This document shows positions 1 to 64,000 of a DNA stretch of 64,000 nt, one piece after another. This DNA is from Micavibrio aeruginosavorus ARL-13 (GTDB taxonomy: Bacteria; Pseudomonadota; Alphaproteobacteria; Micavibrionales; Micavibrionaceae), in the NCBI RefSeq assembly GCF_000226315.1, contig NC_016026.1, positions 744,001 to 808,000 on the forward strand. The letters are read 5' to 3'. Made by a program: the position numbers and the translations under genes. The notes beneath the pieces were generated by a model that searched no databases, was not told the DNA's origin, and saw nothing but the letters and a program-made list of their open reading frames with translations. Positions within the stretch are counted from its first letter, which is position 1, and every line of letters begins with the position of its first letter.

Positions 1-938
1 GCGTTCAGAGCCGGATTGTTCAGGCGGTTTTGCCCCAATTCCGTTTTGGTGCGTTGAATATCATGGTCGGCGGCTTTAATGACTTCGCTATAGGCATTGT
101 GCCCATTGGCTTTCAATTCAAAGATGGTTGCGCAAGCCCCGAACCCGTTGGATCGATCATCCAACGGGCGTTTGGAATGGATATGATCGTGCAATCCTGC
201 GCGGGCGGTGACCTGTTCAATTTGATCATGCACATCGTTGAGCATGGCGCGGGCTTCATCTGCCGGTAATCCGGGCAGGACAATCCGCACTTCATCCCCG
301 CCCGTGCGCAGGGGGATCATGGCGACATCAGCACGGTCACCGATATGATTTTGCACCGTATTCGTAATGGTTTGTGCGACGATCAGGGAAATATAATCCG
401 TCATGTTCATGGCGTCGCGCATGACGCTGTCAGGGCTGCGTCCTTCGGCGGTGCCGATCAGGCGGGCAAAATGTTCGTTCGTGCCGCGCATATTGCTGTA
501 ATCAATTTCCATCACGCTGACGGGCTGGCCCGTTGTTTGTTCGTACAGGGCGGCCAACCCCATGACCAAGGGCACTTTGGTTTTTTGCTGGTACCCCGTC
601 AATTGGTCGGGGATCATATCATCGGCGGCATAACGATCGGCGGCGGCAATTGCGGATTCCGGCATGTCGGGTTGCAATGTGCGGATCAAATCGTTTTCAA
701 GATCCTGTGGGTCGCGATACCCGTTGTCGATATACAATGTGCGGATATGGTCCAACACCATATTGATGTCGGTGGCGGTGACGAACACGCCGCTCTTGCG
801 GTTTAAATCGGGGATCAAATCGGGCGAAGGTTTTTTCTTTCCGGTCGCGGCGGCGGCCAGATTAATCAAATAACTCTGCACCTCCTGCGCGTGGGGCAGG
901 GCGGCCAGCGATTCAATAACGACATGTCCGGTGGCCAT
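1..938 (-). CDS. GGDEF-domain-like protein, 3' end beyond window
   Basis: An open frame reads from the ATG at 938 through the left edge without a stop (312 codons seen). A GGGAGG ribosome site lies just upstream. The motif RTGGDEV (GGDEV at about residues 213-217) followed by a hydrophobic strand marks a GGDEF domain, and the stretch after it fits the rest of the fold. The usual RxxD inhibitory site is not in its normal place, and the segment between the fold start and the motif is divergent. The first 150 residues show no domain I recognise. The role is probably cyclic-di-GMP synthesis or sensing; activity is uncertain. It starts 73 bp after the FliK-like gene on the same strand, so the two are probably co-transcribed. 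Confidence 0.72.
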   Translation of the reverse strand, partial: MATGHVVIESLAALPHAQEVQSYLINLAAAATGKKKPSPDLIPDLNRKSGVFVTATDINMVLDHIRTLYIDNGYRDPQDLENDLIRTLQPDMPESAIAAADRYAADDMIPDQLTGYQQKTKVPLVMGLAALYEQTTGQPVSVMEIDYSNMRGTNEHFARLIGTAEGRSPDSVMRDAMNMTDYISLIVAQTITNTVQNHIGDRADVAMIPLRTGGDEVRIVLPGLPADEARAMLNDVHDQIEQVTARAGLHDHIHSKRPLDDRSNGFGACATIFELKANGHNAYSEVIKAADHDIQRTKTELGQNRLNNPALN

Positions 939-1010
939 AAACGGCGCCTCCCGTCTGATTCACGCGTATCCTATGCGGAAAAGGCTTAAAAACCATTAAG
1001 AAATGGGGAA

Positions 1011-3182
1011 TCAGGCGGATTCCTGCACTTCTGCACGGCGAACATCGACGCGCACCCAATCTTCGGACCGGGATTGGAAGCCCAACGCCCCCTTCATTCC
1101 GGCGTTTTCCAGGGCGGCGACATACAGGCCTTTCATATGGGCCTGCATCGACGGGCTGAAGGATTTTTCCCGGGTGCGCAGGATCAAATCGAGCCGTTTG
1201 TCCTTCATCAATCCATCAATCTGCAGATCGCCCATACGGTCGAGATTCAGGTCGAAAATGAACCGGGTGCTGTCGCCTTTTTTTGCATCGGAATTTTCTT
1301 CATCCTGATCGCTGTGCTGGCGACGATAGAACATATGGATTTTGTGAATGTCGTTTTGCCACATCATGGGCAGGGTCAGGGCTTTCCAATCCTGTGTCAC
1401 GGGTTCGGCATCGGTTTTTTGTAATCCGGCAATATCGCGTCCCATGCGGGTCAAAGCCTGCATCCCGCGAGAGTCGCGGCGCAGGGCACTGATGGCATCA
1501 TCACCCAGCCATCCTGCCACATCGTTGGCGCGAATGGCGGCGAACAGGAACATCATTGCGGCCCCGGCCTGTGATGGTGATGCCGCGTTTGGAATCATCC
1601 GGGCCGTGGCGGCGGCGACCTGTGGCGCGGTTACCGACAGGGTCTGGATCATGTCGTCCATAGCGGGCCAGTCCCAATCGGCGAATAAAATGGATGGCGG
1701 TGTCAGGCTGGCCATGCCGGGCATAACGGGTGCCGTAGAGGTTGGTACGCCGGGCACAGGCAGGGATGATCCATCCGGGGCCACACCGGGCAGCGGTACA
1801 GGCACCGAACGCGGCAATAAATCCAGCGTCATACCGGTCATCGGGGCATCCCCTGCCCATTGGATGACAAACAATTGGTTGGAGGCAATCAATGGCGCAT
1901 GCACCACGGCCACGGGATTATTTTGCGTTGGCATGTGGCCGATAATGGTGGCCTGTGTCGTGATGGGATTGGGGTTGTTCAACACCGGGACCGTCACATC
2001 TGGTGTAATGATCGACTGCGTTGATTGCGTGGGGGACAGGCGGACAATCCCTTCACCCGGATGAATGGCGGTGATGCGCGCATCCAGCGTGTGCGGGCGC
2101 AGGGCCGGGCCTGCGGGCGCGGTTTGTCCCTGCGGTGTGATCGAATTGGGAGCCACGGGCATAGCCTGAAGTATTGGCGTTTGGATCAGCGTGGTCGGCA
2201 GTGGGGCGGGTAAGGGCGCTGGCCATAGGGCCCCTTGCGGCAAGGCGGTCATGGCCATATCGGGCATGGTGGCGGGCGTTGTGATTGCGGGCGTTACCGT
2301 CGGGACAGCGTAAAAGCCGGGCGATGTCGCCGCGGGTGCCGGGCGTGACAGCGCCACAGGGGCGTCCCTCAGTGGCGGTAATGTGGTAACAGTTGCGGGT
2401 GAAACGGATTTGATGGCGGCCGGTTTTGTTGCGGGAAACGCGGGAACCAATGTCTGCGCAACATCCTTCGCAATGTCCTGCGGCACGACGCTTGCGCGAA
2501 TAACGGACGTGGGGATTGTGACATCCTCGGCTACGGGAAGAACGATGTCGTGCAATTGTGCTGCGGGCAGGGGCACCAAACGGATAATCACATCCGGTTG
2601 TAACGGTGCGGGTGCTGGCGTTACGACTGGGCGCGGTTGTTGTGTTTGCGCCAGCGCTTCGCTTAATTCCGGCGGCAATGACGGGCGCGTGATAATTGGG
2701 GCTGTTGGGGCGGGGCGTGGTTTGTCATCCACGGACGCATTATTATTCCCGCTGGATGATGCGGGATCTGTTGCGGGTTTTGTGATGGTTGTTTGCGGTG
2801 TGTCCGGTTTCGGGGCCGATGTCGATGTCGGGGGCGGTTGATCCGGACGCGGGGCTACCTCCAGTATGCTGACCTGGCGCGGGGGTTCGCCATCGGCGCG
2901 CGCGGGGGGGATGGTAATTTCCACCTGTGTGCCCGGGGGCAGGGAATCGCGTCCGCGTAAAACCACATCCACGTCGCCATTCGCCGTGCGGATTTTGGTG
3001 CTTCCGTCTTTATTCTGACCGACGACGACGCCATTGACAGTGGTGGTTTGGATCCGTTGAATCAGAGCTTGCGCAATGGCGGCCACACGTCCGGTGACCA
3101 GCCCCAAAACAGAAGGGGTTTTTGCCGGCCTTTGGGGTGGGGGTGCCCCTGGTGGCAGGGATGATGAACCTGTGTCGGTCAT
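1011..3182 (-). CDS. fliK: FliK-like flagellar hook-length control protein
   Basis: 723 residues. The N-terminal 110 residues are compact. The middle (about 110-380) is a low-complexity Pro/Ala/Thr/Val-rich stretch, and a folded region follows. Near the end, a pattern of the FliK C-terminal type is visible (FDLNLDRMGDLQIDG, then alternating charged and hydrophobic residues). FliK measures hook length while secreted and switches export specificity; the long Pro-rich linker fits a molecular ruler. The gene lies in the flagellar region, upstream of the GGDEF-like gene and divergent from an exported protein. No strong ribosome site is seen at the ATG. Assignment rests on architecture and context, because FliK sequences are poorly conserved. 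Confidence 0.55.
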   Translation of the reverse strand: MTDTGSSSLPPGAPPPQRPAKTPSVLGLVTGRVAAIAQALIQRIQTTTVNGVVVGQNKDGSTKIRTANGDVDVVLRGRDSLPPGTQVEITIPPARADGEPPRQVSILEVAPRPDQPPPTSTSAPKPDTPQTTITKPATDPASSSGNNNASVDDKPRPAPTAPIITRPSLPPELSEALAQTQQPRPVVTPAPAPLQPDVIIRLVPLPAAQLHDIVLPVAEDVTIPTSVIRASVVPQDIAKDVAQTLVPAFPATKPAAIKSVSPATVTTLPPLRDAPVALSRPAPAATSPGFYAVPTVTPAITTPATMPDMAMTALPQGALWPAPLPAPLPTTLIQTPILQAMPVAPNSITPQGQTAPAGPALRPHTLDARITAIHPGEGIVRLSPTQSTQSIITPDVTVPVLNNPNPITTQATIIGHMPTQNNPVAVVHAPLIASNQLFVIQWAGDAPMTGMTLDLLPRSVPVPLPGVAPDGSSLPVPGVPTSTAPVMPGMASLTPPSILFADWDWPAMDDMIQTLSVTAPQVAAATARMIPNAASPSQAGAAMMFLFAAIRANDVAGWLGDDAISALRRDSRGMQALTRMGRDIAGLQKTDAEPVTQDWKALTLPMMWQNDIHKIHMFYRRQHSDQDEENSDAKKGDSTRFIFDLNLDRMGDLQIDGLMKDKRLDLILRTREKSFSPSMQAHMKGLYVAALENAGMKGALGFQSRSEDWVRVDVRRAEVQESA

Positions 3183-3280
3183 GCCATTGCAAACTTCATA
3201 AAAAAGACGTAATCCAGAGGCTAATTTCCCCTTATTATACCACCAAATCGGGACAAAGACTGTTAACCGGGATAGGCAAA

Positions 3281-3961
3281 ATGCACAATAATTTCAAAAG
3301 ATTCGGGTTTGTTTTCATGGTTCTGGCCGGGCTGGCTTTGACCCATCCATCCATGGCCGAGGAGAAGGCCAAAGAGGCCGCCCCCGCTAAAGAAGCAACC
3401 AAGGAGGCCGCCAAGGCCGCGCCCGAGGGCAAGACCGTTAAAATCACCGAGGCCACCCCGGTGGAGCAGGCCGAGTTCGCCGTAAACCTGTTTATGCAGG
3501 CCTGTCTGGCCAATGGCGGGGACAAAGAGCGCCTGCGCAAATGGGTGAAAGAGGTAAAATTGCCGGAAGTCACCGGTGAAGACGCCAAGCCGTTTTTGAG
3601 CAACACACCGTCCGGTAAAGGCCTTGCATGGTCGGCCAGCGGCAAACAGGGACGTTTCGTTCTGGTGTCCGAAGATAACGGCGCATGCACGATTTATTCC
3701 CGCAAGGCCGATGAAAAGAAAGTCCACGAGATGATGAAGTGGATGAAAGACAATCTGGACAAGAACAAGGGTGAGCAAAAAATCACCTATGAACTGCGGA
3801 CCGAAAACGACAAGGAGCAAAAATTGAAACGCACCTTGATCGCCGTGCGCCGTCCGGAGATGGGCAATGACATTGGCATGGTGGCCACCACCAGCACCAC
3901 GCATCCCAGTCTGGCCGCGATTATCAGCATCTTCGCGATTGAGAGTGGTGCGAAGATGTAA
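3281..3961 (+). CDS. exported protein of unknown function
   Basis: 226 residues from the ATG at 3281; this start gives a normal signal peptide (MHNNFKRFGF, then a hydrophobic core ending near SMA). The frame is open further upstream, but that part would bury the signal. After the signal comes a Lys/Glu/Ala-rich linker (about 27-55), then a mixed domain with few cysteines. It is probably a soluble periplasmic protein. I do not recognise the family. It is transcribed divergently from the FliK-like gene and ends before the bidirectional terminator shared with flhG. Confidence 0.75.
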   Translation: MHNNFKRFGFVFMVLAGLALTHPSMAEEKAKEAAPAKEATKEAAKAAPEGKTVKITEATPVEQAEFAVNLFMQACLANGGDKERLRKWVKEVKLPEVTGEDAKPFLSNTPSGKGLAWSASGKQGRFVLVSEDNGACTIYSRKADEKKVHEMMKWMKDNLDKNKGEQKITYELRTENDKEQKLKRTLIAVRRPEMGNDIGMVATTSTTHPSLAAIISIFAIESGAKM

Positions 3962-3977
3962 TCTCTCCATCATCCGG

Positions 3978-4047
3978 CATTCCCGCGTAAGCGGGAATCC
4001 ATAGGATGTGTGGATCGTCCCTGTGGATCCCCGTTTTCACGGGGATG
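3978..4047. repeat. paired-hairpin palindromic element (degenerate)
   Basis: Two facing hairpins: ATTCCCGC/GCGGGAAT, then ATCCCCG/CGGGGAT, joined by a short linker that begins CCATAGGAT. The same linker start occurs in the copies at 32499-32564 and 50828-51203. It lies 16 bp after the stop of the exported protein. Confidence 0.7.
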
Positions 4048-4071
4048 CCAAACGGAGGAAGAGTTTTAAAA

Positions 4072-4110
4072 ACAAAAAACCCCGGAGCATCTCCGGGGTT
4101 TTTATTTTTC
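4072..4110. terminator. bidirectional rho-independent terminator
   Basis: Perfect 8-bp stem CCCCGGAG/CTCCGGGG with a CAT loop (4080-4098). A T-run follows on the plus strand, and an A-run precedes it that serves as the T-run for the minus strand. It separates the exported-protein gene from the convergent flhG. Confidence 0.85.
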
Positions 4111-4120
4111 TGTTTTTTCT

Positions 4121-4957
4121 CTACGCCGTGGCCGCTGCGCGGGTTTCGGCCATGTCGCGCATAACGGCGCGGGCGATCTTCTCAACGTCTTCAGCCGCCT
4201 CGGTGTTAGGGGAGCGGATCAGCAACGGTGTCTGGTTGCGGATACATTCCTTCACGCGCGGATCAATGCGCACCATACCCATCATCGGCGGGGACAGGCG
4301 CAGGAAGTTTTCACAGGCTTTCAGCAGGGTTTTATATGTGCGCTCGCCCTCAATCGTGTTCGGGGCTTGGTTCACCACGATGCCGATATTTTTCGACATG
4401 CCGGCGGCATTGCCCAGTTTGATAAAGGCATAGGCGTCGGTCAGCGATGTCGGTTCATCCGTGGACACCAGCAAGGTGCGCGTGGATGTTGCGGCCATCA
4501 TACGCACGGTGCGGTCAACGCCGGCGCCCAAATCGATGATGACGACATCATATTTGTCGGCCACTTCCAGCAATTGATCGCGCAGGAAGGTCAAACGCTG
4601 CCCCGGCAGGGCAGAGAGGGAGGCTTGACCGGAACGGCCAGCGATAATGTCAAATCCGCCTTCTTCGTAACGCTGAACAACTTTATCCAGACCCAGACGG
4701 CCACGGATCACGTCGTTCAAATCGCGTTTCGGCATCAGACCCAGTTGCACGTCCACGTTGGCCAGACCCAGATCCCCGTCAAACAACAGGACCTTTTTGC
4801 CCTGACGCGCCAGCGCGTGGGACAGGGTGATGGAAAACCATGTCTTGCCCACGCCGCCTTTGCCGCTGGCAACCGCGATAATGTTCTTCCCGCGCCGGAA
4901 TGTCGGCGTTGTGGGCGTCGCTGGGTCTTTTTCAGCCGTTAATGGTGACTCGCTCAT
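4121..4957 (-). CDS. flhG: flagellar number regulator FlhG (MinD/ParA-type ATPase)
   Basis: 278 residues. Deviant Walker A SGKGGVGKT at 31-39, DGDLGLANVD at about 60-69 and a DLGAG motif near 137 identify a MinD/FlhG ATPase. FlhG antagonises FlhF and limits the number of polar flagella. The gene starts 4 bp after flhF on the same strand, the usual pairing. The 20-residue N-terminus is Pro/Thr-rich and shows no clear DQAxxLR helix, which in other FlhG proteins stimulates the FlhF GTPase. It ends at the bidirectional terminator. Confidence 0.9.
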   Translation of the reverse strand: MSESPLTAEKDPATPTTPTFRRGKNIIAVASGKGGVGKTWFSITLSHALARQGKKVLLFDGDLGLANVDVQLGLMPKRDLNDVIRGRLGLDKVVQRYEEGGFDIIAGRSGQASLSALPGQRLTFLRDQLLEVADKYDVVIIDLGAGVDRTVRMMAATSTRTLLVSTDEPTSLTDAYAFIKLGNAAGMSKNIGIVVNQAPNTIEGERTYKTLLKACENFLRLSPPMMGMVRIDPRVKECIRNQTPLLIRSPNTEAAEDVEKIARAVMRDMAETRAAATA

Positions 4958-4961
4958 GGTC

Positions 4962-6035
4962 TTATCCTGCGTTTACTGTCTTTTTGGGCAACGCCGTTGC
5001 GGATGTGGCCGTGGAACCACGATCTGCGGGCGTACTGCGGGGCATCAAGATACGCGCCAGACGATCCGGCGACATCCCGAACAGGCCCTCGGCCACTTGA
5101 GATGTATTGCTGGCGTCTGCAAAAACCAGGCCACCATAATGGGCGGCGGCCAGAAGCCCACCAATACGGCGGGCAATATCCAAACGGGTCGAAATCATGG
5201 TGCGGACGCCCAGGCTGGCATACACACGGGCCATTTCCCCGGATTCATCGGCATCAACACCCGCCGGCATGACCAGAATGGGGTCCATGTTGGCCACGGC
5301 CATCATGCGGGCCAGATCGCGCATTTCCTGCGGGTTAAAGGGGTTCAGACCCCCGGTATCAATCACGATTTGGTCGGCACCGCGCACCGCATCCATCGCC
5401 CGGCCCAGATCACGCGGATCGCGCGCTTTTTCCAGCGGCACGTTCAGGATTTTGGTAAATGCGGCCAGTTGTTCGACGCCGCCAGCACGTAATGTATCGG
5501 TGGTGATAACCGCCACTTTTTGCCCGGCCATAACGGCGCGGGTGGCCATTTTTGCCACACCCAACGTCTTGCCCGCACCCGGCGGGCCGACCAGCACGAA
5601 ATTTTTGCCGACCGCCTTGTGGGGCAGGGGGCGGAATACGTAAAGATGTTCAAGGGCGGCAACCAGTGCCTCATGTGCGTTGCCCATGCCGGCCACGGTG
5701 GCGCAGGACACGACCTGATCCGTGATTTCTTCCGGCACGGCATGCTTCAGCATGATGTCGGTCAGCTCTTCGGCGACCGCGTTTTCGTCCTGTTCGGAAT
5801 CATATTGCAACCATCCGCCATCCTGCGCTCGGCTTTGCGGGGTGGAAATGGCGGGTTCGTCCCATCCATCATTGTGGGACTCAAACGTTTCCTGCTCCAC
5901 GGCGGCGGTGACGCGCACGGATTTACCCCCGTTTTCTTCGCGGGTTGCGACGATAATGGCATCTTCTCCGAGCGTTTCGCGGATCATATGCAATGCCTCT
6001 GTCATGGTTTTGGCATAGAACGATTTAAGGCGCAT
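4962..6035 (-). CDS. flhF: flagellar biosynthesis GTPase FlhF
   Basis: 357 residues. An N-terminal segment (MRLKSFYAKTMTEALHMIRE) typical of FlhF, an acidic linker at about 50-95, then an SRP-type NG domain: P-loop GPPGAGKT at 150-157, a DTLRAGGVEQL motif near 180 and DTGG near 225. FlhF recruits early flagellar components to the pole. It is placed directly before flhG. The 129-bp upstream region carries a nested inverted repeat (6057-6130). Confidence 0.92.
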   Translation of the reverse strand: MRLKSFYAKTMTEALHMIRETLGEDAIIVATREENGGKSVRVTAAVEQETFESHNDGWDEPAISTPQSRAQDGGWLQYDSEQDENAVAEELTDIMLKHAVPEEITDQVVSCATVAGMGNAHEALVAALEHLYVFRPLPHKAVGKNFVLVGPPGAGKTLGVAKMATRAVMAGQKVAVITTDTLRAGGVEQLAAFTKILNVPLEKARDPRDLGRAMDAVRGADQIVIDTGGLNPFNPQEMRDLARMMAVANMDPILVMPAGVDADESGEMARVYASLGVRTMISTRLDIARRIGGLLAAAHYGGLVFADASNTSQVAEGLFGMSPDRLARILMPRSTPADRGSTATSATALPKKTVNAG

Positions 6036-6056
6036 GGGCGGGACCGTGAACTCTGT

Positions 6057-6130
6057 GATTCACTTAACGATTATATGTTTTCTAGAATCACTATTCTACA
6101 GAATAAACGTAAAGGGAGCCTAAGTGAATC
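6057..6130. promoter_or_regulatory. nested inverted repeats upstream of flhF
   Basis: Outer arms GATTCACTTA (6057-6066) and TAAGTGAATC (6121-6130) are a perfect 10-bp inverted repeat. Inside lies a second palindrome, TAGAAT-cact-ATTCTA (6083-6098). The region between the DUF3137 gene and flhF is otherwise AT-rich and non-coding. It could be an operator or a leader RNA structure; the function is unknown. Confidence 0.45.
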
Positions 6131-6164
6131 CCCGGATTTGAGAAAAATGCGAGGAATGGCGGGG

Positions 6165-7082
6165 CTAGTCCGGGATTTTTGCGCCCAGCCCGGTATAGGG
6201 ATTCAATTTCAAGGCGTTAACCAGCCCTTCGATGGCGGCAATTTCATTTTGTACCGTGGTCAGATCCTGCGCGGTCAGGGTGTGGAACAAATGGCCGATT
6301 TCAAATAATGCGCCGGGGCGTGAAATGGCGAAGAGGATTTCGGACCCGCGGAAACTCGCCTCGAAATGCTTTGTGCCGATATGCTCGCCAACGGCCAAGA
6401 AGGATTCCATAAAGCTGGGGTCGAGGATGTAGTGCGCTTCCAACTGGTCCGTGGCCATCACGTCGAACCGGTTTTCAAAATCCGGAGCGGACAGGCGGAC
6501 GGGTTCAAATTTTGAAAAGGCGGTGCGCCAAAACCGCCCGGCAACCCCATCGGGCATAATCACCGTGTGGGCGTTCAGGGTTTTGCCGATCCCGATGCGG
6601 ATGACGGCACCGTGAAAGACGGTGGTTTCGGTGGTGTCGCCATCACGGTCACGGCTGACATCAACCAGGTTCATTTCCTGAAACGCGACGGGAACATTGG
6701 CGATCGTGCCCGTGAAGCCATCTTCGATCCCGCACCGGTCGTGCGGGGGCAGAATGGCGTGGGGGGCGACATCGTCCCAGCTCATCACGCCGTCGGCTTT
6801 GAATTCCAATCCCATCCCGGCGGCCAGATCGCGCATCAGCGCGGCCTTGGTCCGCGTGCGGTATTTCATGTTCATCACGTGGAACAGGATCAACGAGGCA
6901 ATCGCGGTCCAGAATAAAACGAACATCCACGGAAATCCCGTATCTTCCGTCATCATCAATGCGCCAATGGCACAGAGGGCAGCAAAGACCATCGGAGCCC
7001 CCATGACAAAAATCTGCATATAACGCTGGCGTTGTTCATCCAGCGTGGCGCAGAGGGTGGCGATGTCGGAAGCGTTTGTCAT
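6165..7082 (-). CDS. DUF3137 membrane protein
   Basis: 305 residues from the ATG at 7082, chosen because AGGAAACAAG lies just before it and the longer frame runs into a repeat. An N-terminal cytoplasmic segment is followed by two membrane helices (about 25-75). The soluble domain has features I associate with DUF3137: an F-T-G turn, VFHGAVIRI, then DFENRFDVMATDQLEAHYIL. The function is unknown. It lies between flhA and flhF on the same strand, so it may be co-transcribed with them, although a large palindromic repeat separates it from flhA. Confidence 0.7.
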   Translation of the reverse strand: MTNASDIATLCATLDEQRQRYMQIFVMGAPMVFAALCAIGALMMTEDTGFPWMFVLFWTAIASLILFHVMNMKYRTRTKAALMRDLAAGMGLEFKADGVMSWDDVAPHAILPPHDRCGIEDGFTGTIANVPVAFQEMNLVDVSRDRDGDTTETTVFHGAVIRIGIGKTLNAHTVIMPDGVAGRFWRTAFSKFEPVRLSAPDFENRFDVMATDQLEAHYILDPSFMESFLAVGEHIGTKHFEASFRGSEILFAISRPGALFEIGHLFHTLTAQDLTTVQNEIAAIEGLVNALKLNPYTGLGAKIPD

Positions 7083-7096
7083 TCTTGTTTCCTGTA

Positions 7097-7269
7097 ACCC
7101 CTCTCCCAAGGGGAGAGGGTTGCGAAGGTTTTGGCGCAAAGCGCCTTAGCCTTCGCTGGGTGAGGGGGTGCGGTGTGGAACAGAAGCGCCTGAACCCCTC
7201 ACCCACTCAACCGAGGCTTTTCTAAAAGAAAAGCCGGGTTTCGTTGCCCTCTCCCTTTGGGAGAGGGGA
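7097..7269. repeat. large nested palindromic repeat between flhA and the DUF3137 gene
   Basis: The outer arms are CCCTCTCCC-type sequences (about 7099 and 7248) that each also form a local hairpin. Inner pairs include TGGGTGAGGGG near 7158 with CCCCTCACCCA near 7195, and GGCTTTTC with GAAAAGCC near 7215-7234. It fills nearly the whole 190-bp gap. A half copy of the outer arm recurs at 19639-19679, so this is a dispersed repeat. Confidence 0.7.
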
Positions 7270-7272
7270 TAA

Positions 7273-9381
7273 TCAAATCTGCCCCAGCGTCCTGATTTTC
7301 GCTTTCGGATGGATTTCGTTTTGGGACATCACCACCGTTTGTGGGCGGAAACGTTCGACGATCGACCGGACATAGGGGCGAATGCCGGGGGATGTCAGCA
7401 TCACCGGAACTTCGCCCGTCTGGGCCAGTTTTTCGTATACGCCGCGCACCGCTGTAATGAAATCCTGCAATTGACTGGGGGCCATGGCCAGTTGTTTTTC
7501 TTCGCCATCACCCAGCAGGGATTCGGCAAAGGCCTGTTCCCAATCGGGGGACAAGGTGACCAACGGGACCACGCCATGGGCGTTGACGTTGCGTTCGCAA
7601 ATCTGGCGGGCCAGACGGGACCGCACATGTTCGGTGATGATGGTGACGTTTTTGGTGTAGATGGAGGCTTCGGCAATGCCCTCCAGAATGGTGGGCATGT
7701 CGCGGACGGATACGCGTTCGGACACCAGATTTTGCAACACACGTTGCAGGCCGCTGACCGACATTTTTGTGGGCACGACATCGGCGACCAGTTTTTGGTA
7801 ATCGCCCGGCAGTTCGTCCAGCAATTTTTGTGTTTCGGTATAGGACATCAGGTCGGCCATGTTGTCCTTGACGATTTCGGTCAAATGCGTGGTGACAACC
7901 GTTGGGGCGTCTACAACGGTGTAGCCACGGAAATGCGCTTCCTCGCGATATTGTTCGTCGATCCACATGGCGGGCAGGCCGAAGGTTGGTTCCACCGTAT
8001 TTTCGCCGGGCAGAGTGATGGCCGCGCCCGTCGGGTCCATGCACATCAACATGCCCGGGCGTACTTCGCCACGGCCGGCTTCGATTTCCTTGATGCGAAC
8101 GGTGTAGGTGTTGGCGGGCAGTTGCAGATTGTCCTGAATCCGCACGGCGGGCAGGATATAGCCCATGTCTTCGGCCAATTGGCGGCGCAGGCCCTTGACC
8201 TGATCGGTCAGCTTGTTGCTGCCTTCGCCCTGAACCAGCGGAAGCAAACCATAGCCCAATTCCAGCCTGATCGTGTCGATAGCCAGGGCTTTGGAAATCG
8301 GTTCCTCTGCCACCACGCCCGGTTTGTCTGGGGCGGCGAGGGCGAGCTTTTCTTCTTCCTTCGTCTGCTGGCCGCGCATGCTGATCCAGGCCAGGCCGCT
8401 GGTGACACCACCCAGGAACAGGAAGGGCAGGGTGGGAATGCCGGGGACCAGGCCGAGCGCGATGATCAATCCGCCGGTCAGGCCCATGGCTTTTGGATAA
8501 CGTGAAAACTGCGCCGTCAGGGCTTTGTCAGCGGCGCCTTCGACACCGGCCTTGGACACCAGCATACCGGCCGATACGGATACGATCAGGGCCGGGATCT
8601 GGCTGACCAGACCATCACCAATGGTCAGCAGGGTATAATTCTGGGCGGATTCCGCCATGCTCAAACCGTGTTGCGCCGTACCGATGATGATACCAGCGAC
8701 CACGTTGATGAAGGTGATCAACAAACCGGCGATGGCATCGCCACGCACGAATTTTGCCGCACCGTCCATAGCCCCGAAGAAGGTGCTTTCCTGCTCCAGG
8801 TTTTTGCGGCGGATTTTGGCTTCGTCCTCGGTGATCAGGCCGGATGACAAATCGGCATCGATGGCCATTTGTTTGCCGGGCATGGCGTCCAATGTGAAAC
8901 GTGCGGCGACCTCGGCGATACGGCCCGAACCCTTGGTAATAACGACGAAGTTGACGATGACCAGAATGGCGAAAACAATACCGCCGATCACGTAGTTTTC
9001 GCGGATGATGAATGTTCCGAACGCTTCGATGACATGGCCCGCGGCGGCGGACCCTTCGTGCCCTTTCTCAAGGATCAGGCGGGTGGAGGCAATGTTCAAA
9101 CCCAGACGCAACGCCGTGGTAATCAGCAACACGGTCGGGAACGTTGAAAATTCCAGCGGCGTGCGGATAAACAGCGCCGTCATCAGAACCAGAACCGAGA
9201 AGGTAATGGACAGGGACAACCCCATATCCAGAATGAAGGGCGGCAACGGGACCAGCATGAACATCAGGATGATGACAATGCCGAGAGCCAGCAACGCATC
9301 CCCGCGCAGCACCGATCCGGCCGCACCCTTGGCGCGACCAACATTCAACGAAAAATTCGACGGTGCATCAGCCATGAACAA
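7273..9381 (-). CDS. flhA: flagellar export gate protein FlhA
   Basis: 702 residues, the usual FlhA length. The N-terminal half has eight predicted membrane helices and the FHIPEP signature region (RTPLEFSTFPTVLLITTALR at about 75-95). The C-terminal half is the cytoplasmic ring domain that binds export chaperones. FlhA is the core of the flagellar type III export gate. The second in-frame ATG (third codon) is an equally good start. Its partner flhB is not in the window. Confidence 0.96.
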   Translation of the reverse strand: MFMADAPSNFSLNVGRAKGAAGSVLRGDALLALGIVIILMFMLVPLPPFILDMGLSLSITFSVLVLMTALFIRTPLEFSTFPTVLLITTALRLGLNIASTRLILEKGHEGSAAAGHVIEAFGTFIIRENYVIGGIVFAILVIVNFVVITKGSGRIAEVAARFTLDAMPGKQMAIDADLSSGLITEDEAKIRRKNLEQESTFFGAMDGAAKFVRGDAIAGLLITFINVVAGIIIGTAQHGLSMAESAQNYTLLTIGDGLVSQIPALIVSVSAGMLVSKAGVEGAADKALTAQFSRYPKAMGLTGGLIIALGLVPGIPTLPFLFLGGVTSGLAWISMRGQQTKEEEKLALAAPDKPGVVAEEPISKALAIDTIRLELGYGLLPLVQGEGSNKLTDQVKGLRRQLAEDMGYILPAVRIQDNLQLPANTYTVRIKEIEAGRGEVRPGMLMCMDPTGAAITLPGENTVEPTFGLPAMWIDEQYREEAHFRGYTVVDAPTVVTTHLTEIVKDNMADLMSYTETQKLLDELPGDYQKLVADVVPTKMSVSGLQRVLQNLVSERVSVRDMPTILEGIAEASIYTKNVTIITEHVRSRLARQICERNVNAHGVVPLVTLSPDWEQAFAESLLGDGEEKQLAMAPSQLQDFITAVRGVYEKLAQTGEVPVMLTSPGIRPYVRSIVERFRPQTVVMSQNEIHPKAKIRTLGQI

Positions 9382-9555
9382 ACAGTCCAGAAGGGATAAG
9401 CGTATTACACAAAAAACGCCCGCCCCAAACCCCGGTTCGGGGGGGGCAGGTGTTCATAATATTTTACGCAGGGCGCGGGGAACATGCAAACCCTGATCCG
9501 CCGATTTCGGCGTTAAACACTTGTCATTCTGCGGTTTTCGATTAGGATTCGGGGG

Positions 9556-10446
9556 ATGATTTCCACATTGCCCGCCCCCTGTTTTCCGTATCGTGGCTTT
9601 GCCCGTGTCGTTCGCCTTGTTTTACTGCTGGGCATGGCCGGCGGCATGATGTCGGCCTGTGTGACGACCAATGTCCGGTCGTTGAAGGTCAGCGGGTCCG
9701 ATTATAACAGCTATCTGGCGCGGGAGTATCAGGCGCTGGCCGGGATGGAGCAGGAGGGCGGGGACCGTGACCTGTCCACCCATTTCGCGCGCAAGGCCTT
9801 TGCCGCGGCAAAAGCCAAGCCGGTCGCGCGGGATATCGTGGATCCCAATATCATCCCCGTATCGCTGACCCCCGATCTGGATCAGGCGGCGATGGCGCTG
9901 GACGAAGCGCTCTCCATCATGCGCGGGATTGGGAATGACAATGCCCTGGCCGTGGCGCAGGTGAGCTTTGATTGCTGGGTCGCGCAATCGGCCATGCGAC
10001 AGGATGTGCTGTCGGTCATTGCCACGCTGCCCTGCCGCGATCAATTCCGAAATGCGATGCAAAGCCTGTCCGGTGACGTGGATCAGGCGGCAGTGCGCAC
10101 CGCCGTGTATTTTGATACCAACAGCATCGTGATCAATGAACAGGCACGTATTGTGCTGATGGATCTGGCCATGGCCATGCGGCACCGCCCGCACTGGACG
10201 TTGGATTTATCTGGCGTCACCGATACCAGCGGGCGCAAGAAGGCCAATCCGTCATTGTCCATGCGCCGCGCCATTGCCGTACGGAATGCGTTAGCGCAAA
10301 TGGGGATTGATCCGGACCGTATTGCGGTCGAGAACGAAGAACATGCCGATACGCTGTTGGGTGATAACGATACAGAGACTGGTGATCATTCCGAAAATCG
10401 TCGCGTGGATATTGTCGCCACGCCATCGTTTGGTTTTACCGGATAA
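9556..10446 (+). CDS. OmpA-family lipoprotein
   Basis: 296 residues with GGGGG immediately before the ATG. A lipoprotein signal ends in MSAC (Cys35). Residues about 190-285 form an OmpA/MotB-type peptidoglycan-binding domain (VYFDTNSIVINEQA, then SLSMRRAIAVRNAL and NRRVDI). It probably anchors the outer membrane to peptidoglycan. It lies between flhA and flbD but on the opposite strand, so a specific flagellar role is only possible. A strong terminator follows. Confidence 0.85.
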   Translation: MISTLPAPCFPYRGFARVVRLVLLLGMAGGMMSACVTTNVRSLKVSGSDYNSYLAREYQALAGMEQEGGDRDLSTHFARKAFAAAKAKPVARDIVDPNIIPVSLTPDLDQAAMALDEALSIMRGIGNDNALAVAQVSFDCWVAQSAMRQDVLSVIATLPCRDQFRNAMQSLSGDVDQAAVRTAVYFDTNSIVINEQARIVLMDLAMAMRHRPHWTLDLSGVTDTSGRKKANPSLSMRRAIAVRNALAQMGIDPDRIAVENEEHADTLLGDNDTETGDHSENRRVDIVATPSFGFTG

Positions 10447-10456
10447 AAAATCCGAT

Positions 10457-10487
10457 AAAAAACGGGGCCGCTGGGCCCCGTTTTTGT
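10457..10487. terminator. bidirectional terminator
   Basis: 7-bp stem CGGGGCC/GGCCCCG (10463-10480), with an A-run before and TTTTT after. It lies between the OmpA-family gene and the convergent small lipoprotein gene. Confidence 0.85.
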
Positions 10488-10505
10488 ATTCAATGCGGCA
10501 CGGAA

Positions 10506-10814
10506 TTACTGTGCAGCGCCTTCTTCAGCAGCCGGAGCTTCAACCGGAGCAGCTTCTTCAGCGGCCGGGGCTTCCATCGCAGGAGCTTCCATAACCGGGG
10601 CTTCCATCACAGGAGCGGTGTTTTCAACGGCTTCCGGTTGCGGCATTTCAATGCCCATTTCAGCGTTGCTCGGCGCAGCGTCAGCAGCCGGAGCGGCTTC
10701 TTCAGTTGCAGCGGCATCAGCCGGAGCAGCGTCTTCTTTTTTGTTGTCGCAAGCGGCCAGAGCCAGGGCCGGCAGGATCATTGCGCTCAGCATCAGGGTA
10801 CGGAAATTGATCAT
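10506..10814 (-). CDS. small Ala/Pro/Glu-rich lipoprotein
   Basis: 102 residues. Signal peptide with lipobox LAAC (Cys22), followed by a low-complexity tail of Ala, Pro and Glu, including repeated MEAP units near residues 70-85. AAGGA lies 9 nt before the ATG. The mature part is acidic and probably unstructured. It lies directly downstream of flbD, 45 bp away, on the same strand. I do not recognise a family and infer no function beyond envelope location. Confidence 0.75.
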   Translation of the reverse strand: MINFRTLMLSAMILPALALAACDNKKEDAAPADAAATEEAAPAADAAPSNAEMGIEMPQPEAVENTAPVMEAPVMEAPAMEAPAAEEAAPVEAPAAEEGAAQ

Positions 10815-10858
10815 GATTATGTATCCTTGTCAGTCGTTTTTGGTTGTTTCTTAGGGGC

Positions 10859-12268
10859 TTATCGCTCCCCGCCGGCGGCGGCCGGGACATCGATCCCCTC
10901 GTCTTTATACTGGTTCAGCTTGTTCCGCAAGGTCCGTATGGAAATACCCAGAATATTGGCGGCATGGGTCCGGTTGCCCAAACAATGATCCAATGTATTC
11001 AATATCATATGGCGTTCCACATCGGCGATGGTTCGGCCCACCAGGGTCTCGACCGCGCCCGGATTCTGGACGTCTGACGGGGCGGATGTGGCCGACGCGC
11101 CCGCGCCGGACACGCCGGACATGGACGGGGCGTTGCCGGGGCTGGCCGCTGGGGATGACCCCAGGCCGCCACCTTCGGGCAGGAAGATGGCTTCGGTTTC
11201 GATTTCGTCGGCCATCGACATCAGCACGGCGCGGTGCATGGTGTTTTCCAGCTCGCGAATATTGCCGCGCCATTTATAGGATTGCAGGGCGCGTTGGGCG
11301 TCCGCCGCGATACGTTTGCGTTCGACGCCATTCTGTTCGGAAAATTTGTCGGCGAAAAACTGAGCCAGTGGCACAATATCGCCCGGGCGTTCACGCAAGG
11401 CGGGCAGGCGGATATTGACGACGTTCAGACGGAAATAAAGATCCTCGCGGAACTCGCCCTTCTTCACGCTGTCTTCCAGATTGCGGTTCGATGTGGCGAT
11501 CAAACGCACATCAACCTTCACCGGGTCGTTGTTACCAATACGGGTGATTTCGCGTTCCTGAATCGCGCGCAGCAATTTGGCCTGCAATGACGGGTGCATC
11601 TCGGTCACTTCGTCCAGCAGCAATGTGCCGCCATGCGCTTCTTCAAATTTGCCAAGGCGGCGGGATGTTGCGCCGGTAAACGCGCCCTTTTCATGGCCGA
11701 ACAATTCGGATTCCAACAATGATTCCGGAATGGCGGCGCAGTTCAGGGCGATGAAGGCGCCGTCCTTGCGTTTGGATTTGTTGTGAATGTAACGCGACAT
11801 CACTTCCTTACCCGTACCGGATTCACCCGTGATCAACACGGTGGCTTCGGAGGGGGCGATTTTGTCGGCCATTTTGACGACGGCCTGCATGACCGCATCA
11901 TTGGCGATCATTGTGTTGTTTTCTTCGGTCACGGCGGACAAAACGGCCGCGATCAATTCCGCATCCGGGGGCAGGGGGATGTATTCCTTCGCCCCATCCT
12001 GAATCGCCTTTACGGCGGCGCGGGCATCGGTGTTGATGCCGCAGGCAACGACGGGCAAATGAATGCGTTCGACTTTCAACGCCTCAACGAACTGGCCGAC
12101 TTTTTGTTTGACGTCGATCATGACCAGATCGGCACCCTTGCCGTTCCGCAACGCGCCGAGGGCTTGCTCGATATCTTCGCAATGGATGACCTTGGCCCCG
12201 CGCTGCAGGGCGATTTTACCCGCCGCGCTGATATAGCCTTCAAGTTGTCCGACAATCATAAGACGCAT
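10859..12268 (-). CDS. flbD: sigma-54-dependent flagellar regulator FlbD
   Basis: 469 residues from the ATG at 12268, which matches the usual FlbD start (MRLMIVG); a GTG 6 nt upstream is also open. The N-terminal receiver-like domain (1-115) is degenerate. The AAA+ domain has GESGTGKE at 148-155, the sigma-54 contact loop GAFTGA at 195-200 and a GGTLLLDE Walker B. The C-terminal Fis-type helix-turn-helix is at about 430-460. FlbD activates late flagellar genes in alphaproteobacteria and represses some early ones. It is downstream of the fliF-motA group and is likely its own cluster's regulator. Confidence 0.93.
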   Translation of the reverse strand: MRLMIVGQLEGYISAAGKIALQRGAKVIHCEDIEQALGALRNGKGADLVMIDVKQKVGQFVEALKVERIHLPVVACGINTDARAAVKAIQDGAKEYIPLPPDAELIAAVLSAVTEENNTMIANDAVMQAVVKMADKIAPSEATVLITGESGTGKEVMSRYIHNKSKRKDGAFIALNCAAIPESLLESELFGHEKGAFTGATSRRLGKFEEAHGGTLLLDEVTEMHPSLQAKLLRAIQEREITRIGNNDPVKVDVRLIATSNRNLEDSVKKGEFREDLYFRLNVVNIRLPALRERPGDIVPLAQFFADKFSEQNGVERKRIAADAQRALQSYKWRGNIRELENTMHRAVLMSMADEIETEAIFLPEGGGLGSSPAASPGNAPSMSGVSGAGASATSAPSDVQNPGAVETLVGRTIADVERHMILNTLDHCLGNRTHAANILGISIRTLRNKLNQYKDEGIDVPAAAGGER

Positions 12269-12373
12269 GTTCACTTAACCCCTTTGAGTCAATGATATTA
12301 GGGCCAAAGATGGGGAAGGAAAAGGGTGAATGGCGTATTTTGCCATAATTTTCACAGCTTTAAGGCTTGATTC

Positions 12374-13249
12374 TCAATCGAAATATTTGATGCGCTCGGT
12401 CGGGGGCAATTCGCTGTTTAACAGCATTTCCAGACGGCGAGGATTGTCCTGACGGGCAATCGACGTCATGGCCAGGGCGATCATGGTTTTGATTGTGGCC
12501 TCGTCATTCGAATTGCGTTCCAGCTTGGCCGCCAGCGGGGCCAGCAAAACCATCCCCAGCACCGCGCCATAAAAGGTTGTGAGCAAGGCCACGGCCATGG
12601 CCGGTCCGATGGCATCCGGGTTATCCAGATCGGCCAACATTTGCACCAAACCGATCAGCGTTCCGATCAGGCCCATGGCCGGGGCAATTTCGGATCCGCG
12701 ACGCAGAATGTTGGCGGAACGGCGGTGGCGTTCGACCAGCGCGTCGATTTCCTGACTCAGCACACGGTCAATGTCATCGGCGTTGTAACCGTCGGTGACC
12801 AACTGTACGGCGCTTTGCAGGAATTTGTCTTTCTTCAGTTCACCTTCGGCCCCGGCCAGAGCCAGCAAACCGCGCTTGCGTGCAATCATGGCCAGATCCA
12901 TCAATTGTTTTGCCATGACGGCAGGCTTCCAGACGCGGCGGAACAGGGAATTTCCCATGACGCCAATGGATTTGCGCAACTCTTCGCCGGTGAAGGAAAT
13001 GCTGGTGGCGGCCACCGTGCCCAGAACAACAATCAGGATGGATGGCAGGTTAAAGAAGCTGGCGTTGCTTTGGCCAATGGCAATTCCCCCGGCGATCAGG
13101 GCCAGCGCGCTGGTGACGCCGATAACAGTGGCCAGATCCAGCTTGCGGCGGGGTGGGGTGATGCTGAGCACCACATCCGGACCACCCGCAGCCCCGGATG
13201 AATCATCGGAGCTTTGTGCGGCACGCAGTTGGGATGCATCACTGGTCAT
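12374..13249 (-). CDS. motA: MotA/PomA-type flagellar stator protein
   Basis: 291 residues. After a 35-residue polar N-terminus come membrane helices at about 38-58, 66-85, 190-212 and 222-245. The core GSEIAPAMGLIGTLIGLVQM and the C-terminal NPRRLEMLLNSELPPTER fit the MotA/PomA stator family. It forms the ion channel with MotB, which is not visible in the window. The coupling ion (proton or sodium) cannot be decided from sequence alone. It starts 31 bp after fliN on the same strand. Confidence 0.9.
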   Translation of the reverse strand: MTSDASQLRAAQSSDDSSGAAGGPDVVLSITPPRRKLDLATVIGVTSALALIAGGIAIGQSNASFFNLPSILIVVLGTVAATSISFTGEELRKSIGVMGNSLFRRVWKPAVMAKQLMDLAMIARKRGLLALAGAEGELKKDKFLQSAVQLVTDGYNADDIDRVLSQEIDALVERHRRSANILRRGSEIAPAMGLIGTLIGLVQMLADLDNPDAIGPAMAVALLTTFYGAVLGMVLLAPLAAKLERNSNDEATIKTMIALAMTSIARQDNPRRLEMLLNSELPPTERIKYFD

Positions 13250-13280
13250 ACAGTTTTACCAAAAAGAATGGGGCAGAGTA

Positions 13281-13640
13281 TTAGTTGCGATCCGATTTGA
13301 CAATCTCGGTCATGGTCACGCCCAGCTTGTCCTCGACCACGACGACCTCGCCGCGGGCGACCAGGCGGTTGTTGACGTAGATGTCGATGGCTTCGCCAAC
13401 CTTGCGGTCCAGTTCAACCACCGCACCCCGGCCCAGTTTCAGCAACTGGCTGACCTGCATGGTGGAACGGCCCAGAACGGCGGAAATTTGCACTGGAATA
13501 TCATAGATAGCGGTCACATCGCCGGCCATGGGTTCGCCGTATTCGTAATCCTTCTCGTCGCTTTCGGGCAGACCGACGGATTCGATTTCGTTCAGGTTCA
13601 TCCCTGATTTGGCTTTTGTATCCTGATTATCGTCCGTCAT
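13281..13640 (-). CDS. fliN: flagellar motor switch protein FliN
   Basis: 119 residues. A polar N-terminus is followed by a SpoA/FliN domain (about 45-118: PVQISAVLGRSTMQVSQLLK, then VNNRLVARGEVVVVEDKLGV). FliN forms the base of the C-ring and binds FliH for export. It follows fliH by 15 bp in the same operon. FliM is not in the window. Confidence 0.93.
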   Translation of the reverse strand: MTDDNQDTKAKSGMNLNEIESVGLPESDEKDYEYGEPMAGDVTAIYDIPVQISAVLGRSTMQVSQLLKLGRGAVVELDRKVGEAIDIYVNNRLVARGEVVVVEDKLGVTMTEIVKSDRN

Positions 13641-13655
13641 GGGGACTTCTCCAGC

Positions 13656-14393
13656 TTATTGGCTTTGATCGGATGCGGGGGATTCAGTTACGGAAATCAC
13701 CGCATTGTGAATATTCTGTTCACTATTATCGGTCAGGTTGGCCCGGTCTGCAAGGACCTGTTCAATTTGGGCGCTAATCTGTTCGGCCAGATGCTGGGGA
13801 TCGCGCACGGCGGTGCCGTTGGCCCACCCCATCCGGCATTGTCCGGCGGCCAGCGACGGGTGGCTGCGCACGGTGCAGCGGGCCCCCTGGCCGCTGTCGC
13901 GCAAAATCGAATCAATATGCTGGCGAATCGCATCGACGTAAGATTCGGGTACTTCGATCACGATTTCCGGCATATCGCGTACCGTTTCCAGTACATTTTC
14001 GATCATGATTTTCACGTCATTCAGACCCGCCTGTTCATTCAACGACGGGAAACAGCGTTTAAAAATGGCGTGGGCCAGTTGCACTGCTTCTTCTTCAAAC
14101 GTGTTGTAACGCATGGCTTCGGCGCGGAAGAGCAGGTCGAAATGATCGCGGATGCTGTTCAGCGTCATTGAAACGTCTTTTTCAATGCTGCCCAGCGTTT
14201 CGTTGATACCGTCCTTACGCCCTTGCTCCATGGCCGCGCGGGTGGCCTTGGCTAATTCTTCTTCGCTGAATGTCGGGGGCGGGGGCGGTTCGTCGGGTGC
14301 AAGGACCTCTTCCTCTTCCGCCGCATCGAATTTGTTGCGGTCGAACAGGAATTTTCGGACGTCTTTCGGCGATGCTGTATTCTTATCACTCAT
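13656..14393 (-). CDS. fliH: flagellar export regulator FliH
   Basis: 245 residues. The N-terminus has the conserved start KFLFDRNKFD, then a Pro-rich acidic linker, a helical stretch (about 50-100) and a C-terminal domain of FliH/YscL type with EEAVQLAHAIFKRCFPSL. FliH regulates the FliI ATPase and docks it to the C-ring through FliN. It lies between fliG and fliN with short gaps. A rather diverged family, so context adds weight. Confidence 0.85.
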   Translation of the reverse strand: MSDKNTASPKDVRKFLFDRNKFDAAEEEEVLAPDEPPPPPTFSEEELAKATRAAMEQGRKDGINETLGSIEKDVSMTLNSIRDHFDLLFRAEAMRYNTFEEEAVQLAHAIFKRCFPSLNEQAGLNDVKIMIENVLETVRDMPEIVIEVPESYVDAIRQHIDSILRDSGQGARCTVRSHPSLAAGQCRMGWANGTAVRDPQHLAEQISAQIEQVLADRANLTDNSEQNIHNAVISVTESPASDQSQ

Positions 14394-14414
14394 ATTTTAA
14401 CGCCGTTCCGAACT

Positions 14415-15431
14415 TTAGTAGATCAGCTCGTCTTCCTCGTTGCCGCTGGCAATCACGATCTCGCCACGGGCTTCCAGATCCTTGGTCACATTGACCACGT
14501 ATTGTTGCGATTCCTCGACTTCTTTCAGGCGAACAGGGCCCATAGCGCCCATGTCTTCCTTCATAATCTTGGCCGCACGTTCCGACATGTTAGAGAAGAA
14601 CAGATCGCGCAAAGATTCCGTCGCACCTTTGAGGGCGAGGGGCAGTTTGTCCTTGTCCACGGCGCGAATAATGGTCTGGATCGCCGCCGGATCCAGCTTG
14701 GCCAGATCTTCGAACGTGAACATCAGGCTGCGGATCTTCTCGGCCGATTCCGGTGTGATGCGTTCCAGTTCTTCCATGAAGCGGGTTTCGACCGAACGGT
14801 CGAGGTTGTTGAAAATCTCGGCCATGACTTCGTGGCTGTCGCGGCGCTGGGTGCGGGACAGGTTGGCCATGAATTCGGTGCGCAGGGTCTTTTCAACGTC
14901 TTCCAGAACTTCCTTCTGCACCGCTTCCATACGCAACATGCGATGGATAACCTCCATCACGAAGTTTTCGGGCAGCAAAGCCATAACGCGCGCGGCGTGG
15001 TCCGGTGTCACCTTGGACAATACGACAGCAACGGTTTGCGGATATTCTTTTTGCAGGAAGTTGGCGAGGATTTCCTCGTTCACGTTGCCCAGTTTTTCCC
15101 ACATGGTTCGACCGGCGGGACCGCGGATCTCTTCCATGATCTGGCTGACTTTTTCTTTACCCAGAACTTTGGTCAGCAGGCGTTCGGTGGAATCCATCGT
15201 GCCGACCAGGTTGTTGGTCGAGCTCATTTGTTCCGCGAAATCGATAAACAGGCGTTCGACGACGTTGGCGCTGACCTTGCCCAGGTTCGCCATGGTCTGG
15301 GAGATTTCCATGATCTCCTCGTCATCCATATGCTCGAAAATCCGGGCGGTATGTTCCTCACCCAGAGCCAGCATGAAGATGGCGGCTTTTTCGGCACCAG
15401 TCAGGGTGCGATAATCCTCACGTACACGCAT
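14415..15431 (-). CDS. fliG: flagellar motor switch protein FliG
   Basis: 338 residues, normal length. The three FliG domains are present. The N-terminal region ([20 protein letters not shown]) contacts FliF. The middle domain carries KEYPQ in place of the usual EHPQ. The C-terminal domain (about 225-335) has the charged torque helix near [12 protein letters not shown]. FliG transmits torque from the stator. It follows fliF by 23 bp. Confidence 0.96.
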
Positions 15432-15454
15432 CGTGCGCTCGTTCCCTTTTTATC

Positions 15455-17098
15455 TTAGCTTTCCTGGCTCATCCAGCTCCGAATGACGGAGACGGTTTCA
15501 GCAGGGTAGGTGGATACAATATCTTCGACCTTGCGGACGGAGGAGGCTTTAACTTTACCCTCGACCTGTTTCATGTCGATCAGGCTGTCTTCTTCCTCGG
15601 TTTCCGGCGGGCTGAATTGTTCGCCGCCCGGACCGGTCAGGGCCGGTGTCGGTGCGCGTGCGGACAGCAGGGTTTGCTGGTCGCCTTCATCTTCATCGGC
15701 ATTCAGTCCCTCGGTCGCCAACAGACGGCCCACCATCGGCTGCAGAACCAGCAGAACGACCAGAATGACCATGATCGCCACGGTGATAATTTCGGCGGCG
15801 CGCAGGATGTCGCTGCGTTCAAAACCGAACAGCAGGTTGGACGTATCTTCGATCCCCAGATCCATATCGGCGAATTGCATGTTGACGATTTCAACCGTAT
15901 CGCCACGTTTTTCATCATACCCGATCGCGGAGCGTACCAGCTGGCGAATTTGTTCCAGTTCCTGTTCACTGCGCGGTTGGTATGTTTTGTTACCCTCGGC
16001 ATCGGTGGCATAGGTGCCATCAACCAGAACGGCCACGGACAGGCGTTTCACTTCGCCGACTTCGCTGACGCGGTTGCGGACGGTTTTGCTGATTTCGAAG
16101 TTGGTGGTTTCCTCAACGCGGGACCCTTCGGCCGAGCTGCCCGGTTCACCCAGCAGATCGCCGGAAATACCCGGCAGGTTGTTTTGAACGGACACATCTT
16201 GCGGTGCGGATTCTTTTTCTGAATTCAGTTCTTCAACCGTTTGAACGGAGCGGGCAACCTGGCTTTCCGGGTCAAAGACCTCTTCGCTGGTCGTGACGCG
16301 GTCGAAATTCAGTTCGGCGGTGACCGTGGCACGCACGCGGCCATAACCAACCGTGCGGCCAATGATGTCTTCAACCGACTGCGTCAGGCGCGTTTCGTAT
16401 GCGCGGCGCATTTCTTCCGCTTTCATCGCCATCAGGCTGGTATCCTGTTCGCCACCGCGCGCCAGCAGGTTCCCCTGGCTGTCAATCACGGATACGCTGT
16501 CGGCTTTCATGTTGGGTACAGCGGACGCAACAAGCGATTGGATCGACATAATTTGTTCGCGTTCCAGGCGGGCACCCTGGTTCAGTTGGATAAACACGCT
16601 GGCGCTGGCCGGGCGGTTTTCGCGGCTGAACAATTCACGTTGCGGCAAAACCAAATGAACGCGGGCGGCCTTGATGGGGCCGAGCGAGCCGATGGTGCGC
16701 GCCAGTTCGCCTTCCAGTGCGCGAACCTGATTGATGTTCTGGATGAAGTTCGTGGTGCCAAAGCCCGATTGTTTATCGAACAATTCGTAACCCATCGATC
16801 CGCCATTGGGCAGGCCAGCTTCGGCCAGCAACATACGGGCGCGACCCACTTCACTTTCGGGGACCATGATGCGCGTGCCATCGGGGGACACATCGTAGCG
16901 GATTTGGGATTCTTCCAGCTTTGCGGCGACGGATGCGGAATCCGTGGATGACAAATCGCTGTACAGTAATTTCAGCGACGGCGTGGATACGCGCATCGAC
17001 ACGAAAATGAAAAAGATCAAAAGCGTCACCAGCACGCCACCCATGATGCCGAGGCGGGCGGGGCCGAGCTGTCGCAATGTATCCATAAAGCTGTTCAC
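15455..17098 (-). CDS. fliF: flagellar MS-ring protein FliF
   Basis: 547 residues. Membrane helix at about 15-35, YscJ/FliF ring-building motifs (SLKLLYSDLSSTD, then GSMGYELFDKQSGFGTTNF), the long periplasmic region, a second helix at about 448-468 and a C-terminal cytoplasmic tail that binds FliG. FliF forms the MS ring, the first structure of the basal body. It is the first gene of the fliF-fliG-fliH-fliN-motA run and is preceded by an AT-rich region of 700 bp. Confidence 0.96.
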   Translation of the reverse strand: MNSFMDTLRQLGPARLGIMGGVLVTLLIFFIFVSMRVSTPSLKLLYSDLSSTDSASVAAKLEESQIRYDVSPDGTRIMVPESEVGRARMLLAEAGLPNGGSMGYELFDKQSGFGTTNFIQNINQVRALEGELARTIGSLGPIKAARVHLVLPQRELFSRENRPASASVFIQLNQGARLEREQIMSIQSLVASAVPNMKADSVSVIDSQGNLLARGGEQDTSLMAMKAEEMRRAYETRLTQSVEDIIGRTVGYGRVRATVTAELNFDRVTTSEEVFDPESQVARSVQTVEELNSEKESAPQDVSVQNNLPGISGDLLGEPGSSAEGSRVEETTNFEISKTVRNRVSEVGEVKRLSVAVLVDGTYATDAEGNKTYQPRSEQELEQIRQLVRSAIGYDEKRGDTVEIVNMQFADMDLGIEDTSNLLFGFERSDILRAAEIITVAIMVILVVLLVLQPMVGRLLATEGLNADEDEGDQQTLLSARAPTPALTGPGGEQFSPPETEEEDSLIDMKQVEGKVKASSVRKVEDIVSTYPAETVSVIRSWMSQES

Positions 17099-17798
17099 GT
17101 CTGCAATCCTGACAGTAGCGTTAAAGCGGTTGAGCGCGGTGTTGTTTTTAAGTCAAACCGCACGGACGCGCGGCGCAGAAAACGAGGGTTTCTCATATCA
17201 AAGGTACCCGAGAATAGGGGGCCGCGCAAATGCGAACCGCATCGTAAAAATTATAGCGCGTTTCGGGCCCCATTGCCACGTATGCGGGCCTGTTCTGCAG
17301 GGGCTATCCCTTTGAGTTTTCTGGCTCTGTGTGCTGTTTCTCACGCCAAATCTGTTGAAATTCCAGTAATGGCTTGATTTCAAGTAATATTATGCGCTCG
17401 TTTTGTTTAATCTTTGTTGAATCTGTTCATTGTTACCGGAATGTTTCATTTAAGTTAATTGGCCTATCGCAAGTATAGTTTTTAAGTTGTGTAGTATAAT
17501 TGGCTCTTTTTGGTGCGGTTTATTCACAGTAATCGGGTGTATTATTTAATAAAACTTGGTGGTTTAGTTTTTTCGAATATTTAAATGGTGTGGGTTTTTC
17601 CTTATGATCGGGGCGAATATTGACTGCATACATGGGTGAATATGCGCATTTTCTTGACAGCGGATGTGAAATTGCGGTAGCATGGTATCTAGGTAGTATA
17701 CCAGAAGTGTGACCGCGCGCCGCGTAAGTTTAAAACGGTGCATCCGGGTGGGGACCCGGGATGGCACACCAAACAGAGGGTATACGGGTCAGGAAGGA
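17099..17798. other. AT-rich intergenic region between fliF and the FlaG-like gene
   Basis: 700 bp between two divergent flagellar genes. From about 17370 to 17640 it is strikingly AT-rich compared with the rest of the window. It holds no convincing reading frame on either strand. It carries a TTGACA promoter candidate and a small inverted repeat near its right end. It presumably contains promoters for both flanking genes. Confidence 0.7.
17654..17703 (+). promoter_or_regulatory. candidate promoter with inverted repeat, FlaG-like gene
   Basis: TTGACA at 17654-17659 and TAGCAT at 17678-17683 are separated by 18 bp. Just downstream is the inverted repeat TGGTAT-N9-ATACCA (17683-17703), which overlaps the expected start site and could be an operator. 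The coding start is at 17799. Confidence 0.4.
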
Positions 17799-18275
17799 AT
17801 GATTGAAGCAGTGAACTCAGTGCTGTCTAACGCGCCGCTGATTCGGGGAAGCACCGAACAGCAGAGCACGTCGCGCACGCAAGCTGCGAACCCTGACAAG
17901 GTTCAAGTGGTGGCGCAGGCCCCCTATATCAGCCCCTATGTCCATGTTGATGTGAATCACGACAAGGCTGTCTTGCAATTGCGTGACCCGGACACGGGTG
18001 ACGTTGTTCGTCAAATCCCGTCCGAGCCGATGCTGGATGCGATGCGCCGCCAGGATGCAACGCTGGAAGCGCGCCGTATGGCCCAGGCTGAAGAATCCGC
18101 CCGCGAAACCCGGGTGCAGCAGGTGTCCCAGCCGGTCCAGCAAGTGCAGGTTCAGCAGCCCGCGCCGCAAACACAGGCCCCGACGCCAACCCAGCAACAA
18201 TTTGCCGCGTTTGCCAGTGCCGCAAACTTTGCGGCCGCCAGCCAGCCAACAACAACGGTGAGCGTTCTCGCGTAA
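17799..18275 (+). CDS. flaG: FlaG-family protein
   Basis: 158 residues from the ATG at 17799, preceded by AGGAAGGA. The segment YVHVDVNHDKAVLQLRDPDTG with VVRQIPSE (about 40-70) matches the core of the FlaG family, where a TGEVIRQIPSE-like motif is typical. The C-terminal half is Gln/Ala/Pro-rich and probably disordered. FlaG proteins influence filament length and are found near flagellin genes. A terminator follows. The gene is isolated on the plus strand within the flagellar region. Confidence 0.72.
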   Translation: MIEAVNSVLSNAPLIRGSTEQQSTSRTQAANPDKVQVVAQAPYISPYVHVDVNHDKAVLQLRDPDTGDVVRQIPSEPMLDAMRRQDATLEARRMAQAEESARETRVQQVSQPVQQVQVQQPAPQTQAPTPTQQQFAAFASAANFAAASQPTTTVSVLA

Positions 18276-18308
18276 CATCTTGAGCAGGTGGAGAAAACTG
18301 AAAACAAG

Positions 18309-18334
18309 GCGACCGATCATCCGGTCGCTTTTTT
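18309..18334 (+). terminator. terminator of the FlaG-like gene
   Basis: 7-bp stem GCGACCG/CGGTCGC (18309-18328) followed by TTTTTTG. It starts 34 bp after the stop codon. Confidence 0.85.
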
Positions 18335-18437
18335 GTTTGCGTTTTATAAATCCGGGGCGGATCGTATTGAATATTGTGGTGGTAAAAACCACGAATAAGC
18401 AGAAATCTTTCAGCCCAACCCTACGTCCCAGCCATCC

Positions 18438-18505
18438 GTCATTGCCCGGTTTATCCGGGCAATCCATGGGCTGGTATGGATCACCCGGATAAACCGGGTG
18501 ATGAC
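18438..18505. repeat. paired-hairpin palindromic element
   Basis: 68 bp, starting GTC and ending GAC. Hairpins ATTGCCCGG/CCGGGCAAT and TCACCCGG/CCGGGTGA face each other across a linker that starts CCATGGGCTGG and ends GTATGGA. Stem sequences differ from other copies but pairing is kept, as expected if structure is what is conserved. Confidence 0.8.
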
Positions 18506-18525
18506 GACTTCTGGATGGCCGCCTT

Positions 18526-18560
18526 CTCATTCGTGTTTATTCGTGTCCATTCGTGGTCCA
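18526..18560. repeat. dispersed CACGAAT-type repeat
   Basis: ATTCGTG units spaced about 10-11 bp apart. Related copies are at 19683-19703, 22051-22092 and 22139-22163, and a variant is at 39011-39040. Confidence 0.55.
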
Positions 18561-18565
18561 AAAAA

Positions 18566-18606
18566 CAAAAAACCCCCGGCGCGTCTTCCGCATCCGGGGA
18601 TTTTTA
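18566..18606. terminator. terminator downstream of flaF
   Basis: Stem CCCCGG/CCGGGG (18574-18599) with a 14-nt loop, flanked by A-runs and T-runs on both sides. It lies 23 bp past the flaF stop. Confidence 0.7.
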
Positions 18607-18628
18607 AAAATTGTGGGGCAGGGCGGTG

Positions 18629-19090
18629 TTACTTCTCTCCGGCCTTTTTCTCCGCCGTGGCTTCGCCCTCCGGCGCTGGCTTCGTCATCAATCCGGCGGC
18701 AATTTCGCGGTTGATGTCGATCAACACGTCCAGCTTTTCCTTCTTCGGATCGGCCAGAATATCCAGCGTGCGTTTGAAAACATAGGCACCAAGGTTGGCG
18801 ATATTGGCGCGCAGACTGTCGGGGCGGCCATCCTCTTCGCCGGCGGTGGCGTTATCCACGAACATCAGCCAGATCTGGCGGTTGTGACGCAGGGCGTCGT
18901 CCAGTTCCTCCAGCTTGTAACTGTCCCATCGATTTTGAATGTCTTGCATTTTCTGCACGGCTTTTAACAACGCGCGCGCTTCGATCTCGCGCGGGTCGGT
19001 TGTTGTCGTGCGGGCGTGCTGGGCATAGGCCCCGGCGGCACTGGCGTGCGGGTTGGTGGGGGTCGATGGTGGTTTTTGATCACTAGGCAT
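18629..19090 (-). CDS. flaF: flagellar biosynthesis regulator FlaF
   Basis: 153 residues from the ATG at 19090, with an alternative TTG at 19096. The core (about 15-115) fits FlaF: AYAQHARTTTTDPREIEARA, then LDDALRHNRQIWLMF and LRANIANLGAYVFKRT. The C-terminal tail is charged and Ala-rich. In alphaproteobacteria FlaF is needed for flagellin synthesis or secretion and works with FlbT. The ATG overlaps the flbT stop by 8 bp, which points to translational coupling. Confidence 0.9.
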   Translation of the reverse strand: MPSDQKPPSTPTNPHASAAGAYAQHARTTTTDPREIEARALLKAVQKMQDIQNRWDSYKLEELDDALRHNRQIWLMFVDNATAGEEDGRPDSLRANIANLGAYVFKRTLDILADPKKEKLDVLIDINREIAAGLMTKPAPEGEATAEKKAGEK

Positions 19091-19466
19091 TATCAATCAA
19101 ACCTTGTTCGTACTTGATCAGTTCACGCGCTTCTTTCATGGCCTGATAATACTGGCCGGAAAGAATTTTATCGTTAATGCTGGCGAAAAAAACGGTGGTG
19201 GTTGGGGCCGCTTCCTGAATTTCGCGAATGGTTGAGAAATACTTCTCAAAGTATTGATCCGGCTTGGAAGAAATGTACATGCACTGGATCAGAAAATAGA
19301 TTTTCTTCGCCGGAGTGTTCACATCTTCTTCGCGCAGAACATCCTTCTCCCGCAGGATAGGGGCGTTGCCCGCAATGTGCAGGCGGGTGCGCTGGCTGTC
19401 ATTGGTAATGACGGCTTCGCCGATCAGAATTTTTTCACCTGGCTTCAGGTCGATGATAAGAGCCAT
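19083..19466 (-). CDS. flbT: flagellin mRNA regulator FlbT
   Basis: 127 residues, normal length. MALIIDLKPGEKILIGEAVITN, then RLHIAGNAPILREKD and the central PAKKIYFLIQCMY fit FlbT throughout. In Caulobacter FlbT binds the flagellin mRNA leader and controls its stability. The flagellin gene here is the next gene upstream and has a hairpin leader that could be a target. A sigma-54-like promoter candidate lies about 45 bp before the start. Confidence 0.93.
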   Translation of the reverse strand: MALIIDLKPGEKILIGEAVITNDSQRTRLHIAGNAPILREKDVLREEDVNTPAKKIYFLIQCMYISSKPDQYFEKYFSTIREIQEAAPTTTVFFASINDKILSGQYYQAMKEARELIKYEQGLIDNA

Positions 19467-19509
19467 GAAGGATTTCTTCCCTGATAAAGCGAACGTCCCA
19501 AAATTGGGG

Positions 19510-19524
19510 GCCGGAATGGCGCCA
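19510..19524 (-). promoter_or_regulatory. candidate sigma-54 promoter for flbT-flaF
   Basis: On the minus strand the site reads TGGCGC-N5-CGGC, with GG and GC exactly 10 bp apart as sigma-54 requires. The -24 half is close to consensus; the -12 half is CGGC rather than TTGC. The predicted start site would leave a leader of about 32 nt. FlbD, encoded nearby, is a sigma-54 activator, which supports the reading. Confidence 0.4.
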
Positions 19525-19638
19525 GAATGGCTGTCACCGTCCGCAGTAAGACCAATACCATCTTAAAAGTAACATATTAGCGGAAAGTTAAAAAGTAAGC
19601 CTTTCATTTTCCAAAAGAAAAACAGGGCGATGGCGGTG

Positions 19639-19679
19639 CCCCCTCTCCCTTTGGAAGAGGGTTGGGGTGGGGGCGAGGG
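19639..19679. repeat. partial copy of the large palindromic repeat
   Basis: A CCCTCTCCCTTTGG arm followed by a G-rich stretch, matching one outer arm of the repeat at 7097-7269. Confidence 0.5.
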
Positions 19680-19682
19680 CGT

Positions 19683-19703
19683 AAACCACGAATAAACACG
19701 AAT
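19683..19703. repeat. dispersed CACGAAT-type repeat
   Basis: CCACGAATAAACACGAAT, immediately left of the paired-hairpin element at 19716. Confidence 0.5.
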
Positions 19704-19715
19704 GTTGGGTTTTCA

Positions 19716-19796
19716 TCATTCCGGCGCAGGCCGGAATCTTTATCCATTGTGTCTCGGCTCTCATGGCAAGAAGATTCCGGCCTGCGCCGGAATGAC
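19716..19796. repeat. paired-hairpin palindromic element
   Basis: 81 bp. Hairpins ATTCCGGC/GCCGGAAT (left) and ATTCCGGC/GCCGGAAT (right) around a longer linker than usual. It ends GAC; the left end begins TC rather than GTC. Confidence 0.75.
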
Positions 19797-19847
19797 GGCG
19801 ACAGGGTGGTATTCCCCTCATTATGGTCGATCCATACCGGACGATGG

Positions 19848-19873
19848 ATTGCCCGGATGAACCGGGCAATGAC
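19848..19873. repeat. single hairpin of the palindromic family
   Basis: ATTGCCCGG/CCGGGCAAT followed by GAC. The sequence to its left resembles the linker of paired copies, so this may be a right half whose left hairpin was lost. Confidence 0.6.
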
Positions 19874-19978
19874 GCGTGGTCGGGGTTTAGGCATTCGTGG
19901 TTTTTTCTCTCTTCTCCCGCCCTCCCCGCACAAGGCGGGGATGACGATGAAAGGGCACATTCTGGTTTCAGAATGTGA

Positions 19979-20012
19979 AAACCCCCGGCGGATTTCTTCC
20001 GCCGGGGATTTT
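19979..20012. terminator. flagellin terminator
   Basis: 10-bp perfect stem CCCCGGCGGA/TCCGCCGGGG with a 5-nt loop (19983-20007), flanked by A-rich and T-rich runs. It is 26 bp past the flagellin stop. Confidence 0.85.
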
Positions 20013-20032
20013 CGCGATTAAATCTGTGCTTA

Positions 20033-21784
20033 TTAGAACAGACGCAGGATCGACTGCTGGGACTGAGAGGCCAGTGACAGGGCGGTAACACCCAGGGACT
20101 GACGGGTCTGCAGAGCCAGCAATTTTGCGCCTTCCTCGTTCTGGTCGGCGTTAACCAGTTTGTCCGAACCTTCTTTCAGCGTGTTGATCAAGCCGTTGGT
20201 GAAGGTTTGGCGGGTCTGAATAACAGACAGGTCGTTGGCCAGAGTAGATCCGAATTCACGGACCGACGTCAGGGCGTCACTCACTGCACTGATTACACCA
20301 TCAACGGAAGCCGCGTTGCTGAAGTTGGCTTCCTCCAGTCCCAGACCAGCGGACGTAAATGTCACGCCGTTCGTGGTGATCGTGCTGGTGCGGTCTTCGT
20401 TGAAGACGGTCAGCAGGTTGTCACCATTCAGCAGGTTGGTCCCACGGTAGCCCGTGTCGCCGTTGCTGACCAAGGCGTCAATCTGGTCGCGAACTTTGTT
20501 AAAGTCAGCTTCCAGTTTAGCCAATTGGCCCGCTGCTGCACCCATTTGAATATTTTCATAGGTGGCATCAGCGTCGTTGGTCGCCAGAGCTGTTGTACCA
20601 AAACCGAAGTTTGCGGTAGTGGCTGCTCCAGAAACACCAATCTCAATGGCTGTGACATCGGAACCAATTGCGCGGATGGACAATTCTCCCGTTGTTTCGT
20701 CGAATTCAGCCTTGATTTTGGTGTTCAGTGTGCTGTTGTTATTGATGGTGTCAATGAAGTCCTGCACCGTAATGGATTTATCGTCAGCATCTGCCAAGTC
20801 GATCGTTTGACGTGTGCCGCCATTAACGGATATTTCGTATGTTGAGGCATCGACGATACCAGCGAATAGAGCAGGGAAACCTGCTGCGTCACCGTTTCGC
20901 AATGCGCTCAATTGAGTGCTACGGTCTGCAACATCACCGTTAGTGTTTTTAACCAAAGCGTACGAACGTAAGGCAACATCGGCGACAGCGGTAAACTGAA
21001 CTGTGGTGTCACCTGCGGTAGATTGGTCGCCTGCACTCTTGGCCAACTTGCCAAAGCCCAAATCTGCGGCCAAAGCCAAGTCAGCAGAATCTGAAGTACC
21101 TGCACCAGCAGTACCTTCAAACGTCATTGTAAAGTTACCGCCATTCAGTGCCCGAATTTGCAGTTGGCCTTTATCATCCAGCTTCGCTTCGAACGCTTGT
21201 CCGCCTGTTGCAGGGCTTGCAACGGTCCCGGTATCCAACTGAATGTCGTTGATAGCGGCAATCATTTGTTCCGTGGACATGTTGTCGTTGAGCGTGACGG
21301 TTGCTGTGGCCGCGCCGTTAGTATTGTACGGTGCGATACGTTGTACAGTACCATCTTCTTTGGTCAAGCTAAGGATAAGTTGGTCGCCGTCAACAACGCC
21401 AGCCAAAGCAGTAATGCTGTCAATGCCACGCAAGTCTTTGTTGCCTGTCACTTTGGCTTCAGACGTACCAGCAGCCAGAGCTTCTTGAGCTTGGGATGCA
21501 ATGGAGTCAGCTTGTTCAACCAAAGAGGTCAGGGCGGTAACACCGGTATCAGCGGCTTTAATCACCTGAACGGACTGGCCGATAGAATCGAGCAGTTTGG
21601 TCAGGTCGGCTGCACGGTTGGTCAGGGCGCGGGATGCGAAGAATGCCTGCGGACCATCAAGGGCCGAGTTAATCTTCTTACCTGTACCCAGGTTACGTTG
21701 CGTTAAGTCGATGGAGTTTTGGGTGCTTTGCAGGGACAGCAAGTTTGTCCGCATAGCAGCGGAGAGTACGACATCGGATGTCAT
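20033..21784 (-). CDS. flagellin
   Basis: 583 residues. The conserved N-terminal helix (about 5-140: LSAAMRTNLLSLQSTQNSID and DGPQAFFASRALTNRAADL) and the C-terminal helix (about 480-583, ending SQQSILRLF) form the D0/D1 filament core. The roughly 340-residue variable middle is Thr/Ala/Asp-rich and would be surface exposed. This is larger than many alphaproteobacterial flagellins (about 270-400). GGAAAGGAAC precedes the ATG. Base composition is lower in GC than flanking flagellar genes. The hairpin at 21822-21842 lies in the presumed leader. flbT and flaF are the next genes downstream. Confidence 0.95.
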   Translation of the reverse strand: MTSDVVLSAAMRTNLLSLQSTQNSIDLTQRNLGTGKKINSALDGPQAFFASRALTNRAADLTKLLDSIGQSVQVIKAADTGVTALTSLVEQADSIASQAQEALAAGTSEAKVTGNKDLRGIDSITALAGVVDGDQLILSLTKEDGTVQRIAPYNTNGAATATVTLNDNMSTEQMIAAINDIQLDTGTVASPATGGQAFEAKLDDKGQLQIRALNGGNFTMTFEGTAGAGTSDSADLALAADLGFGKLAKSAGDQSTAGDTTVQFTAVADVALRSYALVKNTNGDVADRSTQLSALRNGDAAGFPALFAGIVDASTYEISVNGGTRQTIDLADADDKSITVQDFIDTINNNSTLNTKIKAEFDETTGELSIRAIGSDVTAIEIGVSGAATTANFGFGTTALATNDADATYENIQMGAAAGQLAKLEADFNKVRDQIDALVSNGDTGYRGTNLLNGDNLLTVFNEDRTSTITTNGVTFTSAGLGLEEANFSNAASVDGVISAVSDALTSVREFGSTLANDLSVIQTRQTFTNGLINTLKEGSDKLVNADQNEEGAKLLALQTRQSLGVTALSLASQSQQSILRLF

Positions 21785-21821
21785 AGTAGGGTTCCTTTCC
21801 TAGGTTTCCTATTTTATGTCA

Positions 21822-21842
21822 GTATCGAATTCCTCTCGATAC
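21822..21842 (-). promoter_or_regulatory. flagellin leader hairpin with SD-like loop
   Basis: Perfect 7-bp inverted repeat GTATCGA/TCGATAC around the loop GAGGAAT, as read on the flagellin mRNA strand. It lies 38 nt upstream of the ATG. The loop displays a GAGGAA sequence like a ribosome site, separate from the true ribosome site nearer the ATG. It is a candidate binding site for FlbT or another post-transcriptional regulator. Confidence 0.5.
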
Positions 21843-22011
21843 AGTACCCAGTCTAAGCCAGAAGGCCTTAACAAAGGTTTAAAAAGGCTAGCACGCGCTT
21901 TTGGGGAAGTCACTGAAATTATTGAGTCTTTTTGTATTATGAAAAAATTGATGCAAAAAAGTTTTGTTTTTCTGAGAAATTTTTGCGGGATTTGGGGGCT
22001 TCAATAGTTTC

Positions 22012-22037
22012 GTCACTCCCGCTTTCGCGGGAGTGAC
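22012..22037. repeat. single hairpin of the palindromic family
   Basis: Perfect 11-bp stem GTCACTCCCGC/GCGGGAGTGAC with a TTTC loop. Confidence 0.75.
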
Positions 22038-22050
22038 GATATATAGAGGG

Positions 22051-22092
22051 TGAAAACCACAAATGGACACGAATTCACACGAATATTCGTTT
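22051..22092. repeat. dispersed CACGAAT-type repeat
   Basis: AAACCACAAATGGACACGAA followed by further CACGAAT units, ending just before the next hairpin. Confidence 0.5.
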
Positions 22093-22094
22093 CC

Positions 22095-22120
22095 GTCATA
22101 CCGGCTTTCGCCGGTATGAC
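22095..22120. repeat. single hairpin of the palindromic family
   Basis: Perfect 11-bp stem GTCATACCGGC/GCCGGTATGAC with a TTTC loop. Confidence 0.75.
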
Positions 22121-22138
22121 GCGGAGTGATGGTGTTTT

Positions 22139-22163
22139 TATATTCGCGTCGATTCGTGGTTTG
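22139..22163. repeat. dispersed CACGAAT-type repeat, reverse orientation
   Basis: ATATTCGCGTCGATTCGTGG. It is an inverted partner of the repeat at 22051-22092. Confidence 0.45.
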
Positions 22164-22279
22164 AATGATGCAATGGTCCCATATTCCAAATGTGGACAAC
22201 CCTGTCGCAATATCGTCAGCCTGTGCCCCGAATCGGATAGGATAACCCCGACATTTTTCGATCCGGGGAGATCACGCTT

Positions 22280-24976
22280 ATGACCACGCAATGGGTTTAC
22301 AGTTTCGGTGCCAAGGAAAGCAATGCGCGCCCGGATACACAGGGGCCTGTGAAAAATCTGTTGGGCGGCAAGGGGGCCAATCTGGCCGAAATGGCGTCGT
22401 TGGGTTTGCCGGTTCCTCCCGGTTTTACGATCACGACCGAGGTGTGCACGGCGTTTTATAAAAATGCTGAACAATACCCCGCCGAATTGCGCGCGCAGGT
22501 GGATGCGGCGTTGAAGAAAATTGAAAATGCCGTGGGTGTAAAATTTGGCGATGCCAAAAACCCGCTGTTGCTCTCCGTTCGGTCCGGCGCGCGTGTGTCG
22601 ATGCCGGGCATGATGGATACGGTTTTGAATCTCGGTTTGAATGATGAAACGGTTGTCGGGCTGGCCACATCATCGGGCGATGAACGGTTTGCGTGGGATT
22701 CATACCGTCGCTTTGTCCAGATGTATGGTGACGTCGTTCTGGGCGTATCGCACCATGATTTCGAGGATATTTTGGATCAACAAAAACGCGACGATAACGT
22801 GTTTAACGACACCGATTTGTCGGCCGATGCGTGGAAAAACGTGGTCGCGGAATACAAGGCCTTGGTGAAGCGTGATACCGGGGCCGATTTCCCGATGAAT
22901 CCGGTTGACCAATTGTGGGGTGCCGTTGGCGCCGTTTTTAAATCATGGATGACGGCGCGCGCCGTTTCATATCGCGCCATTCACGACATTCCCGAAGATT
23001 GGGGCACCGCCGTCAATGTTCAGGCGATGGTGTTTGGCAATATGGGTGACGATTGCGCCACGGGCGTGGCCTTCACCCGCGATCCATCCACGGGTGAAAA
23101 TTATTTCTATGGCGAATATCTGATCAACGCGCAGGGCGAAGACGTCGTGGCCGGTATCCGCACGCCGCAATCCCTGACCATTCTGGGGCGCGAGAAAGAG
23201 GGATCAAACCTGCCGTCGATGGAAGAAACCATGCCGGGCGTGTTCAAACAATTGGACGATGTACGCCAGACATTGGAAAAACATTACCGCGATATGCAGG
23301 ACATTGAATTTACTGTGCAAAGCGGCACGCTGTATATGTTGCAAACCCGCACCGGAAAGCGCACCAGCGCCGCGGCCCTGAAAATCGCCGTGGATATGGT
23401 GGGCGAGGGGTTGATCACGAAGGAAGAGGCTCTGCTGCGTCTGGAGCCGCAAGCGCTGGACCAGTTGCTGCACCCCACGCTTGATCCGGCGGCGCATAAA
23501 ACCATTTTGACGCGTGGCTTGCCGGCATCGCCGGGCGCGGCCAGCGGTATCGTGGTGTTCAGTGCCGATGATGCCGAGGCGATGGCAAAGGACGGGAAGA
23601 AAGTCATCCTCTGCCGCCGTGAAACCAGCCCGGAAGATATTCACGGCATGCATGCCGCCGCCGGTATCCTGACTACGCGCGGCGGTATGACCAGCCACGC
23701 GGCGGTCGTTGCGCGCGGCATGGGCCGGGCGTGTGTGGCCGGGGCGGGGGCGTTACAGATTGATTATGAAACCGCCACCATGCGCGTCGGCGACCGTGTG
23801 GTAAAGGCCGGCGATGTCATCACCATTGATGGCGGTGCGGGTGAAGTGATGCTGGGCGCTGTGCCCACCGTGCAACCGGAATTATCTGGTGATTTTGCGA
23901 CTGTGATGCAATGGGCGGATGATGTGCGTCGCATGGGCGTGCGGGCGAATGCCGAAACGCCGCTGGATGCCAAAACCGCGCGCGGGTTCGGGGCGGAGGG
24001 AATCGGCCTGTGCCGGACCGAACATATGTTCTTTGACCCCACGCGCATTCAACATGTCCGCGAAATGATTTTCGCCAACAATGCCCCCGCGCGCCGCGAT
24101 GCGCTGGCGAAATTGTTGCCCGCACAACGGGGCGATTTTGCCGAATTGTTTGAAATTATGCGCGGTCTGCCCGTGACCATTCGTCTGCTGGACCCGCCTT
24201 TGCATGAATTCTTGCCGCAAAGCGATGCGGATATCGCGGAATTTGCCCGCATCGCCAATATCGGCGCGGATCAGGTGCGGATGCGTTTACGCGAATTGCA
24301 CGAAACCAACCCGATGCTGGGGCATCGCGGGTGCCGGTTGGGCATGACCTATCCGGAAATTTATGAAATGCAGGCCCGCGCGATTTTCGAAGCGGCGATC
24401 AAGGTTGATGTGACTCCGGAAATCATGATCCCGTTGATCGCCACACACCGTGAACTGGCCGTTTTGAAAAAACTGGTCGATGAAACGGCGGTGGCGGTGT
24501 TTGCCGAAACCGGAAAAACCGTATCCTACACGGTTGGCACCATGATCGAATTGCCGCGTGCGGCGTTAACGGCGGATGAAATTGCACCCGATGCGGCGTT
24601 TTTCAGTTTCGGGACAAACGATTTGACGCAAACGACATTAGGCCTCAGTCGCGATGACTCGGCTTTGTTCATGAATGATTATCTGCGCCAGGGTGTGTTC
24701 GCGCGTGATCCGTTTGCAACGCTGGATATTGACGGGGTGGGGCAATTGGTGCGCATCGCGGTGGAAAAGGGCCGTAAAGTCCGCCCGGATATCAAACTGG
24801 GCATTTGCGGCGAACATGGCGGCGATCCGGCCTCGATCGCGTTCTGTGAATCGGTTGGATTGCATTACGTATCCTGCTCCCCCTACCGCGTGCCCATCGC
24901 ACGACTGGCCGCTGCGCAGGCGACGATACGGGAGAATGCCGGAAAAAAGCCTGATGCCGTCAAACGGGCGGCGTAA
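22280..24976 (+). CDS. ppdK: pyruvate phosphate dikinase
   Basis: 898 residues, normal length. An N-terminal ATP-grasp domain (GGKGANLAEMASLGLPVPPG at about 30-50), the phosphohistidine domain with GGMTSHAAVVARGMG (His473) and a C-terminal PEP/pyruvate barrel with GICGEHGGDP (Cys843). It interconverts pyruvate, ATP and phosphate with PEP, AMP and pyrophosphate, feeding gluconeogenesis or reversible glycolysis. GGGGAG lies 9-10 nt before the ATG. The next gene overlaps its stop by 1 nt. Confidence 0.96.
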   Translation: MTTQWVYSFGAKESNARPDTQGPVKNLLGGKGANLAEMASLGLPVPPGFTITTEVCTAFYKNAEQYPAELRAQVDAALKKIENAVGVKFGDAKNPLLLSVRSGARVSMPGMMDTVLNLGLNDETVVGLATSSGDERFAWDSYRRFVQMYGDVVLGVSHHDFEDILDQQKRDDNVFNDTDLSADAWKNVVAEYKALVKRDTGADFPMNPVDQLWGAVGAVFKSWMTARAVSYRAIHDIPEDWGTAVNVQAMVFGNMGDDCATGVAFTRDPSTGENYFYGEYLINAQGEDVVAGIRTPQSLTILGREKEGSNLPSMEETMPGVFKQLDDVRQTLEKHYRDMQDIEFTVQSGTLYMLQTRTGKRTSAAALKIAVDMVGEGLITKEEALLRLEPQALDQLLHPTLDPAAHKTILTRGLPASPGAASGIVVFSADDAEAMAKDGKKVILCRRETSPEDIHGMHAAAGILTTRGGMTSHAAVVARGMGRACVAGAGALQIDYETATMRVGDRVVKAGDVITIDGGAGEVMLGAVPTVQPELSGDFATVMQWADDVRRMGVRANAETPLDAKTARGFGAEGIGLCRTEHMFFDPTRIQHVREMIFANNAPARRDALAKLLPAQRGDFAELFEIMRGLPVTIRLLDPPLHEFLPQSDADIAEFARIANIGADQVRMRLRELHETNPMLGHRGCRLGMTYPEIYEMQARAIFEAAIKVDVTPEIMIPLIATHRELAVLKKLVDETAVAVFAETGKTVSYTVGTMIELPRAALTADEIAPDAAFFSFGTNDLTQTTLGLSRDDSALFMNDYLRQGVFARDPFATLDIDGVGQLVRIAVEKGRKVRPDIKLGICGEHGGDPASIAFCESVGLHYVSCSPYRVPIARLAAAQATIRENAGKKPDAVKRAA

Positions 24977-25821
24977 TGATTGATATGTGGATTGTTAATT
25001 TTATGCGGAAATATAAAAGACGATTAAAGGGTGTTTTTATTATCGCTCTTCTTTGCGTTTTGATGTTTTCTGCTGCCGCACATGCGCACAGACCCTATCT
25101 TGTGAAAGAGGGCACATTGGCTGACCCCAGCGGGCAAATAGTGCTCAAAGGGAAGCTTTACGGTGATGGGATATTTTCTACAGATCCGGTGACGTTTGAA
25201 CTTCGTAATCGCTATGGCGCTGTTTTGGCCAATACGCCTGTGGCTGATCATGTTGCGGTTTTTTGTCCCCATGCAAGTTTTTGTTGGGCTTTCCCTTACG
25301 GCTCAACAAACCCATTTGTTTCAGGCTACAAGCTTGATTCAGAGAATATTGATTGGGAGGCTGGCTCTCAGCACGATAATGAGCGTGAAAGTTTAAGACG
25401 CTATTTAAATGATAGTAATGAAAAAATTCTTCATGATTATGATTTGAATTATCCTGAATTTACGAAGGATCATTCGGGTTTTATTGAGGTCAAAAAGGCT
25501 TTAGTCATTAGCCCTATACTAATCCTATTTGATAAATTTTTCGTATTGTTGTTCTTGTTTATTCTTACAATAGTACCGTTCTTTTTGTACTGGCTATTTT
25601 TCAGGAAAAAATGGACGTCAAATGGACATCTCAAGCGCATGATCCTTGTTTTCGGAGGAATGGTTATGCTTGGATACAGTGTTTGCTATTGCATAGTGTT
25701 AGTTATTATCGGGTTTACGTTTTCGACGCCTGTTTTATGTGTTTTGGTAGCAGTAATTTGTGCTCTGACGTTGGGGAGTGGATTCTTAAATAAAACGAAT
25801 CGTTTGAACTCAGCCGGCTAA
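24976..25821 (+). CDS. low-GC membrane protein of unknown function
   Basis: 281 residues from an ATG that overlaps the ppdK stop (TAATG); in-frame ATGs at 24985 and 25003 are alternatives. An N-terminal hydrophobic segment ends near AHAHRP and looks like a signal peptide. A periplasmic domain of about 140 residues follows, with HRPYLVKEG near its start and two nearby cysteines (CPHASFCW). Three or four membrane helices follow at about 180-275. GC is clearly below that of neighbours, with some 60-bp stretches under 30%, which suggests recent acquisition. I do not recognise the family. Confidence 0.7.
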   Translation: MIDMWIVNFMRKYKRRLKGVFIIALLCVLMFSAAAHAHRPYLVKEGTLADPSGQIVLKGKLYGDGIFSTDPVTFELRNRYGAVLANTPVADHVAVFCPHASFCWAFPYGSTNPFVSGYKLDSENIDWEAGSQHDNERESLRRYLNDSNEKILHDYDLNYPEFTKDHSGFIEVKKALVISPILILFDKFFVLLFLFILTIVPFFLYWLFFRKKWTSNGHLKRMILVFGGMVMLGYSVCYCIVLVIIGFTFSTPVLCVLVAVICALTLGSGFLNKTNRLNSAG

Positions 25822-26594
25822 ATTTCAGAGAGTGTTTCTATTTTTAATGCACGTATACGATCCACCGCATCCCGCTTTATCAAAGCCAATCCAATCATCC
25901 CACATGAACTGCGCATTTCGCCAATCTCCCCGGCATCATCGGCGATGAGGGTGCCGGCGGCTGGTGGTGTGGTGGGGAAGGACAAGGCCATCAAAAGCTT
26001 CTTCCCCAAATTGCGGTGATACATGCGGGCGGTGATTTCCTGGCCGACGAAGCATCCTTTGGTGAAGGATACGCCGTGCAACAGGTCCATATTATTTTCC
26101 ATCAGCAAGGATTGTTCCGGTACCAGATCGCGTGACCCATCGGGGATGCACAGGCGGATGCGGTGGTCATCCCAGCGGGAAAAATCGGCTGGGGTGTCGT
26201 TGGTGGGGGCGGTGGGGCCGCGCCAACCCATATCCCCATGGCGGGGGTCGGTGCAATTTCCAACGGGAACCGGGCCGGTGCCGGCGTAAATGGTAATGGC
26301 TGGTTCGCAATCCAGTGTGACAGCGGAGCGGAGTTTATAACGCTTCAGCCGCGTGGTCAGATCCTCCGTCCGTGCGCCGCCCTCACACTCCAGCACATAA
26401 TCATCCCCCTGTTTTGTCACAAAAAAATCGTGCAGGAAGCGGCCTTGTGCGGTGAGGAGGCAGGAATAAACGGCCCGGGTTTCCGATGCGGCTTCAATAT
26501 CCCCGGTGACAAGATCCTGTAAAAATCGGGTGGCATCGTTTCCGCCAACGCGTACGCGGCCCCGGTTTGGCATCTGGCAATAAAAATGGTTCAT
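25818..26594 (-). CDS. ygfZ: YgfZ/GcvT-family iron-sulfur cluster repair protein
   Basis: 258 residues from the ATG at 26594; the frame is open upstream, but that part overlaps the divergent gene and is not family-like. The start (NRGRVRVGGNDATRFLQDLVTGD) and the signature KGCFVGQEITARM near 185 identify YgfZ, a folate-binding protein that helps maintain some Fe-S enzymes. It overlaps the end of the plus-strand membrane gene by 4 bp and starts 16 bp from the divergent GT9 gene. Confidence 0.9.
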   Translation of the reverse strand: MNHFYCQMPNRGRVRVGGNDATRFLQDLVTGDIEAASETRAVYSCLLTAQGRFLHDFFVTKQGDDYVLECEGGARTEDLTTRLKRYKLRSAVTLDCEPAITIYAGTGPVPVGNCTDPRHGDMGWRGPTAPTNDTPADFSRWDDHRIRLCIPDGSRDLVPEQSLLMENNMDLLHGVSFTKGCFVGQEITARMYHRNLGKKLLMALSFPTTPPAAGTLIADDAGEIGEMRSSCGMIGLALIKRDAVDRIRALKIETLSEI

Positions 26595-26610
26595 GCTACA
26601 ATCCGCCCTT

Positions 26611-27579
26611 ATGAACATTCTCTTTATCACATCCAACCGTTTGGGCGATGCGGTTTTATCAACCGGCATTCTGGACCATCTGGCCAAAACCCATCCGGAT
26701 GCAAAAATCGCTGTGGCCTGTGGCCCGATCCCGGCCTCTCTGTTCGAAGGGGCGCCGAACGTGCGGCGGGTGATCCCGTTCAAGAAAGAGAAATATAATC
26801 TGCACTGGTTCAAACTCTGGCGCAAGCTGGCGGGGACGCGGTGGGACATTATTGTCGATTTGCGCAATTCTGCCGTGTCGCGCCTGCTGACCGCGAAGAA
26901 GCGCTATATCTACGGCAAACATATCGATCCCAAAAAGCATAAGGTCGAACAGAATGCCGCCGTCCTGGGGTTGAAAACAACACCCGCGCCTAAACTCTGG
27001 CCCACCAAGGCGCAGATGGAGAAGGCTGCGATGATCGCGCCCGATGGGGGCCCGATTCTGGCCATCGGCCCGACGGCCAACTGGCGCGGGAAGACGTGGC
27101 CGCTTGACCGCTATATTGAACTGATCCGCGTGATCACCGCGCCGGACGGAATTTTACCGGGCGCCCGTGTTGCCGTTTTTGCCGCGCCGGGGGAAGAGAC
27201 ACAGGCCAAACCCGTATTCGATTCCATCCCCGAAGATCGCCGCATTGATGTGATCGCCAAGGGTACACCCGGCGATGTCGCGGCGGTGTTGAAGCGGTGT
27301 GCGTTGTTTGTCGGGAATGATTCCGGGTTGATGCATTCGGCGGCGGCGGTGGGCATTCCGACGGTTGGATTGTTCGGGCCGAGCTGGCCATATCTGTACC
27401 GCCCATGGGGCGCGCATGCGGCCTATGTCCGCACACCGGAAACGTTTGATGAATTGATCAACTTCCCCGGTTACGATCCACGCAAGGTGAAGTCGTTGAT
27501 GACCAGCCTGTCGCTGGATGCGGTGGTGCGCAGCGTTGGGCAATTCTGGTATCTGCATCACCCGAAGAAATCGGCGTGA
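26611..27579 (+). CDS. glycosyltransferase family 9 (heptosyltransferase-like)
   Basis: 322 residues from the ATG at 26611. N-terminal MNILFITSNRLGDAVLSTG and C-terminal GNDSGLMHSAAAVGIPTVGLFGP are hallmarks of GT9 enzymes, which add heptose or related sugars to lipopolysaccharide core using ADP-sugars. Two Rossmann-type halves are visible. There is no clear ribosome site. The gene stands alone here, so its exact acceptor is unknown. Only 16 bp separate it from the divergent ygfZ start. Confidence 0.88.
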   Translation: MNILFITSNRLGDAVLSTGILDHLAKTHPDAKIAVACGPIPASLFEGAPNVRRVIPFKKEKYNLHWFKLWRKLAGTRWDIIVDLRNSAVSRLLTAKKRYIYGKHIDPKKHKVEQNAAVLGLKTTPAPKLWPTKAQMEKAAMIAPDGGPILAIGPTANWRGKTWPLDRYIELIRVITAPDGILPGARVAVFAAPGEETQAKPVFDSIPEDRRIDVIAKGTPGDVAAVLKRCALFVGNDSGLMHSAAAVGIPTVGLFGPSWPYLYRPWGAHAAYVRTPETFDELINFPGYDPRKVKSLMTSLSLDAVVRSVGQFWYLHHPKKSA

Positions 27580-27602
27580 TCAGCCCACATTAAATCTATG
27601 TC

Positions 27603-27670
27603 GTCATTCCGGCGAAAGCCGGAATCTTCCAGCCATAAGGGATGAAGACCCCGGCTTTCGCCGGGGTGAC
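27603..27670. repeat. paired-hairpin palindromic element
   Basis: 68 bp, GTC to GAC. Hairpins ATTCCGGC/GCCGGAAT and ACCCCGGC/GCCGGGGT around a linker containing CCATAAGGGATGAAG. Confidence 0.85.
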
Positions 27671-27683
27671 GCATACGGGGACA

Positions 27684-27714
27684 ATAAAAAACCCCGCCGA
27701 AGCGGGGTTTTTCT
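27684..27714. terminator. bidirectional terminator
   Basis: 6-bp stem CCCCGC/GCGGGG with CGAA loop (27692-27707), AAAAAA before and TTTTT after. It lies between the GT9 gene and the convergent lipoprotein gene. Confidence 0.8.
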
Positions 27715-28263
27715 TTATTCGTTGACCTGATATTGCGGGGCGGTTTTGGGCTTGGTGTTTTTGCCCATTTCGCGCGAGCGGCGTTTTTGTTCGATGATGG
27801 TTTCGACGTAAGTATCACGCGCCTCATCGGCCACTTTGTACGGAACATATTCTACGCGTTCCCAGCCCTTGGCCTGCATGCAGGTTTCGAAATCATGGTA
27901 ATCCAGATGTTCGGCATACAGGTAGCCATCACGCTCCGGCGAATCCCACTGGGCCAAACGACCTTCCGGTGTGTTGGTGTCGGGGACGTTGCCGTTTTTA
28001 TCGTTGTCGCCCGGCATTGCGGTGCGGATTGCGCCGAGGCGTTGCAGTTCACGGATTTCACCGGTGCAACGGGCAATGTCTTGGTTCAGCATCTGCTGCG
28101 CCTTCGGTCCGCGCATATACAGGGCGGAGGTCGTTTCCGCGCGCTGCCAGTATTGGCCGTTGGCTTTCGCCAATTGTTCTTTTGTCGAGGGCACGCTGCT
28201 GCAGCCTGCAATCGTAACCAAGGCCGCGCCGCAGAGGGCCAGTGTAACCAGAGAGCGTTTCAT
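27715..28263 (-). CDS. lipoprotein of unknown function
   Basis: 182 residues from the ATG at 28263; an upstream ATG at 28278 is possible. A signal peptide ends in IAGC (lipobox), so the mature protein is lipid-anchored. The mature part has two cysteines (near IARCTGE and FETCMQAKGWE) that could form a disulfide, and a Lys/Arg-rich C-terminus. The second region resembles small exported proteins with a single C-M-x-x-x-G-W motif. It is downstream of the binding-protein gene on the same strand. No function is assigned. Confidence 0.75.
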   Translation of the reverse strand: MKRSLVTLALCGAALVTIAGCSSVPSTKEQLAKANGQYWQRAETTSALYMRGPKAQQMLNQDIARCTGEIRELQRLGAIRTAMPGDNDKNGNVPDTNTPEGRLAQWDSPERDGYLYAEHLDYHDFETCMQAKGWERVEYVPYKVADEARDTYVETIIEQKRRSREMGKNTKPKTAPQYQVNE

Positions 28264-28349
28264 GAATTCCGCATCCATTATGGAGAAAAGTGTCAGACCC
28301 GGAAAATGTAGCAAGACCGGGCCGGGTACTCAAGCCGGGAAAGGGGGAA

Positions 28350-30143
28350 TTAAGGGGTTTTGCCCGATTCGTCCCACCATGTTTCCAAAACCATGCCATA
28401 AAGCGGCATGGTTTCCGGGTGTTTCAGGCTGGCCCGGCGGGCCACGAAGTCCGCGCCCGGGTGGAATAGGGGGATCATATACCGCCCGGACATCAAAACC
28501 CGGTCCAGTGCCCGGGCGGCGGTGACCAGCCCGTCCCGGTCCTTGGCGGCGGCAATTTGCATGCTGAGGGCATCGACCACCGGGTCACAAATCCCGGCAT
28601 AATTCCAACGGGCGGGTTGTTTGGCGGCTTCACACCCCCAGTACAAAATCTGCTCCGACCCCGGCGACAGGGTGGATAGCCAGAAATACAACACCATGTC
28701 GTAATCATATTCATTCAGGCGGCCAAGGAAGGCGGCGGAATCCAGAACACGCACCCGGACATCAATACCCAGCCGTTTCAAACCGCGCGTGAAAGACAAC
28801 GCCAGTTTTTCATCATCCGGGGACGACAACATGATTTCGAACGTGAAGGGGGCGCCGGTTTTTTCATTCACGCGCACGCCGTCCTTAACGATCCATCCGG
28901 CTTCTTTCAACAGCGTATCGGCGCGCAACATGGCATCGCGCCCTGTGGGGTCTGGCGTGTCGGCTTCAAAAACACTGGCGCGCAATTGGGCGCGATGGGG
29001 TTCCAGCAAAGCCAGTTCCGCCGCATCCGGCGCGGTGTTCGGCGCGGCCAGTTCGGCATTGGGGTAATAGGAATCGATGCGTTTATAAAGTCCATGGAAC
29101 ATATTCTGGTTGATCCATGGTGCATCGAGGGACAAGGACAACGCCTCGCGCACGCGAATATCATCGAACGGGGCCTTGCGTGTGTTGAAGATCAGCGCAT
29201 TGGTACGGTCCGGGCGGCCATGGGGCAGGGCTTCTTTCACAATTTCGCCCCGTGTCACGGCGGGGATGTCGTATCCCTTCGCCCATTTCCCGGCATCCCA
29301 TTCACGGCGCAAATCCATGCCGCCGGATTTGAATGATTCAAACGCCACAGAATCATCGCGATAATAATCGAACACGATACGGTCAAAATTATAATGGCCG
29401 ACATTGACGGGCAGGTTTGCGCCCCAGTAATTCGGGTCGCGTTCATAGACAATTTTGCGGCCCGGCTCGACGGACGTAATTTTGTACGGTCCGCTGGCCA
29501 CCGGAATATCCAGCGTGGCGGAATCAAACGAACGGCCCGACCACCATGCTTTGGACAATACGGGCATCATCGCGATAATCATCATGGTTTCGCGGTCATA
29601 CCCTTCGCCAAAGGCAAATTTGATCGTGTGGGCATCAATCCGGTCAACGGTTTTGACCAGCTTGTACACGCGGCGCATGTTCGGGCGGCCATGGTCGCGC
29701 AATGTTTCGAATGTGAAAATGACATCATCGGCGGTGATGGGGGTGCCGTCCTGAAACTTTGCGGCCTTGTTCAGATAAATGGTGATGGATGAACGATCCT
29801 CCGGCACATCGACCTTTTCCGCGATCAGGGGGTAAAGGGTGAAGGCCTCATCCCACACCCGGGCCATCAACCGGTCATGGACAAAGGCCAGCCCTTGTGC
29901 GGCTGTGCCCTTGATGGCGTAGGGGTTGAGGGAGTCGAATGATCCAATCGCGGCTTGCGTCAATGTGCCGCCTTTTGGAGCGTCCGGGTTGGCGTAATCC
30001 AGATGGGTGGCATCGGGGCCGTATTTGGGGGTTCCGTGCATGGCCAGACCGTAATATTCTTCTGCCCATACAGCCCCGCTGACGGATGAAACCGTCAGGA
30101 AAAAGGCCATTACCATAAAGGTCTTGCGTAGGATCGTTTTCAT
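28350..30143 (-). CDS. YejA-like extracellular solute-binding protein (family 5)
   Basis: 597 residues from the ATG at 30143, giving a signal peptide (MKTILRKTFMV ... VWA) cleaved near residue 26. Mature start HGTPKYGPDATHLDYANPDAPKGG is typical of the YejA type of family-5 binding proteins, which deliver peptides to ABC importers. ITADDVIFTFETLRD and the Trp/Tyr-rich C-terminus also fit. No permease or ATPase gene is adjacent, so it is an orphan binding protein here. Its ATG overlaps that of the divergent macrodomain gene. Confidence 0.88.
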   Translation of the reverse strand: MKTILRKTFMVMAFFLTVSSVSGAVWAEEYYGLAMHGTPKYGPDATHLDYANPDAPKGGTLTQAAIGSFDSLNPYAIKGTAAQGLAFVHDRLMARVWDEAFTLYPLIAEKVDVPEDRSSITIYLNKAAKFQDGTPITADDVIFTFETLRDHGRPNMRRVYKLVKTVDRIDAHTIKFAFGEGYDRETMMIIAMMPVLSKAWWSGRSFDSATLDIPVASGPYKITSVEPGRKIVYERDPNYWGANLPVNVGHYNFDRIVFDYYRDDSVAFESFKSGGMDLRREWDAGKWAKGYDIPAVTRGEIVKEALPHGRPDRTNALIFNTRKAPFDDIRVREALSLSLDAPWINQNMFHGLYKRIDSYYPNAELAAPNTAPDAAELALLEPHRAQLRASVFEADTPDPTGRDAMLRADTLLKEAGWIVKDGVRVNEKTGAPFTFEIMLSSPDDEKLALSFTRGLKRLGIDVRVRVLDSAAFLGRLNEYDYDMVLYFWLSTLSPGSEQILYWGCEAAKQPARWNYAGICDPVVDALSMQIAAAKDRDGLVTAARALDRVLMSGRYMIPLFHPGADFVARRASLKHPETMPLYGMVLETWWDESGKTP

Positions 30144-30729
30144 GTCTGAAGTGATAGCAGAGGGCCAGAGCCCTTCCAACCACCATCTGATCAACCGGAT
30201 TGATCTCATCCACGGAGATTTGGTGGCACAGGACGATGTGGACGCGATTGTGGCGGCGATTCCCCATAATCTGGATATGAGCGGCTCCCTCAACCGGGCG
30301 ATTCTGGGTGCGGCGGGGGAACAGATTGACAATTTTATTCTGGAACACATCTACAAACCCCGGCCCGGCGACGTGTTTGCTGTGCCCCCCTTTGGTTTGC
30401 CCGTCTCGCATATCTTGTTCGCCGTGACGCCGGATTGGAACGATGCCATTGCGCGCGAAGACCGCGATTTGACCCGGTGTTTCCGTGGCGCGATGCAGGT
30501 GGCGGCGCAAATGGGTTTACAGCGCGTGGCCTTTGCCGCATTGGGGACGGGCAAACATAAATTCCCCGTCATGCGCGCAGCACGATTGGGGTTGAACGCC
30601 ATTCTGGATCGTCTGGATGATCGTTTTGTCGAGGTGCGGATCGTCGCCAACCGTGATGACGTTTTCGCCGCGTGGAATGAACGGCTGCACCATCACGGTT
30701 GGACGGGATATATCGACCCGACGGCGTAA
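30142..30729 (+). CDS. macrodomain (ADP-ribose-binding) protein
   Basis: 195 residues from the ATG at 30142; TTG at 30124 and GTG at 30151 are alternatives. The start IDLIHGDLVAQDDVDAIVAA, then GSLNRAILGAAGEQI, a PPFG turn and VAFAALGTGKHKFP match the macrodomain fold, including the Gly-rich loop that holds ADP-ribose. Such proteins bind or remove ADP-ribose or its derivatives. The usual second Asn is hard to place (PHNLDMSG), so catalysis is uncertain. The start codon overlaps the divergent binding-protein start. Confidence 0.82.
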   Translation: MSEVIAEGQSPSNHHLINRIDLIHGDLVAQDDVDAIVAAIPHNLDMSGSLNRAILGAAGEQIDNFILEHIYKPRPGDVFAVPPFGLPVSHILFAVTPDWNDAIAREDRDLTRCFRGAMQVAAQMGLQRVAFAALGTGKHKFPVMRAARLGLNAILDRLDDRFVEVRIVANRDDVFAAWNERLHHHGWTGYIDPTA

Positions 30730-30735
30730 GGTTTC

Positions 30736-31743
30736 TTACGCGGCCTTCGCAATTTTCGTTACGAAATCGGCATAGGCCATTTCCGGGCGCGGGCCCATGT
30801 GGCTGATGACTTCAGCGGCGGCCAGTGAACCCAGTTGGCCGCACATCTGCATATCCATGCCTTGTGTCAAACCATACAGGAAACCGGCGGCGTATTGGTC
30901 GCCTGCGCCCGTTGTGTCCATCAATTGGGCAACCGGGGCGGCGGCGATTTCGATGAATTCACCATCGGCCACAATGACCGATCCTTTTTCGCTGCGGGTC
31001 AGGGCGGCGATGCCGACTTTTCCGGCAACGATTTTGGCGGCCTGTTCAAATGTTTCGGTTTGATAGAGGGAGATGATCTCCGCCTCGTTCGCGAACAGAA
31101 TGTCGGTGTGGTTTTCAACGAAATTCTGGAAGTCTTCGCGGTGACGATCAACACAGAACGGGTCGGACAGGCTCAGCGCTACGCGGTTGCCGGATTTGTG
31201 TGCAATGTCGGCGGCGGCGCGGAACATGGCTTTGGCTTGTTCCGGGTCGAACATGTATCCTTCCAGATATGTGACTTGGGCATTCTGGATCAGCGATGAA
31301 TCCAGATCATCCACGCCCAGTTCCAGACATGCGCCCAGATAGGTGTTCATGGTGCGCTGGGCATCCGGTGTCACAAACACCAGGCAGCGGGCCGTCGGTG
31401 CACCAACGATCAGCGGGGTGGTGTTGTACACAACGCCCATATCGCGCATTTCCTTGCGGAACACTTGACCCAGCGTATCGTCAGCCACTTTGCCGATATA
31501 CGCACCCTTGCCACCGAAGGACGCCACGCCTGCAATCGTATTCCCGGCCGATCCGCCAGAACGTTCAACCGTATCGTTCATCAGGCCATACAGTTCCACC
31601 GCACGCGATTGCTCGATCAGCGCCATGGCGCCTTTGATCATGCCGGCATCGGCTTGGGATTGGATAAACGCATCATCCGTATGGGCCAGAACGTCAACGA
31701 TGGCGTTACCAATGGCAACAACGTCAAGAGAGCGAGAGGACAT
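30736..31743 (-). CDS. PfkB-family adenosine kinase-like sugar kinase
   Basis: 335 residues from the ATG at 31743, which has AAGGAT 9 nt upstream; an ATG-initiated longer frame (31797) lacks a ribosome site. GGSAGNTIAGVASFGGKGAYIG near 70-92 and the catalytic DTTGAGDQYAAGFLYG near 280 identify a PfkB kinase, close to the adenosine kinase branch. It probably phosphorylates a nucleoside or sugar; the substrate cannot be fixed from sequence. It is divergent from the TetR gene. Confidence 0.9.
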   Translation of the reverse strand: MSSRSLDVVAIGNAIVDVLAHTDDAFIQSQADAGMIKGAMALIEQSRAVELYGLMNDTVERSGGSAGNTIAGVASFGGKGAYIGKVADDTLGQVFRKEMRDMGVVYNTTPLIVGAPTARCLVFVTPDAQRTMNTYLGACLELGVDDLDSSLIQNAQVTYLEGYMFDPEQAKAMFRAAADIAHKSGNRVALSLSDPFCVDRHREDFQNFVENHTDILFANEAEIISLYQTETFEQAAKIVAGKVGIAALTRSEKGSVIVADGEFIEIAAAPVAQLMDTTGAGDQYAAGFLYGLTQGMDMQMCGQLGSLAAAEVISHMGPRPEMAYADFVTKIAKAA

Positions 31744-31818
31744 CAGCGGTTGATCCTTGTCTTTCAGTGGGTTTAATGGTTTGATTTTACGCGTCATTCA
31801 TAAGGGATCAGGGGCATC

Positions 31819-32487
31819 ATGGCCAAGAAAAAAGCGCAGGAATCCAAGAAAAAAACCGCATCCAAGGCAACCCCAAAGGGTAAAAACGCCCCGGTTTCCG
31901 CCATTCCTGTGCGCACGATCTCCATTCGGGACCGTGTGGTTCATGCGGCACTGGCGCTGGCCGCCGATCTGCGCTGGGCGGATGTCAGCCTGTCCGACAT
32001 TGCCCGCCATGCCGAGATTGATCTGGCCACCTTACGCGAACACTTCATGGACAAGGACGATATTCTGGTCGCCTATGGCCGCATGGTCGATTGCATCGTG
32101 CTGGACCGTTTCCCGGCGGGCACGTTCGATGCCGAAACGCCGCACCGTGATCGCTTGTTCGATATTCTGATGGAACGGTTCGATGTACTGAACGATGACC
32201 GCGATGCGGTTTTGTCCTTCCTCGATTCATTCAAGGGCGATCCGAAACAAGCCATCATCGGCCTGCCGCACCTCGGCCGTTCGATGGAATGGATGCTGGC
32301 CGCCGCTGGCGTCGATATGCCCGGCTGGATGGGCGCGGTGAAGGTTACGGCTGTGACCGGTGTCTATCTCTACGCCGCCCGCGCCTGGATGCAGGATGAC
32401 AGCGTCGATCTATCCAAAACCATGGCGGCACTGGATCGCGGTCTGGCCCGGATTGATGGCTGGGCGGAACGGGTTTTGGGGCGGTAA
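31819..32487 (+). CDS. TetR-family transcriptional regulator
   Basis: 222 residues with AGGGG before the ATG. A Lys-rich N-terminal tail (about 30 residues) precedes a TetR helix-turn-helix (about 35-82: RDRVVHAALALAADLRWADV and LREHFMDKDDIL). The all-helical ligand domain follows. It is divergent from the PfkB gene and may regulate it, as TetR genes often control a divergent neighbour. The ligand is unknown. Confidence 0.82.
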   Translation: MAKKKAQESKKKTASKATPKGKNAPVSAIPVRTISIRDRVVHAALALAADLRWADVSLSDIARHAEIDLATLREHFMDKDDILVAYGRMVDCIVLDRFPAGTFDAETPHRDRLFDILMERFDVLNDDRDAVLSFLDSFKGDPKQAIIGLPHLGRSMEWMLAAAGVDMPGWMGAVKVTAVTGVYLYAARAWMQDDSVDLSKTMAALDRGLARIDGWAERVLGR

Positions 32488-32498
32488 CCTTCTTACTC

Positions 32499-32564
32499 GT
32501 CATACCGGCGCAGGCCGGTATCCATAGGATAGAACGTATGGACCCCGGCCTTCGCCGGGGTGAC
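32499..32564. repeat. paired-hairpin element with long-element linker sequence
   Basis: 66 bp, GTC to GAC. After the left hairpin the linker starts CCATAGGAT, and it ends GTATGGA before the right hairpin. These are the same sequences that lie just inside the two ends of the GIY-YIG-bearing element at 50828-51203. This copy looks like that element with the gene removed. Confidence 0.85.
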
Positions 32565-32581
32565 GGATGGGGGTGGATGGC

Positions 32582-33811
32582 TTACGCTGCCGCGTATTGC
32601 GCCACGTGCTGTTCTTCCCACAAATCGCGCAGGATGTCGGCGAAGGCGTCGACTTCGTCCAGGCTGTGGGCCGCGGTGGCGGTCAGGCGCATGCGTTCGG
32701 TGCCTTTGGGCACGGTCGGGTAATTGATCGGCTGAACATACATGTTGTAGTCGTTCAGCAGAATGTCCGTGACCAGCTTGCAGCAGCTTGAATCACCCAC
32801 CACCAACGGCACGATGTGGCTTTCACCCTGCATGAACGGCAAATTGTCGCGGGTCAGGCGATCTTTGAACCGTTTGACGTTGGCGCGCTGGCGTTGACGT
32901 TCGATGGATGAATTCATCAGATATTCCACGCTGGCCTTCGCACCCGCCAGAACAGCCGGGGGCAGGGACGTGGTAAAGATAAAGCCGGAGGCGAAGGAGC
33001 GCACGGCATCAACAATCGAGGCGCGCCCCGCGATGTAACCGCCGATCAGGCCGTAGGCTTTGCCAAACGTGCCTTCGATAATATCGATGCGATCCATCAG
33101 GTCGCGTTCTTCGGCAACACCCGCGCCGCGTGGGCCATACAGGCCGACGCCATGCACTTCGTCCAGATAGGTCAGTGCGCCATATTTTTCAGCCAGCGCG
33201 ATGATCTCCGCCATCGGGCAAATATCACCCTCCATTGAATAAACGGATTCAAAGGCGACGATTTTCGGGCGTTTCGGATCGGCTTTTTGCAACAACTCTT
33301 CCAGGTGTGCCAGGTCATTGTGGCGGAAGACGGCTTTCTCCGCGCCGCTGCTTTTCATGCCATGGATCATGGATGCATGGTTCAGCGCGTCAGAGAAAAT
33401 AATGCAGTTCGGCAACATGCGGCCAATGGTGCCGAGGGCCCCTTCGTTCGCGGTGTAGCCGGATGTGAAGACAAGGGCCGCTTCCTTGTTGTGCAGGCGG
33501 GCCATGGTGGCTTCCAGTTCGACGTGATAACGCGTCGTGCCGGAAATGTTACGCGTGCCACCCGCGCCAGAGCCGCAGGCATCAATGGCTTCGTGCATGG
33601 CGTTCAGGACGACGGGGTGTTGCCCCATGCCCAGATAATCATTGCTGCACCAGATGGTGACTTCGCGGGATGTGCCGTCGGGGGCGTGATACATGGCTTG
33701 CGGAAAACGACCCGCGATACGCGACAGCGTGGCGAAGGTGCGGTAACGCCCTTCGGTTTTCAGCTCAGTGATGCGGTCAGCAAAAAATCCGGTGTAATCA
33801 AAGCCAGTCAT
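32582..33811 (-). CDS. hemA: 5-aminolevulinate synthase
   Basis: 409 residues, normal length. [10 protein letters not shown] and [13 protein letters not shown] near the start, [33 protein letters not shown] and the PLP lysine in EGTFGKAYG (Lys251) are all ALAS motifs. It condenses glycine and succinyl-CoA to 5-aminolevulinate, the first step of haem synthesis in alphaproteobacteria (Shemin route). AGAGGGG precedes the ATG by 9 nt. Confidence 0.96.
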
Positions 33812-34014
33812 ACGCGTGGGCCCCTCTATTTTTATGCCTGCACCGTAACCAAATCATCCCGAGAAAACAACATTATGATGACCTTTCATATAGGGGCATT
33901 GTGGGTTGTAAAACGGACTTTTTTAGTCCCCATTGCGGGGCGAAGGGCGTGGATGTACACTTTTCCCAGTATTTGAAGGATTTACCCCGGCAATTTCGGG
34001 CCGGAGAAAAGTAG

Positions 34015-34944
34015 TTGAGAATGCTTATCATTTTCGGTTCAGTAAATATGGATATGACCCTGCCGGTGCCGTCAATGCCGATCCGCGGGGAAACCATGGT
34101 GATTCCCGCTTACGAGATCACCCCGGGGGGCAAGGGCGCGAACCAGGCGCTGGCCGCCGCGCGCATGGGGGTGCAGGCCGTGTTGGTCGGGCGTGTGGGC
34201 AAGGATGTCTATGCCTATGAAACCATCACCACCATTCGCCGTCAGGGTGTGGTGACATCCGGCGTATCCGAAGATGAAACATTGCCAACGGGCACCGCCG
34301 TGATTTTGCGTGAACCGGATGGATCAAACCGCATCATTGTGGCCAATGGCGCGAACAAGGCGTTGGAGCATGATCAGGTTCCCGACGAAATTTTAAAACC
34401 AACCAATATGCTGCTGGCGCAGATGGAAGTGGCTCCGGAACAGGTCTTCACCCTGATCCGTCGCGCGCATGAGAAGAAAGTGAAAATTCTTCTGAACGCG
34501 GCACCCGCCTGTGATATCCCGGCGGATGTTTTGCGCATGGTTGACGTCCTGATCGTGAACGAGGTCGAAGCGGCGCGTCTGGCTGATTTTTGCCGCTTGA
34601 AACACGACAACACACCCGAAGGCATGGCCCATGCGCTGGCCGGGGTAACGCATAAAACATGCATTATTACACTGGGCCCGGATGGATCGGTGGCCGTTTT
34701 GGATGATGGATCGGTTGTGCGTGTTCCGGCGTTGCCGATTGATCGCGTTGTTGATACGACCGGGGCAGGGGACGCGTATTGCGGGACGCTGGCCGCGTTG
34801 CTGGCGGATAAAATGAATATGCGTGAAGCGTTGCGCTGGGCTGCGGTTGCGGGCTCGCTCGCCTGCACGAAAAAAGGCGCATTGAGCGCCTTTGCCTATT
34901 CCGATGATATTCGTGATGCGTTGAAAAATTTGCCGCTGGTATAA
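34015..34944 (+). CDS. rbsK: ribokinase-like PfkB kinase
   Basis: 309 residues from TTG at 34015, or 307 from ATG at 34021. GGAG lies 8 nt before the TTG, which favours that start, but the ATG matches family starts (MLIIFGSVNMDMTL). PGGKGANQALAAARMG near 38-53 and the catalytic DTTGAGDAYCGTLAAL near 245 identify the ribokinase branch of PfkB. It likely phosphorylates ribose. No ribose transporter is near. The C-terminus stops 1 bp before the convergent small motility gene. Confidence 0.88.
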   Translation: MRMLIIFGSVNMDMTLPVPSMPIRGETMVIPAYEITPGGKGANQALAAARMGVQAVLVGRVGKDVYAYETITTIRRQGVVTSGVSEDETLPTGTAVILREPDGSNRIIVANGANKALEHDQVPDEILKPTNMLLAQMEVAPEQVFTLIRRAHEKKVKILLNAAPACDIPADVLRMVDVLIVNEVEAARLADFCRLKHDNTPEGMAHALAGVTHKTCIITLGPDGSVAVLDDGSVVRVPALPIDRVVDTTGAGDAYCGTLAALLADKMNMREALRWAAVAGSLACTKKGALSAFAYSDDIRDALKNLPLV

Positions 34945-34945
34945 A

Positions 34946-35125
34946 CTATGCGGCGATATTCACGGTCGTGCCACGGGACGTGGACACGGGAACGGATGCG
35001 ACAGATTCCTGTAACATCTGCACCATTTGTTGCTGCATGTCGGCGGCTTGTTTGATCATTTCCATCGCGATGGCCTGTTGCGTCATGGCCATGTTCGCGG
35101 CGATCATTGCGGGCAATTCAGTCAT
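34946..35125 (-). CDS. YjfB-like small putative motility protein
   Basis: 59 residues; ATG at 35125 with AAGGATTGG upstream, stop TAG at 34946-34948. Sequence starts MTELPAMIAANMAMTQQAIA and continues with Gln/Met-rich helices (QQMVQMLQESV) and a C-terminal NIAA. The length, Met/Gln-rich helix and ending fit the YjfB putative motility family. It is convergent with the ribokinase gene and near the response-regulator pair. Confidence 0.72.
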   Translation of the reverse strand: MTELPAMIAANMAMTQQAIAMEMIKQAADMQQQMVQMLQESVASVPVSTSRGTTVNIAA

Positions 35126-35202
35126 TTAACCAATCCTTGGTCATTCAATACGTTCTGTTGAAATTATATTAGCAGGGTCTTAATAAACGCTAAACCCCTT
35201 AA

Positions 35203-35721
35203 TTATACCTTTTTAATCTGATGCTTACGGTAATAGCGCTTGCAGGCGGCATACAGTTCCTCAGCCAGGGCCCGGCCTTCTTTCCCACCGGGGCCCTTCA
35301 GATTCGATGTGGCGATGACGGTCATGCTTTTGTGGTGAATGGACACGATATCCAGCGCGTCTTTATCCAGCCGTTCCACACTTTCAAGAAAATCCAACAA
35401 CACGGCGGCAATTTCCGACATCAGGCGATAGCCGAACATGCCGCCCCCGGCTTTGAGTTCCATGGTCGGGCGGCTGAGCAGGTCGCGGCATTCCGGCGTT
35501 GGTGTTTTCAAAGCCTGGGAAATGCGCCGTTCCAATTGTGACAAATATTCGCGGGCGTAGGGCAGGAAATCAAAATCATTGGTTTCAATAAATCGTTCGG
35601 CGCGTTCCATGCGCAGGGCATCAATACCGCCATGGCCAATTTTCTGGCGTAATGTATTGGGGGGCGTGATGTATCGCACGCCATCGGGTTTATGATCGTC
35701 CACGGTTGGAAAATCGCTCAT
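35203..35721 (-). CDS. Hpt-like protein coupled to a response regulator
   Basis: 172 residues. The ATG overlaps the upstream response-regulator stop (ATGA). YITPPNTLRQKIGHGG near 17-32 and MELKAGGGMFGYRLMSEI near 86-103 resemble an alphaproteobacterial group of helical proteins with an Hpt-like core (H-x-x-K-G...FG). Here the position of the phosphorylated His appears to be Met, so phosphotransfer seems unlikely. It may bind the adjacent receiver without passing phosphate. The family match is from memory and is not certain. Confidence 0.6.
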   Translation of the reverse strand: MSDFPTVDDHKPDGVRYITPPNTLRQKIGHGGIDALRMERAERFIETNDFDFLPYAREYLSQLERRISQALKTPTPECRDLLSRPTMELKAGGGMFGYRLMSEIAAVLLDFLESVERLDKDALDIVSIHHKSMTVIATSNLKGPGGKEGRALAEELYAACKRYYRKHQIKKV

Positions 35722-36305
35722 TCCACTGTCCCTGTGACGTCTTTTGTTTCCTGTCGCAAGCGTTTCAGGATGGTTTGAATGCGCTCGTCATTCGCGGTTT
35801 GTGGCGCGTTTGTTTGTCTGTCACCGCCGCGTTTAAAAGGGCCCTTGAATTCATCGTTTTTACGGCGGCGGCGGTCGGGGCCAAAAAATTCATTGGCATC
35901 AACGAAACGGCGCGGCTTTTCAATCAATTGTTCAATGCGGGTATAAAGGTCTTTGGCCGTGAACGGCTTGACCAAAAATTCCGTTATACCAACATCGCGT
36001 GCCTGTTCCACGCGCACACGGGCGCTGTACCCGGTCATCAGAACAATCGGCACATACGGATTGGGGCATTTGGGATCGGTGCGAATACGATTGCATAAAT
36101 CAATCCCGTCCTGTGGTTCCATCAACCAGTCGGTGATGACCAGATCGGGATTGTTAACGCACATGATGGCAAAGGCCTCGTCCGCGTCGACAGCCGTATA
36201 AACATTTTTGAATCCAAAAATTTTTAAAAGCGATGCGGTCAGCGCCAGCATCGGACGCATATCGTCTACGACCAGAACGGACGCTTTTTCAAATTGGTAG
36301 GTCAT
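35718..36305 (-). CDS. CheY-like response regulator
   Basis: 195 residues. Receiver domain at about 8-125 with acidic pair Asp14/Asp15, phosphoacceptor Asp59 (VITDW), Thr in VLMTGYS and Lys in FLVKPF. The C-terminal 65 residues are charged, with FFGPDRRRRK, and have no clear output domain. It is probably a signalling adaptor in chemotaxis or motility. The following Hpt-like gene is translationally coupled. Confidence 0.88.
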   Translation of the reverse strand: MTYQFEKASVLVVDDMRPMLALTASLLKIFGFKNVYTAVDADEAFAIMCVNNPDLVITDWLMEPQDGIDLCNRIRTDPKCPNPYVPIVLMTGYSARVRVEQARDVGITEFLVKPFTAKDLYTRIEQLIEKPRRFVDANEFFGPDRRRRKNDEFKGPFKRGGDRQTNAPQTANDERIQTILKRLRQETKDVTGTVE

Positions 36306-36445
36306 TGTCGGAGCATGTTCCGTTCAGTCTGAAAATATAGTATTGGTCAGTATCCGATGGTTGGCTGATGAAACCGTAAATATTGGTCCAATTCAGTCAC
36401 TTGGCTGGGGAAAACAATAATTTTTAAGGGAAGAGCAGGGCGAAA

Positions 36446-38098
36446 ATGGCGGAAATCAAGGGAAGCGGCGGACTGGTTCTGGTTGATGCACTGCACCGTT
36501 TGGGCGCGCGGCGAATCTCCTGCGTGGCCGGGGAAAGCTATCTGCCGGTTCTGGATGCCCTGCTGGATTATCCCGATATAGACGTGATTACCTGTCGTCA
36601 CGAGGGCGGGGCCGGGTTTATGGCCGAAAGCTGGGGCAAGCTGACCGGGCAGCCGGGTATTTGTTTTGTCACGCGCGGCCCGGGTGTGTGCAATGCGTCT
36701 ATCGCCGTGCATACCGCGAAACAGGACTCAACACCGCTGATCGTCTTCATGGGCCAGGTGCGCCGTTGGGAACGCGGCCGCGAAGCGTTTCAGGAAGTGG
36801 ATGTGCGCGCCGTGTTTGGCGATCTGGCCAAATGGGCAGTGGAAATTGATGACCCGTCCCGCATTCCCGAAATTGTCAACCGCGCATGGCATGTGGCCAC
36901 GACGGGACGACCGGGGCCTGTGGTCATCGGCTTGCCTGAGGATATGCTGAGCGAAATGACCACGGCGGTGCAGGCGGATTATGCTGTACCGGAACCCATC
37001 GGCATCGCGCCCGCGGCATTGGATAAAGTGGCAACGATGATCCGTGAATCATCGCGCCCGCTGGTCATCCTTGGCGGGGCCGGGTGGGATGATGCGGCGT
37101 GTGCAGAATTTGCAAGCTTCGCCAGCGCCGCACATTTGCCCGTTGCGGCGGCGTTTCGTCGCCATGACCTGATCGACCACCGTCATGCGTGTTATGTCGG
37201 TGAATTGGGTACAGGACCGAACCCAAAGCTGCTGGAACGTGTCAAACAATCCGATCTGCTGATCGTTGTCGGGGCGCGGTTGGATGAAATTACGACGCAG
37301 AGTTATGCCCTGATCGATGCGCCGGTGCCAACGCAGAAATTGATTCACATTCATGCCGATGCAGCGGAATTGGGCAAGGTCTATACGCCGACACTGGCCA
37401 TTCAGGCCGATATGATTCCGGCGGCCAGTGCCTTGGCGGGGATTGCCTTTAATCTGGGTGGGCGTGAACGTGCCGGGTGGAAGGATGATGCCCGTGCCGA
37501 TTTCACGGCATGGACAGATATTGATCTGGCCAACCGTCCGACCTTTAACGGCCCGGATATGACGGCGATTTTCTCTTACCTACGCGATGTGTTGCCGGAC
37601 AATGCGGTGGTGACCACCGATGCCGGGAACTTCAGCGGTTGGGCGCAACGATATTTACGCTATCGCCGCCCGGGGCGTTTGTTGGCCCCGTTGAGTGGTG
37701 CGATGGGCTATGCGGTGCCATCTGCGGTTGGTGCATCCATTCATCACCCGGATCGTGTGGTTCTGGGGCTGTGCGGCGATGGCGGGTTTATGATGACGGG
37801 GCAGGAACTGGCCACCGCCATGCATCACGGGGCGCATCCGGTGATTATGATTTGTAATAACGGCATGTATGGCACCATCCGCATGCACCAGGAACGCAAA
37901 TACCCGGGCCGGATCAGTGCCACAACCTTGACCAACCCGGATTTTGTCGCGTTGGCACAGGCCTATGGCGCATTTACCGCGCGGATCAGCAAGACCGAAG
38001 AGTTTGCGGGCGTTTGGGAACAGGCCGTGAATGCAGGGCGCGTGGCGGTGATTGAAATCGCCATGGACCCACGGCAATTGACGACAGGCGCGGTTTAG
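36446..38098 (+). CDS. thiamine pyrophosphate-dependent enzyme (acetolactate synthase-like)
   Basis: 550 residues. The N-terminal Pyr domain has the catalytic Glu in RHEGGAGFMAE near 50-60. A central FAD/DHAP-type domain follows, and the C-terminal PP domain has GLCGDGGFMMTGQEL and CNNGMYGTIR for TPP and metal binding. It belongs to the IlvB-like superfamily. No ilvH regulatory gene is adjacent, so it need not be an acetolactate synthase; other members act on oxalyl-CoA, sulfoacetaldehyde or benzoylformate. Confidence 0.88.
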   Translation: MAEIKGSGGLVLVDALHRLGARRISCVAGESYLPVLDALLDYPDIDVITCRHEGGAGFMAESWGKLTGQPGICFVTRGPGVCNASIAVHTAKQDSTPLIVFMGQVRRWERGREAFQEVDVRAVFGDLAKWAVEIDDPSRIPEIVNRAWHVATTGRPGPVVIGLPEDMLSEMTTAVQADYAVPEPIGIAPAALDKVATMIRESSRPLVILGGAGWDDAACAEFASFASAAHLPVAAAFRRHDLIDHRHACYVGELGTGPNPKLLERVKQSDLLIVVGARLDEITTQSYALIDAPVPTQKLIHIHADAAELGKVYTPTLAIQADMIPAASALAGIAFNLGGRERAGWKDDARADFTAWTDIDLANRPTFNGPDMTAIFSYLRDVLPDNAVVTTDAGNFSGWAQRYLRYRRPGRLLAPLSGAMGYAVPSAVGASIHHPDRVVLGLCGDGGFMMTGQELATAMHHGAHPVIMICNNGMYGTIRMHQERKYPGRISATTLTNPDFVALAQAYGAFTARISKTEEFAGVWEQAVNAGRVAVIEIAMDPRQLTTGAV

Positions 38099-38108
38099 AA
38101 AAATTTGC

Positions 38109-38176
38109 GTCACCCCGGCGAAGGCCGGAGTCTTCGTCCATTATGGCTGGAAGATTCCGGCTTTCGCCGGGATGAC
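38109..38176. repeat. paired-hairpin palindromic element
   Basis: 68 bp, GTC to GAC. Hairpins CCCCGGC/GCCGGAG (imperfect) and TTCCGGC/GCCGGGA around a linker with CCATTATGGCTGGAAG, nearly the same linker as in the copies at 41059 and 52795. Confidence 0.8.
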
Positions 38177-38190
38177 AGTGGTGGATGGAT

Positions 38191-38496
38191 TTAGGTATTC
38201 AGCGCTTTCGCATAATCGTTCATGGCTGTCGCCATTTTGATATCCAATGCGGTGATACCACCCGCATCATGGGTGTTTAAAGTCACATCCACACGGTTCC
38301 ACACGTTGAACCATTCGGGATGGTGATTCATTTTTTCGGCCAGAAGCGCGCAGCGGGCCATAAATCCCCATGCTTCGTTGAAATCGGCAAAGCGGAAGGA
38401 TTTGTGCAAGGCATCCTTGTCCGTGGCCAGAGCCCAGCCTTCCAATTCCTGTAATGCAGTGGAAACAGCGTCGCGTGTCATTTTCGTTTGGACCAT
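38191..38496 (-). CDS. phhB: pterin-4a-carbinolamine dehydratase
   Basis: 101 residues from the ATG at 38496, with GGGGAAAAG upstream; an open extension to 38544 is not family-like. [19 protein letters not shown] and the catalytic [16 protein letters not shown] with HDAGGIT near the end (three active-site His) identify the dehydratase. It recycles 4a-hydroxytetrahydrobiopterin; no phenylalanine hydroxylase gene is seen in the window. Confidence 0.92.
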
Positions 38497-38567
38497 TGTT
38501 CTTTTCCCCGGAATGGTTAAACTAGCGTTCGTCAAAGTCATCACGGTTTTTCAATGGGGTCAAGGTC

Positions 38568-38999
38568 ATGGACCGGAAGCAGATTATTATGAGTTTTTCC
38601 GTTCCGCCCTCCACGGAGGATCTGGAGGTCATGGCACGCGAAGTGCTGGACACCGTGCCGGAGGAGTTGGTCGGGTTCTGTGAAGACATGAATGTCGTGG
38701 TCGAAGAGTTCCCGGATTCTGTCGTGGAGCAGGAACTGGAACTGGAAGATCCGTATGAACTTCTGGTTCTGTATCGCAGCGGTGCGGAAATTTCGCCCGG
38801 CGTGACCAAGAAAAGCACAGACGAAGAAGACACTATGATCGTCTATCGTCGCGCCTTGCTGGATTTGTGGTGCGAAACCGGTGATGATCTGGGCGCGCTG
38901 CTGCGTCAGGCCATTATCGAAGAGATTGGCCAGAACTTCGATTTCTCGGAAGAGGAAGTGGAAGATATGGTCGGCCGCCATTATCAGGGCATGCTGTAG
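38568..38999 (+). CDS. zincin-like metallopeptidase-family protein lacking its zinc ligands
   Basis: 143 residues; an ATG at 38589 (MSFSVPPSTED) is also possible. The order of elements (LEVMAREVLDTVPEEL, then VVVEEFPD, PYELLVLYRSG, TMIVYRRALLD and a helix near the end) fits the short zincin-like family (DUF1025-type). In that family the last helix carries HExxH. Here the corresponding segment reads IIEEIGQNFDFSEEEVEDM: Glu, Gln and Asn occupy the His positions. It is probably catalytically dead, perhaps a binding protein. A terminator follows. Confidence 0.7.
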   Translation: MDRKQIIMSFSVPPSTEDLEVMAREVLDTVPEELVGFCEDMNVVVEEFPDSVVEQELELEDPYELLVLYRSGAEISPGVTKKSTDEEDTMIVYRRALLDLWCETGDDLGALLRQAIIEEIGQNFDFSEEEVEDMVGRHYQGML

Positions 39000-39010
39000 G
39001 TTTTAAAAAT

Positions 39011-39040
39011 CACAGATGGACACGGATAAACACGGATCAT
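39011..39040. repeat. CACGGAT variant of the dispersed short repeat
   Basis: CACAGATGGACACGGATAAA plus one more CACGGAT unit. Its right end forms the stem of the adjacent terminator. Confidence 0.5.
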
Positions 39041-39058
39041 TGCGGTCCGTGTTTTTTA
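39030..39058 (+). terminator. terminator built from a short repeat
   Basis: 7-bp stem ACACGGA/TCCGTGT (39030-39052) followed by TTTTTTATT. The left arm is part of the dispersed repeat. It lies 31 bp after the metallopeptidase-like gene. Confidence 0.7.
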
Positions 39059-39081
39059 TTGTCACTTCCTCCACCCGCTTC

Positions 39082-39107
39082 GTCATCCCGGCCTTCGCCG
39101 GGGTGAC
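39082..39107. repeat. single hairpin of the palindromic family
   Basis: GTCATCCCGGC/GCCGGGGTGAC (one G-T mismatch) with a CTTC loop, just past the htpG stop. Confidence 0.7.
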
Positions 39108-39119
39108 GGGTGTGTGGGA

Positions 39120-41033
39120 CTACGCCGCTAATCCGCGTTCCATAAAACGCGCCATGCGGCGGGCGAAATTGGCGGGGTCGGGAATGGGTTCGCCTTGGAT
39201 AATCCGGGCCTGATCCAGCAGCAAATGGGCAGCATCGTGCAAATCCGGGCTGTTGGTTCCGGCATTTTGCGCCAATGTGCTAAGGCGTTGGATCAACGGG
39301 TGGTCTTCGTTCACTTCCAGAATGCGTTTGGACTGCGCGTCATATTTCTGGTGAATTTTCAGGACGCGTTCCATGTGCATGTCCACCTCGCCTTCGGCGG
39401 CAACCAGACAGACGGGAGAGTCCGTCAAGCGTGACGAAATCCGCACATCGCCCACTTCATCTTTCAGCAGGTCTTTAAGCGAGGCGAGCAACGGCGTTGT
39501 GTCGCGGTGTTCAGATTCTGGCTTTTTATCGTCCGTTTTGTTCTGTTTTTCGAATTTTGACAGATCAATCGAGCCTTTGGTCACGGATTTGAACGGCTTG
39601 CCATCAAAATCATGGATTTGTTGCAGCCAAAAATCGTCGATCGTATCAGTCATCAGCAGGACTTCGATGCCGCGGGCCTTGAACCCTTCGATCTGCGGGC
39701 TGTTTTTCAAAGTCTCCAGATTTTCACCGGTGATATAGTAGATGGAGTCTTGCCCATCCTTCATCCGCGATACGTAATCGGACAGGGATGTCAGCGTATC
39801 CTCCTGATGGGTGGAGAAGAATCGCGCGATTTTGAATAATCCTTCGCGATGTTCAACAGCATCGTACAATCCCTCTTTCAGCACGGGCCCAAACTGGCCC
39901 CAGAAGGTTTTGAAGGCCGCTGGATCGTCCTCGGACAGTTTGTTCAGATCGGACAGGATGCGTTTGGCCACACCGCTGCGGATTTTGGCGATAACCGGGT
40001 TCATTTGCAGCATTTCCCGGCTGATGTTCAGCGGTAAATCCTCGCTGTCGATCACGCCACGCACGAACCGCATCCACGGGTACATTAACCCGTCCATCGT
40101 ATCGCTGATAAAGACGCGTTTAACGTACAGGCGCACCGATGTCTTGCGACCAGGGTCATACATATCCCACGGGCGCAATGTCGGGATATAGAGCAGGGCG
40201 GTGTATTCAATTTTCCCTTCCGCGCGCCAATGGCTGGTCAGAACGGGCTCATCCAGCCCGTGGCTGATATGGCGGTAGAATTCTTCGTATTGTTCGGTGG
40301 TGATGTCCTGCTTCGACCGCATCCACAGGGCCGAACCCGCATTGACGGGTTTTTCGTCAATTTCCGTTTTGGCCGGGTCGGACAGATAAACAGGAACGCT
40401 GATATGATCGGACCAGATTTGAATAACCTGTTTCAGTTTTTCATCAATCAGGAAATCGCTGGCATCGTCATTGACGTGCAGAATGATCAAGGTGCCGCGG
40501 CCACTGGACAGTTTTTTGGCTTCGTCTGCTGTGGCTTCGCGTATGGTGAATCCCGCGCGGCCATCGGATTCCCAATGGTGTGTTTCGGCTGTGCCCGCGC
40601 GACGGCTGATGACTTCGACCTTATGCGCGACCATAAAGCTGGCGTAGAAACCAACGCCGAATTGACCGATTAAGGACAGGCGGTCCTGATCATTGGCCGG
40701 ATTGGATTTAATCTGTTCCATCATGGCCCGGGTGCCAGATTTGGCGATGGTGCCGAGGTTGTCGATCATTTCCTGACGCGACATGCCGATGCCGTTATCC
40801 TGAACATGCAGGCAGCGGTATCCCGTGTCCTTGAACACGTTGATTTTAAAAGTGGTGTCACCGCTGGTCAGCGATGGGTCGCGAATGGATTCATACCGCA
40901 AGCGATCACATGCATCGGCAGCATTGGACACCAATTCACGCAAGAATACATCGCGGTTCGAATACAAGGCATGGGCCACGATATCCAGCAGGCGGGATAC
41001 GTCGGCACCGAAGTTCATCGTTTCGTTTGTCAT
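39120..41033 (-). CDS. htpG: chaperone HtpG (Hsp90)
   Basis: 637 residues, normal length. N-terminal GHKL ATPase with LRELVSNAADACDRLR, DNGIGMSRQE and GQFGVGFYASFMVA; the middle domain has the catalytic Arg loop region (NISREMLQ); the C-terminal domain is for dimerisation. It is an ATP-driven chaperone for protein folding under stress. It appears monocistronic, between two palindromic elements. Confidence 0.97.
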   Translation of the reverse strand: MTNETMNFGADVSRLLDIVAHALYSNRDVFLRELVSNAADACDRLRYESIRDPSLTSGDTTFKINVFKDTGYRCLHVQDNGIGMSRQEMIDNLGTIAKSGTRAMMEQIKSNPANDQDRLSLIGQFGVGFYASFMVAHKVEVISRRAGTAETHHWESDGRAGFTIREATADEAKKLSSGRGTLIILHVNDDASDFLIDEKLKQVIQIWSDHISVPVYLSDPAKTEIDEKPVNAGSALWMRSKQDITTEQYEEFYRHISHGLDEPVLTSHWRAEGKIEYTALLYIPTLRPWDMYDPGRKTSVRLYVKRVFISDTMDGLMYPWMRFVRGVIDSEDLPLNISREMLQMNPVIAKIRSGVAKRILSDLNKLSEDDPAAFKTFWGQFGPVLKEGLYDAVEHREGLFKIARFFSTHQEDTLTSLSDYVSRMKDGQDSIYYITGENLETLKNSPQIEGFKARGIEVLLMTDTIDDFWLQQIHDFDGKPFKSVTKGSIDLSKFEKQNKTDDKKPESEHRDTTPLLASLKDLLKDEVGDVRISSRLTDSPVCLVAAEGEVDMHMERVLKIHQKYDAQSKRILEVNEDHPLIQRLSTLAQNAGTNSPDLHDAAHLLLDQARIIQGEPIPDPANFARRMARFMERGLAA

Positions 41034-41058
41034 CGTTTACTTTGCCTCTTTGTCTATC

Positions 41059-41126
41059 GTCATCCCGGCGAAGGCCGGGATCTTTTTCCATTATGGCCAC
41101 AAGATCCCGGCCTTCGCCGGGATGAC
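41059..41126. repeat. paired-hairpin palindromic element
   Basis: 68 bp, GTC to GAC. Both hairpins are ATCCCGGC/GCCGGGAT, with loops GAAG and CTTC. The whole element is close to a perfect inverted repeat around CCATTATGG. Confidence 0.9.
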
Positions 41127-41138
41127 GGCCTGATGGGG

Positions 41139-41771
41139 TTACGGGTACAGCATGGATCGGACCCAGTCATCGCCATCGCGTGTGTAAGCAACGCGGTGAT
41201 GCATGCGGTGGGGGCCGTCCTGCCAAAATTCAATACGGGTCGGGATGATACGGTATCCGCCCCAATGTGCGGGGCGTGGAATATCCGCTGTGCCGTCATA
41301 CAATTCTTCCAGCGTCTTTACCCGTGTTTCCAGTGCGCTGTAATGATCCAGCGGGCGGGATTGGTCGGATGCGGCGGCGGCCAATTGGCTTTCGCGCGAC
41401 CGGCTGTGGAAATAGGCATCGGATTCTGCATCGCTGACACGCTCCACGCGACCTTCGGCCCGGATCTGGCGGCGCAGGGATTTCCAGTGGATACAGAATC
41501 CCGCCACCGGGTTGGCGGTCAGGGCGTTGCCCTTGCGGCTCTCTCCATTGGTATAGAATACGAAACCGCGTTGGTCGTAATCCTTGAGCAGCACCATCCG
41601 TACCGAGGGCATGCCATCGCCGTCCACGGTGGCCAGGGCCATCGCGTTCGGGTCGTTGGGTTCGCTGGCCGTTGCCTGTGCCATCCAGTTGGAAAACAGG
41701 GCAAAAGGATCGGCGGGAGCCTGATTGGCGTTTTCCAGATTATCAAATGTGTCCATATTTTGTGCAACCAC
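41139..41771 (-). CDS. pdxH: pyridoxamine 5'-phosphate oxidase
   Basis: 210 residues. NAMALATVDGDGMPSVRMVLLK, FVFYTNGESRKG, RAEGRVERV, then RSRESQLAAAASDQSRPL and the C-terminal FWQDGPHRMHHRVAY with DDWVRSMLYP are the PdxH signatures, including FMN-binding residues. It oxidises pyridoxine/pyridoxamine 5'-phosphate to PLP. PLP serves hemA among others. It is divergent from the small lipoprotein gene. Confidence 0.95.
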   Translation of the reverse strand: MVAQNMDTFDNLENANQAPADPFALFSNWMAQATASEPNDPNAMALATVDGDGMPSVRMVLLKDYDQRGFVFYTNGESRKGNALTANPVAGFCIHWKSLRRQIRAEGRVERVSDAESDAYFHSRSRESQLAAAASDQSRPLDHYSALETRVKTLEELYDGTADIPRPAHWGGYRIIPTRIEFWQDGPHRMHHRVAYTRDGDDWVRSMLYP

Positions 41772-41873
41772 CCCAAACAGGGTCTTTTTTTTGCTTCATT
41801 TAACACATAGAGTCACATCATAAATAGGGGGCTGTGGCTCCAAGTTCAATCAGGAAAAGGACTTGAGAACGAT

Positions 41874-42344
41874 ATGAAGAACATGATTTTGACATTGATG
41901 GCGGTTGCAGCGCTCGGCTTGGCCGGTTGCCAAACCACCGGTGGCCAGAAACAAACCTGGGGCACGGGCCTCGGCGCACTGGCTGGCGGTCTGGCCGGTT
42001 CCCAGGTGGGCAGCGGTTCCGGCCGTCTGTGGGCCACGGGTGCTGGCGTTCTGCTCGGCGGTCTGCTGGGCAGTGAAATCGGTGCATCGCTGGACAAGGC
42101 TGACATGGCCTATGCCCAACAGGCACAGAACAGCGCCATGACGTCCAAGGTTGGTGAGACGATCACCTGGAACAACCCGCAATCGGGTAACTCCGGTACC
42201 TACACCGCGACCCGCGATGGTTACAGCGACAGCAACCGTTATTGCCGCGAATACCAACAAACGATCAATGTTGGTGGCCGCAAGGAAACCGGCTATGGCA
42301 CGGCGTGCCAGAAGCCGAACGGCGACTGGGAAATTATCAACTAA
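41874..42344 (+). CDS. glycine-zipper surface lipoprotein
   Basis: 156 residues. Lipobox LAGC (Cys19), then a glycine-zipper segment (GTGLGALAGGLAGSQVGSGS and VLLGGLLGSEIG at about 30-70) typical of 17-kDa-antigen-like proteins. A beta-rich C-terminal domain follows, with two Cys (YCREYQQ, TACQKPNGDWEI) and the ending NGDWEIIN also seen in that family. It is probably an outer-membrane lipoprotein; the function is not established. A strong terminator follows. Confidence 0.85.
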   Translation: MKNMILTLMAVAALGLAGCQTTGGQKQTWGTGLGALAGGLAGSQVGSGSGRLWATGAGVLLGGLLGSEIGASLDKADMAYAQQAQNSAMTSKVGETITWNNPQSGNSGTYTATRDGYSDSNRYCREYQQTINVGGRKETGYGTACQKPNGDWEIIN

Positions 42345-42365
42345 TTTCTCCGTACAGAGTTTTAA

Positions 42366-42393
42366 AAGGCCGCTTGGAAAAGCGGCCTTTTTT
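42366..42393 (+). terminator. terminator of the glycine-zipper lipoprotein gene
   Basis: 10-bp perfect stem AAGGCCGCTT/AAGCGGCCTT with GGAA loop and a T-run (42366-42393). Confidence 0.9.
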
Positions 42394-42410
42394 ATTGGGC
42401 TGTGAAGTTT

Positions 42411-42496
42411 GTCATTCCGAGCGCAAGAGAGGAATCTCATCTCGTGCGGACCTTATGAAGAGGAGATCCCTCGTCGCTTCGCTCTGTCGGGATGAC
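42411..42496. repeat. variant paired-hairpin repeat
   Basis: 86 bp, GTC to GAC like the main family, but with different stems (ATTCCGAGCGCAAGAGAGGAATCT; right arm AGATCCCTCG...CGGGATGAC). It resembles a repeat type known from many unrelated bacteria. Only one copy is seen in the window. Confidence 0.55.
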
Positions 42497-42507
42497 AATG
42501 TGGACCT

Positions 42508-44052
42508 TTACTGGTCGGAAAGGCCATCATCATCCTGTGATGTTTGCGGTGGGCGGGCGGAGGATGATCCGCCGCCAAGGCCTGGCGCGCGCGGTGTCAT
42601 AGCCGGTGTTGTTGGCGCGCGTGGTACAAGGGGCGGTGTCGGTCGCGCATCATCCGGAATAATGTTCAGATCGTTGGCGGCCTGAAGCTTGCGGACATAG
42701 GCTGGATCTTTGATGGTGACGGCAATCGCGCTGGAAACACTGGCCAGGGCGGGGCTGTCCTCGCAAAAATCCAGAATATCGCTGAACGTGACAATCTGGC
42801 CCTGGCGGTATTTTTCCATGATGTTCTCACCAACAGTGCGCAGGGCTTCCCACGCTGTTTTATGACGGGTGCCTTCAAATTCGCGCCGGGCGGCTTCGTC
42901 GGGTGTTTTGCTGCCGCTGGCTAGCGCGGCCTCAAATGCGCGGCCTGCGGCTTGCAAGGCAGCGGCGCACCATCCGGCGATATGGCCGTCGATCAGGCCC
43001 TCGTTCTGACGGTTGGCGGCTTCGCGGAAGGCTGTGCTGTTGCGGGAACCCATGCCGATTTCAATGACGTCGTGGATCACGCGATCAATCATCCGTTCAT
43101 GCAGGCGCTGGTTATATTTATCTTCGGCAAACGGGCTGTGAATATCATGAATGGCAAGGATGGATGCCGGTTGAATATGCGTCAATTCCGAAACCAGAAA
43201 GCCCGTGGCACGAATGAATGTGTCGTGGCTGGTGTTGACCGCCGCGGACAAGATGATATCGCGCGGTTCGCCGCGCCAGGCCATGTCCTGTGCGGGTTGG
43301 CAGAAATAAATCCACTGGTTCAGAGATACGCCGTCATAGGTCAGGCCAATCTGTTCCGCAATTTTCATGGCGGTATCGATTTGTTTTTTACGGGCTGGCG
43401 GACGGCGCATCATTTCGGCGTAGGCATATTCCGTAGCGTCTTTTGCTAACGCAAAAGGGTACTGTTCAGGTGTTGCGCCGGGACGACGTTGCAGCGCGGC
43501 CATAGCGCGGTCATGGGCCAGTTTCTCAATCGCGTCCTTGTCCCCGTTGATACATCCCATGATACTGCTGAAAACATCCGCGCGCATGCAGGTGGCTGGG
43601 TTGGTTGTGTCATTCGGGTCGGGCAATAAAATCCCGCCGCGAAAATCGGTTTCGTAATCGGGATTGTTGCGCAGCGCGGCCATACGCAACGCAAACCAGG
43701 CCAGATGCCAGGCCAAAGCCCGCGCGGCGTGGGCGTTGTCGATGTCGTCCATGTTAAAGGTGGCCAACGCCAGAATGTTATCCTGACTGGCCAGTCCGCC
43801 GAACAAGCTTTCCCGCCAAATACCAAGACCGAGGAACGAGGAACGTTCGTCATCCTGCCCGGTTTTCAGCATGCGGATGGCCGCTTCGCCGGCGGGGTGG
43901 GTTAAGAGCTCCTGGGAGGCGCTGCTCAATGCCTCCAGCCTTTGGCCGTTGCGATGCGCCAGAAAGACCAGATGAACCGTGCGATCATGGTCACGCACCT
44001 GGCGCGCCACGCTATGGCAGATTTGTTCGGCAAGGTCACTCGGGATGGCCAT
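42508..44052 (-). CDS. 514-residue protein of unknown function
   Basis: 514 residues from the ATG at 44052; an upstream TTG adds 8 residues. Mostly helical and Ala-rich with no signal peptide or membrane segment, so probably cytoplasmic. The C-terminal 60 residues are Pro/Ala/Gly/Ser-rich and likely disordered. I see no nucleotide-binding or catalytic motif. It stands between the glycine-zipper lipoprotein and fabI, on the opposite strand to both, in what is otherwise a pdxH...fabI-aroC neighbourhood. Confidence 0.75.
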   Translation of the reverse strand: MAIPSDLAEQICHSVARQVRDHDRTVHLVFLAHRNGQRLEALSSASQELLTHPAGEAAIRMLKTGQDDERSSFLGLGIWRESLFGGLASQDNILALATFNMDDIDNAHAARALAWHLAWFALRMAALRNNPDYETDFRGGILLPDPNDTTNPATCMRADVFSSIMGCINGDKDAIEKLAHDRAMAALQRRPGATPEQYPFALAKDATEYAYAEMMRRPPARKKQIDTAMKIAEQIGLTYDGVSLNQWIYFCQPAQDMAWRGEPRDIILSAAVNTSHDTFIRATGFLVSELTHIQPASILAIHDIHSPFAEDKYNQRLHERMIDRVIHDVIEIGMGSRNSTAFREAANRQNEGLIDGHIAGWCAAALQAAGRAFEAALASGSKTPDEAARREFEGTRHKTAWEALRTVGENIMEKYRQGQIVTFSDILDFCEDSPALASVSSAIAVTIKDPAYVRKLQAANDLNIIPDDARPTPPLVPRAPTTPAMTPRAPGLGGGSSSARPPQTSQDDDGLSDQ

Positions 44053-44277
44053 CGATGAATTCCGTAATCCATTCAAAAGACTGGGAAATTACAGCCTTAA
44101 CCTATCATCCCGTGGTTAATGAAATCTCAAGGGGGTCATGGCGGGGGGCAGAAGGGGCATAAACCGACGCTATACGGGTGGGTGAAGGGGGCTTAAACCA
44201 CTGGACGAGGCTACATATTTGTGTAGGATGCGGAGGAACTCAATTAGCAATTTACGTAATATAATCAGGCGGATCAG

Positions 44278-45123
44278 ATGTCCAATTTTATGCAAGGCAA
44301 ACGCGGGCTGATCATGGGTGTGGCCAATGACCGGTCCATCGCATGGGGCATTGCACAGGAAGTCGCGCGTCAGGGTGCGGAACTCGCATTCACGTATCAG
44401 GGCGAAGCGTTGGAAAAACGCGTGCGTCCGCTGGCGGACTCTGTTGGGTCCAAACTGGTTCTGCCGTGCGATGTGACGGATGATGCGGCGTTGGATGCCA
44501 CGTTCGATGCGCTGAAGAAGGAATGGGGCAGCATCGATTTCGTCGTTCACGCCGTTGCATTTTCGGACAAAAATGAACTGGACGGTTTATACATGAACAC
44601 CACGCGCGCGAATTTCCAGCGCACGATGGATATTTCCGTTTACTCCTTTACCGCTGTGGCACAACGCGCCGCCGCCATGATGAACGCAGGCGGCAGCCTG
44701 CTGACTCTGTCCTATTACGGGGCGGAACGCGTGATGCCGCATTATAACGTGATGGGTGTGGCCAAGGCCGCGCTGGAATCCTCCGTTCGCTATCTGGCCG
44801 CCGATCTGGGCCCGCGCGATATTCGCGTGAACGCCATTTCCGCCGGCCCGATCAAAACACTGGCCGCCAGCGGTATCGGCGATTTCCGTTTCATCCTGAA
44901 ATGGAATGAACTGAACGCGCCGTTGCGCCGGAACGTAACGATTGAAGATGTGGGCCGTTCGGGTCTGTTCCTGCTGTCCGATCTGGGCAGCGGTGTGACC
45001 GGGGAAATCATGTATGTCGATTCCGGTTACAACATCATCGGCATGGCCGGGGTGGATAACGCCGCCGGAACGGCCGAATTACTGCAATCCATCGCCCCAA
45101 AGGGTGACGAAAAGGCCGCATAA
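44278..45123 (+). CDS. fabI: enoyl-[acyl-carrier-protein] reductase FabI
   Basis: 281 residues. GLIMGVANDRSIAWGIA is the FabI-type NADH loop. The active-site pair is Tyr156 and Lys163 in HYNVMGVAKAAL, and Tyr146 precedes them. SAGPIKTLAASGI fits the substrate loop. It reduces enoyl-ACP in the last step of each fatty acid elongation cycle, and is the usual target of triclosan. It is 89 bp upstream of aroC. Confidence 0.96.
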   Translation: MSNFMQGKRGLIMGVANDRSIAWGIAQEVARQGAELAFTYQGEALEKRVRPLADSVGSKLVLPCDVTDDAALDATFDALKKEWGSIDFVVHAVAFSDKNELDGLYMNTTRANFQRTMDISVYSFTAVAQRAAAMMNAGGSLLTLSYYGAERVMPHYNVMGVAKAALESSVRYLAADLGPRDIRVNAISAGPIKTLAASGIGDFRFILKWNELNAPLRRNVTIEDVGRSGLFLLSDLGSGVTGEIMYVDSGYNIIGMAGVDNAAGTAELLQSIAPKGDEKAA

Positions 45124-45212
45124 TCGTCCTTTTGCCCTGTTGATTCAAAACGCCGCGTGGATGACAATAGACGTCGTTCTCGCGGCGTAATTTTTTAGGT
45201 GGTTCTACGGGC

Positions 45213-46283
45213 ATGTCAGGCAATCGTTTCGGAACATTATTCCAATATCAAAGCTGGGGCGAAAGTCACGGGCCCGCCATTGGGTGTGTCGTGGACGGCG
45301 TACCGCCACGCATTGCGCTGAGCGAGGCGGACATTCAACCCTTCCTCAATCGCCGCAGACCGGGACAATCAAAATTTACCACGCAGCGTCAGGAAGCGGA
45401 CGAGGTTAAAATTCTCTCCGGCGTGTTCGAGGGGCAGACAACCGGAACGCCGATTTCCCTGATCATTGAAAACAATGATGCCAAGTCGAAAGACTATACG
45501 GACATCAAGGATAAATTCCGCCCCGGCCATGCCGATTTCACCTATCAACAAAAATACGGCATTCGCGATTATCGCGGCGGTGGCCGATCATCGGCGCGTG
45601 AAACGGCGATGCGCGTTGCGGCGGGGGCGATTGCCCGCAAAATTTTATCCGATGTGACCATTCGCGCCGCCGTGGTGCAGGTAGGCCCGCATAAAATCAA
45701 CCGCGATAATTGGAATTGGAACATTCTGCACGACAACCCGTTTTTCACGGTGGATGCCGATATTATTCCGGTGTGGGAAGAGTTTCTGGATGGCCGCCGC
45801 AAAGCCGGATCCAGCGTCGGTGCCATTGTTGAAGTGGTTGCCAGCGGTGTTCCTGCAGGTCTGGGGGCGCCCGTGTATGACAAGCTGGATGCCGATCTGG
45901 CCAAGGCGCTGATGTCGATTAACGCGGTGAAGGGCGTAGAAATCGGCGCTGGGTTCGATTGCGTGACGTTGGGGGGCGAGGAGAATGCCGACGATATTCG
46001 CATCGGCGCGGATGGAAACCCGGTGTTCCTGTCCAATCATGCCGGGGGCATTCTGGGCGGCATATCGACGGGGCAGGATGTTGTGGCCCGCGTTGCGTTC
46101 AAACCAACCAGTTCGATTTTGACACCCAAACAAACCATCGACGTGCACGGGAACGAAACCGATATTGTCACCAAGGGACGGCATGATCCATGTGTGGGTC
46201 TGCGTGGCGCGCCGGTGGTGGAGGCCATGATGGCCTGCGTTCTGGCCGATCATTGGCTGCGCCACAAAGCGCAGAATTTATAA
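45213..46283 (+). CDS. aroC: chorismate synthase
   Basis: 356 residues. [17 protein letters not shown] at the N-terminus, then [20 protein letters not shown] with [10 protein letters not shown] and [20 protein letters not shown] are the three chorismate synthase signatures. It converts EPSP to chorismate using reduced FMN. It starts shortly after fabI, and the ribosome site region AGGTGG precedes the ATG. Confidence 0.97.
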
Positions 46284-46292
46284 TTTAACACG

Positions 46293-46319
46293 GCCATCCC
46301 GGGGCAACCCCGGGATGGC
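46293..46319. repeat. single perfect hairpin between aroC and sppA
   Basis: 12-bp perfect stem GCCATCCCGGGG/CCCCGGGATGGC with CAA loop and no T-run. It may be a relative of the palindromic family, or a transcription-attenuating structure. Confidence 0.6.
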
Positions 46320-46337
46320 GACAATGGAGAAACAACC

Positions 46338-48239
46338 ATGATCCGCAAACAACCGTTATTTTCCCGCCCCGCCCAGCAAGCGGCCCCTGTGCCGAAACGC
46401 CGGTCTTTTCTGGGGCGTGTCTGGGGCGGCATGGGGCGGGCGTTGCGTAAAACTTGTACGGTGATTGGGGCGCTGATCCTGTTTTCTGCGTTTGTGAATA
46501 TTCTCGTATTTTCCTTCGCAGGCGAAGAAAAGAAAATCACCTTGCCGGACCAATTTATTCTGACTCTGACTTTGGATGAAGGGCTGCACGAGGATGAAAA
46601 TAAAACGGGCGGCCTGATCCCGCGCAGCCTGTTGCCGGAACCGATGGATATCTATGCCATGATTGATGCCATCGAACGCTCGGCGAATGACAAGCGTGTG
46701 AAGGCTTTGGCCGTGTCCATTGAGGGTGGTGGTTTTCCGATGACATCGGTGCAGGAACTGCGCGGCGCGATTACTAAATTCCGCGCCAGCGGTCGCCCGA
46801 CGATTGTGTTCAGTCCGTCTTTTGCCGATGCGGCGTCCAATTTCACGGCTTATTATCTTGCATCGTCTTTCGACGAAATATGGATGCAGCCCGTGGGCAT
46901 GATTTTTATGACGGGGATTGATACGGAATCTCCGTATATCCGCAGTGCTCTGGAAAAAATCGGGGTGAAGGGGGCTTATTTCCAACGCAAGGAATATAAA
47001 AACGCTTTTGAAGGTGTAACATCGGATTCAATGAGCGAAGCGAGTGCGGAGATGAATGCCTCCATGCTGGCCGACATCATGGACCAGTTGCTGGACGATG
47101 TATCCGCCGATCGTAAAATGGCGCGTGATGATGTCATGGCTGCGATTGATCTGGGGGTCTTGACGGACGAAGAATCTGTGGCCAGAGGTTTTGTTGATCA
47201 TCTCGGTTTCGGTGATGACGCCATGAAGGCGTTACGCAAAAAGTTGGGTGTGAACGATGAAAAATCCATGCCCGCCATCGTGTTGGAAGATTATCGCGAT
47301 GCCCGCAGCCACGAATATTTGCAGGCCCTGATGGCGAAAAAGCCGGGAGAGAAGGACAAAAAACGTCAATCCGTGGCCGTGGTCAATGTGTCTGACATGA
47401 TTATGCCGGGCACAGGTGAATCTGGTGGAATGTTCAGCGATAAAATTGCAGGGGCTGAGGACATCTCCGCCGCCATCCGTAAAGCAGCGAAGGATGAAAA
47501 TATTGCCGCCATCGTTCTACGCATCAACAGCCCCGGTGGGTCACCGTCTGCATCTGAAACCATTCGCCATGCGACATCATACGCCCGTGAAAAAGGCAAG
47601 CCCGTGATCGTGTCGATGGGCAGTGTTGCCGGGTCGGGTGGATATTGGATCGCAACCGATGCCAGCCATATTTTTGCCATGCCAACAACCATGACCGGGT
47701 CCATTGGCGTTATTGCCGGGAAATTTGACTTAAGCGGTTTGTGGGCGAAGCTGGGCGTGAATTGGGATGGTGTATCGGTTGGTGAAAATGCGGATATGTG
47801 GTCGTTCAACAAAGGGTTTGATGAATCCGGAACCGAACGTATGAACGCCATGACCGATCGGATCTATGCCGTTTTTATTAAACGTGTGGCAGAGGGGCGC
47901 AACATGACGCCGGAACAGGTGGAAGAGGTGGCGCGCGGCCGCGTTTGGACCGGGCGGCAGGCGCATAAAATCGGACTGGTAGATTCACTGGGCGGTTTGA
48001 ATGATGCGCTGGATTATGCAGCCAAGGATATTGGCGCAGGTACACGCCATGATGTGCGCATTGTGCGTTTGCCGGAAGGGTCCGGCCCTCTCTATGAACT
48101 GATGAAGGAATTGGGGATTGAGGTTCGTATGCCGAACCCGATCAATGCCATGATGCAAACATGGACGGATCTGACCGCGACATCAAAAATGCCGGGCGGT
48201 GTAGCCGTGTATGATGCGGGATTAAATCGTTGGAAGTGA
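46338..48239 (+). CDS. sppA: signal peptide peptidase SppA, 67-kDa type
   Basis: 633 residues, the long type with two tandem Clp-like domains. One membrane helix lies at about 38-60. The N-terminal domain supplies the catalytic Lys (in the [11 protein letters not shown] region); the C-terminal domain has the Ser in [12 protein letters not shown] and [14 protein letters not shown]. It cleaves leftover signal peptides in the membrane. It is 54 bp after aroC on the same strand. Confidence 0.94.
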
Positions 48240-48929
48240 TTATTTGAACATCTGTTCCAACCGGACATGCAAATCCGGCCAGGCCATGATGATATGCTCG
48301 ACGCCGATATTATGTTCCAGAATGGACATGGCGGCGTTCAGGTTATACGCAAAGGGCAGAATGGGGCAGGGCAGATAATCGCGCGCGGCCAATGCGGCCA
48401 GAACATCCTTACGACGGTCGCCGAAATACCAGATCACGTCATTGGCGTCGGGTTTGCGCGGTAACAATTCAATCGCCTGCAGAATCGGGTCCGGATATGG
48501 TTTGGACCGGCGGATATCCTCGCGGAACACGGTAACATCATAATACTGTTCCAGATCGAACGTCTTTAAAATGTCGTGGCCGTATCCCTTGCCCAACCCG
48601 TTGCTGATCAATCCCATCGGGATTTTGTTGGTCTTCAGCAGGTTGAGAATGTCGTAAATGCCCGGGCAGGGTTCGACGATTTCGCCGACTTCCTTGCGGC
48701 GGATTTTGTGGATGGCGCGGTGGACCAGCAATTTTTTCCGCTTCCCATCCTGAAACCCGACCAGCGGCGGCGCATTGATTTTGCGTTTGGCTACGCGGGA
48801 AAAGAACGCCGCAATTTTATGCGCGCCATCGTCCATCCGCTCCAGCACGCCGAGCAGGGCGGGGTTCAAATGGCGTACCGTGGTGCCATCCATATCAAAC
48901 AGGACAATGGTGGGTTTTTGTAAGGTCAT
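48240..48929 (-). CDS. HAD-family hydrolase
   Basis: 229 residues. Motif I FDMDGTT (Asp12, Asp14), motif II LISNGL, a Lys in RRSKPYPD and motif IV WYFGDRRKD are complete, so it is probably an active phosphatase. Substrate unknown. Its ATG overlaps the dxs stop (TAATG), which indicates translational coupling. Its stop is directly convergent with sppA. Confidence 0.88.
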   Translation of the reverse strand: MTLQKPTIVLFDMDGTTVRHLNPALLGVLERMDDGAHKIAAFFSRVAKRKINAPPLVGFQDGKRKKLLVHRAIHKIRRKEVGEIVEPCPGIYDILNLLKTNKIPMGLISNGLGKGYGHDILKTFDLEQYYDVTVFREDIRRSKPYPDPILQAIELLPRKPDANDVIWYFGDRRKDVLAALAARDYLPCPILPFAYNLNAAMSILEHNIGVEHIIMAWPDLHVRLEQMFK

Positions 48930-50818
48930 TATTTCAACGCTTCGATTGCGTGGATGATCTGCTTCGCATTCAATCCGGCTTCGTCATATTGCTTGTCAGG
49001 GGTGTCCTGATCCTGGAACAAATCGGGCAGGTGCATGGTTTTCACGCGGCAGCGCCCATCCAGCAATCCGGCATCGTTCATGTATTCGAGTGTATAGGAG
49101 CCGAATCCGCCGATGGAGCCTTCTTCAATTGTAATCAGCTTGCTGTGATGGTTGGCCAATTGTGTGATCAGAGCGGTGTCCAGCGGTTTGGCGAAACGGG
49201 CATCGGCGACCGTGGCGCTGATCCCGCGTTCGGCCAGTGCATCGGCGGCCTTTAAGGCCTCACCCAAACGTGTGCCATAGGACAGGATGGCGACATCATT
49301 GCCTTCGCGCACAACGCGGCCCTTGCCGATTTCCAGTACGAAACCACGTGCGGGCAGGTCGATGCCCATACCTTCACCACGTGGATAGCGCAGACCAATT
49401 GGCCCCGCATCATACGCGGCCATGGTGGCGACCATGTGCATCAATTCCACTTCATCGCCCGCCGCCATCAAAACCATGTTGGGCAGGCATCCCATATACG
49501 CCACATCAAACGCGCCCGCATGGGTTGACCCATCCGCGCCAACCAATCCCGCGCGGTCCATGGCAAAACGGACCGGCAGATTTTGAATGCACACATCGTG
49601 CACAACCTGGTCATACGCGCGTTGCAGGAAAGTGGAATAAATGGCGCAGAACGGTTTCAATCCTTCCGTTGCCATACCGGCGGCGAAGGTGACGGCGTGT
49701 TGTTCGGCAATCCCGACATCAAACATACGGTCCGGGAATTCACGTTCGAACAGGTCAAGCCCCGTACCCGATGGCATGGCGCCCGTAATGGCAACGATGC
49801 GGGAATCGTGGCGCGCTTCTTCGATCAAGCTCTGGGCAAAGACTTTGGTGTAAGCCGGGGCGGATGGTTTGGATTTGTGTTGTGCGCCCGTGACCACGTC
49901 GAATTTTACAACGCCATGCATTTTGTCGGCGGAGGATTCGGCGGGGGCGTAGCCCTTGCCTTTCTTTGTAATGGCGTGGATCAGAACCGGGCCTTCATGT
50001 GCGCCATCGCGCAAATTGCGCATGATGGGCAGCAATTGATCGAGGTTATGTCCGTCCACCGGGCCGATATAGTAGAAGCCCATTTCTTCAAACAGCGATC
50101 CGGTGCCCATGGCGGTCCGCGCGGATTCTTCGGCGCGTTTGACAGCATGGCGCAGCGGCGGGGGGAGTATCTCGGTGACTTTCTTGCCCGTTTCACGCGC
50201 CTGCATGTAACGCTTGGATGACACAAGGCGGGTTAAATGTTTGCTGAGCGCGCCAACGGGCGGTGCAATCGACATATCGTTATCGTTCAGGATGACGATC
50301 AAACGGCTTTTCGCATCACCGGCGTTGTTCATGGCTTCGTACGCCATGCCAGCGGTCATGGATCCATCACCAATCACGCAAATCACATGATTGTCTTTGC
50401 CCAATTGATCCCTCGCCACGGCCATGCCGAGGCCAGCGGAGATGGAGGTCGAGCTGTGCGCCGCACCAAACGGGTCATATTCGGATTCGGATCGTTTGGT
50501 GAATCCGGACAGGCCGCCACCCTGACGCAGCGTGCGAATACGGTCGCGGCGTCCGGTCAGGATTTTATGCGGATAGCATTGGTGCCCAACATCCCAGATC
50601 AAACGGTCATCCGGTGTATTGAACACAGCGTGGATTGCCACGGTCAGTTCCACAACGCCCAAACCCGCACCCAGATGGCCACCCGTATGGGACACGGCGT
50701 CAATCATTTCCGCGCGAACTTCTTCGGCCAGCTGTTTCAACTGATCGTCCGTGAAATCACGGATATCGTCGGGCACGACAACATTGTTCAGCAGGGTATT
50801 GGCGGAATTGTCCCCCAT
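48929..50818 (-). CDS. dxs: 1-deoxy-D-xylulose-5-phosphate synthase
   Basis: 629 residues from the ATG at 50818; 654 from the ATG at 50893. The later start gives the normal DXS beginning, about 15 residues before [18 protein letters not shown]. The extra 25 residues of the longer version are translated from the palindromic repeat (MDSRLRGND). [37 protein letters not shown] and the C-terminal transketolase-like domain are clear. It makes DXP from pyruvate and glyceraldehyde 3-phosphate, the first MEP step. The HAD gene overlaps its stop. Confidence 0.95.
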
Positions 50819-50827
50819 CCCTCGATC

Positions 50828-51203
50828 GTCATTCCCGCGAAGGCGGGAATCCATAGGATCCTGCGGCGCGTGCGTGTTGTTAAAGTGTGTCATACAAATC
50901 TGTCCAATCTGGATTACTCTTCTGGATTAAGTCTATTTTCCAGCTCCTGTTCCACTTTTTAACGCGTTTCTCTCGCAAAATCGCGTTTTCGGGATCATCG
51001 TACACCTCGAAATAGACAAGGCTGTCGACGTCGTATTGTTTTGTAAATCCCTCAAGCGTCTTACCCTTATGTTCTACCACCCGCCGCTTCAGATCAGATG
51101 TAACGCCGACGTAAAGTGTTCCCACTTTATCGCTGGCGAGAATATAAAAATAATACTGCTTCATATTCAACACCGTATGGATTCCCGCTTTCGCGGGAAT
51201 GAC
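50828..51203. mobile_element. palindrome-flanked element carrying a GIY-YIG gene
   Basis: 376 bp between dxs and ispA. The two ends are 28-bp inverted repeats with a single mismatch (in the loop), each a perfect 8-bp hairpin ATTCCCGC/GCGGGAAT, beginning GTC and ending GAC. Inside the ends are CCATA sequences. The gene for a GIY-YIG protein fills most of the interior. The ends match the paired-hairpin elements found in at least eight other places in the window. No target duplication is obvious. Confidence 0.7.
50880..51164 (-). CDS. GIY-YIG family nuclease (UPF0213-like)
   Basis: 94 residues from the ATG at 51164, with GTG at 51173 as an alternative. YFYIL...[15 protein letters not shown] (Tyr7, Tyr18, Arg27/28, His32) and [10 protein letters not shown] (Glu65) carry the catalytic residues of the GIY-YIG nuclease fold; the ending [11 protein letters not shown] is typical of the small UPF0213 proteins. 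It probably cleaves or nicks DNA. The longer dxs start would overlap its 3' end by 14 bp. It is enclosed by inverted palindromic ends. Confidence 0.9.
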
Positions 51204-51221
51204 AACAGGGTGATTGTGCCT

Positions 51222-52136
51222 TTACGCCCGGCGTTGCAGGACGTAGTCAGCCAATTCTTTCAGCGTATCGGCGCGGCCATTGTCGAAAATGTGCAGGTGG
51301 CGTTTGGATTGTTCCACCAGCATTTGGGCGCGGGCGCGGGCCTGGTCTTTACCCATCGTGGACACGAAGGTTGATTTGCCGGCTTGTGCGTCCTTGCCCG
51401 TATCTTTGCCCATGGCTTCGGGGCTGGATTCAACGTCCAGAATATCGTCCGTGACCTGGAAGGCGAGGCCGAGGTCATAGGCGTAGTTGCAGAGTGCTTT
51501 ACGCATCGGCTCGCTAGCCTTGCCCAAAACGGCACCGGCTTCGCAGGCAAACGCCATCAGCTTGCCAGTTTTCATCCGTTGCAGGCGGCTGATCGTGCCC
51601 AGATCGAATTCCTGTTTCTCACCAATCAAATCCAGCATCTGGCCACCGCACAGCCCGTGCGGGCCGGAGGCCTTGGCCAGCAAATTGACCAGCTCAACGC
51701 GAACGCGCGGATCTTCGTGCGTTTCAACATCGCTCAATACTTCGAATGCCAGCGTCAGCAAAGCGTCACCAGCCAGAATGGCGGTGGCTTCGTCATAAGC
51801 CTTGTGTGTCGAAGGTTTGCCACGGCGCAAATCGGCATTGTCCATCGCGGGCAAGTCGTCATGGACCAGAGAATAGGCGTGCACGAATTCAACGGCGGCG
51901 GCAGCGCGGCGGGCGCGGGCCATATCAACACCGAACAATTTTGCCGATTGCATCAGCATGAACGGGCGCAAACGTTTACCGCCGTTCAACGTGCCGTAAC
52001 GCATGGCTTCGAACAACGGCGCTTCCGGCAGGTCGGATTCAGGCAACAGCCGCATAATCGTCTTGTTTACGGCTTCAGAGATTTCATTCATCTGTTCCTG
52101 AAGTCCGGGGGCGGCGTCGCGTGGTGATGGGGCCAT
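51222..52136 (-). CDS. ispA: polyprenyl (farnesyl) diphosphate synthase
   Basis: 304 residues. LNGGKRLRPFMLMQSAKLFG, first Asp-rich motif HDDLPAMDNADLRRG, and the second, FQVTDDILD, are complete. It condenses isopentenyl diphosphate with allylic substrates to give farnesyl (or geranylgeranyl) diphosphate. The bulk of the residues before the first Asp motif does not settle product length. It follows xseB by 40 bp. Confidence 0.94.
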   Translation of the reverse strand: MAPSPRDAAPGLQEQMNEISEAVNKTIMRLLPESDLPEAPLFEAMRYGTLNGGKRLRPFMLMQSAKLFGVDMARARRAAAAVEFVHAYSLVHDDLPAMDNADLRRGKPSTHKAYDEATAILAGDALLTLAFEVLSDVETHEDPRVRVELVNLLAKASGPHGLCGGQMLDLIGEKQEFDLGTISRLQRMKTGKLMAFACEAGAVLGKASEPMRKALCNYAYDLGLAFQVTDDILDVESSPEAMGKDTGKDAQAGKSTFVSTMGKDQARARAQMLVEQSKRHLHIFDNGRADTLKELADYVLQRRA

Positions 52137-52176
52137 CTGAATTTACTCCTGTGTCAAAGCTTTGAGCGGTGTTGGC

Positions 52177-52407
52177 TTACAGTTCGTGCGCGCTGGCGGC
52201 GGGTTTACCGTCGGCGCCCAGTGTGATTTTTTCGATTTTCGATTGCGCTTCGCGCAGCTTCTTTTCGCAATGTTGCTTCAGCGCGACGCCACGTTCATAG
52301 GCGGCGATGGAGTCCTCCAGCGGAGCCTTGCCCGTTTCCAGATCACGGACAATCCCTTCCAGTGCACTCAAGGCTTCTTCAAAGCTTAGACTTTCAACCG
52401 AAGTCAT
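52177..52407 (-). CDS. xseB: exodeoxyribonuclease VII small subunit
   Basis: 76 residues from the ATG at 52407, with AGGG upstream; the frame is open to 52473 but that part is not family-like. SFEEALSALEGIVRDLETGK, then LEDSIAAYERGVALKQHCEKKL is the whole XseB helical hairpin. With XseA it degrades single-stranded DNA. It is the first gene of the xseB-ispA-dxs group. Confidence 0.95.
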   Translation of the reverse strand: MTSVESLSFEEALSALEGIVRDLETGKAPLEDSIAAYERGVALKQHCEKKLREAQSKIEKITLGADGKPAASAHEL

Positions 52408-52597
52408 GGTTACCCTTTTGTTTTCGTATGGATTTTGCGCGTGGAGTGTAGGCCAGAGACCCCGATTCCTCAAGGCTTAAGCATGAAAATGGCGCGTTTG
52501 AGGGTTGATATCTTTGCAGGGCTGGGATGGGGCATCCTGTGGCACAATAAAGATAGACATAATAACTAAAAACCACTGCCTTAGGGAGGCTAAGTCC

Positions 52598-52768
52598 ATG
52601 GAATCACAACAAAATACGACAGATCGCAACCGCCGTGATCCGCTGAAAGAGCTGGATTTTCTGACCTTGAGTGTGCGCAACGGGCGCGCCCGCCAACATG
52701 TGCGCGATGTGAACCTGATCATGGCGCAACGCCCGCGGACCCGGTCCCAGAGCCATAAAACGATTTAA
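52598..52768 (+). CDS. small basic protein of unknown function
   Basis: 56 residues from the ATG at 52598. AGGGAGG lies 8-9 nt upstream, one of the strongest ribosome sites in the window. Rich in Arg, Gln and Asn (NRRDPLKELDFLTLSVRNGR), with no signal peptide or membrane segment. I recognise no family. It is divergent from xseB. A paired-hairpin element follows. Confidence 0.65.
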   Translation: MESQQNTTDRNRRDPLKELDFLTLSVRNGRARQHVRDVNLIMAQRPRTRSQSHKTI

Positions 52769-52794
52769 ATCAATATCTTAACCATCCCAAACAC

Positions 52795-52862
52795 GTCATC
52801 CCGGCGAAAGCCGGGATCTTTTTCCGTTATGGCTGGAAGACCCCGGCCTTCGCCGGGGTGAC
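52795..52862. repeat. paired-hairpin palindromic element
   Basis: 68 bp, GTC to GAC. Hairpins ATCCCGGC/GCCGGGAT and ACCCCGGC/GCCGGGGT around CCGTTATGGCTGGAAG. Confidence 0.9.
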
Positions 52863-52876
52863 GCAGGCGGATAGAC

Positions 52877-53806
52877 TTAAAGATCGGCTAGGGCCAGAAG
52901 ATGGGCTCTGGCCGATGTTTTCAGGGCGTCGAGGTTATATCCGCCCTCCATCACCGAAATGACCCGTCCTTCACAAAGCCGATCCGCCGCATCGCACAGG
53001 TCGCGGGTGATCCAGTCATAATCCGAATCCAGCAACATCATCCCCCCCAACGGGTCGTCGCGGTGGGCATCAAACCCGGCGGAGATAAGGATGAGGTCGG
53101 GTTTATAGGCTTCCAACGCCGGAATGACCGTGCCCGTCATGGCCGTGCGGTATTCATGTGTTCCGGCCCCGGCCTGTAACGGCACGTTGATGACGCGATC
53201 CGGGGTTTGATCGGTGGCACCACCGCGACCATCGGGGAACAGGCTGTCCTGGTGCATGGATATAAACAGAACATTGTCATGCTTGCGCGCCATCACTTCG
53301 CTGCCATTGCCGTGATGCACGTCGAAATCAATGATGGCAACGCGTTTTGCGCCATGCTGTTGCGCTTCCAACGCGGCGAGGAAGATGTTGTTGAACAGAC
53401 AAAACCCCATCGCATGCGTGGGTTCCGCGTGGTGCCCCGGCGGACGCGCGGCGCAAAACGCACGGCGCGTGGTGCCGTTCATCACATCCCGCGCGGCGGT
53501 GCAGGCCGCGCCGGCCGCTTCAAACGCGGCATCGATGGACGCGGGGGAGATAACCGTATCGGCATCCAGATGCACCAATCCACGATCTGGAATCGCATCC
53601 TCAATCCGCATGACATAGGATTCGGGGTGGGCGCGGGTGATCTGTTTAAAACTGGCCGGGTCGGCGTTGATCTGCGGCAGGGTATCAAACGGGGATTCGC
53701 TGAGCAGATCGAAAATGGCCTGTAACCGCTCAATCCGTTCCGGGTGACCGGGGCCGGTGTTATGGCGCAATCCGGCTTGGGCTTTGTATATGGTCAAATT
53801 GTGCAT
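52877..53806 (-). CDS. histone deacetylase-family (acetoin utilisation-like) deacetylase
   Basis: 309 residues from the ATG at 53806; the open extension to 53872 is not family-like. ARPPGHHAE, then DFDVHHGNG with the zinc Asp and His, and AGFDAHRDDPLGG complete the HDAC active site. The start (GPGHPERIERLQAI) is also typical. The substrate may be an acetylated polyamine, protein or small molecule. It is divergent from the AGE gene (64 bp). Confidence 0.92.
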   Translation of the reverse strand: MHNLTIYKAQAGLRHNTGPGHPERIERLQAIFDLLSESPFDTLPQINADPASFKQITRAHPESYVMRIEDAIPDRGLVHLDADTVISPASIDAAFEAAGAACTAARDVMNGTTRRAFCAARPPGHHAEPTHAMGFCLFNNIFLAALEAQQHGAKRVAIIDFDVHHGNGSEVMARKHDNVLFISMHQDSLFPDGRGGATDQTPDRVINVPLQAGAGTHEYRTAMTGTVIPALEAYKPDLILISAGFDAHRDDPLGGMMLLDSDYDWITRDLCDAADRLCEGRVISVMEGGYNLDALKTSARAHLLALADL

Positions 53807-53870
53807 TTTCGGTCTATCATCCCCATCAGTGATGGGAATTGTACAGGACCCGAAGCAGGGGACAAGGGCC

Positions 53871-55145
53871 ATGAATTACAGCACACACACGACCGTGGAT
53901 TTTCTGGCGCAAACCTTGCTGCAACGCTGGGTGCCGAAATGGTATGGCGCGTTTTGTGATCCTAACAACGGCGGGTTCTATGAACGGCTGGGCGACCAAT
54001 TCGTGCCGCGCACGGGGCAACCGCGTCGCCTGCTGACCCATTGCCGCCAGATGGCCATGTACGCGCATGCCTCGGCGCACACGCGTGGGGCGTTTAAACC
54101 CGATCTGAAAAAACATTTCGACTATATGCTGAAAACCTTCTACGTCCCGGAAACGGGCGGGTGGCGGTTCAGCGTTGATGATGATGGCCGCCCGGTTGAT
54201 GGAACGTATGATCTGTATGCGTTGTCATTCGTCATATTTTCCATGGCGCATTATTACGCGGCCACGCATGATGAGCGTGCACATACTCATGCGCTCGACC
54301 TTCTGAAATTTATCGAAACGCATTTCGTTCTGCCTGGATTGCCCGGCTATGCCGAAGCGATTGATGAACACTTAAAGCCCATTCAGCGCCAGCGCCGCCA
54401 AAACCCGCATATGCATTTGTTGGAGGCGTGCTTATTTGCTGAAGACACATGGGGCGACCGGGGTTTTGCCGTCATGGCGGATCGCCTGGTGGATTTGTTC
54501 CATCACTATTTTTACATTCGCGATTTTGGGCAATTGTGTGAATTTTTCACCGACACGTTGAAACCTGACCCTCAAGATGGAAACAAGGTTGAACCCGGCC
54601 ATTATTGTGAATGGGTGTGGTTGTTGAAAAAACATGCCTATCTGCGCGGATACGATTCCATGCACGATGATCTGTGTGCCGAACTGCTCAGTTGGGCCAA
54701 CGCCCATGGGTGGGATTACGTGCATGGCGGAATTTATGATGTGTTATCGCCCGATGGCGAAGTGCTGACCGACAGCAAACGCCTGTGGCCGTTTACCGAG
54801 GCGCTGAAGGCCAATGCCCTGATGCTGGATGTCGTGCCGGAGATTGATAAAACACCGTTGAAAAACCGTATGGCCAAAATGGTCAGCGTGTTCCGCGAAC
54901 ATTATATGAGCGAGCGCGGTTTCTGGGTTGAATGGCTGCATCGCGATTTAACCCCCGCAGTTGATTATATGCCGGGCACCACGCCGTATCATGTGTATTT
55001 CGGCATCATGGAAACATACGCCGTGATGCATGCGCGTGGGCGCAGCGTGTCGTGGCGGGCGGGCATCCTGCTGGGGCTGTATACGATCCGGCGGCAATTA
55101 TCTGGTGTGGTGCGTGGCGTGAAGGCAAAAATAAAGGCCGGGTAA
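53871..55145 (+). CDS. AGE-family sugar isomerase/epimerase
   Basis: 424 residues from the ATG at 53871, with AAGGG upstream. NGGFYERLGDQF at the start, a run of paired helices typical of an (alpha/alpha)6 barrel, and His-rich motifs (GHYCEWVWLLKKH and ADN-like WPFTEALKAN) fit the N-acylglucosamine 2-epimerase / mannose-6-phosphate isomerase superfamily. The substrate is not predictable. The terminator overlaps its stop codon. Confidence 0.88.
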   Translation: MNYSTHTTVDFLAQTLLQRWVPKWYGAFCDPNNGGFYERLGDQFVPRTGQPRRLLTHCRQMAMYAHASAHTRGAFKPDLKKHFDYMLKTFYVPETGGWRFSVDDDGRPVDGTYDLYALSFVIFSMAHYYAATHDERAHTHALDLLKFIETHFVLPGLPGYAEAIDEHLKPIQRQRRQNPHMHLLEACLFAEDTWGDRGFAVMADRLVDLFHHYFYIRDFGQLCEFFTDTLKPDPQDGNKVEPGHYCEWVWLLKKHAYLRGYDSMHDDLCAELLSWANAHGWDYVHGGIYDVLSPDGEVLTDSKRLWPFTEALKANALMLDVVPEIDKTPLKNRMAKMVSVFREHYMSERGFWVEWLHRDLTPAVDYMPGTTPYHVYFGIMETYAVMHARGRSVSWRAGILLGLYTIRRQLSGVVRGVKAKIKAG

Positions 55146-55163
55146 AACCCGGCCTTTCTTAAT
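55133..55163. terminator. bidirectional terminator overlapping the AGE stop
   Basis: 11-bp perfect stem AAAGGCCGGGT/ACCCGGCCTTT with AAA loop (55133-55157), then a T-rich tail. The stop codon of the AGE gene is inside the hairpin. It also serves the convergent lipoprotein gene. Confidence 0.8.
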
Positions 55164-55179
55164 TTTTCTGTATACACGT

Positions 55180-56058
55180 TTATTCCGCGTATTCCTTCGG
55201 CGTCAACGTCACCGGGGCTGAACCGTTATTGTCGTTTGCGGCCGGTCCGGATGTTTTATAACTCATGAATGTCGGCGGCTCGATCGCGGCCGGAGCCGTT
55301 TCACCAGCGGCGGGTTCGACATTGGCAATCGCATCGGCCGACGGCGGCAAGGTCCGGTTATACGCCAATTCCTGCGGGCTCAACTGGAAGCCCACCAGAA
55401 CGCGGTACGATCCGGTGTCGGCACCAGCGGGCATAACCTGACGAATGGCTTCGCTTTGGCTGATTTGATCGGTGGTTTTGTCATACGACAATGTTGCGGC
55501 AAAGATTTCTTTAGCCAGAATGGAGCCCTGTGCGTTTGTAACCGCTACGAAATAGGGGTAGGAGAAGCTCGGCTTCTCGCTGTTTGTGCCACGGCCCTTT
55601 GCGCCCAGCGATCCGTTGAAGCCCACTTCCATATCCATCACCATGCCTTTTTCATCAGTGGTGCAGCTATGGCTGACGATGTTCATGGTAACGGAGGACA
55701 CTTCCTGGTCCGCCTTCGGCATGTCCGGGTTGGTGAATTGGTGCAGTTGTTTCAGATCGGTGACCAACTGAACGTGCGGGCATCCGCCAATGGTGCCGGC
55801 AACTTGTGTGGTGGCATCACCACCGGCGGCCGGCATGATGGCGGCGGCGTTTGCGGCATCGGCCACGGCCGGGTCGGTTGCGAACGGGTTCAAATCATCC
55901 AGCTTGATGCTGGCGATTTTGGTCGACAGGTCGGACACGCCGGTGACGACGGTATCGCTGACGCTGTTCGCGGCGGTTTCCATGGTTTCACAGGCGCTGA
56001 GGCTCAAGGCGGCAGTCGTGGCCAGCAGGAGGACAAAGGTCCGGGCATTGAATGTCAT
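55180..56058 (-). CDS. lipoprotein of unknown function
   Basis: 292 residues. Signal peptide with LSAC lipobox (Cys23). A short Ala/Asp-rich linker follows, then a domain at about 85-240 with two cysteines (GGCPHVQL, VSHSCTTDE), then a Pro/Ala-rich tail. The central domain, with FVAVTNAQGSILAKE, resembles exported proteins of unknown function in alphaproteobacteria; I cannot name the family. It is divergent from ispH. Confidence 0.78.
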   Translation of the reverse strand: MTFNARTFVLLLATTAALSLSACETMETAANSVSDTVVTGVSDLSTKIASIKLDDLNPFATDPAVADAANAAAIMPAAGGDATTQVAGTIGGCPHVQLVTDLKQLHQFTNPDMPKADQEVSSVTMNIVSHSCTTDEKGMVMDMEVGFNGSLGAKGRGTNSEKPSFSYPYFVAVTNAQGSILAKEIFAATLSYDKTTDQISQSEAIRQVMPAGADTGSYRVLVGFQLSPQELAYNRTLPPSADAIANVEPAAGETAPAAIEPPTFMSYKTSGPAANDNNGSAPVTLTPKEYAE

Positions 56059-56202
56059 GGTGGGCTCTCCCCCGATCTATTTTTGATAACCTGACACTTG
56101 TACGAAATTGGGGGCCATTCGGGCAAGAAATGAATGGGGGTTCCCCGGCTTTATTCAGGGTTTTAATGGACAAAATCGGTCCCATTTCCTATATAAACCC
56201 TT

Positions 56203-57177
56203 ATGACCCAGACAGAATCCGCAGAAAAACGCCCCCTTACCATCCTTCTGGCCGCCCCCCGGGGGTTTTGCGCCGGTGTGGACCGGGCGATCCAGATTGT
56301 TGAACGTGCGCTGATCAAATACGGCGCGCCGGTCTATGTCCGCCATGAAATCGTTCATAACAAGTTCGTGGTCGATAATCTGCGGGCCAAGGGCGCGGTG
56401 TTTGTCGAAGAACTGGATGAAATTCCCGATGATGGGCAACCGGTGATTTTTTCCGCCCACGGCGTGCCGAAACAGGTTCCGGCCGATGCCGCCGCACGCG
56501 AAATGTTTTACATCGACGCCACGTGCCCGTTGGTCAGCAAGGTTCACCGCGAGGCCGAACGCCATTTCAAAAATGGCCGCCAGTTGATTTTGATTGGTCA
56601 TCGCGGCCACCCGGAAGTCATCGGCACGATGGGGCAATTGCCGTGCGGTGCCGTGGTTCTGGTGGAAACGCTGGACGATGTCGCAACGTTGCAGGTGCGC
56701 GACGAAAACAATCTGGCCTATTGCACGCAAACGACCTTGTCGGTGGACGATACGGCGGACATCGTCGCCGCGTTGAAAGACCGTTTCCCGGCGATTGAGG
56801 GGCCGCATAAAGAAGATATCTGCTACGCCACCACCAACCGTCAGGGTGCGGTGAAGGCGATTGCCACACGCGCCGATGCATTGATCGTGATTGGGGCACC
56901 CAATTCATCCAATTCCAACCGTTTGGTTGAGGTTGGTGCGAATGGCGGGTGCAGAAAATCCATGCTGGTTCAGCGTGCTGCCGACATTGATTGGGCGTGG
57001 GTGGATGATGATATCTATACGCTGGGCCTGACCGCCGGGGCATCGGCACCGGAAGTGTTGGTCGAGGAAGTGATCGCCGCAGCCAAGCAACGTTTCGACG
57101 TGACGGTTGAAGAGGTGACCATCACGCAGGAAAACGTGGTGTTTAAGGTGCCGGGGATTTTGTCAGCGGCTGAATAA
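56203..57177 (+). CDS. ispH: 4-hydroxy-3-methylbut-2-enyl diphosphate reductase
   Basis: 324 residues. The three conserved cysteines for the iron-sulfur cluster are Cys23 ([11 protein letters not shown]), Cys108 ([11 protein letters not shown]) and Cys207 ([12 protein letters not shown]). It makes isopentenyl and dimethylallyl diphosphate, the last MEP step. Its last 35 bp overlap the convergent putative peptidase gene. Confidence 0.96.
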
Positions 57178-58246
57178 TCGGCGGTGGGGTCAGGCGGGGT
57201 TCGATATACCCGTTATAGGCCCGCGCCAAGAATTCCGCACGTGTAATCCCGATTGTCACCAACGCTTCACGCAGGGTGGGCAGACTGCGGTCATCGACAA
57301 TCCCCAAATCCATATTCAAATCGCGCAGACTGGCCTTGTTATCAAAAGACAATTTGCTGGGGCGGGCGAAATCCTGCGCGCATTTCATGGCACCGGGGCG
57401 GGTGAAAGGGTTGGGGCCAAAGCCGTGGCCAATATCCAGAATGTCATCGGGGTCCAGGCGGACGAATATAATATTTTCTCCGTCATTGCGTATGCGTGAT
57501 GCGATGATCTGTGCGTAATTGTTGATGGACAGCGCGTGATAATGGTCGGCAAAGCTGGTTGGGGGCTGGCCTGCGGGCAAAGGGCCGGCAAAGAAATTAC
57601 GATCCAGAACCGTTTTAGCCGCGTGGGCCATGGCCGTGTGTAAATTGCCATAGGTCAGGCGCAGGGAATTAAAATGACTGACGCTCATCGGGTCGGTGCG
57701 TGATGTTTTGTACAAGGTTGCATCATGTACGGCCATCAGGCTGTTCAGCCAGGCTTGCTTCACATACGCATCCTGTTCGCATCGTTCCTGGGCTGTGATC
57801 CAGTCACGGGGACACAGGATGATCCGGGTCATCGGATTATAGGGGCTGGCGTGCAGGGCCGGGGCAGACGCCTTTTGCAGGGCGTGCATACCCTCGTGTA
57901 TATGGGCGCTGAAAAGCAGGTTTTTATTGTCACGGGCTTTGGGGCCATAGGCGATGCGGTTATTAAATCCGTTACTTGCCGGATCGGCGGGATAAATGAA
58001 GGATTGATAGGCCGCCATACAGGATCCATCCGCCGTTGGAATATGGCGGCACCCGATCCGGGACAGTCGATTGATAAAATCAAGTCCAACCGCACCCAGA
58101 TAAGGATCGTTCAATCGCGCCAGATCGGTGCGTAAAGCGGTCAGTGCAGAATCCAGCACCACCTGCTCGGCGGCATTGTTCCATGCGGATGAAAGCGACT
58201 GCGATGATGACGTCGCGGAATGTCGGTCACGCGGCGAATCTTGCAT
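57143..58246 (-). CDS. putative HExxH metallopeptidase of unknown family
   Basis: 367 residues. Near 115-124 stands [11 protein letters not shown], an HExxH zinc-binding motif; further His and Glu residues downstream could be the third ligand. It resembles the DUF6782 putative metallopeptidases, but that link is not certain. No signal peptide is seen, and the N-terminus is Ser/Asp-rich. It runs opposite to ispH and thrB and separates them; its 3' end overlaps ispH by 35 bp. Confidence 0.7.
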
Positions 58247-58449
58247 AATAAAACCTGTTCAATCGTTCTTATTGTTGATGGGGATTGTAGGGGGGCGGTT
58301 TCATTCTGGCAAGCCCGGCCCCGGTGCATACGGGCAAGGGACTGAAACTCTTGTATATTGTTTTGTATTGCGTTGAATTTGTGCATTGAAACAATTGGAA
58401 AATGATATGCTTTCCCTCGTTTGTGATTCACATTTTTTGAAAAATCATC

Positions 58450-59412
58450 ATGGCCGTTTACACAAAAATCGACATAACCGATGCGCACGAATTACTCAGC
58501 CATTACAAACTGGGCGATGTGACGAAGCTGGAGGGGATTGAGCAGGGGGTGGAAAACACCAACTATCACCTACACACAACTGCCGGGCATTACATTCTGA
58601 CCCTGTTTGAAAAGCGTGTTGATCCGGTCAATCTGCCGTTCTTTTTTGCCTGGACCGATTATCTGGCCACCAAGGGCATTACGTGCCCGCACATCGTGCG
58701 CGATGCCGATGGTGCGATGATCCGTAACGTGCGTGGCCGCCCGGCGGCGATTATTTCATTTTTGGAAGGCGAAGCCCTGCCGCATGGGAAGATTAACCCG
58801 GCGGCATGTGGCGAGGTCGGGGCTTTGCTTGGCAAGATGCACAAGCTGGGCCAAAAATTTGACCAGACGCGTGACAATTCCATGGGTTTGCCCGCGTGGA
58901 AGGATCTGGCGGCGCGTACGGCGGGGCGCGCGGATGATGTGGAGAAAGGGCTGGCCCATTTCATCTCCACCGAAATTTTTCAGTTGGAAAAGGAATGGCC
59001 GGGTGTGGATGATCTGCCGCGCGGGACCGTTCATGCCGATTTGTTCCCGGATAATGTGTTCTTTAAACGCGGAACGTTGTCGGGGGTGATTGATTTCTAC
59101 TTCTCCTGCACGGACTTCTTCGTCTATGACCTGATGCTGACCGCCAATGCGTGGTGCTTTGATTCACGCCAGCATTTACTGGCGTCCCGTTGGGATGCGT
59201 TTATCGCCGGGTACGAGAGCGCGCGTAAATTGACCAAGGCGGAAAAGGCGTATATGCAATTCTTTGGCCGGGCGGCAGCATTGCGCATTATGTTGACGCG
59301 GCTGCATGATTTTCTGTTCCATCCGCATGATGCTATGGTGACGCCGAAAGATCCGGTTGAATATTTAAACATCCTGCGTTGGCACCAAAACCACGATATC
59401 GCCGAAAAATGA
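58450..59412 (+). CDS. thrB: homoserine kinase, ThrB type II
   Basis: 320 residues. [19 protein letters not shown] at the start, [12 protein letters not shown], the APH catalytic [11 protein letters not shown] and the metal-binding GVIDFYFSC. This is the APH-fold homoserine kinase of alphaproteobacteria, unlike the GHMP-type enzyme of E. coli. It makes O-phosphohomoserine for threonine synthesis. The rnhA start overlaps its stop (ATGA). Confidence 0.93.
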
Positions 59413-59846
59413 GTACATCACCGTCCAAAAAAGTTGAAATCTACACCGATGGCGCGTGCAGCGGGAATCCCGGGCCCGGCGGCTGGGGGGCGATTTTGCG
59501 TTGGAACGGGCATGAAAAAGAAATGTCCGGGGCCGAGGCCGATACCACCAACAACCGCATGGAAATGATGGCGGCGATTGTCGCGCTGGAAACATTGAAG
59601 CGCGGTGTTGTGGTTGACCTGTATACCGACAGTGAATATTTAAAACGCGGCGTCACCGAATGGATGGCGGGGTGGAAGGCCAAAGGCTGGCCCGCTCGCA
59701 TTAAAAATCAGGATTTGTGGAAACGGCTGGATTCCGTTTTGCAAAACCATGATGTGAAGTTTCATTGGGTGCGCGGCCATTCTGGCCACCCGGAAAATGA
59801 ACGCTGTGACGAACTTGCGCGCAACGCGATCAAGACACTGCGCTAA
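59409..59846 (+). CDS. rnhA: ribonuclease HI
   Basis: 145 residues from the ATG at 59409. The catalytic carboxylates are Asp14 ([12 protein letters not shown]), Glu52 (NNRMEMMAA), Asp74 (YTDSEYL) and Asp134 (ERCDELARN); His124 is also present. It degrades RNA in RNA-DNA hybrids. It is translationally coupled to thrB. Confidence 0.96.
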
Positions 59847-60068
59847 CGAATCGATTCTCTGTTCACGATCATCGTTTTGAAGGCACCCCTTGTGGATAAC
59901 TCGGTTATCCACAACGAAGACGCCTGATTCTGGCAAGAAACCGACCCGCTTAAGGTTCCATTAAATTTTGCGGCACAAGGTGGATGTAACAGCGCAGTGC
60001 ACGAAGCCGCAACACAACGGAAAAATTTAAAAGCGGCACGTGACATCGATCAGAGGAAGGAGCGCACT

Positions 60069-60569
60069 ATGACGACAGACATCAGAATGATGACGACGAA
60101 CACGCCCAACCCGTTCATGCAGAACCAGGCCCATGCCGGTGACCGGATTGCTTTGCCGATCCCGCCCGCGCCGCATATTGGTATCGCACCGGAAGATAAA
60201 CCGGATACGCGCTTTGAAATGGAAATTTATGCCCGCTTTATGCGCCATCTGCGCGATGTGCCGAACAGCCGGATGGATATTAAAATCCTGGCCGCGATCG
60301 GTTTTACCGCTGACATGATGGATGTGGGTGATGCCATGGTGGCCAAGACGCTGGTGGATATGGGTTTGCGCGCACCGCGCCGGGCGTTCCCGCACTCATT
60401 CCTGGAATTTGCCGACCGGACCCAACAACGCAGTGCGTGGGATCACACATCCAGCGCGCCGGACAGCATTGTGGCCCTGCAAACGCACTGGAACGCCATT
60501 GGTGAAGACCGATTTGCCAGTACCTCCCGCACGGATTTTGTCACGGTGAACGAATTCTTCCCGACATAA
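60069..60569 (+). CDS. protein of unknown function
   Basis: 166 residues from the ATG at 60069, with GGAAGGAG nearby upstream. The N-terminal 55 residues are Pro/Asn-rich; the rest is helical (FEMEIYARFMRHLRDVPNSR). No signal peptide, membrane segment or motif I recognise. Ends at a strong terminator. Confidence 0.7.
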   Translation: MTTDIRMMTTNTPNPFMQNQAHAGDRIALPIPPAPHIGIAPEDKPDTRFEMEIYARFMRHLRDVPNSRMDIKILAAIGFTADMMDVGDAMVAKTLVDMGLRAPRRAFPHSFLEFADRTQQRSAWDHTSSAPDSIVALQTHWNAIGEDRFASTSRTDFVTVNEFFPT

Positions 60570-60596
60570 GATTGGTTCCACGGGTTCCTCCCCAAG

Positions 60597-60632
60597 GAAA
60601 AATCCCCCGACCTGTGCGGTCGGGGGATTTTC
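60597..60632. terminator. bidirectional terminator
   Basis: 12-bp perfect stem AATCCCCCGACC/GGTCGGGGGATT (60601-60629) with a 5-nt loop, then TTTTC; A-run before. It lies between the unknown gene and the convergent PBP gene. Confidence 0.9.
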
Positions 60633-60652
60633 TCATTCCTGTTTACGCAATC

Positions 60653-62716
60653 TCAGTCGTTAAATGACCAGTCGCTCTTGCGCCCTTCTTCGTTTGCGCG
60701 CGTTGCCTGATATGTCGATCCGCCGAAAATGCCTGTGCGTGGCTGGTCGTTTGTTGCCGGAGCGGAGAGCAGGTTGCTGATCAAATCACCAAATGCGCTG
60801 TCGGAACTGTTTTCCGCGTTGGGGTCAAATTCTGTGACCGGGGCCGGGGATAAAGACGACATAAATCCACCACCGCCGCGGGCGTTATAGGCCCCCATAA
60901 TGGTTTCACGCCAGATCCGTGCCGGGTACGAACCACCCGTTACGCGTTTCATGGAGGTGTTGTCGTCATTCCCAACCCAGACGCCAGCGATATAGGTATC
61001 GGTAAAGCCAATAAACCACGCATCACGGAAGTCCTGCGATGTTCCGGTTTTCCCTGCAGCGGGGTATGGCACCTTCGCGCCCTGACCGGTGCCAAATTCC
61101 AGCACGCCTGTCATCATGCCGGCCAACTCCTGCGTCAGGCGCGGGTCAACAACCGACCGTCCGCGCACGATGCGGCTGGACCGTTCATAAATCAGGCGGC
61201 CATCTTTATCGCGGACGCGGCGAATGGCATAAGGTTGAACCAGCGAACCTTGATTGCCGATGGTGGCATAGGCTGACACCATTTGAATGAGCGGGATGCC
61301 CGCACTGCCCAGCGACAGGCTGAGGTCGCGGTTCAGCGGTGCTTCAATGCCCAGACGCCGGGCCATATCAATCACCGAATCCACGCCAAAATGCTTGGTC
61401 AGTTGATAGGCAATGGTGTTGAGGGAATAGGCCAAAGCGGCATAAAGCGGGATTTCACCGTAATATTCGCCCTTAAAATTGGTTGGGCGGTATTTGCCCG
61501 TGCGGATGGGTTCGTCCACCACGATGGAATTGCGGTTCATGCCGTTTTCCAGCGCGGTCAGATAGACGATCGGCTTAAACGACGATCCGGGCTGGCGATA
61601 TGATTGCACGGCGCGGTTAAATTGGCTCAAGCCATAATCGGTTCCGCCAACCATGGCCAGCACAGCACCGGAATAATCCATCACGACGATTGCGCCTTGG
61701 GATACTTTTTTCTCGGCGGCGTCTTCGTTACGCAAGGCTTTGGTCAGTGCTTCTTCCGCGGCGCGTTGAACACCGGCATCCAATGTGGTGTCGACAATCA
61801 AATCAGTGTTGGGCGTGCCGATCATGTCGGCCAGATCGCTCATCACCCAATCGCTGTAATACCGCACGATGTCGCCGCCCGTGGGCTTACGCAATGGGGC
61901 GGGGGCTTGTTCGGTGGCCCCTTTGGTTTGGGCGTCGCTCAAATACCCGGCATCACGCATCGCCATGATGACCGTGTCGGCGCGTTCGCGGGCCAGTGAC
62001 GGGTTGCTGTGCGGGGAATATTTCGACGGGGCCTTTAACAATCCGGCAATGGTTGCGGATTCGCGCAAATTCATTTCGCGCGCAGATTTGTTGAAATAGG
62101 TCTGGGCTGCGGCTTCAACCCCGAACGTACCCGCACCGAGATACACACGGTTTAGATAAGCACTGAGGATCTCATCCTTGGTCAGTTTCTGCTCCAGCCA
62201 GACGGCCAGCATCGCTTCCTGAATTTTACGTTTGTATGTGCGTTCGCGCGACAGGAACAGGTTTTTGGCCAGCTGTTGCGTAATGGTCGATCCGCCCTGA
62301 ACGACCCGGCCTGCCGTGATGTTGCGGGCGGTGGCGCGCAGCATGCCGATCGGGTCGATACCGAAATGGTAATAGAAACGGCGGTCTTCAATCGCCAGAA
62401 CGGCGTGGATTAAATCCGGCGGCAATTCCGCCACGGTGACGTTGACGCCTTTCAGTTCGCCATAACGGGCGACCATTTCGCCACGGTCATCACGGATGGT
62501 GATGGCGGCTTTGCGTTCGAAATCCGGCTTGTCGATGAGCTTCGGCAATTCCGCGCCATACCACGCAATCACCAGCGACAGGGCAATGAAACCCCACAGC
62601 CCGGCGACAAGGCACCAGCGCAAGGCGCGGCTGAGCAATCCCTCCTGCGGGCGGGATTTCCGGGAGCGGGTGCTTTTACGCGTTGTGCTTTTCTGCGATG
62701 TCTTCTTTTTGGCCAT
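60653..62716 (-). CDS. class A penicillin-binding protein (PBP1A family)
   Basis: 687 residues. A basic Lys/Ser/Arg-rich N-terminus precedes a membrane helix at about 32-55. The glycosyltransferase domain (GT51) has AIEDRRFYYHFGID and STITQQLAKNLFLSRERTYKRK. The transpeptidase domain has SSFKP (SxxK), YSLNT (SxN) and KTGTSQDF (KTG). It builds and crosslinks peptidoglycan. The tail past residue 600 is Ser/Asp/Gly-rich. The MgtE-GNAT genes lie upstream on the same strand. Confidence 0.95.
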   Translation of the reverse strand: MAKKKTSQKSTTRKSTRSRKSRPQEGLLSRALRWCLVAGLWGFIALSLVIAWYGAELPKLIDKPDFERKAAITIRDDRGEMVARYGELKGVNVTVAELPPDLIHAVLAIEDRRFYYHFGIDPIGMLRATARNITAGRVVQGGSTITQQLAKNLFLSRERTYKRKIQEAMLAVWLEQKLTKDEILSAYLNRVYLGAGTFGVEAAAQTYFNKSAREMNLRESATIAGLLKAPSKYSPHSNPSLARERADTVIMAMRDAGYLSDAQTKGATEQAPAPLRKPTGGDIVRYYSDWVMSDLADMIGTPNTDLIVDTTLDAGVQRAAEEALTKALRNEDAAEKKVSQGAIVVMDYSGAVLAMVGGTDYGLSQFNRAVQSYRQPGSSFKPIVYLTALENGMNRNSIVVDEPIRTGKYRPTNFKGEYYGEIPLYAALAYSLNTIAYQLTKHFGVDSVIDMARRLGIEAPLNRDLSLSLGSAGIPLIQMVSAYATIGNQGSLVQPYAIRRVRDKDGRLIYERSSRIVRGRSVVDPRLTQELAGMMTGVLEFGTGQGAKVPYPAAGKTGTSQDFRDAWFIGFTDTYIAGVWVGNDDNTSMKRVTGGSYPARIWRETIMGAYNARGGGGFMSSLSPAPVTEFDPNAENSSDSAFGDLISNLLSAPATNDQPRTGIFGGSTYQATRANEEGRKSDWSFND

Positions 62717-62804
62717 GGCGGCGTGATACGGTCTTTTCAGTGTTTCAGCAAGAAATATAGGCCCAACATGCCCAAAATAGGGCGAAAAATGGGTTTTTTA
62801 CGGA

Positions 62805-63338
62805 TTATGAGCAATCCATCCAGTACCGGCGGCGGGCCGGGAACTGGGCTGTGGCGGCGGTTTCTTCTTCAAATGTACAGCCGGCCCCTTCGATAATCTC
62901 AATCGCCGATACGTTATCGGGCGATACGGTGATCAGCGCTTTTTCCAAACCGATATAATTGGCATAGGGGCGCGATTTGGTCAGGATTTTCTTGCCGTAT
63001 CCCTTGCCGCGCATGGATGGGCGAATGGCAAAGTAAATATTGCCACCCCATTTTTCCAGGTGCCAGTTCAGACGATGACGGATTTTTACGGTACCCAGAT
63101 AATGGTCGTCCTTTACAAACCAAAGGACGGTTTCCGGCACGGGTTCGGCCCAATCTTGTAGCGGCTGGTGTTCGACCCCACGTTCGGTGCGCAGCATTTT
63201 GACGAACCCATCAAAATCGGCCCGCAGGGTGAGCATGTCGTAATATTTCAAACGGTCTTCCGCATGAAATTCGGCCAGCGCTTCAAGGTAGCTGTCTTTA
63301 TATTCGATGTCGGGGCGGACGAGATGGGAAGCGGTCAT
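62805..63338 (-). CDS. GNAT-family acetyltransferase
   Basis: 177 residues from the ATG at 63338, 5 bp after the mgtE stop. The coenzyme-A loop RPSMRGKGYGKKIL and the following strand-helix pattern fit GNAT. The ending WMDCS is unusual. The substrate is unknown. It is probably co-transcribed with mgtE. Confidence 0.88.
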   Translation of the reverse strand: MTASHLVRPDIEYKDSYLEALAEFHAEDRLKYYDMLTLRADFDGFVKMLRTERGVEHQPLQDWAEPVPETVLWFVKDDHYLGTVKIRHRLNWHLEKWGGNIYFAIRPSMRGKGYGKKILTKSRPYANYIGLEKALITVSPDNVSAIEIIEGAGCTFEEETAATAQFPARRRYWMDCS

Positions 63339-63343
63339 GGTTT

Positions 63344-64000
63344 TTACAGAAGGAAAATCGTTGCCAGACCAAGGAAGGCAAAGAAGCCTATAATATCGGT
63401 CATGGTGGTTAAGAAGACAGCCGAGGCCACAGCCGGGTCGGCCCCCAGTTTGTTCAGCACAATCGGGATTCCTGCGCCAAACAAACCGGCATTGATCAGG
63501 TTGATGATCAACGCCATGCCAATGACGACGCCCAGCATGGGATTGCTGAACGCAAATCCGGCGACGCAACCGATCAGGATGGCAAAGATGCACCCGTTGA
63601 TCGCGCCGACCAGAATTTCTTTGATCACGATGCGGCGTTCGTTGATGGATGACAATTCCCGTGTGGCCAAGGCGCGCACCGCCACGGTCAGGGCCTGTGT
63701 TCCGGCATTCCCGCCCATGGAGGCCACTATCGGCATCAACGCGGCCAGTGCGACCAGTTGCTCAATCGTATTGCTGAACAGAGAAATGACTGCCGCTGCG
63801 GAAAAGGCCGTAAACAGGTTTACAAACAGCCACGGAAACCGCGCCCATGTTGTACCGCGGATGTTGCTGTACAAGTCGTCCTGTCCCACACCGCCGAGTT
63901 TCAGGAAGTCTTCCTGTGCTTCTTCGTCGATAACGTCGACGATGTCGTCAACGGTGACCACACCGATCAAGCGACCGGATTCATCAACAACCGGGGCGGA
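63344..64000 (-). CDS. mgtE: magnesium transporter MgtE, 5' part beyond window
   Basis: The frame runs through the right edge; 218 C-terminal codons are seen. It begins inside a CBS domain (SAPVVDESGRLIGVVTVDD), then LYSNIRGTTWARFPWLFVN and five membrane helices with MPIVASMGGNAGTQALTV and a VFLTTMTDIIGFFAF ending, all MgtE signatures. It is a Mg2+ channel gated by its cytoplasmic domain. The GNAT gene follows. Confidence 0.94.
   Translation of the reverse strand, partial: SAPVVDESGRLIGVVTVDDIVDVIDEEAQEDFLKLGGVGQDDLYSNIRGTTWARFPWLFVNLFTAFSAAAVISLFSNTIEQLVALAALMPIVASMGGNAGTQALTVAVRALATRELSSINERRIVIKEILVGAINGCIFAILIGCVAGFAFSNPMLGVVIGMALIINLINAGLFGAGIPIVLNKLGADPAVASAVFLTTMTDIIGFFAFLGLATIFLL

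Follow-up and report, generated by a model that had tools for sequence, protein, structure and literature searches.

A small GIY-YIG nuclease gene between CGTC-type REP hairpins in Micavibrio aeruginosavorus, and the pairing of this gene family with such repeats across bacteria

The DNA analysed here, a stretch of 64,000 nucleotides from Micavibrio aeruginosavorus ARL-13 referred to as the window (positions are counted from its first letter), carries a complete REP-bounded GIY-YIG unit of 376 bp at 50828..51203, between the start of the gene that we take to be dxs and the end of the one that we take to be ispA; these names, like sufC, sufD, gcvH and gcvPA below, were recognised from translated sequence. 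The unit ends in two outward-facing 26-base hairpins, tagged (C/T)GTC, which enclose one gene with a single hairpin on each side. Outer hairpin 1 (50828..50853, + strand) is composed of GTC, an 8-bp stem, a GAAG loop and CCA, and outer hairpin 2 (51178..51203, − strand), inverted relative to the first, of GTC, an 8-bp stem, a GAAA loop and CCA. The gene between them (50880..51164, − strand) encodes a GIY-YIG nuclease of 94 amino acids. The original prediction had described two 28-bp inverted-repeat ends with one mismatch, each a hairpin, around one small GIY-YIG nuclease gene, and this description was confirmed: the coordinates are exact, the ends are 96.4% identical over 28 bp, each end folds alone (−8.9 and −9.0 kcal/mol; z = −4.19 and −4.85), and PF01541 is the sole Pfam domain found in the protein (57.4 bits with a cut-off of 22.6; E 1.9e-15).

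The GIY-YIG catalytic set comprises two tyrosines, an arginine, a glutamate and an asparagine. Residues Y7, Y18, G20, R28, E65 and N84 of the window protein are invariant in 40/40 aligned sequences. Structure search with the AlphaFold model (pLDDT 92) returned Slx1 (Z 7.2), BH0048 (Z 6.9), I-TevI (Z 6.0) and UvrC (Z 5.3), scores that are middling by the tool's own grading, and by sequence the PDB entries BH0048 and EF2693 (UPF0213) match the protein, with UvrC matching weakly beside other weak rows. By its domain, conserved residues and fold, the protein belongs to the GIY-YIG nuclease superfamily. It has its fold in common with UPF0213/YhbQ, UvrC, I-TevI and Slx1, none of which, to our knowledge, is a partner of palindromic repeats. 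No NCBIfam model matched it at E 0.001, and the family had no match in 50,697 phage records at E 1e-5. Comparison with the orthologs of a congener (G002) gave dN/dS of 0.12 for the window gene and 0.03 for a paralog (L003), which show purifying selection on both ortholog pairs. The alternative that the window gene is a RAYT/TnpA-REP was rejected, as Pfam gives PF01541 only and the Y1 transposase domain PF01797 has 0 matches in this genome.

Hairpins of the unit's class recur in the window as five gene-less pairs, three solo palindromes and one single hairpin. The REPIN-like pair at 32499..32564 has inner TAGGAT and CGTATGG in common with the gene-bearing unit; on re-reading, it was indeed seen to keep CCATAGGAT and GTATGGA, the sequences just inside the ends of the long copy, as predicted. 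The other four pairs belong to a CTT-tailed subclass (27603..27670; 38109..38176, with one stem mismatch per hairpin; 41059..41126; 52795..52862). Solo palindromes of the form GTC...GAC lie at 22012..22037 (11-bp stem; pattern scan and folding), 22095..22120 (pattern scan) and 39082..39107 (one mismatch), and the single GTC hairpin at 19771..19796 (− strand; pattern scan). The expected eight or more further two-hairpin sites are reached only by counting the solos and the single hairpin, the pairs of this class being five. Two additional gene-less pairs represent other families, one with a 9-bp stem (18438..18505), as found around the sufC-sufD paralog (L004), and one of the GAGCG...GAGG type (42411..42496). 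The solos within 22012-22120 are both perfect, stand about 60 bp apart and carry GTC at both ends of each; possibly they are collapsed pairs.

Over the 2,481,983-base genome a strict hairpin pattern matched 77 times and the reversed control 0 times, which excludes chance. Reading 25 gene-less pairs in full (20 from the genome and five in the window) revealed C (29) or T (21) outside GTC at 50/50 ends, so that GTAG-tagged REPs could be rejected: these hairpins begin with GTC and their tag is YGTC throughout. CGTC-tagged REPs have been found in organisms of five phyla, and the accessible part of the report names Micavibrio aeruginosavorus as a host of family CGTC-1 (PMC3733652). CGTC-1 and window hairpins are alike in the CGTC/TGTC tag, an 8-bp stem beginning AT, a 4-nt loop and a CCA tail, and both occur in many copies, mostly as head-to-head pairs (PMC3733652). 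By these features the palindromes are CGTC REPs, with CGTC-1 as the closest family. Di Nocera et al. (2013, PMC3733652) concluded that such REPs 'apparently lack a dedicated transposase', and in the accessible text of that article no enzyme is associated with them and the term GIY-YIG does not occur, whereas here a GIY-YIG nuclease lies alongside.

A PF01541 search of the genome matched six places, four of which are genes of about 94-97 amino acids, namely the window gene, L001, L003 and L004. A fifth (L005) is taken for UvrC, judged from its length, and the sixth (L006, G000:C1:1129544-1129633) is a decayed, REP-free GIY-YIG fragment directly downstream of a tRNA-like sequence; GTC palindromes were found around neither. 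All four small genes (4/4), on the other hand, are enclosed by GTC palindromes, which belong to three sequence families: an 8-bp stem with a 4-nt loop around the window unit and L001, a long bulged stem (GTCATCCCGGAAA...TTATCCGGGAT; 15 pattern matches genome-wide, 4 of these at L003) around L003, and a 9-bp stem with a 5-nt loop around L004. Different GIY-YIG paralogs thus go with different hairpin families. The original refuting condition, that GIY-YIG genes elsewhere in the genome lack these ends, was not borne out: every other small gene has GTC palindromes around it. The ends do differ between paralogs. Its picture of a palindromic element that encloses the gene also needs amendment: L001 and L004 have a complete outward REP pair on either side, i.e., they lie between two pairs and not inside one, and at L003 an outward pair precedes the gene and two palindromes that face each other follow it, the G002 ortholog (L088) having one palindrome upstream and two downstream.

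To place the association in a wider range of bacteria, loci were collected with a profile (A1) of the four small proteins of this genome, taking the best 80 of 450 loci from named genomes and 30 loci in 19 close genomes, this one included; the resulting 110 loci contain two that were fetched twice (L017/L089 and L075/L104). GTC palindromes were about 26-fold denser near the gene (190 in 54 kb) than far from it (90 in 656 kb). A scan free of any assumption on the tag found 206 perfect hairpins with stems of at least 8 bp in the 58 kb within 250 bp of the gene, with GTC at 177 ends and TGG at 154, compared with 228 hairpins in 652 kb farther off and GTC at 72 ends. Among the 78 named-genome loci with enough flank (from the best 80 of 450), a GTC palindrome within 250 bp was present on both sides in 44, on one in 26 and on neither in 8; the corresponding numbers for the 30 close-relative loci were 12, 3 and 15. 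The typical unit has one hairpin about 20 bp ahead of the start codon and another about 13 bp past the stop, and such units occur in Alphaproteobacteria, Thermodesulfobacteriota, Planctomycetota, Nitrospirota, Zixibacteria, Omnitrophota, Patescibacteria and others. In a second look at 28 loci, chosen mostly from those that lack a clear GTC hairpin on one or both sides, an inverted repeat exceeded the locus's own shuffles in 16, frequently as another GTCAT...ATC palindrome, and in 12 there was none.

Among 192 evenly drawn alphaproteobacterial genomes, 64 match a second profile (A2) at E 1e-12 or better and 57 at 90 bits or more, the definition of a strong hit. At the 100 strong loci used (101 lie outside this genome; one lacked flank), typed GTC palindromes within 200 bp stood on both sides in 30, on one side in 32 and on neither in 38; 66 had an inverted repeat that exceeds the 95% level obtained for unrelated flank pairs, and 14 had neither a typed palindrome nor such a repeat. 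The 38/100 loci with no typed palindrome and the 15/30 close-relative loci with none within 250 bp count against the element reading, and some of the latter have other palindromes. The same 38 loci would suit the view that the gene is a passenger, an unrelated small ORF that survives in REP-rich intergenic DNA or uses REPs as terminators, as would its small size and the abundance of REPs in intergenic DNA. We nevertheless hold this view to be scarcely credible: the frequency of GTC palindromes drops within about 400 bp, from 93/199 gene-adjacent windows to 6/196 windows 410-620 bp off; with 450-bp flanks they occur in 99/199 flanks of GIY-YIG genes and 1/59 flanks of Y1 (RAYT-type) transposase domains (p = 1e-13; control of 30 loci among the matches listed in the same genome set, with flanks measured from the domain match); two ortholog pairs are under purifying selection; and the protein sequence tracks the REP type across genomes, as described below. 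Eight weak GIY-YIG matches had been intended as negative controls and were dropped in favour of the Y1 loci, since 7/8 have an inverted repeat above the null.

Gene and repeat also co-occur at the level of whole genomes. The CGTC-1 pattern is present in 30/192 genomes, and a strong GIY-YIG hit in 10/11 of those with at least 10 copies compared with 47/181 of the others (p = 2.5e-5), the sole exception among the 11 being G107 with 12 copies. Y1 transposases occur in 44/192 genomes but in 2/11 of those with at least 10 CGTC-1 copies. G107, which has no gene, and the 47/181 genomes that have the gene and fewer than 10 copies are further points against the element reading; the latter may hold other REP families. 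Taken together, GIY-YIG genes of this family and YGTC REPs form a real and specific pair, found widely but not everywhere.

The correspondence extends to particular residues of the protein. After removal of L017 and L075, 217 loci were available, of which 176 have a legible EKxxK[70][71]xRx[75]K motif, 41 have no readable motif and 66 have no typed palindrome; the long-bulge, GAGCG and TTGCGAGG types were recognised by regular expressions composed after examples had been seen. Proteins with K, E, A or D at position 70 and W at 71 and 75 mostly lie beside hairpins with a 4-nt loop (4-nt versus 5-nt loops, KW 51 versus 4 and EW 10 versus 0), and 5-nt loops predominate beside proteins that have R, H or S at 70 or Y at 71 (RW 4 versus 11, plus 3 long-bulge; HW 2 versus 7; KY 0 versus 6). 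K or R at position 75 goes, when the palindromes are typed, with GAGCG...GAGG or TTGCGAGG forms. Residues 70, 71 and 75 thus go with the loop type. For a broader comparison, 140 proteins of 75 residues or more, free of stops and with a typed flank, were reduced to 129 at 85% identity, and the nearest protein from another genome had the same REP type in 98/129 cases (500 shuffles: mean 52, maximum 69). Mean protein identity was higher between proteins of the same type in different genomes (0.578) than between those of different types in the same genome (0.538). On a protein tree the five REP types required 23 changes compared with 50 for shuffled labels, and 0/200 shuffles scored as low, in a tree with few columns and many open forks where the 4-nt and 5-nt types each change many times. 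Protein sequence therefore predicts the surrounding palindrome, also among paralogs in one genome, and we conclude that the GIY-YIG family is the cognate nuclease of the CGTC/YGTC REPs.

We then considered whether units and pairs differ between related genomes. The ispA-dxs unit is present in this genome and in congener G002 (2,458,610 bases), which was not among the 11 relatives searched. In 10 of these 11 relatives dxs and ispA are close together (they are apart in G010), and a profile search detected no GIY-YIG match in the dxs-ispA gaps of the 11 genomes, some of which are drafts. The gap is about 280-370 bp shorter than in the window in G001, G003, G006, G007, G008 and G012, and longer in G004, G005, G009 and G011. 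The other refuting condition, a gene fixed at this locus in all relatives, was not borne out either, since ten of these genomes have the two genes close and no GIY-YIG match between them; the claim that the position looks like an insertion stands. G005 has a small GIY-YIG gene just past ispA.

Flank searches located four other syntenic sites. The sufC-sufD gene of this genome stands out against G002, in which sufC and sufD adjoin, as a clean insert of about 500 bp, and the gcvH-gcvPA gene is likewise missing from G002; conversely, one G002 GIY-YIG gene is missing from this genome, and the site of another holds a decayed end and a gene-less pair here. Six of the seven gene-less pairs of the window (27603..27670, 38109..38176, 41059..41126, 52795..52862, 18438..18505 and 42411..42496) have no counterpart at the syntenic G002 site, and the site of the seventh (32499..32564) carries a different GTC pair; the solo at 39082..39107 is missing from the G002 sequence in synteny with it. 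A site that holds a unit or a gene-less pair in one genome can thus lack it in a close relative. A classical insertion sequence or MITE would have terminal inverted repeats and a short target-site duplication; the unit has inverted ends. Most empty-site junctions are not clean, spacers of roughly 10-25 bp being replaced. The proposed comparison of empty and filled sites yielded filled, gene-less and empty sites, and no target-site duplication was seen at the junctions compared, in sequences only about 90% identical where small duplications could be eroded. The junctions and the lack of a duplication count against the element reading.

These sites bear on a homing explanation, in which gene-less REP pairs are cut by the nuclease and repair then copies the gene into them, as with intron GIY-YIG homing endonucleases. 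The window gene does look inserted in a REP pair, with inner TAGGAT and CGTA common to 32499-32564, and at one Sphingobium site (below) some plasmids have the unit and two have a solo palindrome. In G002, however, no palindrome stands at the sufC-sufD and gcvH-gcvPA sites that are filled here, so that the ends probably arrived with the gene; moreover, 2/4 genes lie between two complete pairs and not inside one, and Pfam shows no separate DNA-binding domain in this protein of 94 residues. We consider homing improbable. Assignment to the GIY-YIG homing endonuclease class was rejected on similar grounds, the gene being intergenic, 94 aa long and of a single Pfam domain, and the empty sites having no palindrome.

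At that site of related Sphingobium plasmids seven carry the unit, and in one of the seven, TomTYG73 (L296), the gene has a deletion of one base relative to sister plasmids. Two others have a solo palindrome, GTC-ACCCCGGG-TCAAG-CCCGGGGT-GAC in TomTYG64 and a variant in TomTYG74; TomTYG72 has no GTC palindrome and TomTYG65 has a diverged hairpin of another type. The alignment covers four of the seven filled plasmids, the remaining three being 100% identical over the locus to an aligned one, and four of five gene-less ones, the fifth record being more distant. The TomTYG64 solo is the exact product expected of a deletion between the CCCCGGG stretches of both ends, and the site as a whole is compatible with either gene gain or gene loss. 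Two gene-less Shinella records gave no useful alignment to the filled site. Three records filed as plasmids (NZ_CP119142.1, NZ_CP119140.1 and CP090106.1; 2.2 and 3.7 Mb) look like chromosomes. Among genomes with several genes, a single same-genome pair exceeds 80% protein identity, which also counts against the element reading. The proteins of this pair, in G088, are 99% identical, and the two copies are on separate contigs, set among arrays of the palindrome that goes with them. Three genomes have a small GIY-YIG gene near homologous DNA of the suf region, at different offsets (L087, L091 and L106), as if inserted independently.

The best reading of these site comparisons, as far as sequences can tell, is that gene and REPs form a mobile, RAYT-like system. 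RAYT/TnpA-REP genes are likewise flanked by their own palindromes, the GTAG REPs and REPINs (e.g. PMC2817692, PMC3116915), with many gene-less pairs elsewhere (PMC3733652). The two systems differ in fold and tag, HUH tyrosine and GTAG in RAYTs and GIY-YIG and YGTC here. Cognate pairing, presence/absence sites and the lack of a Y1 transposase match in this genome strengthen the analogy. The earlier proposal, that the protein mobilises or maintains the palindromes as RAYTs do, is partly supported, the cutting and moving being the inferred part: the GIY-YIG enzyme likely nicks and moves the palindromes, and its family stands as the foremost candidate for the machinery by which these hairpins spread. 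We consider it fairly probable that the unit is a minimal REP-bounded element, ordered as YGTC-hairpin, 94-aa GIY-YIG gene and hairpin-GACR, whose enzyme nicks and spreads REPs. The REP would fold when DNA is single-stranded, in the lagging-strand template or in DNA taken up; the enzyme would read its loop and stem via a helix around residues 70-75 and nick at or beside YGTC, in the manner of RAYTs (TnpA-REP) on GTAG REPs, though with a different fold. If paired ends are nicked and rejoined, this could then spread gene-less pairs in trans and, occasionally, the gene-bearing unit, and deletion between the two ends of a unit would leave a solo palindrome.

A different role is suggested by Neisseria, whose dRS3 repeats have the form ATTCCC(N8)GGGAAT and number about 700 copies per genome (PMC3898611). 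In N. gonorrhoeae, a protein 51.8% identical to that of the window and with the same KKW motif is encoded among dRS3 repeats that read GTC-ATTCCC...GGGAAT, the type of the window hairpins. Its gene is presumably ssn; Ssn, in work said to have appeared in Nature Communications in 2025, is reportedly a GIY-YIG nuclease of Neisseria that cleaves a repeated sequence in single-stranded DNA, modulates transformation and has thousands of homologs with matching sequences. Ssn and the window protein are both small GIY-YIG proteins, with the Neisseria homolog among repeats of the same type, and the nuclease-palindrome pairing is probably already known, at least partly, through Ssn. A literature search whose scope did not include the Ssn work returned no paper tying GIY-YIG proteins to REPs, and in the accessible text of a 2006 survey of GIY-YIG nucleases 'palindrom' and 'inverted' do not occur (PMC1564403). 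The present work adds the reading as a mobile element, the match between residues and hairpins, and the polymorphic sites.

By this precedent, the nuclease could be a site-specific single-stranded DNA nuclease that tunes recombination or uptake of foreign DNA, the palindromes being address labels spread otherwise or by recombination. The gonococcal relative among dRS3 repeats and the role reported for Ssn speak for it. We nonetheless find it rather unlikely, though deserving of weight, as the gene lies directly inside the repeats in many lineages, each paralog has its own repeat family, repeat and gene co-occur in genomes, and the presence of gene-less pairs differs between congeners; the first three observations are more simply understood if the nuclease helps the repeat persist.

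Returning to the element reading, a broader proposal may be advanced tentatively as a real possibility, namely a class of mobile DNA in many phyla, REP-bounded and about 375 bp long, with a GIY-YIG protein of about 95 residues as its sole protein; the enzyme would recognise its own YGTC hairpin by loop and stem and move gene-less pairs in trans, and a further GIY-YIG clade would act likewise on TCATCCTGAGC...GTCGAAGGATGA palindromes. If true, this would be the GIY-YIG counterpart of the HUH-based RAYT-REPIN system, with one of the smallest transposase-like enzymes, and, if the enzyme moves REPs, the RAYT-REPIN way of life would have arisen twice, on the basis of unrelated folds. With a cognate nuclease for each hairpin family, the origin and persistence of CGTC REPs become directly testable, and the protein-to-hairpin correspondence would provide many small nucleases with predictable hairpin targets.

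A more distant GIY-YIG group was met among the eight weak matches mentioned above. Six of the seven with an inverted repeat (L276-L279, L281 and L282; 50-58 bits to A2) are enclosed by variants of another palindrome class, TCATCCTGAGC...TCGAAGGATGA or TCATCCTGAGC...TCGAAGG, one of which begins GTCATCC; the GTC tag is found in L281 alone. This group and its palindromes suggest a second nuclease-palindrome pairing.
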